From: Cutaneotrichosporon cavernicola
Taxonomy: Eukaryota > Basidiomycota > Tremellomycetes > Trichosporonales > Trichosporonaceae
Length of the DNA stretch: 64,000 nt
Assembly (NCBI RefSeq): GCF_030864355.1
Contig: NC_083397.1
Span: 2,232,001-2,296,000 of the forward strand
Direction of reading: 5' to 3'
Positions 1 through 64,000 of this stretch are shown here, piece after piece (position 1 is the stretch's first letter; each line of letters opens with the position of its first letter). A model generated the notes under the pieces. The model searched no databases. It was not told where the DNA came from and worked only from the letters and a program-made list of their open reading frames with translations. Made by a program: the position numbers and the translations under genes.

Positions 1-708
1 ACGTGTCGTCGTCGGGCAGCACGTCGTAGGACTGGCGTCAGCTCCCCAATCGTTTTATCACAACTCACCTCGACAACGCGCAGATGCTTGCGCTTGGGGT
101 GCGGGTGGCGGATCTCGGCAAGCTCCTGGTCGCGCAGATCCTGGAATGACTTTTCGATGGCCATGATCTGCGCCGCCTCGCTCGCGTCCACCTCCTCCTC
201 TCTTTCGTCAGCTTGCTCATATGGGCGACATACTGGACAGCCTCGGCGGCAGCGCGGCGGCGGGTCGTCTCCCGGCGCTGAATGTAGGATGAGTTACGCA
301 TCCACGAGACCTCGGGCTTGATTGAGCTTGGTGCCGGCGCACCGTTGGCCGTCTTGGCGAAGATGCGCAGCGGCGCCAGGAGCGCCGCGTCTCCCGGGTC
401 GAGCTTGACGGTCTCGAGGGTGGGGTTCAGGCTTGCATCGTTGCCGTCCCACACGCCATCAAAGGTGTTCAAGTCGATCGGCATGCCCATCTCGGCGTCG
501 AGCAGCATCGGCGCCGGCGCTGCGCCCGCCAGCTGGTCGAGGTAGGCCGGGTCGCCGAGGCGCGAGATGTCCGTCTTGACCTTGAGGAGCTTTGGCGGGA
601 AGGGCGGGTCCGGGAGTGGGTTCTCGAAGCGGACCCTCACAAGGAGGTCCAGCTTTCTGCCATCAGCATGCTGAGGATCGTTTGTACCCACGAGGACTTC
701 TTCGACAT
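1..708 (-). CDS. PAF1: RNA polymerase II-associated factor 1 (Paf1), 3' part missing
   Basis: Paf1 is a scaffold subunit of the nuclear PAF1 complex, which travels with RNA polymerase II and supports histone H2B ubiquitination and H3K4/K36 methylation. The start at 708 gives MSKKSS, then a 35-nt intron (657-691, GTGGGT donor), then KLDLLVRVRFENPLPDPPFP, the conserved Paf1 N-terminus. Further on are DLNTFDGVWDG and PEVSWMRNSSYIQRRE, both typical of the family. A 32-nt intron (GTATGT...CTGACGAAAG) leads to an acidic and helical stretch ending IRHPHPKRKHLRVVE. Another short intron with a GTGAGT donor precedes SYDVLPDD at the window edge. The next gene is divergent, with 245 bp between the start codons, so the promoters probably overlap. 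The unspliced frame gives a longer false N-terminus. Family assignment is firm; the C-terminal half lies outside the window. Confidence 0.9.
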
Positions 709-953
709 GGCGGATGCACGGGGATGGAGAGACGGTTGTTGAGTTGTGGTGGTGACAATCGACCTTCGGCGCCGAAAGAGGTCGCGGAAGCAAAATCCAC
801 GTGATCCGATCGGGAGCCCCACAACGCGTCGCGGTTGAGTGGACTATTTGCCGTTGTTGTGATTTCCGACCTGGCCTCTTCCCTCTTCCCTCTACTCCTC
901 CTCTTCTCCTCCCGCATTACACTACCAAGCTGTCCACCTATGCTCCCCTCGTC

Positions 954-3900
954 ATGACTCAACCACCTCGTGCAAACGGGGACCAAGCCGGGGTCCAGGA
1001 TGACCTCCTGGACCAGGTGCTGCGTGAGGGCCTGGCATCACGGGGCGGCGGCGATCCCGCTGCCGAGATTCAGCGATCACGCAAGCTCCTGTCGGTGCTG
1101 TTCGACCAATGCGTCCTCCGTCCACCAGAACAGGTCGACCAGACCGCCCTAGAGCGAACACACCTCACGCTCTCGATCCTCGCACGCCAGAGCTCACAGA
1201 ACCCGGAGCTGCTCGTGTCCGAGTCGGACGGCAGGCCATTCTACACTTTCCTCCTTACGCGCCTCGTCATCGCCGCGGCGCAGACAGAGGTAGCCGACAC
1301 ACCCCGGCTCGAACTGGTGGCAGCGTTCGTCGCAGCTGCTGTGCGCATTCTGCGTACAATGGCGAGCGACGTCTTGGACCACGGCGAGACGTACATGCGT
1401 GGGCCGCCTCGCGTCACCAACGCCCTGCGCGACATGGTGCGCTACGTACGCGGTAGGTGAACCGTTGGAATGGACCTAACGCCAGACTCGTTTGACCTGA
1501 AGGACGCACCGATGCTCGGGCACGCAGACATGCCGACCGTCACAGGCGGAGTGACACAGCTCATCGTACTCAACATCGTGCTGCAGACTCCGGCGCCGTT
1601 CTCCAGCGACGTTCAGCTGGCCGCTGCGCGCATACTGTCTGATCTTGCACGGAGATTTACCCGCCTCCCTCCAGATCGGCAGGCACGCTATGCCGCGGTC
1701 GTGACAGCCGCCATTCCTCTCGCACCAGTCCGGCACGTACTCTCTCGGGCTGCCGTCGCCGTGGCGCAGTGGCCGGAGATCGACAACGACGCGTGGCAGA
1801 AGGCGGTTGAAGAGCTCGTGAACAAGGTCGAGGTGGATGGAGACGCGTCGCTCCACCGCGACGTCTGGCAGGGTCTTTTGCCCTCCCTGTCGCTGCCGGA
1901 GGGGAGCGCGATCAAGCTCGACTCGCGCGTCGGTCGGGCGAAGATCATGCTCCTCCTCGAGCCCACTGCACCGCACCTCTCCATTGCGCTCATACGCAAG
2001 ACACTCCCCAAGAGTTGTCTCCAACGATGGGCCCAGGACGTCACCGCCGCTCATGCCGAGCTGCGCGATCGTCTTGGACGATACACAGAGCTTCCGCCGC
2101 CGACATCACGAAAACGCAAGCGCGCGCTGAACCCCGTCGAAGAACGCGCCCTCACCTTCCTCCACTCTAAAGTCCCAGAGCTTAAGATAGAGTCAGTCGA
2201 CAGCCTCCGACACTCGCTTGCTGATCTCGAACCCTCAATAGCCCTCAAGCTCTTAGGCACGACACCGATGATTGCGTGCGCGCTGTGCCAGTGTGCAGAC
2301 ACGCACGGTAAGCTGCCGTCCGACTTTGTCCGCAAGCTCCTTGAGGCCGGCTGCCGGTTGCAAGACGAGCACGCTCTCATGCGCGCCCTCAGTATCTTGT
2401 TCACTCACACGAATAAGGGCGACGTGTCCTTGCTTGCGTGGCATACACCTCTCGCGCGCGCATGGGAGGCTTTCTCCTCCCCTGACCGCCGGACACGGAT
2501 TGCGTCCGGGTGAGTCACGAACCAACTCGGCACTGACGTGTAGAAACCTCCTGTCCGCCATATACCTTAACCTCCTTTCCTCTCCTGACCCTGATACACA
2601 ATTCCGGGCGAAGAGCGAGCTGCTGAAACGCATCTCACCATTGCTCGGCAACTCCCGCTACGCTGTCCTCGAGACGGCAATATTACTGCTTGGTGATCTG
2701 GGCCGGAAAGTGGACGACAAGCACCTGTACGGCGTCCTTGAACTCCTCCTGCAGCAGTTCGGGTCACCAAGCCAACCCATCCGCGCGATCGTATACACAC
2801 AGCTCGTTGACATTGCGACACATCGTGGGAAACAGCCCTATACGCTACTCGCGCCATACCTTGACCGCGTCGGTGTGCTGCTCGCCGAGTGCCTTGTCCC
2901 TCATCCCTCTGCGGTGGCGGAGACCATGCAGCTCATCGGCTTCAACCGTCAGCCCTTCTTCAGCCACCACCTCGTCCGAAAAGCAGTCGTGCCAGCGCTT
3001 GTCCTTCGTCAGGACCGGGCTGCTTTGGATATTCTCGCCACGATCCTGGGGAAAGCGCTGGGCCTCATCCTCATCGATGATGCCGCCGACGTCCTCGCCA
3101 AGGTCTTCCTCACGCCAGTAAAGACCAACCCCTCCATCTCTTTCCTGGCCAAGGTACTACGCGAGAGCACGCACGATCCTGATGACTCCACGACCATCGG
3201 GCGGTACATCCAGGCCTATCGCGTCAACCTCATAGCTGCTCTCGTGACCGAGCTTGGCGACGAGGATGGGGCGAGGAGAGAGACGGCCAAAGACGCGCTC
3301 AAGATGGTCCAACGCAAAGATATACTCAGCCCGAGCGACCCGGGCGATCTTGGATCATATCTCAAACCGCACATGGTCGGCGCGCTCGCCGAGATGACTG
3401 AACAGCTGGTTCTACTCCGTTCGCACGCAGACATACGCCGCAAGATCGTCCGCAGCCTTGGCGAGCTGATCTCACTCGTTGGCGACTCGATGGCGTCCTT
3501 CTCCCCTCAGGTGAGCTTTATTATCTACAGTCGCAGCTGACCGCAGATCATCGCCAGTCTGCAGAGCACGTTGTGCCAGCCCGAGCTTCGACTGCAGGCG
3601 CTGCAGACGTGGCACCGCTTCGTCGACCTCATGAAGTACGTCGACGTAGGCCCGTACATTGGTGCTACCATCGCCGCCTTCGTGGCGGAATGGTCGAACT
3701 TCACACCCGAGGAGCGTCAGGTGGCAGTCTCGATCGTCGAGCTCATCGACGGCAACCATCGACATCTGCAGGCGTTCAAGGACGACATTGTGTTGTTCGA
3801 CCACATCGATGAGCTCAAGCCGTTCCGCAAGAACCTCTTGTCGTACCGTAAGAAATGGCCGACGAAGATGTATCTCAGCAAGCTCCTCGAGCGGACAAGC

Positions 3901-6900
3901 AGCAAGAATATCGCGATTGCAACCGCGTCCGTGCGTGAGCTCCGATGGCTCCTCCAGACCCAAGGTCCCGACGTGATGCAGCTGGCGCGTGGCGACACAT
4001 TCGACCCAATCATGGGTCAGCTTGTGCAGTCGCTGGTAAGTGCTTCCTCCACAGACGGCGACAGCCAGGAGCTCCGCGACCTCAGCTATGAGTGCTTTGG
4101 CATCTTGGGTGCTCTGGACCCGGACCGATTCGTCACACGATCCGACGAGCCGTCCATGACAATCACGTCCAACTTCACCGACCGCGAGGAGTCGATTCAG
4201 TTCGCCCTTCACCTAATTCGCGACCTTCTGACCACCGCGTTCCGCGCCACCAATGACACCAAACACCAGAAGACGCTGTCGTTTGCGCTCCAGGAGCTGC
4301 TCAAGTTCTGCGACTTCGGTGTCGGCCTCGTCAACCGCGGTGCCCGCGTTCCACTGCAGGTGCGACAGAGATGGGAGGCCCTGCCCAAGGACGTGCTGGA
4401 GACTGTCACGCCCTTCCTGGACACCCAGTTCGTGTTGAACAAGGACAAGAAGAGCTCGTTCGAGTATCCGATCTACCCGACCACGCAGACATACCGCGAG
4501 TGGATCCAGGCCTGGACGGTCGATCTCATCGGACGCGTCATGGACTTCCAGACCGGTGACCGCAGCGACGCGCAGACCATCTTCGCAGCGTTCAACACGG
4601 AGGCACATTCTCAAGACGTAGCTGTCGCCAACCACATTCTCCCTCACCTGGTCCTCCACGTTCTCTTATCTGGCGACGAGTCAATCCGCAGCAATATCCG
4701 TCGCGAGATCGACGACGTGCTGACGGACATCGTGAGCTCCAGCAAGGAGAGCCTTGGTGACAAGCGCACCAACAGCGCCCACGTTATCTTCAACCTTATG
4801 GACCATTTGAGCAAGTGGCTCCGACTCGCCCGCGGCGATAAGAGGCGATCATCCCACGTACTGCCAGTCGAGAAGCTCCTCGCCGGTATAGACACGGAGC
4901 TGGCGGCCAACGCAGCCCTCAAGTCTCGGGCGTACGCACGCTCCCTTCGTAACTTTGAGGAGCGCGTCATCTATCTGCGCCAGCGCAACAAGCAGAGCGA
5001 TTCCGATCTCCAACCCTACTTTGAGAGCTTGCACGAGATCTACGCCGAGCTAGACGAGCCGGACGGCATGGAGGGCGTGTCTACAGCAGTGGTGTCGCCG
5101 ACCCTCGAGTTGCAGATTCGTGAACACGAGAGCACGGGCCGGTGGACATCAGCTCAGAGCTGCTGGGAGGTGCGCCTGCAGCAATCACCTGCTGATCTCA
5201 ACTTGCACGTCGGGCTGCTCAAGTGTCTCAAGAATCTCGGTCATTATGGTAGGTTACCAAGTTGATAGGAGTAGCTGACCACAGACACGTTGCGAACGCA
5301 TATCCGCGGCGTGCTCAGTCGCAACCCGGAGTGGAGCGCCGAACTGGCTCCGTTCCAGGCCGAGGCGGCGTGGACGATCGGTGACTGGGAGACGGTCCGC
5401 TCAATCTCCAATCCGCCACCCATCGCTAAGGTCTTCTTGGCTATCCAGTCTGCAGGAAACGTTCCGGAATCGCTGAAGCTGGCTCGCCGTGATATTGGCT
5501 CTTCCATCGCCGCTGGCGATTATTCGCGGTCGTACGACTCAGTCCTGCAGCTGCATCTGCTGCGCGAGGTTGAGATGATCCACTCTGCCGACCTGGAGCT
5601 GTCCAGGCCGGGACAATTCGCCAACACCCAAAACGCCAATGCCATCAACCAGCGTCGCGTGGACGGCCTGATTGCGTCGTTGGCCGAGCGCTTTGAGACG
5701 ACACTACCCTCGTTCCATGCCCGCGAGGAGATTCTCAGCCGTCGGCGTGCAACCTTCAGTCTCGTCAAGGTGCCCCATCTGTCCCAGGAGCTCGGTCAGT
5801 CATGGATCCAGAGTGCCAAGATCGCACGCAAATCGGGATATGATCAGACAGCGTACAGCGCGGCACTACAAGCGCGCGAGGCGGAGGCGCCCTTTGCGTT
5901 CATTCAGCAGGCGAAGCTCACGCGTGCTCATGGTGGCATTCTTAAGGCGCTGCGAGAACTCGAGCAGCCCATTGCCAAGCTCATCCGCGAATCTGAGCGT
6001 GCGGACGTGATTGATCTCACCGGTAACAACCATCACAGACCCAGGACAGACGAGGACCTCCGCCGCGACCGCAGCTTAGCCAAGGTGAGTATTGAAAGGA
6101 TCGATTGTGCTTACGCTTAGGCGACTCTCCTGGAGGCCCGATGGTCACAGGAAGGCGGGCGAAATGACAAGAACGACATTCTTAGGCGCTTCAAGAAAGC
6201 GACCGAGCTCGGGTCTACGTTGGAGTCGCCGTTCTTCCACCTCGGTCGATACTATGACATGCTCGCTGCCTCCGAGAAGGACCTGGCGCACAAATCGGTG
6301 TTCAACAACTTCACGTGTGTCAACTACTTTGAAGCGCTTCAGCGCGGTGTCAAGTACATCTACCAAACGATGCCGCGTTTGCTCACCGTCTGGCTCGATC
6401 TTGCGGAGGGGAAAAAGAAGTGAGCACTAAGCTTGTGCGGTCGCTGACTCTGCCAGCTCCACTGTGCAGAAGAATGTGGATATTATCACAAATCTCATGG
6501 TCCACTCGCAAGACAAGATCATGCCGTTCCAGTTCCTCACGGCCTTCCCGCAGATGATCTCGCGTATCACTCACCCGAGCCAACGCGTGCGAGAAACGCT
6601 GGTGATGATCTTGAGCCGCGTTGTGCGGGCGCACTCGCAGCAAACACTCTGGCAAATCGTCGGCTCGCTACTGTCCAAACGCAAGGACCGCATCGAGCTC
6701 ATGGAGTCCATTCTCAGCCGCGCCGCGGTGAGTTTCAGTGACTCCGTCGTCATACTGATCTTAGACATCACATGACCAGCATGATCTTCGGCGGCGCATC
6801 AAGGACGCTGAGCGCATGGGAAAACTGCTTCTCCAGTTCTCCAACGACAAGCCTGAGTCTACGAGAGTGGCGGCGACGTCCGTCGCTGTCAATTACCCTT

Positions 6901-8122
6901 ACCTGCAAAACGCTTTCCCGTCGACGATGATCCTCCCTCTGCAGGATGCGCTCACAGTTGTGTTACCTTCGGCAGGTTCATCCGCGCTGAGGACCCACAA
7001 TGCGTTCCCAGACGAGCCAGTGACAATCGAAGGTGGGTTTGTGGATTTGCCGAGTAGCTGACAGTCAGGCGTCGAGGACAAGATCGACATCATGCCGTCC
7101 CTGCAGCAACCCAAGAAACTGGTGTTCAAGGGCAGCGACGGCAAACGGTACCCGTTTCTGTGCAAGCCTCATGATGACCTCCGCAAGGACGCGCGTCTGA
7201 TGGATATGAACTCGATGCTCAACAAGTTCCTCAAGTCGACATCCGAGTCGCGTCGCCGCCATCTCTATATCCGCACGTATGCGGTCATGCCGCTCAACGA
7301 AGAATGCGGCCTGATCGAGTGGGTATCGCACACTCATGCGCTCAAACCGACCCTCGAGAAACTGTACGACCGGCACAAGAAGAAAGTGTATACGAGAGAG
7401 ATTTACAACAAGTTAGAGACGGCCCGCAAGAGCGAGGACAAAGGAGCCGCACTCAAGAAGGCGTTCCTTCAAATCGCTGAGCAATACAAGCCTACTGTAT
7501 TCCACGAATGGTTCATGCTCAACTGGCCAGAGCCATCGGCGTGGCTCACCGCACGGACCAACTACGCGCGGACGCTGGCCGTCATGTCGATGATCGGGTT
7601 CGTGCTGGGTCTAGGCGATCGACATGGGGAGAACATCCTCTTCGATGGACTGACTGGCGACACGGTACACGTCGACCTCAACTGCCTCTTCGACCGCGCC
7701 AAGTCGTTTGAGGTACCAGAGCGCGTGCCGTTCCGCTTAACGCAAAACATGGAGGACGCGCTGGGTGTCACGGGCGTCGAGGGTGAGATCTCTTCATTGT
7801 TCTCTAGCTGACAGCAGGTGTCTTCCGCAAGGCTGCTGAGATCACGATGGGCATTCTGCGTTCGAACAGTGACTCGATGATGAGCGTCCTCGAGGCGTTC
7901 ATCCACGACCCCTTGATCGAGTGGACGAAATCGCGACACAAGTCGAATACGGAGGTGCGCGCGGCGGCGGACAAGAATCTCGCCCCGATCCAGCGCAAGT
8001 TGCGTGGCGTGGTGGGCCAGACGGAGCAGACGGTGCCGAACCAGGTCGACGCGCTGATCAAAGAGGCGACGAGAATTCAGAACCTCTCGCTCATGTATGT
8101 CGGGTGGGCAGCGTGGCTGTAG
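954..8122 (+). CDS. MEC1: ATR/Mec1/Rad3-type PI3K-related checkpoint kinase
   Basis: This is the apical DNA-damage and replication-stress Ser/Thr kinase, which acts in the nucleus with an ATRIP/Ddc2 partner. The model has about nine introns of 33-55 nt (the first is 1453-1485) and encodes roughly 2,280 aa, the usual size for ATR. The first two thirds are HEAT-type helical repeats and the FAT region. The kinase domain lies near 7070-7950. It shows KLVFKGSDGKRYPFLCKP with the ATP-binding lysine, GLGDRHGENILFD with the catalytic DRH..N, and HVDLNCLFDRA with the metal-binding Asp. FRLTQNMEDALGVTGVEG and FIHDPLIEW are the ATR activation-loop and PRD signatures. The protein ends with a complete FATC domain, VDALIKEATRIQ to MYVGWAAWL. 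The ATR signatures exclude TOR, ATM and TRRAP. The start MTQPPR is the first in-frame Met ahead of a continuous GC3-rich frame. Confidence 0.93.
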
Positions 8123-9040
8123 CGGGGGAGGCGTGTATGTGGCGGTGGACAGCAAGTAGAGTTTGCAAACTGTATCACTTGACTCTGTAACATTTGTATC
8201 GAATGTAGACAATGTTCGACCAGTGACTAACGAAACTGTACTGAAGCTGCCATGTACAACTATGTACATATCCACTGTTCTGGAGCAATTTCCGAGTAGG
8301 ACGGCGCGTCATTTGAAGTGGTTGACCAACGCTTGGTGTCGGACACTGCCTAGCGGATGTACTCTCTTTTGCTCTCTTAGGAAGCGTCGGTGATGATCCC
8401 ACTCGAAGCGGCAAGGATGTCGGTTGACAGCTCTGAGTTTCTCTTCTCAGTTGAAATCCTTGGTATTCCTGACTGAAAACTCCTAGTTGTCTTTCTAGGC
8501 TGGCTGTCGCGGACGGATAGAATTCACCGATAGCCGGTTTGCTCGAGACCGGTGCGAGGTGGATATAGTTCCAATGTAGTCTGATCGACCTCGAGTAGAA
8601 ATATGTCGATAGGTCACGTGGCAGCAACATGTCGTCGTAAACACCTATGGTGCCAACGAGTAGTGGAGATGTACAGTGGAATACGTTATGCCACTACGCT
8701 GACAGTCACCACCTCACTACCTCTTCCCACCACCGAAATGCTCCCCTCCCAGTGCCTCACTTCGCGAGACCTTCAAGTGGATGACTCCGACACCCTTACG
8801 GTAGCCGTCCACACGTCTCCTGTCCGCGCTCTCGCTGTGCTCTTGTCTCCGCCTCCGCGACAAACTCGACCCACACCAACACTCACTCGCATCAGAACCA
8901 CCCGCGCCGCCGTCAACACTCTCTCAAGACCTCCAAGTCAACAAATCAAGAACCCACGCCCGCTCCCGCGATGCGTAAAGGTAGTACATGCATGCATTAC
9001 CATGCCCGGCGCCCGACCCCAGCTCTAGCTAACGGTGCAC
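8123..9040. other. Intergenic, convergent 3' ends of MEC1 and RPL6
   Basis: About 0.9 kb between two convergent genes. Open frames here (for example 8603-9028 on plus) lack the C/G-ended codon pattern and any recognisable motif. No RNA gene was recognised. It presumably holds both 3' UTRs and polyadenylation sites. Confidence 0.6.
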
Positions 9041-10310
9041 TTAGAACTTGAGCTCGTGGAAGCGGTCGCTCTTGGAGAGACCCCACGACGCCTTGAGGTA
9101 CTTGGCGAGGTTGTCGACCTTCTTGACGGCCTCGAGGACGGGGGCGTCAACGGTCTTCTGCTCAGACTTCTTGTCCTCGGGGAAAGCCTTCTTCTCGCCC
9201 TTCTCGCCGAAGAACTCGCCCTCCTTGGTCGACTTGGCCGACTTGGCCTTGACGAAGTAGGCGTCGTTGACCGACTCGGGGACCTTGAGGCCCGCGACGT
9301 CGACCTTGGTCGAGGTGGCGATGACGTACGCCTGCGAGACGCGGCGGAGGGGAACACCGTTAAGCCTGGGGTTAGTGGATTCTTGGGGGCTTCATATATG
9401 GTTGAGAGAAGAGAGATCCGACAAATGTCGAGCGTCCGAATTCTTTCCCCTCTCTCTCCCAGGGCACTCGGTGCGGCTCGCGCAAACAACCTCCGCCCTC
9501 GCGGACTCACTTGAAGGGGCCGGTGACGAGGAGGAGACCCGAGTCGAGCTGCTTGAGGAAGACAACACGACGGCCCGAGAAGCGGCCGGCAAGGAGGATG
9601 AGGACGGTGCCGGGGGTGATCGAGGCACGGAGACCGGCCTTGGCGGCGAGCTTGCGAGCCTGCTTGGGCTTGCGGACGTCCTCGGTGGGGTAGTACTTGG
9701 ACGCCTTGTTGGTGGGGATCACACGCTTCTCGCCGTTGGCCTTGCCGCCAACAGTCTTCTCGACGGTGGTGGGGGCCTCAGCCTTCTTGGGGGCAGCGGT
9801 GGTCTTCTTGCCTGCGGGTTAGCACATGCGTTTAGGGTTGTTGCCGGGGTTGGACGGAGGAGTCGAGTTGGACGGAAGGGTGTGCAAGGGATGGTTCGGG
9901 ACTCTCGAGACACGCGAGTCGAGGCGCGCAGAAAGGCGGGTGCACGTCGATGGCGTAAAGAGACGGGGTGAGAGCGCGCGCGTTCGATCGCGCTCGCTGT
10001 GCACTTGCACACTCGCTCGAGTGCTTCGAGACCATTGCAGATCTCAACAGACACTCGCGCAAGCATCTCGGCACAACTCGACGCTCGACGCTCGACACAT
10101 CTCTCGCCGCCCTCTGCGCGCGCACTCCCCGACTCGCGCACTCTTCGCTCTCGTCCCATCCCTTTCGTTCACCGCCACCGCCAGCTCCAACTCCAACTCC
10201 ATCCTCCTCCCGGTCCGCGCGGACGCACCCTTGAAGAGACCACGCTTAGCGGCGACCTGCGAGCGCGACAGGCGGCCGACGTGGCGCGAGATCGGGGTAG
10301 AGCGGGCCAT
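9041..10310 (-). CDS. RPL6: 60S ribosomal protein eL6
   Basis: Large-subunit ribosomal protein eL6 of the cytosolic ribosome. There are three exons: 10229-10310, 9511-9811 and 9041-9365. They total 708 nt and encode 235 aa. Exon 1 encodes [20 protein letters not shown] and KRGLFKG. Exon 2 starts with a Lys/Ala-rich stretch and runs into the conserved core [20 protein letters not shown] and [17 protein letters not shown], the KOW-type eL6 signature. Exon 3 has [20 protein letters not shown] and ends [11 protein letters not shown], as in other fungal eL6 proteins. The introns are 417 nt and 145 nt, much longer than nearly all others in this window, as is common in fungal ribosomal protein genes. 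I looked for C/D-box snoRNA motifs inside them and saw none. The gene is divergent from the methyltransferase gene, 313 bp away. Confidence 0.96.
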
Positions 10311-10623
10311 CTGGGGTCAGCAGCGTCGGCGTCGGCGCGCACTTTTGTGTTGTTGAGGGTTACAGCTCACAGCTCGGCGGACCGACCTCGACATCCAACT
10401 GCGTCGAAACTGGCCTCCCCAGCCATCGGGAATACAAATTTCTCCGGGCGTGGCGCCAACTTGAACTGAATATAATTGTCACGTGGCTAAAATGCGAAGG
10501 CCGATGAGGAATACACGGATTTGGTGCCTGAGCTATAACAGATCTGTCTCTCAACTTGTTTGCGTTGACACGACGTCATCCGACTTCCGATCTCCAACTA
10601 GCAATCGAGTTGTCTAGCTGGTC

Positions 10624-11565
10624 ATGATCCACCCCTCCGAGCCAACACGCGATCCCAACTTCCCCGCATGGCTCGATATCAGGCCTCTACACCTGGCGAA
10701 CACTGCCTCTGCTGAAGGAGCGGACGCACACGCCCAAGCTGACGCGATTGGGCGATATGGCATCGCTGGGAGGGTATGGGAGGCGAGTGGGCCGCTCGTG
10801 TCATACTTGACCCCAACTCCTCCTGGATCCAAAGAACCCTTCGATCCCCCCTGTTCTCTCTTTCGCGATGAGGGACCCCACCGCGTTTTAGAGCTCGGCT
10901 CGGGCCAGGCACTCGCATCTCTCCATCTCGCGGCACGGCTTAATCCAGAAGACACAGTCGTGCTCACAGACCTGCCGAACGTCATGCCCCTCTGCCAGAG
11001 CAGTATCGATACGTGGTCCGCTTCGGGAGAGGGCAAGAACGGTGGTGCGTCCGTGTTCGCGCGTCCATTAGCGTGGGGCGACAAGGCGGAATTGGACGAG
11101 TTTAGGCCATTCACCCACATCCTCATGTGTGATCTCGTAAGTCCTCATAAGGCTTAAGGCTTAACTGATGCAGGTATATTTCCCACACCTATACCCGCCC
11201 CTCCTGAGGACTCTGTTGGAGGTTACGGAACCCGAGGCTGGTGAGATGCCGCCCTCGGACGTGTTTGGGCCCGAGATCATCCTTGCTTGTGAGAAGGATC
11301 TATAATTTGGATGCTGACGACAGGGAAGTCGCGTTCGCTCGGACTTGAAGAGAGTTTCTTTGATTCGTTTGCGCGGTATTTCCGCATGGAACCTGTCATG
11401 GGGTTTACTGGTGACGCCAAGCTTTTCCTCTGTCGTCGGTGGCGGGTTACAGAGGAGTGGCGGCTGCCTGAGTTGAGCCGCGTCATGAATGGCGCCCCGG
11501 GCGTCATTGTCGGGCGCAGCTTTGGGCTCGCCGAGAGCCTGTTCGCCGAGATGGAGTGGGACTAG
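10624..11565 (+). CDS. Family-16 (METTL21/EFM-like) protein methyltransferase
   Basis: An S-adenosylmethionine-dependent methyltransferase of the Methyltransf_16 family. Fungal members (Efm6, Efm7, Nnt1 types) methylate lysines of translation elongation factors or related proteins; the substrate here cannot be read from sequence. Three exons (10624-11136, 11174-11288, 11324-11565) encode 289 aa. SAM-binding motif I is VLELGSGQALASLHLAARL (about residues 82-100), followed by the acidic VLTDLPNVM. The post-motif DLVYFPHLYPPLLRTL, joined across intron 1, matches the family's D-x-x-Y motif that contacts the target lysine. The junction at intron 2 restores ILAWKSRSL. The last exon ends in a short beta-rich tail, FAEMEWD. 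It lies divergent from RPL6, which fits a translation role without proving one. Confidence 0.8.
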
Positions 11566-11819
11566 GAGTCACCGCCACTGTCGTCTACTTCTCATCTCCG
11601 TCTCGTCTCCTCCACTCCTGGTTTCCTCATCTCGCGTCTACTCTCCCGCTTCATCACCACCGCCTCGATCTTGCGCACTTGGACAACCACCTCCTCCCCT
11701 CCCCGCTCACACCCCTTTCCCCACAACCTAGCGACAATGGGTACATTATTGGAGCCTACAATGCTGGGTAATCAGATGGTTGGTTGGTGACCGGTCCTCG
11801 TCTCGTTTTGATGGCGCAT

Positions 11820-13117
11820 CTATAAGAAATACTCTATCGCCTGTTGTATTAGCGTTGTGCATAGCATGGACCCACTCTTGCCTGCTGTTGCTGCTGTGCT
11901 GGTCCATCGCGCTCGTTCTCGGGTGCCGCGTCAAACACGTTGAAGAATCGCTGCCCTCCTGGCGACACCTCTAAGATACTCGCCATGTTCCCACATCTGC
12001 TGTCAGCTCCCTTCCCAGGGGTTTGCTCACCGGTAGCAATAGTTTGGCGCGCTCCACACCGTACTCAGCTGGTCGTCAAACTGAACAGAGTAGCCCTCCA
12101 TGCAGAGCTGATGTGCGCGCAGCACGTGGTTCATCCCGTTGAGGGTGAGGAACTTTTTGACGATCGAACTACCGAACGTGTACCCGGCTCCTCTGGACGT
12201 TAGCGCGTCCCCGGCGACATAAAATTAATCAGCTCACCTTGGCGAGATGGCAAAGTCTTCCTTCCCTGGGTCAGGATCAGACCACACCAGGTCGGCCATG
12301 GGCCCCTCGTGCGGAATCTCACGGAAGCGGTCGATGACCTTGATCTGGTCGATGTGGTGGATACTGGGACTCAAGCCGCCGTGCACGCAGAAGATGGCGT
12401 CGTCAATCACGACCGACAGCGTGAGGAAGTCGAACATGTCGGTGAAATACTGCCACACCGTTGGCGATCCGTACTTGCGGGTACACTCGAGATAGAAGCC
12501 ATATGTCTGTAATCAGCTGCGTTGGTAACAAGAGGCGCTCAGTAATCCGTTCTTCGGAGCCGTGTTCCTGCAAGCAGTGTACGCCGGCCCCTCCCTCATG
12601 GGAGTCAGGTATCCTCGGAAGTTCTCATCCCTGCGCCTGCAACTGACGTACCTGTGTGACTGCGCGGCTCTCGTGATTCCCTCGGATGAGCTGGATACGT
12701 TCTGGATACCGCAACTTGAGGCATGTGAGTAGCGAGATCGTCTCGACCGAATGCAACCCGCGGTCAACATAGTCGCCTAGTGTCAGAGGGGAACGGAGAC
12801 CGGCGACCGAGCGCATCAGTTCCCCTGGGGTCGCAGCTCGGTACGAGCGCCGAGCCTCCAGGTGCTCGTTTTGGCTCACCAAGGAAGAGGTAGTTTGTAT
12901 TGGGCGCAGGTCCGCCGATACGGAAGATCTCAATGAGGTCGTGGAACTGGCCGTGGATGTCGCCCACGACCGTAACTGGTGAGCTCACGTGCACGACATT
13001 ACTCTCGCGCATGAGCACCTCTTTTGTCTTTTCGCAGATCTCGCGCAGCAGCGCCTCGCCGAGCAGCTGCTTGTCACGCAGGCGGTCGATGCACGCATCG
13101 AGGTCGAAGGGTGCCAT
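11820..13117 (-). CDS. PPG1: PP2A-like Ser/Thr phosphatase catalytic subunit, Ppg1 type
   Basis: A metallophosphatase of the PP2A/PP4/PP6 group, closest to yeast Ppg1, which is linked to glycogen metabolism and to the Far complex. Metal and catalytic motifs are intact: [18 protein letters not shown] (joined across an intron), [27 protein letters not shown] and YCYRCGN. ESNVVHV, TNYLFLG and [20 protein letters not shown] follow Ppg1 rather than PP4 or PP6. After [14 protein letters not shown] comes a poly-Gln stretch. A 35-nt intron (11841-11875, GTGGGT donor, CTAAT branch) then joins QQQAR to a 21-nt terminal exon encoding AIEYFL and a stop. That restores the C-terminal YFL tail that is carboxymethylated in this family. 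The length is about 310 aa. An in-frame upstream extension with a possible Met near 13411 is ignored because the family starts at the chosen Met. Confidence 0.9.
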
Positions 13118-13836
13118 GCATGAAGCGGGCGTGGGGTTAGGTGGACGAAGGGTGGCTAGGCCAGGCGTTCGTTTAGGCTGGAGGTTGGGAAGGAAGGGAA
13201 GGGGTATAGGTTGTTGTTGAACGGGACGAGACAGGTGATGGACGAACGGACGATGGACGATGGACGATGTAAAGATGGAATGAACGCCAACACACAAGTG
13301 ATGCAACCGTGAGGTTGTTGTGCCTGAGTAGTGATCGCGTGGCGGGTCAACAATGCTGGAGGCCCATGGAGCTCGAGGCGCTGAGCAATCGTTCGCACTC
13401 AAACAAATCATGCACTCTTCTTTTCGTTTCTATGCATGTGACAATACTCCTTCTGTGATGAATGCTGTTTGCGGCTGCTTGATCGAGTTGCAACAACTCT
13501 CAACTCTCAACTCAAGCAAGTCGTAAGGTTTGGGGCTCGTAACCAACATTGAACATTGGGTGGCGAATGTGTGGTCCGACGACGCGCGTTCTTGGCCTCT
13601 ACACCTATAACCTAACATGGTCCGCACGACACTACTCATCTCCGAGTTGACGGTCAACGCTTCGGGTGCCTGCATTTCCGAGAACGCGGAGCTGCTCAAC
13701 GACGCTCAAACAAGCCCTATTAACGGGAGGAACAAATAACGTATGACATGACAGGCACCACCCCCCTCTGACTGAACACTCGATTCCAACGACTCTGGTC
13801 CATCGCCACTACACCCTCCCCTAATCTCTTGACGCC
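13118..13836. other. Divergent promoter region between PPG1 and SRP54
   Basis: About 0.7 kb between two divergently transcribed genes. It should hold both 5' UTRs and promoters. I saw no further gene. Open frames on the minus strand are low in GC3 and carry no motif. Confidence 0.55.
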
Positions 13837-15795
<1,959 letters not shown>

Positions 15796-16375
15796 GCCTC
15801 AAGCCAAGCCCAGCAGAGGTCGGAGGGCAAGTGCCAGCGCACGCGCACCCGAGCACCCGAGCACCCGAGCACCACCTAAACAGCCCCGAATCCTATCACG
15901 CAGGTGCAACGTATCTGCCCTGCACTGCAGCATCATAGCATCAACCACACCAAACTACCATTGCTCGTGTCGCGCGCCAAGCTCGCCGCAAGCCGAGTAC
16001 ACAGCGTCTCACCTATACTAGCTATTCCGTATCAGCAGCAGAATGCATAACATCAGCGGTATTTTGGGCGCAAGTTGAGAGAGTTGTGTGATGTGGCACC
16101 ACACTGACCGGTTTGCCAAGTCACCCGTTCACCCCGCCCAGACCACCTGCACAACCACCACCACCGTCGCGCCAACATTTCGCATCGCTCTTCAGTGGTA
16201 TAAACGGAGCAGCGCCGGAAGAAAAGATGGCTGCCACACGCAAAGTAGTTAGGGGGTAAATAGAATAGCAGGCTGTCCGGCGCGGTCGAGGGCATGAGGG
16301 ACATGAGGGAGGGCATTATGGACATTCCTAGGCGGACTTGTTTCGGGTTGTGTTTGCGTTTGCGTCGCGCGCCGT
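15796..16375. other. Intergenic, convergent SRP54 and septin
   Basis: About 0.58 kb between convergent stop codons. The only visible structure is a short tandem repeat of CACCCGAG near 15846-15872. It is presumably 3' UTR sequence. Confidence 0.55.
15846..15872. repeat. (CACCCGAG)n short tandem repeat
   Basis: Three head-to-tail copies of CACCCGAG lie just downstream of SRP54. Simple sequence; no function inferred. Confidence 0.7.
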
Positions 16376-17801
16376 CTACTCGTATCCGGAAGAGTTCTGC
16401 TGCGCAAGACGAGCCTCGAGGACCTTGAGGCTGTCCTCCTTGGCAAGCAGCTCCTGGCGCTTGATCTGGATCTCGCGCTGGACCTTGAGTTCGATCTCGC
16501 GGAGCTTCTCCTCCTCGCGGCGGAGCTGCTCCTCCTTGAGGCGGACAGACTGGTTGGCCATGTCCTCGGGGAGGAGGGCCGTGTCCGCAGCGCTACTGTC
16601 AGTTAGAATTGAACAGGCTTGTACTCACGCGTCCCCACCGACCGAGCGCGAGAGCTTCTCGGTACGGTAGTTCTCGTAGAGGAAGTCGTGGGTGATCTCC
16701 TTGAGGTCTGTGAGGTGCGAGCCAAGGAGCGCCGAGCGGAGGCGGCCAAAGTCCGAGTGGTCCGGGTTATCAACCTCGACAATGCCCCAGGGGTAGCGGC
16801 GGCCGCGGACGGCCTCGCCGCCGATCATGATCTCCTCCTCGGCACCGACGATGGCGAAGGGAAGGAGGCCGCGGAGCTCGCGGTTGTCCGAGATAGTCTC
16901 CTCGTCGTCCTCCTCCGGGTCGTACGGGAAGTTGTACACGGGGATATTGTAGTACTCAATGTCCTCCATAATCTGTTGTTGTCAGCCTGGCTCACATCTC
17001 AATTGCTGAAACTCACGCGCTTCTTGAACGTCTTGAGCTCCGAGGGCGTGAGCGAGTCGGCCTTTCCGATAACCGGGAGGACGTTGACGCGAGGCGAGAG
17101 GCGGCGCATGAGCTCAATGTCCATCTCACGGAGCGCGTGGCCGGTGGGCTGGATAAAGTAGAGAAGTGCGTGAATACGGTTGTCACGGAAGCGGGGGTTA
17201 CGCTTGATACGCGACTCCTCGGCGAGAATGTCATCGTACTGGCGCTCAAGGTAGGCGCAAATCTCCTGGAAGCTGGGGAGGGTATGAGCAAAGATCGCGC
17301 ACTGACACCCACTTGTTTTCGTTGTCAATGCCCTCGCCAAAGCCGGGCGTGTCGACGACGGTCAGGGCGATGCGGACACCGTCCTCCTCAAGCTCAAAGT
17401 TGACGGGCTTGATCTGGATCTGGCGCTCAATGTGAGCCTCGGCAGCGACCTGCTCGGCGACAACGGGGTCGATCTCCGAGCGGGGGTTCTCGGGGTCACG
17501 GAGGAGCTCCTGGTACCGGTGCTTGAGGAGCGGCTCCTCAACAAGAGTGTTGACAAAGGTCGTGCGGCCAGTGCCGGACGCGCCTGAGGTCAGCTACATC
17601 GTCTCGGAGGAAGGGTGGGACGGTGGGACGATATCCGGCCACCATCGCCACGATGAGGAAGGACCGTGCACTGTCCTGCTGAGCCGACTCATCGCGCTAG
17701 CGTTGACGCGCGGCTGGATCGAGATACTCACCAACTACCATGATGGTGAGCTGGACGCCCTTCTTGGCTTGCTTCCTTCCTCGCGACGCGCGGTAGGCCA
17801 T
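16376..17801 (-). CDS. CDC11: Septin, Cdc11 type
   Basis: Septins form GTP-binding filaments at the bud neck and septum. Five exons (17732-17801, 17313-17583, 17017-17272, 16629-16972, 16376-16595) total 1,161 nt and encode 386 aa. MAYRASRGRKQ and a basic segment lead into the P-loop GASGTGRTTFVNTL. Arg in place of the usual P-loop Lys is a Cdc11-group trait. The G3 motif is VVDTPGFGEG. The G4 motif is VIGKADSLTPSELKTFKKRI, as in yeast Cdc11. The septin unique element is YPWGIVEVDN...LRSALLGSHLTDLK and LYENYRTEKLS. The last exon encodes a highly charged coiled coil of about 50 residues ending NSSGYE. Cdc11 normally occupies the end of the yeast hetero-octamer; this position is inferred from family membership. 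Confidence 0.93.
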
Positions 17802-18580
17802 GGTTGATGAGAGGACGCGTGGAGGTTGTGAGTTGAGATTGAGGCACGGTCCGGCGCGTGAACGTCGGTGTGTGAGGTTTGGTTAAGCGAAGGGTTGAGG
17901 ATGAGGAAGGGGTGCCAACCAGGATGAGCAGTCGCGAAAGTGAGATGTTCTAGTATTGCACCGAGTTGGAAGGCCGAGTGATGAGGAGGAAGGAGTTTGC
18001 GAGTCGGAGCGAGTAAGAGGGCGGGGGGAGGGGGTGGGACGTGGTGGGTGTGTGGGTGTGTGGGTTTGAGAGTGTGACTGTTGGATGGACCTGGGGGCGT
18101 GGTGCGTGTCTGGCGTCTCAAAGAGGGTAACCGCGGGAAGGGGGTTGCACCTGGCCACCTGGGACACCTTTAGACCTTGGAATACTTAGGTCAAGTGCTG
18201 TGTAGTACAACCCAGTCTGTTTGAGCCAAAGGAGGTCAAAGCCGAGGTCAGTGTGCCTTATGTCCATGCGTCCAGGGTACAATCCGACGGCCCCAGGCGT
18301 TTCCCTTTATCCTTCCTCCACGTCCCGTTTCCATTTCTCCCTCCTCAAACCGCGTTTTTATTTAATCCACCTCTTTAAATCTTCGCGTGGCATATCTGGT
18401 CCCTTGTCCCTTGTAGTATGAAACACGAGGCCTTCCTCGATGATCCTCTACCGTACCAACCTCATCATTCCAGAATCCAACAGGTAGGCCAATCCAACTC
18501 GTCACCGTCACCGTCACCATCACCATCACCGACATTGCAATCGTCACTCGAGTCGCAAGTCGTCTCCAACCACCACAATC
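17802..18580. promoter_or_regulatory. Divergent promoter region of CDC11 and COG3
   Basis: About 0.78 kb between divergent start codons. It contains purine/pyrimidine-skewed tracts and a (TCACCG/TCACCA)n repeat at about 18501-18530, just ahead of COG3. No gene was recognised. Confidence 0.45.
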
Positions 18581-21412
18581 ATGTCCCGCCCAGCAACTCC
18601 GGGCGGGTTCAACCTCCGCCGCACTCCCCTCCCACAAAGTGGAGCAGCTTCGCGAGCAGGTACACCACTCGCGGCCAAGCACGTCATCTCGCTAGGAGAT
18701 TGGGAGGCGCGCGCACCTCTCTCGGACGATGAGGTCCAGAGCATCACCCTCATCAAGGAGCGCTTCAGCGAACGCCCATTACCCGACAAGGTGACCTATT
18801 CCCTCTAAAACCAGCTGACAGCAGTTCTCCCAAGCTGATGGGTCACGGCCCGGGACCCCACGCAATAGGCAGGTCGAGCGGATAGTGCACTCGCGGGCTG
18901 GGAGTGCGAGCGCCCCACCCACTTCGCCTGGCACACCAGTGCCGTCGGGGCTGTCACAAGATGCGCTGCATCAGCTCGCCATCGTTACACCCCAGCAGTT
19001 CCACGACCACTTTGCGGCGCTGGCACTATCCGCAGAACACGAGCAAGACAGCCTGTATCGGGAACACCTGGCAGAGATATCGGGACTAAGGGAGAAATGC
19101 GATGGGCTCATCGAGCTGCTTCGCGAGGGCGAGGGCGAGGTCGGCGATATGCTCAAGGCCCTCGAGTACGTCGAGGAGCGCAGCGAGAGCCTGCGCGGCG
19201 CCTGCGAGGATCTGTTGGAGGAACAGGTGAGCTTCTGCATAGAAAGTTGTAGCTAACACCAGACGCACCTCTTGACGCACACGTCAGAGCTTGCGCACCG
19301 GTTGGGATACTTCACCTTCCTTGACACGGCGCAGCGCATGCTCAACAATCCCGGCAACGAGCTGGTGCTGCACCCCGACTTCTTGCCAATGGTGCAGCGC
19401 CTGGACGAGTGCATCAGCTACCTTGGAGAGAATGTGAGCCCCTTGCTGAGGACTTGAGCTGATATCAGCGCGACTTCAAGGATGCTGAGCTGTACCTCAT
19501 CCGCTATCAACAGTGCATGACGCGGAGCATGACTCTCATCCGTCTCCACTTTGTCGCGGCCATCAAGGCCCTCGGTATGGAGATCGGGAGGCGCGTGTCA
19601 GACAAGTCGCTATCCGAGACAGTCAGGCGCGGCCTCGTCTACAACCGCTTTTCGTCGCTGTCGGCATCCTTGCGGCCGCTCATTGCCGAGCTCGAGCAAC
19701 GCATCAGTGCGAACAAGGACGAGCTACCACTCATCCTGGCGGATTGCCACACCGCTTACGTCTCGGTACGACAAGCGTTGATCGGCCCACGCGTCGCAGA
19801 GGAAATAGCAAGACTCGACCCAATGCACAGCGAGCTCGTCGACCTCACTCGCGCCGGATGCAGCTACTTGAAGCAGACGTGCCAGGACGAGTTTGAGCTT
19901 TTCAAGCAGATTTTCCTCTCGGGCGAGGCGCAGTTGTACGGCTTCCTCGAGGGTCTCTGCGATCACCTGTATGACCACATCAGGCCACGCATCCTGCACG
20001 AGCCGTCCCTCACCGTCCTCCAAGAGGTCTGCACTGTGCTACAGGCCTTGATGGTGCAGGACATCGGCGATGACGATGACGATGACGAGGTTCTCATCTT
20101 TACCCCTTCCTCAGCCGGGTTTGCCTCTCCGATGATGGACCGCGACGATTACTTCGGCGGCCTCTCGCCAACCAGCCCGAAGCTGAGTCTGCGCCGCATG
20201 AGCTCCGCCGTTTCTGGCACACGAGGTGGCTCGCATGCGCAGACGCCCGTACCGCGCAGGCGCAGGAAGCCGCTCACGAGGCTACACACTGAGATCCTCC
20301 TCAAAATGGTTCTGCAGGACGCGCAGACGCGTCTCGTCTTCCGTGCCCAGGCCCTCATCCAGTCCGACGTGCAGTACTACGCTGCGAAGCCCGGCGATCT
20401 CGACTACCCCGAAAAGCTTCAGTCAGAACGTGAGTGCATGGCGACGCCTGTGCTGATATCGCAGCTGCTGGTCAGCCTCTTGTCCGCAGAACGGTCAACC
20501 TGTCGCTCGACGACGACGACGACGACGAGCCCGCGTTCTTATCCTTGCCGCCACCAGACGGGCAGGAGACGTGGTACCCCACATTACGGACGACGCTCTC
20601 TGTGCTGTCGTCTCTCTACACGCACATTGACGTAGGTGCTGATGTCGGCTTATTGTTGACACTTCCAGGAGGTCGTGTTCGTGGATCTCGCCCAGGAGGC
20701 GGTGTTGACTTGCCGCCGTTCGTTGTCAGCAGCAGCAGACATCATAGGTGCCAAGAAGGACAAAGGAGTGGACGGGCGTCTGTTCCTCGTGAGACATCTC
20801 CTTATATTGAAGGAGATGACGGGGGGTTTAGATCTCGGCAGGGCGAGCCGCCACCGCGACTGGCATGGGATGACCGACTTCCTCCGAGCGCTCATGGAGA
20901 ACGTCTCGTCTCTTGTTGGATACGGGCGAGGGACGCCCCGTGGCGACTTTGCGCCAGACGCAAAGACGGTGAGTTATTGCTCGGGCGTGACTGACGTCCA
21001 GGATCTCGACAAGGAACTGAAGCGCGCGTGCGAGGATCTCATCGAGCGTTGTACCCAGGCCGCGACCGCGCCCTTGCGCGCGTTCATAGACCGGTGCACC
21101 GGACATCTGTCAAGTCACCGTGGTAAGCTCGCGGAGCAGGAGTGGGCCAAGCCCGCCGCCGTGGCTGCCGTTCACGACGAGTTTCGCAAGACGGCCGAGG
21201 ACGAGCTGCTGCGTTGGCAGCGCGAGCTCATGATGTACCTCCAGGACGAGGAGACTGTGCGGGTGCTCGTCCCACCAGCGCAGCTCAGCATTGTTGACAC
21301 ATATCGTCACTTCCACGATCTCGTGCGGTCAGAGTACGACTTTTCGACTGCGGCTGCGCTGAGTACACCGTCGGCTGTTTCCGCGCAGCTCGAGGCGCCA
21401 CTGCGTGGCTAG
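18581..21412 (+). CDS. COG3: Conserved oligomeric Golgi complex subunit 3 (COG3/Sec34)
   Basis: A subunit of the COG tether that captures vesicles recycling within the Golgi. The start MSRPATPGGFNLRRTPLP precedes a disordered Ser/Pro-rich leader of about 100 residues. Several short introns separate exons that rebuild the Sec34 N-terminal coiled coil (ISGLREKCDGLIELLREGEG, then EYVEERSESLRGACEDLLEE). The conserved block HRLGYFTFLDTAQRMLNNPG...LDECISYL, YLIRYQQCMTRSMTLIRLHF and AIKALGMEI follows. Two Asp runs, GDDDDDDEV and LSLDDDDDDEPAF, interrupt the middle. The second comes from a GAC repeat near 20505-20528 and is kept in frame when the preceding intron is spliced to PAGQPLVRRTVNL. The C-terminal helical region ends LEAPLRG. 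Estimated length is about 840 aa, similar to other COG3 proteins. Confidence 0.92.
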
Positions 21413-22566
21413 TGTGGTCGTTTTCCTAAACGCGAGGGCCAAAAGTAGCATCTCTAGACGTGACATGATGCTAGGCGCTGTTGCTGAGGACGATCATCTG
21501 GTTTGAGTGTGGAAGTCACTTTGTGATGTGGTAGGATTGTGGCAGCACCTGTTCCTGAGTCAGAAGACAATTACCGGGATCTGCGCCACACGCCATTTGC
21601 ACAGACCCAGATACGTGGGGCCGCAAGTTCCGATCACAAAAGGGCGCCAGAGGCAACAGAGGCAACACCAACTGCAACTGAGACACAAGGTCATCACACA
21701 GCCACGGCCACGGTATGTAGGTATACTGTTATACTGGCACACGACCCACGGCGTGATAAATAAACATTATGCTGTATGCTGGCTTGGCTGAGCACTTAGT
21801 ACGAGTTGTGGTTGATTGTACAGGGTGGGGTGTTGGCTGGTATAGGTAGAATAAGATAATAAGGTACAGGGGCCAGGGCCCAGGGCCCAGGGCAAGGACA
21901 ACCTGGATTCCAAAGACGTCGAGATTCGAAATAGAGTGAGACTTTTGATTGGTTGGATTAGACAGTCATAAGGGTAATAATCCGGGGCAACGTCTGTTTG
22001 ATGGTCTGTGCGATGCGGCAACCGGCAAGATGAATCATATGATTGGATAAAATGAGCAGGTGTCAGGGTTCATATCAGGGTACGTCAGCGGCAAGTGATG
22101 CTTGGTGATGCTTGGTGATGCTGGTGACGTGCCACACATCACTAGACCTTATTCACTCAAGCGGTCATTAGGAACCGCTCTCTTGTGTTAATGGACAATG
22201 ATTAATCATCCCTCTATCCTCGGCCATTTCCCAAGTATCCAGCTATCCAAAGTGACTTTGATTTCTGGTCCCACCTGCCACCTGTTAGGTCAAGTCCAAG
22301 TCAGCTGCCCACGCACTTATAAAGCCCTACCAAGCTCACACGCCCCCATCTCTCTCCACATTAAACCCCCCTTCTCCCGTCGCCTTCAACCTCACCGACC
22401 CACCACTTGCACAACACTAACCACCCCATCTCCCAACAACAACTCTAGTCTTCATCAAGCCAGCCCGCAAGCGACATCGCCACCACCCTCAGCACTTCGC
22501 ACTCCGCCCACCATTTCGTCCGCATCCCCTCAGACCGGCGCCGCCACCGCCACTCCACAGGCCAAG
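21413..22566. other. Intergenic region between COG3 and an unknown gene
   Basis: About 1.15 kb holding the COG3 3' UTR and the promoter of the next plus-strand gene. There is a short repeat of TGATGCTTGG at 22096-22125 and a GGGCCCA-type repeat near 21875. The last 250 bases are CT-rich, typical of a fungal core promoter and 5' UTR. An open frame from 22198 runs through this CT-rich part but looks like leader. Confidence 0.5.
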
Positions 22567-23344
22567 ATGCCGTCGCAGCCAATCCCTATCGGTCAGGACG
22601 CCACTGCACCCCGCAACGCGCCGGGTGCCGGTCTCTCGCAGTCAGCCGGAGGCTTGTTTGGCAAGTGGAACGCATTCTCGATGAACAGCACCAAGGCATC
22701 TCCGCCCAAGGACAGCTTTGACGCGCACGCAGCCGACTCGTTTGGCGATATCGGCGACCTGCGCGAGCGCGGCTGGGCTGCCGCGCAGCACGGTGGCGCC
22801 CGTCGCGCAATGAGCATGAGCATGAGCCCGACAGCCGTGTCAGGCTTTACGCCCATGAGCCCGCCGCAGGCGACCGCGCTGCGTGACAACCTTGCTCGTG
22901 GCGAGGGCGCACTCCGCCGTCTCTCGCTCGGCGGTTTTGGCAGAGTGAGTAGTCCCCCCTCATACCTTTGCGTGACCGACGCAGATCCGCACAGTTGGGG
23001 CTTGGGGCCTGGGTCCGTGCGCCGGGAGAAGGTTACGCTGTTTCGACTCCACACACCCATCGCAAATCGCATCACTGACACCAGCCCACTCCGATGCCGA
23101 CGCAGGCCGCCCAGCCGTCGGCGCCTAACCCGCCGCCTGTACACGCGGCTCCGCCGTCGCAGCCTATGCTTGCGCCGCCGGCGCCGCCTGCCGACCACAG
23201 GCGCATGTCGCAGGGTCGTCGCCGTTTCTCCGAGTCAGGCGCCCGTCGTCGCGGGGTCAGCCCCGTGAGTTTCCTCGCTTTTCCTCTGACGGATCATTGC
23301 TGACGAAACAGATGGGCGAGCGCATCCTGCGCGACCACCTCTAA
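22567..23344 (+). CDS. Small disordered protein rich in RRxS sites, unknown function
   Basis: Not recognised as a named family. Three exons (22567-22944, 23085-23264, 23312-23344) total 591 nt and encode 196 aa. The protein is Ser/Pro/Ala-rich, without predicted globular domain, signal peptide or membrane segment. It contains at least four basophilic kinase-type sites: ARRAMS, LRRLSLGG, HRRMSQG and RRRFSES. It ends in an 11-codon exon encoding MGERILRDHL. The pattern of RR-x-S motifs plus a short charged C-terminus suggests regulation by PKA or a related AGC kinase; this is inference. A longer upstream in-frame start at 22198 would add a Pro/Ser/Thr-rich leader with leader-like base composition and was rejected. 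The 140-nt first intron is long for this window. Confidence 0.65.
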
Positions 23345-24038
23345 GAGCGCACACAAGCGCAAAGTTGTATGCGAGGGCAAACTGTCCTGCCCTTCAATTC
23401 TCACCGTCCTCATCCATCTCCATCTTTGTCCACACGGATCCACCATCCCACCCGATCCCACATCCATCCATTGTCCATTGCCACCATCACACCATTCACA
23501 CAACCACATCGAGCGCGTCGTAGCCGGAGAGACTAGAGGTAGTAGCAGTCAGAAGGAATCGAACAAGACGAAGCGAACGAACGAAGGCAGGAAAACAGAA
23601 AGAGAACAGACAACAGTGAACAGAGCAAAGCGTGGCCAGACTCGCCGGCGTTGTACCGCCCCGCTAGGTCGGAGCATGTAGGCTGAAGAGAGCGCGTGTA
23701 TGCATGTGTTGAGACCAGCGCGAAAGCGAGCGTAGCGAGCGGCAGTCGCACGTCCAGGTGTCCATTGGACCGCATGGGCTGGGCTGGCTGCCCACCCCGG
23801 CTATCGGTGACCGGCTATGTCCACGATAAGAATTGGGCAAGGCGCCCGTCCCGGACTGTGGCGGCACCATCAGGCATTCATTAACCGCGTCGGCGCGCTT
23901 TCCGACAAACACACAAACCGGCGCACATGAAGGACTGGGACAGTGCCAGTGCGTCCTGGACCACTCTCCACAGCGCAACCCCCGCTCAGACCTAACGCAG
24001 CCCGACTGTGTGCAGAGCATATGGGAGCGGGGCATCCT
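23345..24038. other. Intergenic, nothing recognised
   Basis: About 0.7 kb downstream of the RRxS protein. It shows simple AAGAG/GAACAG-type purine tracts (23540-23630), probably 3' UTR. No coding pattern or RNA gene was seen. Confidence 0.5.
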
Positions 24039-24296
24039 CTAGCCTGTAGTTCCCATGCAAAATGCTGTCGATGGAGCAAGCATAGCCCAGATGACGCCGA
24101 CAGTAACAAACTCAACTGATGTCCGTTCGCTGAGACTGCTCTGACTTGACCTGCAGATTCTGATGGTTGTGTGATTGGGAGGTATCTCACTCCGACCTAA
24201 GCCACGCAAGCCAGTTCATTACCGGCCTTCAGAAAGAGAGCGTACGCTCGCGAGCACGAATACGGCCACGGCGAGAAGTACAGTAAGGAGCGCCAT
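24039..24296 (-). CDS. Candidate two-exon micro-membrane protein (about 61-64 aa)
   Basis: A possible small gene, not matched to any family I know. Exon 1 (24223-24296) reads MALLTVLLAVAVFVLASV RSLSEG, one hydrophobic helix followed by a basic turn. It is followed by a GTAATG donor. Two alternative acceptors (before 24159 or before 24150) both continue the same open frame, giving 64 or 61 aa. The second exon encodes a polar loop and a second hydrophobic segment, EFVTVGVIWAMLAPSTAF, ending MGTTG. The codons of exon 1 are moderately C/G-ended. The intron has no clear CTRAC branch point, and the first ATG could lie inside a longer transcript. It sits in the 3' flank of the MFS gene. Low confidence: a chance pair of hydrophobic frames cannot be excluded. 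Confidence 0.28.
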
Positions 24297-24686
24297 ACCT
24301 ACGCCAGCATGGATGCGCGGAACCGACGCCAGCTCCGTCAGACAAGCGAGCTGGCCGCATTTTGATGGAGTAGCTAAGGCGGGATTGGGAGCGGGGGGAC
24401 CGGGAGCGAGTGGATTGGCAGTGCGAGACTGCGAGACTGCTAAAGCTGGGTGGAACAGTTCCGAGGATGGGGTAAGCTGGCCCAACAGAAACCGATTACG
24501 ATTTCATCCCAGTCCACTGGCCGGGGTCGGTGTGAGTGGGTGTAAGTGTGTGGCTGCGAGACGACATGATACTGAGGACTGAGGGTGAGCGGTGGTGAGT
24601 GGTACAGTAAGTGAGGTGTACAATGGGTGAATGGAAGACCCGATCCAGCCAAAACAAACCCATCTAATGCAGATATCTATGCTACA

Positions 24687-26615
24687 CTACTTCTCCTCGG
24701 CAACTGTAGACGCGTTGCGCGGGGTATTACTCCCCCCCTTATCGCTCCGGCTCGCTACACCACTAACAGCCCCACTCCCGATGACGCTTGCCGCCGCACT
24801 CCGCGCCTCCTTCCTCACCTCGCGCGCCTCGCGCCACCCCTTACCGCGATAAGCGACCAGAATGAGGGTTGCACACGACATGGCCAACACCCCCGTGAAC
24901 AGAGTATACAGCCCGCCATCACCAATAGCGTTCTGGATAGGTATGGCGACCTGGCTCATAACGCAGGCCACAACTCCACGCGCGAAACTGTTACTGGCCA
25001 CGGCGCTTGCCGAACGGCCGGGATTCGAGTCGACCAAATAAGCCAGAGTGGACGAGTAGACGAAAAGCAGCGAAAACCCGGCCAGGAAGAGCCCAACGAC
25101 AGGTCCGGCGATGGATACTTTCGCATCGGCGGTCCATGCGTAGATGAGGTATGCGGCGAGGAGGACGGGCATGGCGGGAAGGGTGCATTTCAGGCGCATC
25201 TCTGGTTCAGCAACGCCGCCGTTCTTGGCCGTCAAGCGACGAAGCGCATGGTCGCTGTATCGGCCGCCTACGACTGAGCCGACGACATTGCCCATCCCAA
25301 AAGAGACTAGGACCACGCCGATCAGTAGTGGGTTGTAGTTGTATGGCGGGCGGGCAAAGGTCACGCTCGCCGTGTATGTTGTCGTATACTGGACTGCAAA
25401 GAGGAGGCCGGAGGCGACGAGGACGGCCGCGTTCGTAGGCGAGCGGAAGACGGAGATCGTGGATGGGAGCGGGTTGAGGTCGACGAATGAAGGGCTTGGG
25501 CCGCGCTCCCGAATGCCGAAGCGGGCGCGGATACGGTCGAACAAGGACGGCTGGGCAGGTGAGCACGCGGCTTCAGCGTCGTACTCTGTCTCGAGGGGCG
25601 TCATGATCCCCGGCGTGGGCGGGTTGGTCGCGGCCGGCGTGGTTGCCGTGCTCGTGAGGCCGAGAGCCCGCTTACGTTCTCGCTTAGCCTCGCGTTTCTC
25701 CGAGACGGCTTGCGCCTTCAGCTGGCGCCGGAGCGCGGCCGCGACTGCTTTTTGGTACACCCTGCTTCGTTCGCGGCGCCACGTGTCTGGGAAGAAACAG
25801 AAGGCGACGGTCATGAGGAACGCGAACACGGCCAGGAAGTACATGGTTGAGCGCCAGCCGTATGCGTTGCCGAGCGCGCCACCGATGAGCGGACCCAGCG
25901 TCGGCCCGAGCATCGGCATACCATAGAACCAGCCGAGACGACGGCCGCGCTCGCGCACTTCGTACATGTCCGCGAGAGATCCTGCACCAGACGACACGAC
26001 GGCCGACGAACCGACAGCCTGTAGGATGCGCATGCCGATGAGCAGAGGCATGGTGGGCGCGCGACCACCAGCAGCCGAGCCCGCCGTGTACAGCACGAAG
26101 GAGGCGATGTAGACAGGCTGACATCAGCAAAGAATGTATGAATAGGTACCTTGCGCCCGACGATCTCGGCAACAGTCGTCCACACGAGCGGGATACAGCC
26201 CTGGAAGCTGACGTCAGCCACATCACATTATCGCGTACAGGATGTAGAGGGATAGACTGAGGCCGATCTGCGTCTGCGATGCGCCGAGGTCGGCCGCGAC
26301 CTCGTCCAGCACGGGGTTGTAGATGCTTGGGCTGATCATCGGCCCGACTACTGCAATCGTCATGAGCGCGAGCACAAAGTTCTTCTTCCGGTCGCTCCAC
26401 TCGCGCGGGTCGTCATCAACTGGTGCGTGCTCGATATCTACCACTGGCCGGGTAACGGTCTCGGACTCTGATTCGGGTTCCTCAAAGTGCGCATGCAGCG
26501 AGTGCGAGGAGGACATGATCGGCTCGAGGGGTACATGGTTTATGTCCATCTCGGAGCGGCTCTGGCGGGTGAGCGCACGCACGAGCTGGTCGTCGCGGTC
26601 GGTTGTGTTGGCCAT
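24687..26615 (-). CDS. MFS transporter, DHA1 drug:H+ antiporter type
   Basis: A plasma-membrane proton-coupled efflux transporter of the 12-helix DHA1 group; the substrate is unknown. Removing two short introns (31 and 32 nt, both GTACNN donors with CTGAY branch) leaves 1,866 nt and 621 aa. The spliced junction ILFQGCIPLVWTTVAEIVGR rebuilds the TM2 / motif A region. LADMYEVRERGRRLGWFYGM and GPTLGPLIGGALG are the antiporter motif C signature. The N-terminal 110 residues are acidic and cytosolic. A long central loop between TM6 and TM7 is Arg/Ala- and then Pro/Thr-rich. The C-terminal tail is Ser/Arg-rich. An alternative Met ten codons upstream (26645) is possible. No resistance or siderophore cluster surrounds it. 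Confidence 0.88.
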
Positions 26616-27092
26616 TGTCGTGTGGTCTGCATTGACAGAGGGCAATTGTATGGTTGATCTGGAAGGAGCCTTGTTCGCCGTCGCGCTCGCTGTCGTTATT
26701 TTAAGATTGGAGGAGTCTCATCTCATGTCACCGTTCCGGCGCTGATGGCAAAGTATCGTCGGCGGAGGCCGACACTCGCTTGGGGCAAGACTCGAATTCC
26801 GCTTTAGAAACCTGCCAATCACCGAGTCGAACCCGAGTCAAATGCTTCGGGTTATCGGCCAATTCTCGGACTACTGCTGCCAAAACTGAGATGATCGGCA
26901 CAGATGAATCATCAAAGACGAGCGTCGTCCGCCTCCAGCCACGAAGGGCCATCAGACATCTCTGATCTAAACCAGACTCACATACGATCAAAACATGACT
27001 GCGGCGATTCTCGGCAGCGGCTCCCGAATTTACAAAGCCGTTTCTCCCGAGACTCTTGTATTCACAGCTCAAACTCACCCCATGTACCACAT
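26616..27092. other. Intergenic, no convincing gene
   Basis: About 0.48 kb. A 120-codon minus frame (26728-27090) exists but lacks the codon bias of the neighbours. Two GTTCGA-like boxes on the minus strand near 26770-26835 resemble tRNA T-arms, but no acceptor or anticodon stem can be built around them. Confidence 0.5.
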
Positions 27093-28389
27093 CTATCCCA
27101 AGACGTGCTCGACGTGCAGCTGGTAAGTGTCGACGTCGTTGAAGTGGCGGATGCGAGCCTCACGGGCCGCCAGCGAAGCCTGATGTCAAACTCTGGTCTT
27201 CCACATTCTTACTGGTGACAACTGGCGCACGTCTGACAAATGTGGGCTCGGTTTGCCCTTGTCTGCCTCATGTTTCCGCTTGTTGACCTCTTCGCTGTCG
27301 TCATTGTCGCTGGCCTCTTCCCTCAACTGGCCAGGCACCTGCCAGTGCTGGGCAGCGCCTTGGAGCACCTCGTACAGCTGTCGGCCGCGCCACGCTGGGG
27401 CCCGAGGAAGAGGCGGGGCGGGCGTGAATCCGGCAGGAATCTGCGGGGACGAGGCGTAGCGCTCGACGCTCGACGTCCCCGACTCACGCGGCGGGGGCGT
27501 TGGGGAGAACTCGACTGGGCTGGCTGATCGAAAGCGCCGGCGCCTCATCTTACGTTCGTCCGATGACGGGTTGCCGTTGTACTGATACGGGTTGTAGCCT
27601 GGAGTCAGCTTAGACAGTGCTTAAAGCTCACCGATCGTCATGCCGCGGGTCATAGCAAAGCCCCATCTGTCGTGTGGTGGTCCTCGCTGGCGAGAAACGC
27701 GGCCACGGGCGCGGTTTATTAACTCCTTGATCTCTTGCCACCCTTCGTCCTTGGGATAACTGCGGGTGGGAATACTGCTGAGCGACGGTGGACGCGGAAG
27801 CGGGGGTGAGGGAAACTGCAGCAGGTCTTCGGGCTCCTGAAGCTTCTGGCCGCCGTGGAGCAAGTTCTGGGAATTGAGTGACGGCGAGACGATGAAGGGA
27901 TTCTCAAGTGGAGACCAGGCGGGTGAGGCACGGGAGCGCGCGACCTCCATCTCGTCCATCTCATCTTCGGGTTCGCGGAGTGTGTCGCCGTCGCAGTCGT
28001 CAAACTTGATCCGATAAAGGAGCGTGGAACTAGAGCGCGGATCTGGCGTGTCCCGGTGATAGCGACCCATAAGCGTGGGACGGCCGCTCACCAGCACATT
28101 CTCTTCGCGTGAGCCCGAGTAAGGTGATGTGCGCCAGGGCGAGGAAGGGGGAAGCTCTGTGCGAGGCGGGGTACTGGGTCTACGCCTGGGACGCTGATGT
28201 AAACTGACACCTTGGTCAACTCACCTTCGGGGCTAAGCGCACGAGCGGGTGGCCCATGTCGGCGGTGCGGAGCCACGATGGGCCGCTTGAGGTGGAGCTC
28301 GAGCCGGATCGCAGGCGACCTGGCGGCGAGTTGAGGAGGCAGGGTACAGGACCGCTGCCTGGGGTCGGTGACTCGGATCCAAAGCGCAT
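27093..28389 (-). CDS. Disordered Ser/Pro/Arg-rich protein, unknown function
   Basis: Function not recognised. Four exons separated by introns of 31, 33 and 33 nt give exactly 1,200 nt and 399 aa. The first exon starts MRFGSESPTPGSGPVPC and is followed by many Arg/Pro/Ser clusters. The middle contains an acidic patch EPEDEMDEMEVARSR, then LPRPPSLSSIPTRSYPKDE and a possible helix EGWQEIKELINRARGRVSRQ. The C-terminal half has RRRRFRSASPVEFSPTPPPR, a WRGRQLYEVLQGAAQHWQVP segment and the tail ASLAAREARIRHFNDVDTYQ...EHVLG. This last helical piece is the most conserved-looking part. There is no signal peptide, membrane helix or zinc ligand set. The many S/T-P sites suggest a CDK or MAPK substrate, possibly nuclear; this is inference only. 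Confidence 0.7.
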
Positions 28390-28610
28390 AGTATCCTCAA
28401 GATGGAAGATATGTATGTACCAAGTCTGAAGACCGTGACTTGAAGGTATGTGATATGAGGAGACGATGTGAGTAGATGTGAATGGAAGATGTTGTCAATA
28501 GAATGAGGCATAGTAGTGGCTGCGCCTTCCTCGCACCTGCTTGCTCGCCCAACTGGGGTGAATTCACCACTGAACCACGCAGCCATACGATACATGGATC
28601 TCTATGCTCA

Positions 28611-29425
28611 TCACGGGCTGACACTGAACTCGTTGTACCGTACATACCCGTACCACACCACGAGGGCGAGCAACGCCCGCCCAAGTGGGAGCATAACGAT
28701 AGTCGCGATCCAGATGGTGCCACACGCCGGGCCCTAAGGTCAACTGGTCTGAGATTTGCGCAACTCACCTGCTCCATGACCCTGAGGTAAGACGCGCGGT
28801 TGATGAGCCAGATGACGCGCATTGACGCTGCGATGCTGGCGGCGGTCGTGAGGAACAGACACAGCTTGGACGTGCCGATATGGCGGTTGGCTGATGTCAG
28901 CTTTATCAAGCGGCCAGCGCACTGTAGAAGACGAGCACGCCAAGGGCTGGTGTCAGCGAGATCTGGGGCTCGGCGTACTGAGAAGGGCGAAAGCGTAGTT
29001 TTTGAAGTAATAGCTTGGCCGCCGCTCGACCGCATACGTCTGGTTACTCAGACTGGGTCAGCGTGCCCGCATGCGACTCACATGTCCAGGAGTAGGAAAA
29101 GGAAGGAGAAGGGGATGGTGTACACCATCGAGTCAAAGAACTCGTCCCACCACGCCTCGACCGCGCGCTCCTGGGGCGTCCTGTCGTCTTCCGCCTCATC
29201 TTCGGGGCTCGGATCCACGACGACTGGGACTGGAAGGTCCTCCATGTCACCCTCGGTGAAGGTCACACCTGCTGCGCGCAGATCGTCCGCGTCCAGGTCA
29301 ACGAGCGGCTTGCCGCCGGCCGTCACTTCGGAAGGGCGGATGGATGGCTTTGGGTCGCCACCCTTCCCCTGCTTGCCCTTGCGCTGGCGGGGTGGTTCTG
29401 GGTTAATTGGGTCGAGACGGGCCAT
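28611..29425 (-). CDS. Four-helix integral membrane protein, conserved fungal unknown
   Basis: A small multi-pass membrane protein. I recognise the general pattern from fungal hypothetical proteins (possibly the DUF7719 type) but no function. Five exons with introns of 29, 32, 32 and 35 nt total 687 nt and encode 228 aa. The N-terminal 100 residues are hydrophilic, with EDLPVPVVVDPSPEDEAEDD. They are followed by helix 1 (FFDSMVYTIPFSFLFLLLDI), the segment LSNQTYAVERRPSYYF, helix 2 (LGVLVFY across two introns) and TNRHIGTSKLCLFLTTAASI as helix 3. VIWLINRASYLRVMEQGPAC leads into the last helix TIWIATIVMLPLGRALLALV. The protein ends YNEFSVSP. The 29-nt intron is the shortest in the window. Membrane topology is clear; the compartment (ER or Golgi likely) is a guess. 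Confidence 0.75.
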
Positions 29426-29904
29426 AGTCGTGTGGGAGGTTGAGATTTCGGTCGCGGTGGAGGTGACGAGTTGGGAAGGATGTGTACGGAGCAAAGCTGA
29501 TCCGCAACCCGACACGGGAGGGTAGCAGTGAAGACAACCTCGCGGCAAGTTGTAGAGAAGATCTAAACGTCGACCGCTACGCGATAGTGATTCAGTCAAG
29601 GTAGAACCTTTTTTTGGTGACATTACAACGTAGAGCATTACGCTATATCCCTAGAGATCCTATCATCCTTTTCTCTGACGCTCACAACTCCTCCATCCTC
29701 CATCTCCATATATCACTTCACTGTTTCCTAGCCCACGCCTGTGATCCAGCTATAACCATCCTGCACATCGATCTACCTTCCCCAATCCCCCACTCCATCC
29801 CTTTTGTTACCCACCCTCCTCGCATCTAACCTCCATCATCCTAACCCTCTCGGGTCGCACTCACCCATACACCCTCTCTCCTCACACCCGCTCACCCCCA
29901 TGCC
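29426..29904. promoter_or_regulatory. Divergent promoter region
   Basis: About 0.48 kb between the divergent membrane-protein gene and the DUF7587-like gene. The part next to 29905 is strongly CT-rich with CATC/CACCC tracts, typical of a fungal 5' leader. No gene was seen. Confidence 0.45.
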
Positions 29905-31590
29905 ATGCCTGACACAGACCTAACACCTCATCGCACGAGTTCCAGTGATTATCAGACCCAGTGCACGACCCTAGAGCACCTAGAGGTTGAGGCGAAGGCT
30001 GGCCGGGTCGTCCTCCGGGTCTACTCCCAATCGAGCGCGTGCCGCCTCAACTGGACTGGCGAAGGGGAGACGAGCGGGTTCTCTTCGCTAAACCATCATC
30101 TCGGGGCCCTCACGCCCACCGCTTACGCCGACGCTCTCATCTCCAAGTCGGTCACGCCGGATCCGAGGCCAGCTCCGCACCTTCCTCGAGGTGAGGCGGC
30201 GTCCTCAGGTCGTCAGCGGCTGGTGGATCCCAGCTTTCCAATGCGCCCTGTAGCATCCACTCCGAACGTTCCTCCGCGCCCTGCGGCATCGAACCCTACG
30301 TTACCTCAACTGCCCGTAGCCGTAGTGTCGGAACTGGTAGCTCTGTCGGAAGGACCTGTGCCTCCTGCGCCGGCGACTGGCAATCTTCCCTCACGTCCGC
30401 GTCGCCCGCTTCCTCGCCCGCCCCCCAAGTTGGTACCGTCAACTGGCTCCACGTCAACTGCCTTTCTCGCACTCCCAACTCTCGTGTTGGCGCCAGCGGC
30501 TTCCGCCCCCCGCGCCCCTTTCCCCGAGTCCCCTATGCCTGACCTCACATCACCGAAAGCCTCCCGCTCCTCGTACACCCCGTGGGCAAACTGGACGGAT
30601 GGGTTCTACCTCCGGCAGACGATCATCGACCACACGAACAAGCGCGTCCAGGCGACCTTTGATGTCCCATGGGACGAGATGCAGGTCGGCGCGGACGGGC
30701 TCAGCCCGTGGATCTCAGCGAGCCGAGATCCGGGCTGGGCGGTATGGGAAGTGGCGCGCCGGCTTGCCCAGGTCCCCGGCGAGAGCGTGCACATCGCCGT
30801 CATAGCAATGCAACCCAAAGCTCTGCTCACTCCTGCTCGCGGCGCGGCTGGCGAAGTCGTGCTCGACCCTTACGCCACCCTCCTTGACTGCAAGCGGAAG
30901 AATATCGGCACCGCTACTCAGGGCCGTATGACTAACAACGCGAAAGAGGCAGTCGAGCGGTCGCTTTTCGGTGTCAACGCGAGCAGTGAGGTTCTATTCT
31001 ACGGTCGCATCTTTGCGGACAGCATCGTCTCGGTGATGGAGTTTACGCACGATGTGAGTTAGTCGGCTGTTCGGTAGCTCACTCAGCATCTCCCACTCGG
31101 CCTACCTCCACACTGGCTCGCACAGCCGGGCAAGACCTGGATGGACTCGTTGGTCTGGGATCCTTACGAGCAGGCCTACGACTGGCACAATGCCCGCCAG
31201 CGTATCGCGACCGTTGCGGCCGGAGGAGAACTCCCGTCCCTCGGCAAACTCACGACTCGCACATCGTACGCACCTCATCCCTCCGTCACACGCAGGGGGA
31301 CGATATCCAGCGTCAACATCTCAATCCATACCGGTCAGAACGGTGATCTGGAGGACATCGCTCCCGGCGCCCACACAGTTCCCACCGACGCGAAAGTCCA
31401 TTCAACTTACTCGCGCCCTGCTGAGCCGAAGACTATTTTAAACCCGGCCCCTCCCAAGATGCCGCGCGCCGCTCGCCAGCGGCCCAGAGATACCCCTCCA
31501 CGCCACCAGCGCCAACCTCCTTCCAAACCGTACGGCGTCACTGATCAAACACAGCGTATGTCCCATGGCATATCCGACAACGGCTGGTAG
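29905..31590 (+). CDS. DUF7587-like protein, possible ADP-ribosyltransferase-like fold
   Basis: Two exons joined over a 33-nt intron (GTGAGT...CACTCAG) total 1,653 nt and encode 550 aa. The protein has a split domain. VVLRVYSQSSACRLNWTGEG with GFSSLNHHLG lies near residues 35-65. After about 150 Pro/Ala-rich residues come YTPWANWTDGFYLRQTIIDH and GLSPWISASRDPGWAVWEVA RRL. The R-x-Y-S start, the SPWISAS(R) core and the following helix are what I know from the fungal DUF7587 group. They resemble the R-S-x-S part of ADP-ribosyltransferase folds, but that relation is inference. A beta-strand SVHIAVIAMQPKALL and a second exon with WDPYEQAYDWHNARQRIATV follow. The C-terminus is basic and disordered. 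There is no signal peptide, so it is probably cytosolic or nuclear. Confidence 0.6.
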
Positions 31591-31953
31591 GGTGGTGGCA
31601 TAGTGACGCATCGTGAGCAGCCGGGGCATAAACAACAGGCCCCAACCATTCCAAGTGCGTGTGTCGACATGAGCTCGTCGACACCCAGCTGAGCTTATCT
31701 AAAAAGACGAACATCGCGATGAAACGCGCATTGCATGGACGTCCAACCTTGCGCCCACCGCTCATTCATAGCGCGATCATCGTACAGACGTCATGCATCA
31801 AGTTTCACATATTAAGCCATGGTGGCTGATAGATGGCATAGTCTGCCCGGCGGCGCGCCAGCCGCGCCGCGTCCCGGAATCTGCAATGGGTAATGGGGGC
31901 CCAGGGCGCCGGACATAGTACTCCCAGAGCCTGTTGTCTAAGTCTAGACCCGA
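31591..31953. other. Short convergent intergenic region
   Basis: About 0.36 kb between convergent stop codons. Nothing beyond presumed 3' UTRs was seen. Confidence 0.5.
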
Positions 31954-33856
31954 TTAGAGGGAGGTTGTGTCGAGGGAAAGCTGGGGCCGGACTTTACCGC
32001 TCGTCGACTTGGTCGGCGATGGCTTGGTCGGCGAAGGACCAGGCGACATCCGGCCAAACTCGTTCAATTGGGTATGGGAGTTTTGCGCAGAGTGCGTGAA
32101 CGGCGTGCCGCCTGGTGTGCCCGTGTACGAGCCTGCGCGAGAGAGCGGCGGCACCGGGATGAAAGGTCGAGGCGCTTCCGAACCGCTAGCGCGGCGCGAG
32201 CCTGGGCGAGAGCCGAGACCAGCGAGAAGGTTGATGACGCTCGAGGTACGCGATGGGGGCTGCGGCTCGCCGAGGATCGGGGCACTGGTCGGGATCGGCG
32301 AGCCTGGGGCGACAGCCATGGTCGTGCGCGTGGGCGGGGCGTCGGGAATCGAAGGCGAGTTGTACAAGAACGTGGCGGCAAGCACGACGCAAGCACCGGC
32401 AACGAAGGAGAAGGTGATAGGGTAGTTGAACAGAGCCACCGAAGCGAGGAACGAGATGATGATGGATAATGACGTAGCAAAGCCCTTCCTGCACATGTTA
32501 GCGAGAGAACCCAACTCTACTGCAGGTCAACTCACATGATGTTGTCGCTGTATCGAATAACGATAGCTGTGATCAAACCACCAAAAGTCTGGGTGAGTAC
32601 TGTGCCAATCGCCCAGCCGTTGAAGTTTGCAAACTTGGAGGCAACGTTGCTAAACCACGACATGTCAGGCGAGTGGCCGGTGAAGAGGATTGGGACGAGA
32701 GCGGGGACGAGCGAGAACAGCGACAGCTGGGTGTTGCGGACCCAGAGGTCAGGCGTGCCCGAGCTCGTGCCCGACTTGAGTAAGAGCTCAAAGTAGACTC
32801 CTGCGAGACCAGACGTCAGGCACGCCATGGTGACCGCAACGAAACCGCGGAAAGGACGCATAGTGGCGGGCAGTGTGGCGGTGGCAACGTCGACAGCGCG
32901 CTTGACAAGCCCCTCAGCCTCGGGGATCTCGTCGCGCAGCGAGTGCTTGCTGTGGGATGAGGCACGTGCCGCATGTCCAGGGGCGGTGGTCGATTGCAGC
33001 TGCACGATGCCGACGCCGAGGGCGAGCATGACCAGCGCACACCACTTGGCACGGCTCAGTCGCTTGCCAAGCATTAGGACGGAGAAAAACGCGGTCGTGA
33101 GGATCTTCATCTGGTACGTGACCTGGAAGGTTGCGACGTCGAGGTTGGAAGCGGCGACATATTGAAGGTTGTTCTGGATGACGTACAGGATAGCGGGGAC
33201 GGCAAGCTTGTAGCAATCAGCCGACAGGACCGAGCGACGCAGTACTCCAAGGCGGCTAGCGTTGAACATGGTAAAACCTGTCTGCACAGGGCGGGACCGT
33301 GACTCTTTCTGCATTGCCTGCGCCGACATGTCATTGTCGATACGCTTGAGCGCAACCAGTGTCGAGATTGCGCCCTTCAGCAGCTCGTTGAACAAGACCG
33401 CTGCTGCCGCAGAGTACGTCTTGTTGGGAGCCGTGGCTATCCGCGAGTAGTGCATGATAATCGTGAGGAATGCATTTTGAAGCGCGAGGGTGATAAGGCT
33501 GATCCGATTAGTATTCCGTAATAGCAAAGTGGGTGCCATTCCAGGCAGCGCAGTTGCACTCACGAAATCCACTTGAGCTCGATGCCAAAGAGCTTGGGTG
33601 GTCCTTGATCACGCGACGCCGGCGTGGTCGCCGGTGCATACGCGGCCGCTTTCTCGTCGACCCGCACAGTCGGTGCTAGTCGAGCGAGAGCGGGGATATT
33701 GGGCGCGTTGTTGTTGTGCGCCTGCGCGATCGCTTCCAGGGAAGGAGTGCCGTAAGCTGCAGCGCCTCCGGGCGAGGCCGGTGGAGACGAGGTAGCGCTC
33801 AGCGCCCTGTATTCGTGAAGGGACGACGTGTTGGAAAGAAGGGGTGAGGTAGGCAA
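31954..33856 (-). CDS. UDP-galactose (nucleotide-sugar) transporter, SLC35A2/Gms1 type
   Basis: A Golgi antiporter that imports UDP-galactose for glycan and glycolipid synthesis; in encapsulated relatives such transporters feed capsule building. Introns of 65 and 47 nt leave 1,791 nt and 596 aa. The roughly 100-residue N-terminus is cytosolic and Ser/Ala/Pro-rich. KLFGIELKWISLITLALQNA opens the transporter core. The family signatures are clear: HYSRIATAPNKTYSAAAAVL, FNELLKGAIS, PAILYVIQNNLQYVAASNLD, ATFQVTYQMKILTTAFFSVL, GLAGVYFELLLKSGTSS, LWVRNTQLSLFSLVPALVP, GLITAIVIRYSDNIMKGFATS and FNYPITFSFVAGACVVLAAT. These are the residues shared by fungal and animal UDP-Gal transporters; CMP-sialic acid transport is the alternative within the same family. 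The C-terminal 150 residues are disordered. Confidence 0.9.
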
Positions 33857-34903
33857 TGAAGGAAGGCTATGTCAGTGAGCGTCGCACACTGGCAAGGTCG
33901 CTTTTGAGAAAGTGTGGTGTGGGCTGAAAGGTTGGGAAGAAGAGCCAGATGCGAGGCCGGTGAGATTAAGAGGGCTGGCGGTGCAGGGATACAAGAAAAC
34001 AGAGTGGGTTCGAGCGCGCGGTGGAGATGGAGAGAGTGAGAGGGGGGGGGAGGGGGAAGAGGGAGAGGGAAGAGGGAGAGGGAAGAGGGTTTGCGGCCCA
34101 TGGTATTGGCAGTGCATGGAGCGCATGGATGAATATGGTCCTAGGACCTGGCATCGTCCTGTGACCGTCTCCTGGCCATCTCGGGCCTTGTGTCGTGTCC
34201 TCGAGGCGTCAGGCGCGTTTCGACGCGTCTGTGCGGAAGGAATGAGGCGCACAGACCACTCTCCGCACTCTTGTGCCTCTCAAGACGCGTGTTGTGGGTG
34301 AGGACGCGACAACAACAAGACCCACTCGTTGTTGTCGGTGTCTTGTGACATTTCCAGAGGTAATAGGGAAGACAAGAATGGTGGTGAAGGCGAGACAGGA
34401 GTGAAGTGGAATGTAAAGTTGGTGGACAGTAAAAAGGGATACAAAGCAAGAGACGAGAGTGATATAGGAAAGAGAGGGGATGAAAGTGTTGGATTGTGGG
34501 TAGCTGCATGCTCCATACAGTAGTATGCAGCTAGCTGGGATGCATCTGGTAGAGAGGGCAAGGAGGAAGGTGGTGAATGGGGTGACCAACTTTGGGTGCA
34601 TGTGCACATTGGGTGTAACGTATTGTTGGTCAATGTGGTCGCGTTTACCACTGCTCATTCGACCGTCTTCTTCTTCCTCCCCCCTGGTCTGTCATGCCCT
34701 GATTCACAATCCGCCCTTCGTTTATGCCCTCCAATCAACCAACCAACCATCAAATCACACAACCAGCCCACCATCCTTCCAGGCCTTGAGACCTCTCTCA
34801 GCCTATCATTGCCCAACAACAACAAGCGCCCTCTTCGCGTTTCGAGCCAAAGGCAAACCCACAAGCAAGCACACTTTCTCAACGACCTTGCAAGCGTACT
34901 CAC
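33857..34903. other. Gene-poor region, left part
   Basis: About 1 kb with a G/A-rich tract at 34031-34089, then mixed sequence. Open frames on the minus strand (for example 34209-34658) have AT-rich third positions and no motif. The lower end is the 5' flank of the UDP-galactose transporter. Confidence 0.5.
34031..34089. repeat. Purine-rich G/A tract
   Basis: Almost pure purine run of AGAGGG and GGGAAGA units, upstream of the transporter gene. On the minus strand it is a CT-rich leader-like tract. Confidence 0.7.
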
Positions 34904-35115
34904 CTAGACAACCTGCGCTTTGGACGGGTCACGCCCATCTCACGTCCACCGGAGACGAGTCCAGTAACCTCAGAGTCACGGTTGCCGCCCATGACGAGCG
35001 CCCCGTCCTCTGTCTCGAGCTCCGCATAGCGGCTCGACGCACTGGGCGGGGGACCCCCACCAGAGCGGCGGAATGGTCCTGACCGCCCGACCGGCGAGAT
35101 CGGGGTGGTGGGCAT
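34904..35115 (-). CDS. Orphan exon-like ORF (about 71 codons) with a strong donor site
   Basis: Reads MPTTPISPVGRSGPFRRSGG, then PPPSASSRYAELETEDGALV and a Gly/Glu/Arg-rich end VTRPKRRLS. It has the C/G-ended codon use of real genes in the window, unlike all surrounding frames. It ends exactly at a consensus donor, AG|GTGAGTACG. If the donor is not used, translation stops one codon later (R then TGA), giving a 71-aa protein. I could not find a convincing second exon in the 1 kb between it and the transporter gene. It may be the first exon of a gene whose rest is short or lost, an alternative 5' exon, or a complete micro-protein. No family recognised. Confidence 0.3.
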
Positions 35116-37937
35116 GCCGCAAGAGGATGGAAGAGTGATATGGTCGACGATTTTGGCGGATGGATCAAGGATGGGACGTAATGAAGAGGGGTTTGGCTGC
35201 GAGTGGTGAAACTCGGTTGGAAGCCGTTACTGTGCGCACTGGTTTGGCGAGATCGGATGGAGCGGGGCGTTGGAAACGACCAGTCGATGTCGATGAAAGG
35301 GCTGGGCGCAGGTAGCTGACCAAGGTGGGCTAGGCAGCTCGGCGTATGTGCTGGATTGGGTACAGCCGTTGTGCTGATGAGGTGATGGTGGTGGGTGACT
35401 TGTTGTGTGTGGGTTGGTAGGAGCAGCCTGGACCTGTGATCCTGTGGGTCTGCTGCCTGGTTGGACTGCTGACTGCTTGCTGGCTGTTGGGGTTGGGTGG
35501 TGGTGGAGTTTGTCGCTGGTGAATGACTGGATTGTGGTTGGCGAATGGCGAAATCTCAGTCTCAAACCGATGGATCCAAAAGGTTCAATTACGAGTCCTC
35601 CTTCTGGAGCTCCTGGATGGTGGTCAGGCGGTGGCCAGGTAGTGGCCAGGTGGTGGCTTGGCAGTCGTGTCGGGTTTGGTTCAAACTTCGCCAGAGACCC
35701 CTAACCTCTAAGGGGCAAAAAGGTCCAGAGGGACACTGCACAAGGTGATGAGGGCACAAGGCGCACCACGCACGGGTAGTCGCAGGCAAGTCCCAGGTGT
35801 CAACAAACAACAAGCTTGCGATGTGATCCAAGCGCCTTTCGCCTGATGGCTGAGAGTTGGCGCGCTCAGTGTTTTCAATGTAGGTGGTGTGTTTTAATGA
35901 AGGACAATCTACGGGATGGTGGAGATGTTGGATTGGGACGGGAGTGCTGGGAAGGAAGAGATTTGTGAGTGGTTAGTGATGAACGTTATACTCATAAAGT
36001 GGGGGGACTGAATGTGGAGTGTAGGTCAGAATGAGTGGGTGTCAGTGGCTCCACGGCGGAGTCGCCCGACTTTGGGTTCCTTGATCCTTGGTTCCTGGGC
36101 CTAACATGCCGAAAATGACGACAGACGTGTGGGTACACTCAACGTCTTGCTGACACTATGTTCTAGTCGTCACTCGTGCTCAATTGGGTCAGATGCCAGG
36201 TTTTGCTACAGAATGGTTAATGATTGGAAACTTTGGATGTCTCTGCCACGTTTACAGCCAACGTTTGAGAACTGGGGTTATCCAGTTAGCAAAGGTTTGC
36301 CACCGTTGGTTGACGCAAACCACCTTCATCCCCTGGCCTACCCTAACTTTTCTTCCTCTCTTCCCTTTCCTTTGCCCCCAGATGAACTCTGAAGCCCTTG
36401 ATCTAGGGCTTCTTCGGCTTGAATGTCCATTACAAAGTCTGATGACAATGTTCCTTGTCCCTGTGCCCCTTATCATGTACCTGACCCCATGTCCTTGGTC
36501 CTCCTTCGGTTTTCTTCCTCATTCAGCGGATCAAGCGGCTGGCTCCTCCTCAAAGTCACTTCTTGAGGGGTTGCTCCGGTCAACCCCACCCACTCCCTGG
36601 ACTGTTGAGAGTAGCTAACTACAGAGGAGTAGAGAGGGAGAGCAGAGCCGTCTCCCAATAACATGCGACTGCGCATGGTGCCTGAAGGGTAATGCTTGCA
36701 CCGCCTAGCTCATTTCTCCGGAACGTGATTCTGCTGAATACAATGTTCAGAGATTAGATCAGCAACCGCATATCAGCGCCCTCTTACGCATGGTGTGCCT
36801 AGAAAAGTGCGCAAAGCGCACGAATCCTCGCAGCAGTGGTGACTTGTGACATGATGGCAACCTACAACAACTGGGTCAAAATCGAGATCGCCGAGACGGC
36901 AGTGGTCGCGTAACCTGGAGAACATGGTGGGCAGCAAACACCAGCATTAAAAGTGACCAACTCAAAGGGACAGAGGCGGTCAGTAGAGAGCACTGCCGTG
37001 TCGTCGTGGCTACAAGGGCTTGTCTGTGGCGAATCGCACACTCGCGGACTGTCAGCAGGGTGTGTTGGGCAGGTATGTATGGGCAGGAGTGGCGTTGGTC
37101 TCGGCTCCCTCGCACCTTGGAACCAGTGTGGCAGGCTCCGCACAGACCCCCGGGGTACCTGTCGTTTGCGTTGGTATTGCGCCACATTTGGTTGAGGAAT
37201 TGAGGGTCGATTTGTTCTCTTTCTCCGGATTTTTGCCACATTCAAGTACAGTCTGCGTGCACGGACTCGTTACTCCGACACGTCGGAAATGCGGTCGCTT
37301 CAAACCCGACTCTGCAATATTAACAGGTACACCCACATGAATTAATTCCACGCCATGCAAAGGGCGGGATCAAATGCACGTGGTTCTACTTGCACGTGTC
37401 TTTCAGACTCGTACGTTAGCCCTGTGCTCAAAAACCGGTCATGTCAACCAAACCATGTACCCAACCAGGAGTGTGGATTTATCGAGTCGCAATATGATGT
37501 GCGCCGTTTTTGATTAGTGTGATAAAGGGGGATACGGCTACTTAATACGAACAAATTCGGACATTCACCCTGGGCATTGAGTGGTCATTCTCTCAGAGTT
37601 TAGTTTCTGTACCTGTCGTTCCTTGTTGGTGAGCCCGTCAACCTCGTGAAACCCCTCTTTCAAGCCCACGCGTCACAATTCTAGCTTCAGTACACATCTT
37701 CTCTCTTTCACTTTCTCCACCTTCTCTCTATCGTCTTGCTGCTGTCTTAGAGTTCCGTCTCGGCCGCACGCTCTCTCTGTATCTGCAAACGCCAAAAGTC
37801 TACGCCAAAAGTTGGAAACAACCCACGACTGACACGTCCCCACCCCCGCTTTCCTCCACCCCGAGGCCCTAGCCACCCACACCCACGTTTCTCCCTAAAC
37901 CGCCGAACCAACCCAGACTCTCATTACCCATTCCACC
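35116..37937. other. Gene-poor region, right part, upstream of MTHFR
   Basis: About 2.8 kb without a recognisable gene, large for this compact region. It is less GC-rich than coding DNA. It has GGTGGCCAGGTAGTGG-type repeats near 35625-35660, and a long stretch (36100-37600) with no coding-like frame. The final 300 bases are CT-rich with CCACC/CTTTC tracts and act as the MTHFR leader. It could hold an unannotated non-coding RNA or a degenerate element. Confidence 0.5.
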
Positions 37938-39974
37938 ATGAAGATCACGGACAAGCTCCTCGCCGCCGAGCGCGAGGGCCGCCCGTTCTGGAGCTTTGAG
38001 TACTTCCCCCCGCGTACTGCGCAGGTATGTCCAAGTCGGCCGCCGAATAACGAGCTGAGACGTGGAGCTGGGTTCCAAGTTGGCTGACGTATAGGGTCTC
38101 CAGAACCTCTTTGACCGTATCGAGCGTATGCGCAACCTCGGACCCGAGTTTATCGACATTACCTGGGGTGCTGGCGGCAAGAATGCCGACCTGACCTCGT
38201 CGCTCGTCGAGGTGTGCCAGGGAACCCTTGGCATCGAGACCTGCATGCACCTCACATGTACCGAGAGTGAGTGATGACGGATCATTCCCACGCCGGAGTC
38301 ATTGCGGCTGTTGGGCTGCTGGGTATCTCTTTCCTTGCCTTGCAACAGCCGCTCCACCCGAGTGTGCTTCTCTGAGATGTGTACTAACGTCGCAGTGCCC
38401 AAGGAGAAGGTCGAGTGGGCGCTCAAGCAGGCCAAGGCTGCCGGATGCCAGAACATCCTCGCCATGCGCGGCGACCCCGTTGCTGGCTCCGACGTCTGGA
38501 AGCCCACGCCCGGCGGCTTCATGTACGCCATCGACCTCGTCCGCTACATCCACAAGCACTACCCGAACGACTTCTGCGTTGCTGTCGCTGGCTTCCCTCA
38601 GGGCCACCCCGAGACGCCCCTCACTCCTGAGGGCAAGCACCAGGAGATGCTGTGGCTCAAGGAGAAGGTGGACGCGGGCGCCGACTTCATCTTCACGCAG
38701 ATGTTCTACGACGTCAACCTGTTCTTCCAGTGGGTCAAGGACGTGCGTTCGTACGGTATCACCGTGCCCATTGTGCCCGGCATCATGCCCATCCAGAACT
38801 GGCAAAAGTTCCAGACCTGGGTTAAGCGCGAGAGCATTGTCGTGCCCCCCGAGTGGTACGATGTCCTCCTTCCTGTACAGGGCGACGACGAGCAGGTGCG
38901 TGCTAGAGGCACCAAGCTCGTGGCCGAGATGTGCCGCGCGCTTCTCGACAACCAGGAGGCTGGTATTAAGGGTCTCCACGTTTACACCCTCAACCTCGAG
39001 AAGGGCGCTCGCATGCTTCTCGAGGAGCTCGACATGACACCTCGCCGCGAGCAGGTCATGCCTCTCCCCTGGCGCCCATCTCTCACTCCTTCGCGTCGTT
39101 CCGAGACAATCCGCCCTATCTTCTGGGCCAACCGTGTGCAGTCATACCTTTCGCGCACCAGCGACTGGGACGAGTTCCCTAACGGTCGTTGGGGTGACTC
39201 GCGCTCTCCCGCTTACGGTGACCTCGACGGTTATCCTGTCGCTATCGGCACCAACGTGAGTCACTCTGCATTTCGCTGCCAAACTAGGCTAACGTCAAAC
39301 AGGCTAAGGAAGCGCTCGAGCTCTGGGGCTCTCCCCAGACCCGCGCCGAGGTCAACAGCCTGTTTTCCAAGTTCTGCCGTGGCGAAGTCAAGAAGCTCCC
39401 CTGGTCGCAGAACGGCGCGTCGTCCGAGACGTCGGTGATCACCGAGCAGCTCGCGAAGATGAACGAGCGCGGCTATCTGACGATCAATTCGCAGCCGGCC
39501 GTCGACGGTGCGCGCTCGGACGACAAAGTGCACGGTTGGGGTCCTACCGGCGGATACGTGTACCAGAAGGCGTACCTCGAGTTCTTCGTCAAGCCAGAGC
39601 TTCTCAGCTCGCTCATCCGCCGCATCGAGAAGGACACGCGCATCACCTACTACGCCGTCAACAAGCAGGGCGACCTGCGCACGAACACTCACTCGGAGGG
39701 CCCCAACGCCGTCACCTGGGGTGTCTTCCCCGGCAAGGAGATTATCCAGCCGACCATTGTCGAGGCCGTCTCCTTCATTGCGTGGAAGGACGAGGCGTTC
39801 GAGCTCGGCTGTCAGTGGGCCAACTTATACCCCGAGGACTCGCCGTCGCGCGCCCTCATCCGCAACATTATGGACACGAGCTACCTCGTCAACATTGTCG
39901 CCAACGACTTCAAAGACGGCATGGCCATATTTGAGCCTTTTCTCCTCGACCAGCCGATGACGAACGGCGCCTAA
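37938..39974 (+). CDS. MET13: Methylenetetrahydrofolate reductase
   Basis: This flavoenzyme reduces 5,10-methylene-THF to 5-methyl-THF for methionine synthesis, in the cytosol. Introns of 70, 129 and 47 nt leave 1,791 nt and 596 aa, the normal eukaryotic two-domain length. The N-terminal barrel is clear: FWSFEYFPPRT (catalytic Glu region), EFIDITWGAGG, GIETCMHLTCTE joined to MPKEKV, NILAMRGDPV, FCVAVAGFPQGHPE, ADFIFTQMFYD and VPIVPGIMPIQNW. After ALLDNQEAGIKGLHVYTLNL comes the linker MTPRREQVMPLPWRPSLTPS RR. The regulatory domain carries DELFPNGRWGDSRSPAYGDL (here beginning DEFPNGRWG), VHGWGPTGGYVYQKAYLEFF, YYAVNKQGDLRTN, AVTWGVFPGKEI and FIAWKDEAFELG. The Met at 37938 begins the conserved MKITDKL start. 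The 3' flank holds the hairpin cluster. Confidence 0.96.
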
Positions 39975-39989
39975 GCGCCACATAGAACA

Positions 39990-40309
39990 GCGGATCCAAC
40001 CCCGCATCACCAAGAAACCTAGCTGCAGATCCAACCCTGCTGTATCATAGTCTCAGTCTCAATATAACGCACGCGCGGCACGGATCCAACCCCCGCCGCG
40101 GCGTGAGAAATCATCTGTGGATCCAACCCCACAGTCTCCCTCATCCGCACACACATATACGTATTCGTTGTATCGTCCTCAACGGACGAGCCGTTCAACC
40201 CGGCCAGTACCCGGCTCAACCCATACCTCTCACATTATACCCACCCGCAAGGATACCCCCGGCCCCGCGGCATGCCGCGCAGAGGTCGTACAGGAGAGGT
40301 TCAACTCCT
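39990..40309 (+). ncRNA. Cluster of hairpins with a shared ATCCAACC loop, 3' of MTHFR
   Basis: Four hairpins carry the same loop ATCCAACC on different stems. At 39990-40005 the stem is GCGG/CCGC. At 40025-40040 it is GCAG/CTGC. At 40075-40099 it is CGG/CCG plus an outer GCGG/CCGC, with a 9-nt loop. At 40115-40134 it is CTGTGG/CCACAG. Related hairpins follow: GTCC-TCAAC-GGAC (40175-40187), GCCG-TTCAACC-CGGC (40190-40204) and AGGAG-AGGTTCAA-CTCCT (40292-40309). The palindrome GCGGCATGCCGC lies at 40267-40278. Stems change while complementarity and loop are kept, as expected of a selected RNA structure. Position 15 nt after the MTHFR stop suggests a 3' UTR element, though an independent RNA or the antisense strand is possible. 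Pairing was read by eye. Confidence 0.5.
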
Positions 40310-40681
40310 CGCAAAGGCAACATACGCAAGATACTACATGCATTGATTGAGACTAGGACGTGGTGCTGATGTGGAGGACGAGTTGAGTCTTAGTTGTGTC
40401 TTAACCTGGTGCTGTGCTGAGAGGACGCGTTGATCCCCGCTCTGCGGGTGTTTGAGGAGTACCCCAGTTCTGACTGACGTTCCCGATCTCTAAATCCTCT
40501 GCTGACTAGTTGTGCATCACCCGACAACGACCATGCCCTCTCGCGCCACCCATCCTACTATGTTCGTTTGCGGATGTATGCATATGTCACAGCTACTCTA
40601 TCCCGGTGCGCCTACCGCCCCGGGCTCGGCACGAACCACCAGCCCGCGCACTACGCAACGCGGGCGCCAAGAATCGCGCGC
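40310..40681. other. Convergent intergenic region
   Basis: About 0.37 kb between the hairpin cluster and the eIF3l stop codon. No gene or clear structure was seen. Confidence 0.45.
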
Positions 40682-42597
40682 TTAAGCGGCTACGCGCACC
40701 TGACGCGACTTGGGTGCCCAAGCCTGGGGTTTCCGCTGCTCTGGCTTTACGGCGTCCTTCTTGGCCTCGTCCTCCTTGCGACGGGGGGAGGGAAGCGGGG
40801 CTGCGCGGATAGTGTTGAACACGCGCTGTGCGTGCTCTGCGTTACGGATAAAGAAGCCGGCATAGCGGCGGTGAGCAGTCGTCTCCTCGACGTGGACCAT
40901 TGCGCCGTCAACGGTAAAGTCGAGGTTGTTGGTGACGATGCGGTCACCGTCGAGAAGCGAGCCGCCACCAGCGTGCTTGCCGTACGTGCGCGACGCGGCC
41001 TTGAGGACCATGAGCTGCTCGAGGACCTCCTCCTCCTCGGCGTCGCCACCCGTCTCGAGGAAGGCTGCGAGCTTGGCCGCATCAATCGACGTGTACAGCT
41101 TGAGGAGGTTGCGGACGTTGGAGACGCCACGGACCGAGATCACGTCCGAGAGGAACAGGTCGAGGTGGCGCTGGGTCGCGTCGGGAGGAGGGGCAGCCAT
41201 CCACTCCTGCAGCGCGTCCTGGTCCTCGTACGGAGGAGGGTTGACCGACAGGTACTTGGGGCAAGCCTGGAGGAAGAGCTCCTTGTACACCTCGAGAGCC
41301 TCGTCACCACCACGCTGGAGCACCTGGAGCTGGTCGCCATAATGCTCCTTGACGTTGGACATGATGCTGTCGTCGGTCGGGCCGGGCGAGAGGGTCGTGC
41401 AGATGGCAAGGAGCGCGTACATGCGCTCGCTCGTCTTGGTGATTGAGCCGTACTGGTAACTCCTGGTGTGGTACTGCTTCATACGCAGGAAGAAGATGAG
41501 GACGTTGATAAACGTCTTGACGGCGTCGGGCCACCGGCCCAGAGCCATGTACGCGCATCCGACGTGGTAGTAGGTCGTGACGTGGCACGCCGTGATACGG
41601 GTGAGGAAGGCCGAGCTCGAGAGCTCGACATTCTCCATCGTCTGGAGAGCGAGCGTCGGGTCACCAAGGAGAACGTGCACGCGCAGCAGGCAGATGAGGG
41701 AGAAGTAACCCAGGTTGCGGTAGAGCGGCTTGGAACCGTACTCGCCCGCAATGTCGGCGACCTCGTCGGCGCTCTTGCCGGCCTTTTCGGCCTGGAGCTG
41801 CTCGTTGATCTGCGACTTTTGAACCAGCGAGTAGAGAACGTTCAGGACAGAGTAGCACGACCAGATCTGGCTCGCCTCTGCGAGCATGTCGAGCTCGTCC
41901 TCGTTCTTGGCCTTTGCGTTGGCACGCCACTGAGCAAACGACTGGAACTGGTACACAAACTCGTCGAGCATGTCCCACAGCCACTGGATCGGCAGGTCGA
42001 GGGGAACCGGTCCGTCAGAGTTCAACAAGTAGTTGAACAGCTCGCAGATGTTCTCGTACGACTGGAAACGGTCGTCAATGGTCGGCTGGAGACGCGCATA
42101 AACGTGGCGGAAGTAGAGCTCGCGGTAGAGCGTCAGGAACACCTGGTCGTTCTGGACAAGGGGAGCAATGAGCTCGGCCTCGGGCCACTCGGCGTGCTGG
42201 TAGTACGCCTGGGATCAGCTTCAAGCTCCACCTCCTAGTCCTAGTGCTACTCACCTGAGTGAGCTTGTTCCACCCGCTCTCGTACATGTTGGTGATGGTG
42301 GGCAGGTCGTTCTCAAGGATGGCCTGGTGGAAGAGCACGAGGAACTGCGGTCAGCCTAATCGAGACGCGTCGATGCAAACGTACGCGCTTGACGTCCTCG
42401 GGAATCGCCTCGAGCGCCTGCGCCTGGTCCTTCTCGGCAGCCGCGAGCTGCTGGGCGTACGTGTGCTGCTCGAGCTCCTGGAGGCGCCGGTAGCTCTCCT
42501 CGTTGGTGTAGCCCTGCTCGCCGCCGTATTGGGGAACGGCGAGCGACGAGAGGAGCTCGTCCTCCTCGGGCTCGTAGAACGCGGTTGGGTCGGCCAT
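40682..42597 (-). CDS. EIF3L: Eukaryotic translation initiation factor 3 subunit L
   Basis: A PCI-domain subunit of the eIF3 complex that organises 43S pre-initiation complexes. It is absent from S. cerevisiae but kept in many other fungi. Introns of 40 and 46 nt leave 1,830 nt and 609 aa. The N-terminus, [20 protein letters not shown], is acidic. The eIF3l core shows [100 protein letters not shown] and [20 protein letters not shown]. The PCI end includes [18 protein letters not shown] and [21 protein letters not shown] Lys/Pro-rich tail ends RQVRVAA. Identity is secure. Confidence 0.96.
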
Positions 42598-42996
42598 TGT
42601 GGCTGGTTGGGAGATGCGGGGGGAGGGGGGGAAGGGGGGAGAAAACGGGTCGAGGGGAAAGGGCAAGGAAAGGGACCGTACGCGAGTGCTGCGGAGTGGC
42701 CTTTTGGTGTCTGCGGAGTGGCGGCGCAGACGGTGGTTGCTGGGTGCTACGGCGGCGACGGCGAGGACAATGGTGAGCGCAAAAGTCCACCGCTGCAGGC
42801 CTTGACGGCAATTGCGGAGAAACACAATGTGGCATCGTGGGTTGCACGTGGAAATTGTAATGGAGTTGGAAATTTCCATTACAACCCCATGACCTTAATT
42901 ACGTTCCTGGGCCTGGGCAGCCTGGGACAAGAACCAAAGAACAGGAACAACCGTGATTAATATATCGATACAACAATGCAGATGAAACGGCGACGA
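42598..42996. promoter_or_regulatory. eIF3l promoter and MAG1 3' flank
   Basis: About 0.4 kb. The part next to the eIF3l start is G-rich on plus (CT-rich on the coding strand), typical of a leader. A short inverted repeat around 42858-42882 (GGAAATT...AATTTCC) is visible. Confidence 0.4.
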
Positions 42997-44529
42997 CTAC
43001 GGCGCACTTGTGTCGGGCGTCTCGCCGCACATGGTCCAGGTATAATACACCCCTAGGGAGCGGTACGGGCGCCACGCGTGTGTCAGCGCCTCCATTTCCT
43101 CTGGGAGAAGGTAAACGCCTCCCCTGCTGTCAGCTACACCTTTGCGAGACGTACTTGGCCTTCTTGCCTGCCAGCCTTGCCCGGAGAGTAGCAACCGTAA
43201 GGCCGTCGGGAAGTGGTGCTGCGCGATGTGCGCAGTGGTCCGTCCAGTCGTCCGGGTTGGCGAAGATCGAGTCGGACTGTGTTCGCGGTAACTCGGGATT
43301 TGTTTTCTCGTTTGGGGTGGCGGGCGGCGGACCAGGTGTCGAGGGGAACTTGGACGGAGTCTGGAGTGTCAGGAGTGTCTGGAACGAGCCCTTGACCGGT
43401 GTCGAGGGTACATCGTTGAGGAGGGTGGCGGTTGAGTCGCTAGGACCTAAGGGTCTAGTCTCCGATTTGACTTTGGTGTCGTTGGTTGGGGTGGTCTCTG
43501 CCTTGGGCGTAGGCGTGGGCGGGTCTAAGGGAGTTGCACTCGCCGACTTCTTTGGTGTCTTGGGCGTCTTAGGAGTCTTAGGAGTCTTGGGTGTGGGCGG
43601 TGGGAGGGCATTATGGGCGGCGAGCGCCCAGCGTAACAGGCCCTTTTGGACGCCCAGGTCGCCAACAGGAAGGATATCAGGCCGCCGCAGAGTGAAGATG
43701 AGGAACATATCGACCGTCCAGCGTCCGATTCCACGTACTGCGATGAGAGCCTCAGCCACTTCGGTATCGGTACCATTGATGAGGAGGTCGTCGGTCAGGC
43801 GGCCGGCCACAAAGTCCTGCGCGAGGCCGATGACTGGGTCTATCAATTTACATTCCATCTCCTTGGCTTGCCCTCACCCGACTCACTGTATTCAGCCTTG
43901 CGCATGCTACACCCCGTGATTTTGAGGGTGAGGACTTCTGCCTTTGCGACCTGTTCGGCGGTTGGAAACGGTCCCTCGTTCTTATGGTTCTCGACCTCGT
44001 CTACCGGTCCGCAGAACATTTCCACGAATCTCTTGGTAATAGTCTTTGCGGCCTTCCAGGACACTTGTTGCCCAATAATGCTTGTGACGAGGGTACGGAA
44101 TGGGTCGAGGGTGGTTTGGACAAGTTCCTTTGGACCATGGTCTACTCCTCCTGCAGTATCAGCAGCTACAGTGACAGCCGCACCGGCAGCGGGCTGTAAG
44201 GCGGCGGCCTCGACAAAGGGCCGGCAGGGAATGCGTTCGAAGAGAGGTGTGAAGCGCCTATCGACGGTGGTGAGGTGGGCGATTGCATCTGGAAGATGGA
44301 AGGGCGGTGGGGTGGGACGTGGCGCCGAAGGATCGCGAGGAGGAGGAGGGGCGGGAGCCTTCTTGGTCGTTCTGCGCTTCTTGGGGGGTGGAGCTGTTGT
44401 TTCCTCGACAGCTTCCGCAGCTGCGATAGGGGCGGCGGTGGAGGTAGAAGTAGAGGGTGTGGAGACTCCAGACGCTGCACGGGCGGAGGAACGGGTTAGT
44501 CGTGGGATGGTGGTTGGCTTTGGCGGCAT
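42997..44529 (-). CDS. MAG1: DNA-3-methyladenine glycosylase (AlkA/Mag1 type)
   Basis: A base-excision repair enzyme that removes alkylated purines. Introns of 53 and 31 nt leave 1,449 nt and 482 aa, longer than yeast Mag1 (about 300 aa). The N-terminal 80 residues are basic and Pro/Ala-rich, PPPKKRRTTKKAPAPPPPRD, a likely nuclear localisation signal. The HhH-GPD fold begins DPFRTLVTSIIGQQVSWKAA. It includes KITGCSMRKAEYIIGLAQDF (joined across intron 1), then the helix-hairpin-helix VRGIGRWTVDMFLIFTL and RPDILPVGDLGVQKGL, with the catalytic Asp in GDLG. A low-complexity insert of about 120 residues, starting with repeated TPK units, separates this from the final helices GVYLLPEEMEALTHAWRPYR and SLGVYYTW. 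All expected catalytic elements are present. Confidence 0.92.
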
Positions 44530-45364
44530 TGTTAATGGGTGAGTAGAGTGAGTGTACAATGCAATGTCTAGTGCTAGTGTTGAGGAGGAAACGAGTGGTT
44601 GATGGATGGTTGAGTCAACTGACTCGGCTGGGTCGGCTGGAGGTAAACGCCGACTTTTTTGATGGTCGGCCAATTTTGTTGAATGTGGGGACTCCGAGTG
44701 TCGATCGGGGCGTTCGGGGGTCACCAACCGAAAATGGAGGTATTTTTGCCACCGAACTGATGATTTTTGTCATTTTGTCTGTTACCCGATTAACCGGAGA
44801 GAGGGGAAGAGGGGATCAATGCATTCCAATCCTAATCAATCAATCAATCACAGTTGGAATAGTATTTGGTTGTTCATCCTGTGACCTTGAAACTCATCCT
44901 TCTGGTTCTGATTCAGACTCTGACATTCTTCCCCCTCATACTTGTCTCTATCTCTATCTCTATCCCAATCTCAATCACGACATGAACATCCCACAATGAT
45001 CATGGCTATACATCAGTACGAGGACTCGCTCCTCCACCCACTCCAACACCCTTCCTTCCTGGTATCCTCTCCACCTCGCCCCCTTCGACCACTCAAGCGA
45101 ACCCGCCCAGCCCCAACGCCAACTCACACTCCCAAACCTCGTAACCTCGACCTCGACCTCGACCTCCCTTCCCCACCTCGTGCTCCACCTCTCCCCCTAC
45201 CTCGCACGCGAACCCCACCACGACTCGTACTCTCACTATCCATCCCCATCCCTCCCTCTCCCTCTTCCTCTCCCTCTCCCTCTCCCTCTCCCTCTCTTAG
45301 GGCTATTCCACCTCCACCCGCATCGCCTCGCTCCCCCTTCCTTCCAACCGTCGCGTTAGGAAAC
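44530..45364. promoter_or_regulatory. Divergent promoter region with AATC and CTCTCC repeats
   Basis: About 0.83 kb between MAG1 and the small unknown gene. It contains (AATC)4 at 44834-44850 and a CTCTCC repeat at about 45251-45296. A Pro/Ser-rich frame open from 45001 joins the gene start at 45365, but its composition follows the CT repeat, so it is treated as leader. Confidence 0.45.
45251..45296. repeat. (CTCTCC)n pyrimidine repeat
   Basis: Tandem CTCTCC units form an uninterrupted pyrimidine tract ahead of the start codon at 45365. It is a polymorphism-prone core-promoter or 5' UTR tract. Confidence 0.75.
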
Positions 45365-46328
45365 ATGTCTTGTCCCCATTGCGGGCTAGCGTATCCCAAC
45401 CCCGAAATCGACGCTTACACCCCCGACGAGCTCGAGCAACTCGACTTTCTACATGCACTAGGCAATTGGGCGTGGGAGGCCAAATGCGTAAGTCAAATGA
45501 CGCTGATGGGCGCTGATAACAAGGCCAAGCGGCTCGCCAGACTACGCGCCCCTTTTGAACGCCTGCATCGTCAACGCCCAACCTTTGCTGAGGCGTTGGG
45601 GGCGGCGGCGCGGAATGGGATGAACGCGTTCGCGAGTCAACTCGTCGCTCACATGGACGCCCAACAGTGTCGCATCAATGAAAACCTGAACAGTCTCAAG
45701 GTGAGTACTCGGCCAACGCAAGGCAGCTGTTTGGGTGCGGGACGATGGGGGATGGCTGGGTCTGGAACGTGGGCGGAATGTCCGGCCTATAACGAATTGG
45801 AGTAAATGGCGACAGCCAGTGCCGCGACTGGGGTAAGAACAGACCCAGTGATGTGGGGAAACATGTGTGGAGCGTGTGGAGACGATAGGTCATGGCGGTG
45901 CGCGTGCGATAAGCTCAGGCGCGATAAGCTAACACCAGCTGCACATCATCTGCAATCTGCACGGGCACAATGGCCCCCGCGCGTCCGAGGCCTGGGAACG
46001 CTGGCTGCGCAACCGCACACCATGGGCAAACGACACGTTGACTGCCATGACAGTGAGTCCTCCACGGAGCGAGCAGCGCTAGCAGAGGGCGGCCGACAAG
46101 AATGGGAAGAAGGCCAAAGATTGGCGCCCAAAGCAGGAACGGAATTCGCACTCCGTTATCCGCTTTCCGTTTCCGCCCCATACCATATCACTGGACTTGG
46201 ACTGACACAAGGCAAGCGCTCTTGGCGACCCCGCCGTCATGGCACTCGAACTGTTCCGGGACGTGCTGCGCGATCTCGGCGAGGACGAGGTTGGACCATT
46301 ACCACCTTCGCCTCCGCCGAGTGGATGA
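45365..46328 (+). CDS. Small protein with N-terminal CPHC motif, unknown function
   Basis: Not recognised. A five-exon model (45365-45487, 45524-45700, 45939-46052, 46086-46154, 46212-46328) has every exon in phase 0 and gives 600 nt, 199 aa. It begins MSCPHCGLAYPNPEIDAYTP. The CPHC pair looks like half of a zinc knuckle, with further Cys at DAQQCRINE and HIICNLHGHN. It is otherwise helical and charged: LARLRAPFERLHRQRPTFAE, SEAWERWLRNRTPWANDTLT, DKNGKKAKDWRPKQERN. It ends ALELFRDVLRDLGEDEVGPL with a Pro-rich tip. The first intron (36 nt) is a multiple of three without stop, so its retention stays in frame. The 238-nt second intron could hide a microexon. A longer N-terminus from 45001 is possible. 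Splice sites of introns 3 and 4 are the least certain. Confidence 0.5.
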
Positions 46329-46840
46329 GCTGCCAGTTGCCAGTCCCGAGTGGGGTTGAGGAAAACTGCCCCAGGGATCGGAATGCTCCCCGCAACAACT
46401 GACCAGGCGCGGCCCGGTCCGCTCCTCTACCGGTCCCATGACTTGCCATTCCGCCACAAACGCCCAAACGCCCAACATCTATCATCAACCAACATCATCA
46501 TCACACAGTCCTTTCATCCTGCACGATTGCACGATTGCACGATTGCACTCATATGCGCATACCCGACAATTGCATGCCTTAACCTGGCCAGCCCTAGAAC
46601 ATCAGCACGCTCCACTTAATGCCTATATGAAGGAGACATATTACATTGGCAAGTGTTATCAACCGTATTTGTACAACAGAGTATGCTAGTGTTGAATCAA
46701 CCAACGTGTGACATGTCTAGAGAAAGGACATTGTGCGCGTAATGTGCACAGTACTGGCGCTTCCACTACGTCGATGGCGTCCAGTTCCACTGCCGGCACC
46801 CCAGTCCACGGCAACTCCGTTGCCTAAACCGAGCAGTCGG
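46329..46840. other. Convergent intergenic region
   Basis: About 0.5 kb between convergent genes. It contains three tandem GCACGATT units at about 46521-46546. No gene was seen. Confidence 0.5.
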
Positions 46841-49800
46841 CTATTTCGCCCGGCCGTTCTCGAGGGTGCGCCGCAGCGCCGCCCGCTCTTTGTCACGGAC
46901 GCTTGGGCTTTCGCTCGCTTTGCGCATGAACTGGAAGGGAACTAGCGGTGAGCCTGGGCCTGGGCTCTTCTCGGGCGATAGCGACGCCGCACGAAGGGGC
47001 AGCGGCGTTGTGGCGTGGGCTACAGGTGATGTGGTGGATTGCGCCGGCAAGTTCGCGCGGCAAGGGGTTCCCGGTCCGATAGATGACAATGACGACGTGG
47101 CGCGTTTCAGACTCGCGCTCGTGACTGTCACCGGGGACGTGTTCCAGCCGGACGACGAGTCAGTTGCCTCAATCTCGTCGGCAAAGTGCGACAGCAGGTA
47201 GCGCGTGAGTTCACACCACCCCCCTCCCACGCGCACCATGACCGTCTTGGACTCTAAGATGCGGCAGAAACACATGCGCGCGCGGGCGCCGTAACCGATC
47301 CAGTAGCGGCCCGACTCGTCCTTCCACTCGTCGGGCGAGAGGCGGCCAGCGGGAACAATGGGGACTCTCAGCTACTGTTAGTGTGGAACGACTTGGACGA
47401 CTCACGTCTAATTCCCTGAGGACGTTCTGCACAGCTGCGTCCAGCGTGCTCTTCTCGCGCGTCGCCTTGAACTTGGGCTTACGCGTGGCGGAGGCCGACG
47501 TCGGTGGCTCGCTGCCGAACCGGGCGCGAGGTCGAGTGGGTGTCGGCGCCTCGGCGAGGCTAGCGAGGTTGGCAGACGAACTTGTGGAGCGCGATAGACG
47601 GCTAGTGGATCGCGAAGTAGACAGCTTGAATGGAACTGGCACGGTCGGCGTCATGGCTCGGGGAATGGTTCTGCTGGGCATGCTGATGCTGGTTGGGAGG
47701 CTACTGCGTGGACGCGACATGGTCTTGGGGGTGAACGGTACGTTATCTAACGATGGGCGAGAGCGTCTAACGCGAGCCTGCGTCGTGTCCGATAACACAC
47801 GGCTCGGCGTCGGAGTGCCCCAGTCTTGGGTCCCGTTCGTGAACATGGAATTCGTCCTGGTACGCCGTGGAGCTGGGTTTAAGGGCAGACGAGGCTTAGC
47901 TCGTCGCTCCGAGGCGGTCGCAGAACTTTCAGCAGTGGAGCTGCCCGCCACCGAGTCCTCTTCAGCGACCACTCGTAACTCCCTCCAGGTGTTGGAAACT
48001 CGGCGCCGCTCCAGCGCGACGCGCGAGTCGCCCAGTAGTGGAAGAGATAGGTTTTGAAGAGTGTCAAATGCAGCTTGCGCTTCGCCTTCAGCTGCCCGCG
48101 TAGCTTCCCGGCCAGCTCCCGCGTCGACAGTGTCGAGGAGACGGCTAAATGCCTCATCGCACACGTTCGCGGCATCGGAAACCTTGGCCAAGCCCTTCAG
48201 GTCCGGAACCAGGAACCCCTGACTCGCAACCTTGTCAAGCAGCATCTTTAGTTCAGGCGAGTAGGGTTGCGCACGGGCAATGGACCGCGCAGTGTCCGCA
48301 ATCGCGGTGAACGCCTTGGCGAGCTGCTCGGCCTCGGAGGAATTCGGCAGACGGCGCCGCTTGGGGGTGGCACGAAGCTGGGCAGGCGATGGGTGGACGA
48401 TGGCCTCCAGGTCTAATGCATCGAGGCCGCCGGATAACGATTGGACCTTCTTGGCCACTTGATCGGGAGTGCGGGGGATGTCGCCGCTGGTGACGTTGAC
48501 AGGCGTGACAGAGCGCGCCAGGAGCGACTGCGCGACAACGTCCTCGAGCTGCCGTTGCCACTTCTCGGCCTTGGTGATCTGCCCGAGAGCGGCTTCCCGC
48601 GCCACGTCCGCCGATGAGAAGACGTCTGCGGCCTTGCGCATGTCTATGCCATCTGATGCGTCGGCACCGAGAACATCGTTGAGTTTGGTAACCAGCATGC
48701 GGACGGTCGAAGCGTGTTTGCCGATCGCCTCCGCGCCTGTGCGGATGCTCTCCACGGCATGCTCGTGGCGCGAAGTCGGGTTGTCGTCCTTGAGGTGGCC
48801 GAGCTCGTCCATCAAGCGGCTGAGAGTGGTCTGGAGCTGCTCCTTGGCTGCCTCCAAGGACTGAGTTGCGCTGCGCACAGGAGCCGCCCAGCGCTCGTAA
48901 GCGAGGCGGTCGTGCACACCCGAGAGCCGTGCAATGGAAGCCATGACGCGGGCCGACTGGTGGTTGACCTCACTGCGCACTCGTTTGTCGAGGGCGACGA
49001 GGTCTGGCATGGTTGACATGAACATCGAGCGCTCCCCCACGCGGTCCACAGGCGTTAACGGCGGTGTCAAGGGACCGCTGGATCCTCTCAGCTCATCATC
49101 TGGCGACCACGCGGAAGAGGACGGCTCTTGTCCAGACACGAGACCGACTCTCGGGATGATGCTGTCGTTCCATTCAGTGACGCGCCCCCGCAGGTCGGCA
49201 ACGATGGCGTCGGATGCAACGGAAGTGGCCTCGGGGAGGCTGTTGCCGGCGGCCTCGAGTTGCTCGACGAGTCGGTTGGCCTCGCCTTGCAAATCTCGGA
49301 CTGTCTTCGCCTGCGCCGACACACGCTGGAAGACATCCAGCTCGTGACACGCTTCGACCATGTTATCTCTAGTTTGCTTGAACGTCGATTCTAAGGGAGG
49401 AATCGCATCCAATGTGAAGGGCATCGCACGGAGTCGTCCCATGTCGCGGTCGAACTCGGAGGCCCGCTCCTGGAGGGCACTGAGGTCGTCATTGAGTGTA
49501 GTGGGCAGTGAGGATGGTGAACAAGGGGACCAGGCAGCTAAGTTGATTGCACGGATGACGTCAGATCGCAAAGAGCTTAACCCGTTCGAGATCTCCTCGT
49601 TCGCCTCCCGAATGCTGAGGACGAGCGGTACAGCATCGGCATCACTGCGCATTCGCTTGGCGAGCTCTGCGCATCGCTTACCAAGTGATATGAGGTCGTG
49701 CGAGTCGTCGTCGACTAGTGGGCCCAGGTCGTCGGGGACACCGTCCTGCGGCAAGTGAGGCTTGACTGCCATGGACGCGCTGGACAGCGCCTTGCGGTAC

Positions 49801-51557
49801 TGCATGACGGCCAGGACAGTGGTCTCGTGGGCGTCAGTGGCAGCTCTCGTCGCCATGTCGCCCTCGTCGGTCCACGAAGCGATGTTCCGGAGCCACTCTG
49901 AATGGTCGCCCCCGTTTGAAGCCACGCCACCAAGGGTTGGTCGGGGAGCCGTGTCTGACCCCATCTCAAGCTGCAGAATCGCCTGCTGTAGGTGTTCCCG
50001 GAGCATTTGCACTCTGGCGTGTTGCGCTTGCAGAGCTTCCCGGGCCCTGAGGAGTTGGCCGTAGTACGCGAGCATCTTGTCGCCCAGGTCCAGGTCGACC
50101 TCAGCGTCGCTGCGCGCCTCGTTGAGGGCAGCGAAGACGGCCTCGTTATGGTCGTCCTTGGCCGGGAAGGCGGGGTGCGATGGCATCGGTAACGATTCGG
50201 CGTCCAAGGGCGGGGGAAGAGCCGAACTCGCGTCGGCGAACATCTGCTGCAGCGCCGCATGCTTGCTGCTCGTGGGGACCTGAGACAGAGCACTCTTGAT
50301 CTCAACCAAGAAGTCGGACCCAGCCTTCCCCGCGCGTGCCGACCGTGAGAAGTGGTCATGGCCCTTACGGCACTGCTGCTCGAACGACGTGCACCACGTC
50401 ACCTTGTTGCCAATGTCTGTGGCTCTGGCCTCGAGCTCTTCTTGCAGATCAATCAGAGCATCGGGGATGGCGTGCTGGCCGTCCTCTTCCAGCGGACCAT
50501 CGACACCGCCAAGGTCCTTGAGGCAGCCAGCTTGGTCAATCATCTTGTCGAGGATTGCGCCGCTGCGCTTAACCAGGTTATACTGCAGATTACGGTGCCG
50601 CGTCTGCAGTCCAACCAACTGTGAGCGGAGGATCGAGATGTGTAGTGCCGACCGGGGCACATTGTGTGGCTTTGACGGGGATCCCGGAAGCTTTGTGGGT
50701 GAAGGGGTTCGGGTTGGAGAGCGTGGAATCTGTGTGGATCCAAGGGGCGGTGTCATGGGAGCCACTGCGTCTTCTGGAAGCGATTGCTCTGACGACGAGA
50801 GGCGAATCTTGGGCGAAGGTGGCAGTTGTGCCGAGCTGCGTCTCCGTCGTGGTTCCCATCGGAGTATGGTGGCCGCGCCTGGCAGCCACGCTTGGGCTTC
50901 GGCCACGACATGGTCGATCTCGTCTGCAACGCTCTCAGTCTCGCGTCGGACTTCGTAACGCAAGTCGTCCCAATGCAGGCGGAGGGACGTGAGCTCGAGT
51001 ATCGACCCACGATTGCGTAGGACGGCGAGCAGTTGGTCGATGAGGAGGATTAGGTCGAGTGTGACCTCGACAAGATCGGTGGACGGTTGCGTCAGGGGAA
51101 CACGGGTCATTTCTGGGCAGGTGTCAGAACGACATCTCGGGTTTGCCAAGACGGTGGCATGTAGACGTACGGCGTGTCTTCTCCTTCATGCGCTCCATAT
51201 CGCCATCGTCAAAGCGCTCGACCTCGTCGACGAGCGCGTTTCGTTCATTGACCCATGCGGCGAGCTGAGCTTTGTTTGGTAGTCGCCACTTGGACGATTC
51301 CGCGCCGGCGCGGACATAGCCTGCCGTGCTTCCTGGGTCTGGTACGAGGACCGGGTGAACGAAGGGGTATACGGGCGCTAGGGCCTTTAGAGACTGGGAG
51401 CGTCAACTGATTGTTCAGACATTGTGGTGAATGCCAGACTCACCTCGAGCTTGCCTTCAAACCACCTGCGCTTCTCGACGAACGCGAGCAGTTCCTGCTG
51501 GTCGGCGTAGGATAAATCCTGTGGCCTAGGATTTGTGTTGTCTGTTTCTCCGTTCAT
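46841..51557 (-). CDS. Kar9-like / GAR-domain cytoskeletal linker protein
   Basis: A large coiled protein that probably links microtubules to actin or the cortex. Introns of 50, 58 and 34 nt leave 4,575 nt and 1,524 aa. The start MNGETDNTNPRPQDLSYADQ is followed by FVEKRRWFEGKLESLKALAP. LPNKAQLAAWVNERNALVDE leads into about 1,000 residues of spectrin-like helical repeats. This resembles the fungal Kar9 (cortical attachment) region, a tentative assignment. A basic, Ser/Pro/Arg-rich region (about residues 1150-1360) follows. Near residues 1385-1460 lies a Gas2-related (GAR) microtubule-binding domain: PIVPAGRLSPDEWKDESGRY, WIGYGARARMCFCRILESKT and VMVRVGGGWCELTRYLLSHF. This domain is firm. The disordered tail ends LENGRAK. 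Correct splicing of the last intron uses the AG at TAACAGTAG; the nearer alternatives break the frame. Confidence 0.82.
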
Positions 51558-52302
51558 GTTGGAAACAACGAGTGTGATGTTGGATTTAGATGTCGAGCAT
51601 CACAGAGAGAAAGCGAGGGGTTTGTCGAACAAGTGCAGGTGGTGGTTGAGAGTATGGTGGTGAGAAAGGAGCGTGCGCCGTGTGTGGAAGAGTGGGTGGC
51701 TAGGTGGGAAATGTGGGAATGTGGAAGGGTGCGGTGTGGTGGGTGGGGCAAGCAACCTTGAAAGTTGGCGTTGGAGGAAGAGCAATGAAGAGGATGTAGG
51801 AGGAGTAGAGAGAATAATCGAAGAGAGAATAGATGAGGAAGAGGAAGAGGATGAGGATGAGGATGAGTGATTGCGAGTGATGAGACCAAGATGAAGAAGT
51901 GAATGAATCAACGAGATCCAACGTGTTGATGATGCTCGGATCACCTGTAGTTTGTATCACGCGCCTCTTTGACTGTCATTTGAATTGACATTTCAGCCAT
52001 GTAGTTGTAAATGCCGTAATAGGATTGTTCCTGTAATGCTTTGTGATGGTTTGGTCTGGGCTTACCAGGCACGAGTGTTTTGGGTGTGGTGTGCCGATGT
52101 CCGCGTTAGCAGAGTGCCGAAGCTGAGACTACAACTGACCCACTCTGTCATTAACACGTACTGCAGTTAGACAGCTCAGAGTCCTTGTTGATTCCACTCG
52201 GTTTACTCACATCACCATTCAACCCAACTACCAACTACACTACCCTACTACTCGTCTTACCACCTCAATCACCCCTGATATGTTCAACTCATAGCCTCTA
52301 CC
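51558..52302. promoter_or_regulatory. Divergent promoter region with GA-rich repeat
   Basis: About 0.75 kb between divergent starts. A GAGGAA/GAGGAT repeat at about 51835-51868 gives a CT-rich leader on the coding strand of the Kar9/GAR gene. No gene was recognised. Confidence 0.45.
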
Positions 52303-54552
52303 ATGCTCCGACACTCCATCAGGCTCCCCATCACGCCCACTCTGCAGCCACGACCAGCCTGGCCATCACCCAACGCTGTCGCGTCATCGTCCCGCCGCCC
52401 TCTATCCACTCGCGCTCCCCCAACACCACCTCCACAGCACTACAGCTACACCCTTCTGCTCAAGGGCAAGTTGAAATATGACGCGCAATGGATACAGCCC
52501 CGACTGCATCAACAAGCCTCGGTTGGGACCCCGCCCTTGCACTTTGGGCGCAGCTGGGTAGCTTTCGGGACGAGTCGACCAAGTACACATCTGCTTCTTG
52601 GGGCTAGATCGTATGGCGTCGGGGCTCTGATTCGGAATGTACCGCAGTTGGGGACGATACGCGGTTTCCATGCAACGTCGCGCCGTCAAGCCCTCCCTCT
52701 CGTGCCGGCCCTCGGCGCTCTTCTCAAGGTATGAAATACCCAAGTTGGCAAACCGTTGCTCATGCGCAAGGGAACCACGTTGCTCACACTTGCGACAGGC
52801 CTGTCGAGAGTGCTCCTCTCGTTTTTACCCATTGGAACGCTTGCCATGTTCCGGTTCCGCAGGCCCGTCGACTGGCTAGCCAAGGACAAGCGGATCCCAA
52901 AGGCGTCGCCCGACGCCGAGGAGTTTTGGAAGATGTGGTGTGAGGGGGAGAAAGGCATTTCCCTTACACAGGCCGACGCGATCTCACTGGTCGAGGCGCC
53001 CGAGACCCCGAATGGCGATCTCATCTCACCCGACGGCCGTATTGCGTACGTGCTCCCAATGCGAGCGACAACTCGCGAAAGATGGCGCGACAAGCAGCCG
53101 ATCAAGCCTGAGGACGTTGACGAGAATACCCGTGCCCACGCCAAATGGGTCAAGCGCATGGCGGCCAGCCTGCGCCGTGGGTACTTCTTCCTACCACCCC
53201 TTCCGTCAGTCAGCGTACGGTTCTACAACGAGCTCTCGACCAAGGAGCAGCACGAGGTCGACGCACTGCGGCAATACTGGACGAGTCTGCGAATGTTCAA
53301 GGACCGACTGTACATGACGCGGTGGATCGTCACTCTGCTCTTCTTCATGCCTGTGCTCCTGCTCCTTGGTGTTTGGGCGACGGCGCTGGAGCGGGTGCCT
53401 GTCACAGGGCGGTGGCGGCTAATTCTGCTCACGACCGAGGAGGAGGAGGCCGTCGCCGCAAGTCTCGAGGGCGCAAATTGGTACAAGAGCGTCATCAACC
53501 TGCTCTCAACGCCCGAGAAATCTGCCCCGCCCATTGTGCCGTTGAATGACTGGCGATGGCAGTGGGTGCAGAGCACGCTTCGACGCCTCGAGGCTGGCGT
53601 GCTTGCCGCCGTCGAGCGCGTTGACGGTGGCGAGTTGGGCAGGCCCATCGACGCCGATGAAGACAGCATTTGGCCTCCACCATCCAAGTACCCGCTGCGG
53701 CCTCGGCTTCGCGCCTCTGCGCGCCTCCACGCAAGGCTACCAGGCAGCACCAAGGACGCGAGGTCAGAGAACATGGAGGTCGGGCCGCCGTACAATGTCA
53801 TGCTCATGGACGCGCCGGACTGCAACGCGTTCTCGTACGGGTTCGGTGGCAAGAGTGCGGGTGGCATAGTCATCTTCACAGGCCTGCTGGACGAGATCCT
53901 TGCACACAACACAGCATCTGAGTTTGAGGCACCGCCACCCAAACCCAGAGGGTTCCTCGACGGTTTATTCTCGACCGCACCGCCGCTGCAAACTCACGCT
54001 CCGCCAACAGAGGAGCAGACACTTCATCTGGCCATGGTGCTCGCCCATGAGATGGGTCACCTCCTACTCTCGCACCACCTCGAGACTCTGTCGCACCAGC
54101 AGGTGTTGTGGCCGTCCATTCTGGGGTTGCAGGTCGACATCATCCGCGCGATCATCTGGCCGTTCACGATCTTCTTGGGTCCCGCTGTCAACGATGCCTT
54201 GGCGAGCCTTGGGCGTACGACGGCCGAGGAGATGAAGGAGCACTTCGGGCACGTCGGCTTTGAGCGGCGACACGAGTATGAGGCGGACCTTGTCGGCATG
54301 AGGTGGGTCTTAGGAAGGGTGTGCTGACGATATAGGGTGCTCGCTCATGCGTACTTTGACCCGCGGAAGGCAGTGAAGAACTTTGCGGGCAGCATCGCCT
54401 CGCTCGAGGAGATCGGGAATGGGGAGGGTTCGCTTCTCGACATGATCAAGCTGTGGAGCTGGTCAAGCCACCCGTCGACGACGGAGAGGACGGAGGCGAT
54501 GCGTACCGAGTTGAGCCGCTGGGCTGCTTACGATGACAAGGAGCGGGAATAG
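52303..54552 (+). CDS. OMA1: Mitochondrial inner-membrane metalloendopeptidase OMA1
   Basis: An M48-family zinc protease of the mitochondrial inner membrane that degrades misfolded proteins and cleaves stress substrates. Removing introns of 42 nt (ending CGCAAG) and 33 nt gives 2,175 nt and 724 aa. The alternative acceptor at GCGACAG would break the frame. The N-terminus, MLRHSIRLPITPTLQPRPAW, is Arg/Ser-rich without acidic residues, fitting a mitochondrial presequence. TM segments are TTLLTLATGLSRVLLSFLPI and MTRWIVTLLFFMPVLLLLGV. The peptidase has NVMLMDAPDCNAFSYGFGGK, IVIFTGLLDEIL and the zinc site LAHEMGHLLLSHHLE. The downstream HEYEADLVGMR supplies the third ligand. At over 700 aa it is about twice yeast Oma1; the excess is N-terminal, and a DGGELGRPIDADEDSIWPPP insert precedes the catalytic domain. 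Confidence 0.93.
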
Positions 54553-55760
54553 GTGCGCGAACGGTTGCGGGAAGCGGGAGTAGAAGTGTAAAGGGGGTTA
54601 GGCTACTTGTGGAGTGCGTAGAAGGGAGAAGCCTGCCTTGATAGATATTACCATGTTGTCACTACTCGCTGTTCAATCTTGTTTTGCAAGTGGGTCGGGC
54701 GAGGTGGAGGTCGTTGAATGTGGTCACTGTACGGGGTATTGTCGCGTGCCTCGCCAAGCCAGAATCCCGATCCCGACAACAGCCGCATTTTACCGACTGA
54801 GCGCTTGGCTCACTGACTGACCAAACAACACTCAACACTCAACAGCGAGGACGACGCCTTTGGCATTGACGACGGCCTTAGGGCCGAGGAAGAACACGAG
54901 GAATTGAGACTTGGAGAGAACGGAGTAGAGCGTCCGCGGAGGTCAGCGGACAGCTGAACGAGCCAGACAGGGACAGAGAGGTAGGGAGAGAGAGAGAGAG
55001 GGAAGGGCAGGAGCACAGGCTGCGCTGACACGGCGCCAGATGAGATGAGAGCGATGAGAAGAATGAATTCCGGCGCGTCACGGCCACGTCTCCTCGGATT
55101 CTTTAAGTGTTCCACAATCCGCGACCAGCAACATGATAGCATACACAATGCGGGGTAGGATTGTGTCTAGGGCGCTTAGACGGGAATCGTGCACCGATAT
55201 CTGTTGGCCGACGCTGCTCCTGAGGATTCTGGTACATCTCGCAGTGGACAATGCGCTGGGATAGCATAGCGCACCCTTTCATGATGGACGGTTGAACAAG
55301 GTGTTTGATTGAGGAGGGCCGGCGGCGCTATCAGTTAATTGATCCGTGCAAGAGGCGTCGGGTTGCGTCGGCAACGCCCAGAACGAAATGAACAAAGAGC
55401 TGCGTATCTCTCAGGAGCAGGGAACCAGGATCCTAACATACTGCCTCTTATATGCATCTACAACTTTGTTACATTCTGCAAATATTGATGGTAGGATTTC
55501 CGAGGAAATTGATGATAATGTTGTTACGTACATTTATCCCTCGGCAAGTGCCTGAGATTATGGCCAAGCTCCAGTTGCAACTAAGCGCTCTTTGTCCCAG
55601 TTTGTCCCAGCCGCCTATCTCCCGCCCGACTCAACCATCCCCTCATGGGCCGACACAGTTCCGGCCCAGTTGGCCCAGCTCAAGAAAGCCAGAGAGGGGA
55701 GACATAAGAATATCGACGCTGTTCCTTTCTCTCCCAGTTACCCGTTACCCCACATACACC
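54553..55760. other. Intergenic region with an unassigned exon-like segment
   Basis: About 1.2 kb between OMA1 and the FAD oxidase, both on plus. Near 54841-54960 both strands show coding-like codons. On plus the acceptor-like CTGAC...CAACAG precedes SEDDAFGIDDGLRAEEEHEE. On minus there is FLVFFLGPKAVVNAKGVV followed by a stop. Neither can be tied to a start codon or donor. A GA/CT repeat lies at 54980-55005. The rest is AT-richer leader of the oxidase gene. Confidence 0.4.
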
Positions 55761-57496
55761 ATGTCGCAGAAGGTCGTCATCATCGGTTCTGGTATGTCTC
55801 GGCGTTGAGCGTCGGCGCCGCCCTATCTGATCTGATGGGCGCATTGGCGTGGGGCGATTTTTTCCAGCAAGAGAACAAGGGCACTAACCCCAGGCGTGTT
55901 CGGCATGTCCACCGCCCTCTGGATGCTCCAGACGGAGAAGGACAAGTACGACGTCACGATCCTCGAGAAGTGCGAGACTGTGCCGGCGCCGGATGCCGCA
56001 TCGACTGGTGAGTTGGAGCTGGCGACTGAGATGTGGAAGGGCGAGGTGTGGTGACATGACACACCGAGGGTGGCGCATAGGTTGAGGGGAGTAGGAGCCG
56101 ACTGAGTGGCGAGCATCGAGCATGGGTCGAAGCGCTCCGCTAGTATGACAGCTGGGGTTTTCGAGTCAGAATTCTGGGCTCAACAAAGCGCCTGGGAGGA
56201 CTGCAAGGTCGTGGTGACAAACCTCAGTCCTTGGCCCGACAGCCGCGGGTCTACGTGCCCCGAGTCAAGTTTCTGCAAACGCTCTCCGACAGCCTCCAAA
56301 AACAGCCGCTGACCCCAGACATCAACAAGATCATCCGTGCGGGTGACTACGCCGACCCCGAGCTGTCGGCCCTCTCGGTCGAGGCCGTCGAGATGTGGAA
56401 GCGCCCCGAATGGGAGGGATGCTACCACGAGAGCGGCGTCATGTGCCTGTCGGGCTCGGACCCGCGCGGCACACAGTACGTGCAGGAGTCGTACAAGAAC
56501 TGCAATGCTCTCAACCTCGAGCCTCGGGCCAAGAACAGCAGCGCCGACATCAAGGGCGTGTTCCCTCCCGAGCTTGTGACTGGCGCGTTCCCCGACCGTG
56601 TCGGCTACCACAACGTGACTGGCGGGTGGGCCGAGTCTGGACGGTCCATCGAGATTGGCCTGCGCCGCGTGCAGGAGCTTGGCGGCAAGATCCTCGCTGG
56701 CGCCGAGGTCGTGTCGTTCCAGAAGGCCAAGGACGGCAAGACGGTCACTGGCGTCGTCCTCAAGGACGGGAGGGTCATCCCCGCCGACCTTGTTGTTGTT
56801 GCCGCGGGTGCGTGGACTCCCGGACTCCTCGAGAACCCCGCTGTTGCCGCGCGCCTGCCGCCCATCGTCGCGTCGGGCCAGACGGTCTGCATCATCCAGC
56901 TCACTCCTGAGGAGGCCGCCATCCAGTCCAAGGTTCCCGTCGTCTTCAACCTCGACAATGGGTTCTACATTTTCCCTCCCACTGCCGACGGCCAGGTCAA
57001 GATGGCTATTCACAACAAGGGATGGACCTCGTCGCTCGGCGCCAGCGCGTTTGGCAGCAACGTCTCGGTTCCCCGCACCAAGCTCTCGTCCGACGCCGAT
57101 CTCGGTACTCTTCCCGCCGAGGCCGTCCACACCATCCGCGCCCACCTGCGTGACCACTACCCCGAGCTGGCCAAGAAGCCTTTCGCCGACGTCCGCATGT
57201 GCTGGTACTGCGACACGGTGACTGGCGACTGGCTCGTCGACTACCACCCCGACTTTTCCAACCTCTTTGTCGCGACTGGTTGCTCAGGCCACGCGTTCAA
57301 GTTTGCGCCCAACCTCGGCCGCGAGGTGCTTGCGCTCATTGAGCGCCGCCCCACTCAGTTCACCGACCGTTTCTCCTTTGCCCCCACCAACCCCCACGGC
57401 GCCGACTACCGCGGCGGTGAGATCCGCGAGATCAACCTTAACGAGCTCGCTGGCCCCACCGACCTCCTCCCCTTCGGCCGCCCCTCCCGCCTGTAA
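55761..57496 (+). CDS. FAD-dependent amino-acid oxidase, fructosyl-amino-acid/sarcosine oxidase family
   Basis: A flavoprotein of the DAO superfamily, MSOX/FAOX branch, oxidising a secondary amine or N-alkyl amino acid with H2O2 release. Fructosyl amino acid, pipecolate, saccharopine or sarcosine are all possible substrates. Introns of 102 nt (55792-55893) and 311 nt (56008-56318) leave 1,323 nt and 440 aa. The dinucleotide motif VVIIGSGVFGMSTALWML and VTILEKCETVP lead to DAASTDINKIIRAGDYADPE, restored by the second junction and diagnostic of the family. HNVTGGWAESGRSIEIG, VVVAAGAWTPGLLENP and FYIFPPTADGQVKMAIH follow. The flavin-attachment region MCWYCDTVTGDWLVDYHPDF has the Cys that binds FAD covalently in relatives, then LFVATGCSGHAFKFAPNLG. 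The C-terminus SRL is a PTS1-type peroxisomal signal, fitting H2O2 production. Confidence 0.9.
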
Positions 57497-57754
57497 GTTT
57501 GCAAGTTTGCATAGTTTCGGTTCTTGTCTGTACGTGCTTCGGGTTCGAGATGCATTGCATGAAACAGTGCTCCGGGGAGCTGCAGTGGTTAGAGGGTATC
57601 CCACTATTTTACAAACTAAAATGGTAATCAGACAAGTTGCCGGTGCCTGGCCATATACCATCTTGCGGAATGTGACACGATACTTTTGTGAATGAATGTT
57701 CCAACCACCACATCTCCTTCCTCAACATTACCTCATTCAATCCTTACGGGCAAC

Positions 57755-58938
57755 ATGTCCACTGCCGCCGCCAACCCTATCGCGGCGTTCTTCGCCTCGG
57801 TGTGGCTTCAGATCCTGACCGTCTGGCACACCGGCTTGATGTTCATCCCTTGGGTCCGTCCGCACTGGGGCCTCAATGACATGGCCGACCAGCGGGGACG
57901 TGTGAGTGCTCCCCTTTCCCCCCCCCCCCCCGTCCTTGCTGATGATAGGTCATCGTGATCACGGGCGGAAACAGTGGTACAGGATACGCAACTGCTTTGG
58001 CTTACTACTCTCGCGGCGCGCGCGTCCTCATCCTCTGCCGATCGGCGGAGCGCGCCGCTAAGGCCATTGCCGATCTCAAACGCGGCGGTGTCGCCAACGT
58101 CCTCTCTGAAATGGAGTACACCCCAGTAAACGAGGAGCGTGTCGGCACGCTCGAGCACATCCCATGCGACCTGGCCGACCTCCACTCTGTCGATGAGGCT
58201 GCACGCATGATTGCTGAGCGCGTGGACCGCGTCGATGTGCTCTTCGCCAACGCCGGAGTTATGGGGATGAATGGGCGCACGAAGCAAGGCTATCCCCTCC
58301 AGTTTGGCACTAACGTGAGATCCAGGATCCAAGTTACAGCTGACCCCTAGGTACTCGGACACCAGCGCCTCATGGCCCACCTCCTCCCCCTCCTCCGCAC
58401 ACCACGACCCCGGCCCGCACGTATCATCTCCCTCGCCTCTGCCACACACATTCAGGCTCCTCCGGGTGGCATTGACTATGCCGGCCTCGACAGCGGAGCT
58501 GATCGTAATGTGTGGCTCGAGTACAGCGAGAGCAAGTGGGCCATCATCGCGCTTGCCAAGTACGTACACGCGCACTACGGGCCGACTTGCAAGGACGGGG
58601 TTTGCAGCGTCCCTGCTCCCGGAGAGATCATCTCCATTGCCGTGCATCCGGGCCTAGTGTCTACCAACCTGTTCATGCACCTCCAGACTGCAAAGTGGTT
58701 GAGCTACACGTTCACTTGGCTGCTCAAGCTCGTCTTGTGCACGGCAACTATCGGCTCTCTCAACCAGATTTGGGCCGCTGAGGTCGCGGATCCCATTGCC
58801 CGCGAGCTCAGTGGCGGGTATGTTTGGTGTTTCCAGGAGCGAGGAAGGGAGCGGGTCGATCTCGAGGCTGAGGCTGGGACTGCAGCAGGGGAGACGGTGT
58901 GGGCATGGTGCGAGGCGCAGGCTGCTCGCCATGAGTAG
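57755..58938 (+). CDS. Short-chain dehydrogenase/reductase, membrane-anchored type
   Basis: An NAD(P)-dependent oxidoreductase of the classical SDR family, similar in layout to retinol dehydrogenase/WWOX-like enzymes; substrate unknown. Introns of 47 nt (57902-57948, with a 14-base C run) and 36 nt leave 1,101 nt and 366 aa. The first 35 residues, AFFASVWLQILTVWHTGLMF, are hydrophobic and probably anchor the protein in a membrane. The cofactor motif is VIVITGGNSGTGYATALAYY, then ADLHSVDEAAR and VLFANAGVMG. The active site is IISLASATH and YSESKWAIIALAKY (Ser, Tyr-x3-Lys). IAVHPGLVSTNL follows. The Met at 57755 is chosen over one 21 codons upstream. It lies 258 bp downstream of the oxidase in the same direction and is convergent with the deacetylase, 66 bp between stops. 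Confidence 0.9.
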
Positions 58939-59004
58939 GATTTGGCGGGCTAGATGAGCTAGAATCATATATTTATACAACATGTCACATGCATGGATAC
59001 TGCT

Positions 59005-60532
59005 CTACAGCGCGACGATCTCGCGGATACGCTCCGACAAGATGGCATACGTCCGCTCGGCCTCCACAAACGCCTCCTCAGTATTCTCGTCTGGTACATT
59101 ACTTTCGGGCACCTCGAGTGTAAACGCGGGCGCGTAAGCCTCGATACTCTCGTGGTCCGGCACGTCCGTATCCGTCCCAATATCCGTCCCCACAATTGCG
59201 GCCGTGGCGAGTGCCCAAGCCCGCGCCGCATTCGCATGCTCATACCCTCCTCCACCAAGTACAGCAGTGGGTACACCCCACGCCATAACCTGCTCAACGA
59301 CCCAGGTACTCCCTCCTTCCCCGTGCGGGCTCCATGCCCCCCACTGACCAATCCTATCCCCCGGCAGCCCATCGACGCCGAGCTGGAGGACGATGTAATC
59401 TGGTGCCCATGCAGAGTGAACCATCTCGACGCAACGCCACATCCGCGCATACGTCGAGGGATGGGCAAACGCCGCGAGCGGAAGAGACAAGGAGAACGGG
59501 TGTGGCGTATCACTTGGCGTAAGACCAGGTGCGCCAGGAGGAAAGAATATCCGACTCTGGTGATGGACACTCAGCGTTAAGACTTGTGGGGCCCGTGGCC
59601 GTCCTCTTAGAGGATAAGGGAAGTGGGTTGGAGACGTAAAGGCCGTCGCGACACCGTCGCCGTAATGCAAGTCCATATCCAAGTAAAGGATTCGCGCCCG
59701 TCTTTTAGACCCAGGGGAACGGGGTACGCCCTCTCGAGCGAGGAGGAGGATACCGAGCACCGCGTCGGCCACGTAGCAGAATCCACTAGCGCGTGCGCGG
59801 AGGGCATGGTGCCGTCCCCCGTCCCATACAATTGCCATTTTCGCCGTTCCCTGTACGAGTAGGCGACAGGCTGTAAGTGTGCCTGCGGCGACGAGGGGAA
59901 CGTAAGCTCGCAACGCGGGGAAACGGGGACAGTCCTGTTATCAGCTCGTCCAGGTGGTTATTTAGTAGACGTACGTCTTCCAGGCCCATTGCTTCGCGGC
60001 GCCGTTTCGTCGGACGGTCATCGTCGTCGTCCGCGCTCGAACCAGAGTCTGAGTTGTCTCCAGAGTACGACTGGAGTACATAGTCTACGTCAGAGTGTTC
60101 GCTAGAGAGCTTACCGAGATAGCGCTGGTCGTGGTAGCGTCGTAGCTCGGTGGGTGTTGCGAAGGAGAGGTCTGGTGGGACCACGCGAATGCCGTGTATT
60201 GGTGGATCCGTCAGTTCCTCATCGTCGTCTTCATCGTCTTCGTCGTCATCGTCTTCAACATCGCCACCTTCCTTCCCTTCGCCCGGTCCGCTCTCAGAAC
60301 AAAGCCATGTGACCTCGGGATCTCGCGAAGCCTCATCATTGTGTCCACCGTTGCTGCCCGCACCTTGCCCATCCACACCTTCCCTCACAGTGTCGCGATG
60401 GTCAGGCGGATTATCGAGCAGGCCCAGAGCGCGGACGAGGCCATGCACGAGGCTCGACCGGCCAACGTTCGCGGGCAGCTTGTCTGCCGCCCGCTGGAGT
60501 TCAGCACTCCAGATATACGCGACTGAGGTCAT
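59005..60532 (-). CDS. Class I histone deacetylase, Hos1/HDAC8-like
   Basis: A zinc-dependent lysine deacetylase of the arginase/HDAC fold. One 40-nt intron leaves 1,488 nt and 495 aa. The N-terminus has VAYIWSAELQRAADKLPANV and HGLVRALGLLD. The domain is then interrupted by a roughly 60-residue insert with a strongly acidic run, DVEDDDDEDDEDDDEEL. Core motifs resume with TPTELRRYHDQRYLGKL, a second acidic insert, and across the intron MGLEDDCPRFPALRAYVPLV. The charge relay is in IVWDGGRHHALRARASGFCY. The zinc ligands are in YLDMDLHYGDGVA (usual HHGDG has become HYGDG) and LQLGVDGLPGD. The catalytic Tyr is in LGGGGY. These are all intact, so the enzyme should be active. The start MTSVAYIW lies only 132 bp from a tRNA gene. 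Confidence 0.9.
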
Positions 60533-60664
60533 GGGTGAAGGAGATCTGAGAGGTGTAGTTCCTGAATTGTTTGGCTCATTTCCACTGTCGGATATCGGAT
60601 ATGAGATTGTGGCGCCAATTTATATAGTCACTGGCCGAACGGTTTTTCCATCAATTCATTAGCT

Positions 60665-60755
60665 GCCTCGTTATATCAGTCGGTAGATTAAATGACTCTT
60701 AATGCGGTTAGTCCGGTTGATCATTCGGTCGTGGGTTCGAGCCCCACACGAGGCT
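60665..60755 (+). tRNA. tRNA-Lys(CTT): tRNA-Lys (CTT), with an 18-nt intron
   Basis: Acceptor stem GCCTCGT (60665-60671) pairs fully with ACGAGGC (60748-60754), with discriminator T. The anticodon arm is AATGA-CTCTTAA-TCATT, with anticodon CTT at 60698-60700. An 18-nt intron (about 60702-60719) sits at the canonical position after base 37. The T-arm is GTGGG-TTCGAGC-CCCAC. The spliced length is 73 nt. The D-stem TATC/GATT keeps three pairs and has a T-T mismatch at 10-25, and the A box is off consensus (TTATATCAGTCGG against the usual TTAGCTCAGTCGG). A run of T at 60761-60764 can end Pol III transcription. Confidence 0.9.
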
Positions 60756-61830
60756 TATCTTTTGCTTTTGCGCGGACTGGCTGGTGGTGAGATGGTTGGA
60801 CTCGTAGGAAGCTCCGAGTTGATGGACTTGTGGCGCTCCCGACATCCCTCACCTGTGACCTCTGAGGATCAGGTCGACAGCTCAGAAGACGATTTGTTTA
60901 CATCTGCAGATGGCTGGAAGTGGGGGCAACTACTATGAACCAAGGTCAAGGTCAGCTGTCCTCGGTTGATCTCGGCATTGAGGCCTGAAGACGTAATGAT
61001 GAACTGAACGACTCTCAATGGACAAGAGCTGTGGAGTGAGACCTTGGGTGAAGCCAGGCTTCATGTTGACATTGGGGTTGTTGACTTTTGTTTGGCCACG
61101 CTACAAAGTTGGATCAAACTTGGGATGATTGGGTGATTACAACGAGGGTTTACATCTAGGGTAATACTCAGGGGATATTTCAGAAATGTTCATCGGATGA
61201 ACCGTCAAGAGCCGAACCAGGGGATTAAGGTACCCCTTATCCTCGAAAGCAAAGCGCAAACCTTGGAGACTTGTACCTGCCTTTGAGAATACTCATGCTA
61301 GTTGGCTAGGGGTACAAGAACAGAGGAGATCAGAGGACGTAGCCCGAGCTGCAGGAGTCGGAGGCGTTAATGGAGCAGGGACACTAAGTTGAGATGACAT
61401 CGAAGGAAGAGGGAAGAGGCAAGTGGGAGGTGAGAGATGGAAGAGATGGGATAGTGGGAAGATGAGATGGAAGGTTGGGAGGCTGGATAATAGGAGACAA
61501 ATGACGAGATTGGGCGGCGACAAGGGGAAGCAAGAGGGAGGCGGAGGCAGAGGCCGAGGGAAAATGGCCACCAACCTAGTTGAACCAAGATTGCTGGCTT
61601 TGTGCGATTAACCACAAACTCACAACTGGCCCACGCCCCTCCCAAGCCACCTCCGCTCCCCTTTGACCTTGCGCCTTTCCACCCACGCACCGTAAGACCC
61701 CAACTGGCAGCAATCGCACTTTCAACGTCAACAAACACAAACACTCACCCAACCACCCACCCACACCTCCATATCACATTCATTACTAAAATAAACCTAG
61801 CCAACTCGCACCCTTCTCTTCTCTTCTTCC
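60756..61830. other. Intergenic region between tRNA-Lys and the CBS/PB1 gene
   Basis: About 1.07 kb. It starts with a T-rich Pol III terminator, then carries AT-richer sequence with no coding pattern. The last 200 bases hold CCACC/CACAC leader-like tracts before the start at 61831. Confidence 0.5.
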
Positions 61831-64000
61831 ATGTCCCGAATCCCCGTTCCCAACGGTGGACTGCAGAGCGCTCCAGGATCACCAAGCATGCCGTCCACTC
61901 CCGCATCCGAGCCCCGTAGGAAGACGAATCGTCGTGACGAGGTAAGTCCCAAGTCCTTCCCTCACCCTCCCACACACCCTTCCCTCCTCCCATCTCTACC
62001 ATCACTGGGGTCAAGGACACGGCTGTGACCAAGTCTGTGCCGCATCTGCGGCGCAGAATGCAACTTGCACAGCCCGGCGATCGTGGGTCGGACGTGGACG
62101 GGGACGACCGGGAATGTTTGCACCGGGTCGTGCCGACAACCCCCACACTGTTCATTGTTCTCTGTTCCGCCCTCGGCACGCCAAGCAAAGAGTGCATGAG
62201 TGCATCGAGCAGGAGCCGAACCCGTTCAGATGAGGTGGCGTTGACAAGATGGCTCAACCGCTGTCATGGTGCACGGATCGTTGTCGCAGCCCACCTCGTA
62301 ACTGAATGATTTCGACTCACTCTTTGGTTTTCTCTTGCTATCTTGATTCAAACCCCCACATCCACGTTACAAACTACCCATGGACCTACCAGTCCGCTCG
62401 TCTCCTCTTCCCAGCGTTACGTTCCCCACTCCCCCTACCCATTTCCCTTCCTCCCCTTCTTCTCCTCCCCCACAGCCCTTGCGTGGCTCATCCCTCGTTT
62501 GGAACGACGCTCAGACTTTCCCCTCTTCTCCTCCACCACTACACGCGTCACTTCCAATGTCACCTCTCGACAACAACCTCCTTTTCGACGGCGGTCGCAC
62601 AACACAAAAACCACTCGACACACCGCCGGCCTCGTTCCACTCGACATCCCCAAAAACCCCCTTTCAACCTCTCCCGGACCGCCAACGTCGCACCTCGCAA
62701 CACCTCGACCATGCTGTCCCGGGCCTCCCTTCGTCCAAATCCAACCCGAACCTCTTGTACCCGGGCCTGCCGAACGACTTGGACAAACCGCGCCGCCGCA
62801 AAAACACCATGCCAATGCCACCGCCCCCATCGGACGAACAACGCCTTGCGGAATCGCTTGAATCGCCTGAAAACCCTGCCAAATACCACTCGAACCTGTC
62901 TCGCGCCGACGTGACCACCTCTGGCAAACTCGTGCGCGGCTCTACTGTCCGACAAATGTCGTACAAATTCCAGTCTCTGCGCAAGAAGATTGAGAATGAG
63001 CTCTCCCGCAAGCGCCCCGGCGGTGGCCGAGGCCAGCAGGATGGCACCCCGTCGAGCTTCAAGCGCCCTTCCAAGCGCAACATCAAAGGCACTGTCGCTG
63101 GTCTCCGCCCCAGTCCGGCCCTAACTGTTCCCGAGGGCATGAGTGTCGCCGATGCCGCCCAGCTGTGCGCGGCCAAGCGCACTGACTGTGTCCTAGTCGT
63201 CGACGAGGAGGAGGGCCTCAGTGGTATTTTCACCGCAAAGGACCTTGCCTTCCGCGTCACGGCTGAGGGTCTTGACCCTCGCCTCACCGCCGTCTCGACC
63301 ATCATGACTCGCAACCCCATGGTCACGCGCGACACAACTAGCGCTACTGAGGCTCTCCAGCTCATGGTTTCGCGCCATTTCCGCCATCTCGTGAGTTTCC
63401 GACCTCGGTGCCAGCTGACAGCAGCCCGTTTGCAACGAGGACGGTGATGTTGTTGGCCTCCTTGACATTACAAAGGTGTTCCATGACGCGCTCGCCAAGG
63501 TCGAGCGCAGCTCGTCAGCAACCAACCAGCTTTCGGCCGCCCTTGCCGGTGTTCAGAGCGAGCTTGGTCCTGGTCTCAACAGCAATCCCCAGGCCGCGGC
63601 AATGCTCGCCTACGTCGACGCTCTGCGCGACAAGATGGCTCAGCCGGACCTCATGTCGGTTCTCGACACCAGCCTTCCTCCACCCACAGTCACTCCCCGC
63701 ACCTCTGTGCGAGAGGCTGCCCGTCTCATGAAGGACCGCAGAACGACTGCCGTCTGTGTCCTCGAGGCGAACTCGGCTACGAGCACGCTCTCCGGCATGA
63801 GCAACCCCGGCGCTCCTCCGAAGATCGCCGGTATCTTCACCTCCAAGGACATTGTCCTGCGTGTCATTGCGGCCGGCCTCGACGCCTCGCGCTGCAGCGT
63901 CGTGCGTGTTATGACCCCGCACCCAGACACTGCTCCTCCCTTCATGATCGTCCAAGACGCTCTCAAGAAGATGCACAACGGCCACTACCTCAACCTCCCG
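61831..64000 (+). CDS. mug70: CBS/PB1 domain protein, Mug70 type, 3' part missing
   Basis: A CBS-pair protein like S. pombe Mug70; CBS pairs usually bind adenine nucleotides. Exon 1 (61831-61941) encodes MSRIPVPNGG and ends RRKTNRRDE at GTAAGT. Joining it to 62974 gives RRDESLRKKIENELSRKR, matching the family. The intron would be 1,032 nt, the longest here. Alternatively a transcript starting near 62380 reads in frame through to 62974, adding a Pro/Ser-rich N-terminus of 198 aa. CBS units follow: LRPSPALTVPEGMSVADAAQ, KRTDCVLVVDEEEGLSGIFT, ALQLMVSRHFRHL joined over a short intron (about 63391-63424) to PVCNEDGDVVGLLDITKV. The second pair has TSVREAARLMKDRRTTAVCV and GIFTSKDIVLRVIAAGLDAS. The window ends in NGHYLNLP. 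The PB1 domain lies beyond the edge and is assumed. Confidence 0.85.

Follow-up and report, generated by a model that had tools for sequence, protein, structure and literature searches.

A candidate CAAC-loop RNA element downstream of an MTHFR gene in Cutaneotrichosporon cavernicola

The MTHFR locus and its hairpin array

We analysed a 64-kb stretch of the Cutaneotrichosporon cavernicola genome (hereafter the window), in which a hairpin array follows a gene identified as MTHFR by its match to PF02219. The C-termini of seven homologues all finish in the same region, at most about 30 residues beyond a common FEPFLLDQP-like end. A protein search with this MTHFR returned one 94% identical MTHFR piece among the listed matches, and a search of viral contigs for MTHFR found no relative. 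On the other side of the array, an open reading frame on the minus strand (40682–42142), which by eye resembles eIF3 subunit l, is convergent with MTHFR. The comparison covers this one genome of 20.2 Mb.

A reading of the sequence on its own (the sequence-only reading) had placed the start of the array 15 nt past the MTHFR stop codon, which agrees with a stop ending at 39974 and a first stem beginning at 39990. It had also described four copies of one loop, each closed by a different complementary stem, and three looser hairpins with TCAAC or TTCAA loops. The features are as follows.

39972..39974, forward strand: MTHFR stop codon TAA (sequence; PF02219 match to the gene)
39990..40005, forward strand: h1, GCGG-ATCCAACC-CCGC (sequence, fold, covariance model)
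40025..40040, forward strand: h2, GCAG-ATCCAACC-CTGC (sequence, fold with a pair probability of about 1 in context, covariance model)
40074..40100, forward strand: h3, ATCCAACC loop with an inner CGG/CCG, a bulge and an outer GCGG/CCGC, the weakest copy (sequence, fold, covariance model)
40115..40134, forward strand: h4, CTGTGG-ATCCAACC-CCACAG (sequence, fold with a pair probability of about 1, covariance model)
40173..40189, forward strand: h5, TCGTCC-TCAAC-GGACGA (sequence, fold)
40190..40204, forward strand: h6, GCCG-TTCAACC-CGGC, with a 7-nt loop like that of a tRNA T-arm (sequence, fold)
40296..40310, forward strand: h8, GAGG-TTCAACT-CCTC, tRNA T-arm-like (sequence, fold)

Four copies of GATCCAACCC lie on the forward strand within 39993–40129, and ATCCAACC starts at 39994, 40029, 40084 and 40121. 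The stems around them are as first written: those of h1, h2 and h4 are perfect, differ in sequence and span 4, 4 and 6 bp, and that of h3 is bulged. The other three hairpins are also present, but they are not loose, since h5, h6 and h8 have perfect stems of 6, 4 and 4 bp. A CAAC core is common to all loops and, because these three hairpins likewise have perfect stems, six of the nine CAAC words of the array fall inside hairpin loops, compared with 140 of 2177 in a sample that includes the array. Downstream of the array, the 13-nt word GAGGACG[AC]GTTGA occurs in two copies 47 nt apart (40374–40433); the GTTGA within it could pair with the TCAAC loops.

Folded singly, each hairpin forms on both strands. 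When the upstream coding sequence is included in the fold, h2, h4 and the inner pairs of h5 have pair probabilities near 1 and h6 about 0.5; h1, h3 and h8 are outcompeted, with pair probabilities of 0.02, 0.05–0.31 and 0.06–0.07, respectively. Comparison of the strands in this context gave a value near 1 for h2 on the mRNA strand versus 0 on the opposite strand, and 0.5 versus 0.03 for h6, with h4 and h5 forming on both strands and h1 on neither. Local folding relative to shuffled sequence gave z = −2.0 on the mRNA strand (4 of 100 shuffles equally good) and z = −1.2 on the opposite strand (13 of 100).

Chance expectation and the search for further copies

With the loops and the closing G-C pairs held fixed, the total stem length was matched in one of 200,000 random-flank simulations, so the stem complementarity is beyond chance. 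In 36 stretches read on both strands (204.3 kb, with 30 of 35 loci chosen by the pattern GATCCAACCC), no four-letter core but CAAC (with its own complement) had six hairpins in a 330-nt span; the runner-up had four. Defining an array as at least two hairpins that share one 7–9-nt loop, or three that share a 6-nt loop, with different stems, we found no other in 175 kb, and 20 Markov-shuffled versions of the window yielded none. The combination of a constant loop with varying, complementary stems is thus real, as the sequence-only reading had held. Formal covariation among the four copies is weak and only suggestive, with 26 of 500 shuffles reaching the observed score, and these array statistics are partly post hoc, the array having been chosen from 64 kb.

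That reading had further held that the array is not a decayed DNA repeat, and no dispersed copies came to light. A DNA search with the 366-nt array region against the 20.2-Mb genome, which skips very common words, returned only the self-match, and pattern searches likewise gave no further copies that would make it a dispersed or tandem repeat. A covariance model of the four copies (R1) recovered just those four at E < 0.01 across the window and 11 other loci (134 kb); its weak extra matches lie at 58784 in the window (E 0.27) and on the minus strand of the SHMT locus (L088), outside the SHMT 3′ flank (E 0.18). ATCCAACC has 771 sites genome-wide against 393 for a control pattern, few of them viewed in context. 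For GATCCAACCC, with 51 sites of which 34 were viewed in context, at least four pairs (including G-U) flank three of the four copies in the array versus one of 30 outside. TCCAACC pairs spaced 12–40 nt number 52 in the genome, two entries being the array itself; on inspection, most of the others look like coding sequence or simple repeats. A triple CCAACC pattern has 80 sites and is no test of uniqueness, because the spacing of the array itself falls outside it. Pattern matches in six viral contigs, also judged by eye, were repeats or isolated words that lacked the layout of the array. Within the limits of these searches, the 20.2-Mb genome yielded no second array of this kind.

The h5-like form was examined in the same way. 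SNCCTCAACGGNS has 118 sites genome-wide versus 45 for a control pattern, but the flanks around CCTCAACGG are complementary at 10 of the 100 listed sites (of 118) against a permuted mean of 11.3; with no genome-wide excess, the CCTCAACGG hairpin is not selected across the genome. Inspection of 131-base pieces by eye, with coding counted on either strand, put seven of these ten fully complementary sites in coding sequence, one in a 5′ UTR and two in 3′ flanks. Among the matches listed, those two are MTHFR and C1-THF synthase; the pattern also covers a SAHH site on contig 8, which therefore belongs to the 18 unlisted sites. The 5′ UTR-like hairpin (C2:281.8k) precedes a low-complexity protein in which 180 residues carry no sign, by eye, of a one-carbon enzyme. 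As a class, TCAAC pentaloops are not enriched (6 versus 3.8 expected in 336 kb).

Hairpins beside other one-carbon and methyl-cycle genes

Six other genes were located by Pfam family: a second MTHFR, MET6 (cobalamin-independent methionine synthase), SAM synthetase, SHMT, C1-THF synthase and SAHH. None of their 3′ flanks contains ATCCAACC. The flank of C1-THF synthase carries cgcc-TCAAC-ggcg 89 nt past the stop, that of SAM synthetase carries ggcg-TCAAC-cgcc 383 nt past the stop, where it may lie outside the 3′ UTR, and that of SAHH carries both gctg-ACAAC-cagc and gccc-TCAAC-gggc less than 100 nt from the stop. The CC-TCAAC-GG form of h5 thus recurs 3′ of C1-THF synthase and SAHH. The sole TCAAC-loop hairpin in the flank of the second MTHFR, gcag-TCAACATT-ctgc, has an 8-nt loop; no TCAAC-loop hairpin was found in the MET6 or SHMT flanks, that of MET6 having just a TGCGCAAC loop, at 617. 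The folate/methionine connection proposed in the sequence-only reading gains modest support from the UCAAC hairpins after C1-THF synthase, SAM synthetase and SAHH; the flanks of MET6, SHMT and the second MTHFR lack the pentaloop.

The starts of the ACAAC and UCAAC pentaloop hairpins of SAHH (L090) are 38 nt apart, forming a small array that resembles that of MTHFR. Other words are also shared between these flanks: GCATAGTA occurs in those of SAM synthetase, SHMT and C1-THF synthase (L087, L088 and L089) and twice in the 64-kb window, and could be a 3′ UTR or 3′-end signal; GTAGCATAGTA is common to those of SHMT and C1-THF synthase.

UCAAC-pentaloop hairpins follow three of the six other one-carbon genes and none of 77 control flanks, the latter taken from a crude codon-usage gene finder at its loosest setting, with rough gene ends and some overlapping flanks (stricter settings gave 48, 26 and 12 control flanks, the last including MTHFR). 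In the 77 control flanks, 18 of 327 CAAC words lie in any 5–9-nt loop. In the six flanks pooled (3,989 nt, MTHFR excluded), CAAC tops the 256 four-letter cores in its tendency to lie in hairpin loops, with 8 of 27 words in loops versus 1.7 expected (p = 0.0004; p = 0.002 when counted as seven hairpins). SAHH supplies four of the eight loop words, and three of the eight (one in MET6 and a pair sharing a single SAHH hairpin) are over 600 nt beyond the stop codon. NCAAC pentaloop hairpins number four in the six flanks against 0.12 expected, a figure derived from 16 such hairpins over 524 kb of strand positions, with 60 of the 65 background loci chosen by GATCCAACCC, CCAACC or TCCAACC patterns.

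The pentaloop form was singled out after the examples in h5, SAM synthetase and C1-THF synthase had been seen. The SAHH flank, set beforehand as a held-out test, contained two pentaloop hairpins. For SAHH alone, p is about 0.055 for TCAAC anywhere in a 5–9-nt loop and 0.004 for the exact pentaloop; the exact criterion had been left unstated in advance, and the background figure had been given for TCAAC in 5–9-nt loops.

Known systems, alternative explanations and a possible regulatory role

No covariance model of Rfam release 15 matched positions 39500–41000 up to an E value of 5, in keeping with the earlier remark that no described family is known to have this loop. At the gathering threshold, the only match in the whole window was a tRNA at 60665. 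Rfam confirms this tRNA gene (60665–60755), in which ARAGORN in bacterial mode reads a stop anticodon; judged by eye, it resembles a tRNA-Lys(CUU) gene with an intron. Literature searches with strict term combinations returned nothing on Tremellomycete stem-loops, fungal hairpins and RNA-binding, fungal conserved RNA structures, fungal METTL16 or post-transcriptional control of the methyl cycle.

The closest known arrangement is that of vertebrate MAT2A. According to PMC7927073, METTL16 recognizes hairpins hp1–hp6 in the MAT2A 3′ UTR, recognition needs both loop sequence and structure, a stem swap between two of the hairpins had little effect, and several one-loop 3′ UTR hairpins tune SAM supply. 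The MTHFR array shares the plan of several same-loop hairpins past the stop codon of a methyl-cycle gene. Its loops, however, are CAAC-based, whereas the MAT2A loop is UACAGAGAA, and the target here is MTHFR, with the SAM synthetase flank carrying one UCAAC hairpin. UACAGARAA is absent from the array loops (the 700-nt MTHFR flank contains TACAG once, outside the loops, and no ACAGA), and the array is therefore not a member of the MAT2A/METTL16 system.

A basidiomycete parallel is offered by Khd4 of Ustilago maydis, where, in the excerpt of PMC10688622, one RNA-binding protein destabilizes related mRNAs through the 3′ UTR motif AUACCC. The likeness is to a 3′ UTR motif read by one protein, as proposed here; the differences are that Khd4 reads AUACCC, that the excerpt mentions no hairpin array, and that the two AUACCC copies of our array (at 40237 and 40253) lie between the hairpins and not in their loops. 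Across the window, AUACCC occurs 10 times on the forward and 12 times on the reverse strand. UCAAC is also an iCLIP pentamer of SRSF3 in the passage of PMC10321290 that reports it, and both UCAAC and ACAAC appear in a Bind-n-Seq table in PMC8348266. An SRSF3-type RRM would thus share its UCAAC with the pentaloops here, although the passages of these two papers describe no hairpin requirement. Because UCAAC is among the pentamers of this animal RRM protein, a reader of CAAC loops is plausible.

Several explanations other than a protein-read RNA element have to be weighed. The array might be a structure private to this locus, protecting or terminating the MTHFR mRNA between convergent genes, with its loop spread by local duplication and the other pentaloops coincidental. 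The convergent neighbour, the failure to find a second array by DNA search or patterns, and the lack of any excess of complementary flanks around CCTCAACGG across the genome all accord with this, as does a 24-nt alignment of h1, h2 and h4 in which h1 shows 71% and h4 75% identity to h2. The copies nevertheless have little sequence in common outside the loop, their stems change yet stay paired, and chance is unlikely to have put UCAAC pentaloops behind three further genes of the pathway, albeit for a form chosen post hoc and with crude controls; we consider this account unlikely, though worth serious attention. Chance clustering without function draws on the post-hoc pick from 64 kb and on the modest formal covariation of four sequences, but it has to contend with the one match in 200,000 simulations and with the absence of any same-loop array from 20 shuffled windows, and seems to us improbable.

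Mimicry of the tRNA T-arm concerns a different part of the array. Here h6 and h8 would be Pus4/TRUB1 substrates, or the DNA a cluster of TFIIIC B-boxes, with the ATCCAACC hairpins as variants. Both h6 and h8 have the 7-nt loop and the TRUB1 motif GUUCNANNC, as given in PMC5713356, on 4-bp stems; h1–h5 do not have the motif in such a loop. Among the 102 GTTCNANNC words sampled, just 9 form such a hairpin, and one of the 9 belongs to the tRNA gene (60665–60755). In addition, h8 fits the B-box consensus GGTTCRANYCC. The four main loops, however, are of 8 nt with A in place of the first U of the motif, the pentaloops fit neither the Pus4/TRUB1 motif nor the B-box, and neither tRNA nor any other Rfam family matches at the array; the idea remains for h6 and h8 only and is, for the array as a whole, rather improbable. 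An element acting as DNA, whether a repeated motif bound by protein or a cruciform, would suit the ability of the isolated hairpins to fold on either strand. It sits poorly with the preference of h2 and h6 for the mRNA strand in context, and a protein reading duplex DNA needs no matching variable stems, which leaves it very improbable.

In this one genome the searches turned up no second array, the stems of the array are complementary, its hairpins are predicted to fold locally and related hairpins lie beside methyl-cycle genes. From this we infer transcription as 3′ UTR, selection, a reader protein and the direction of its effect. The explanation that we favour, tentatively and at less than even confidence, is an RNA element with CAAC loops in the MTHFR 3′ UTR, read by a protein and perhaps common to the methyl cycle. 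The earlier suggestion of a selected, protein-recognized RNA element is partly supported, by the constant loop, the varying stems and the failure to find dispersed copies, but its appeal to covariation stays suggestive. The 3′ UTR of the MTHFR mRNA would bear at least six, and probably seven, hairpins presenting a CAAC core in loops of the forms AUCCAACC, UUCAAC[CU] and UCAAC. The loop, merely presented by the stem, would be read by a protein that binds single-stranded RNA, for instance one of the RRM or KH type, whose binding would set the stability or translation of the mRNA; multiple sites in one 3′ UTR could make that binding graded and cooperative. The single or paired UCAAC/ACAAC pentaloop hairpins in the 3′ flanks of C1-THF synthase, SAHH and SAM synthetase would be a minimal version of the element, and since they lie beside other methyl-cycle genes, one protein may adjust the whole pathway in concert.

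The broadest form of this proposal, which we put forward as speculative and on balance unlikely, is that the one-carbon/methyl cycle of this fungus, and perhaps of its relatives, is coordinated post-transcriptionally through CAAC-loop hairpins in MTHFR, C1-THF synthase, SAHH and SAM synthetase, with one putative reader and the MTHFR array as the main control point, an independent counterpart of MAT2A–METTL16 with a different loop. If true, a structured RNA code would join methyl-cycle mRNAs in a fungus, with a clear prediction (mutation of the loop CAAC, swapping of stems) and a means of tracking down the protein that reads it, and it would suggest that control of methyl metabolism by hairpin arrays, as in vertebrate MAT2A, arose more than once.
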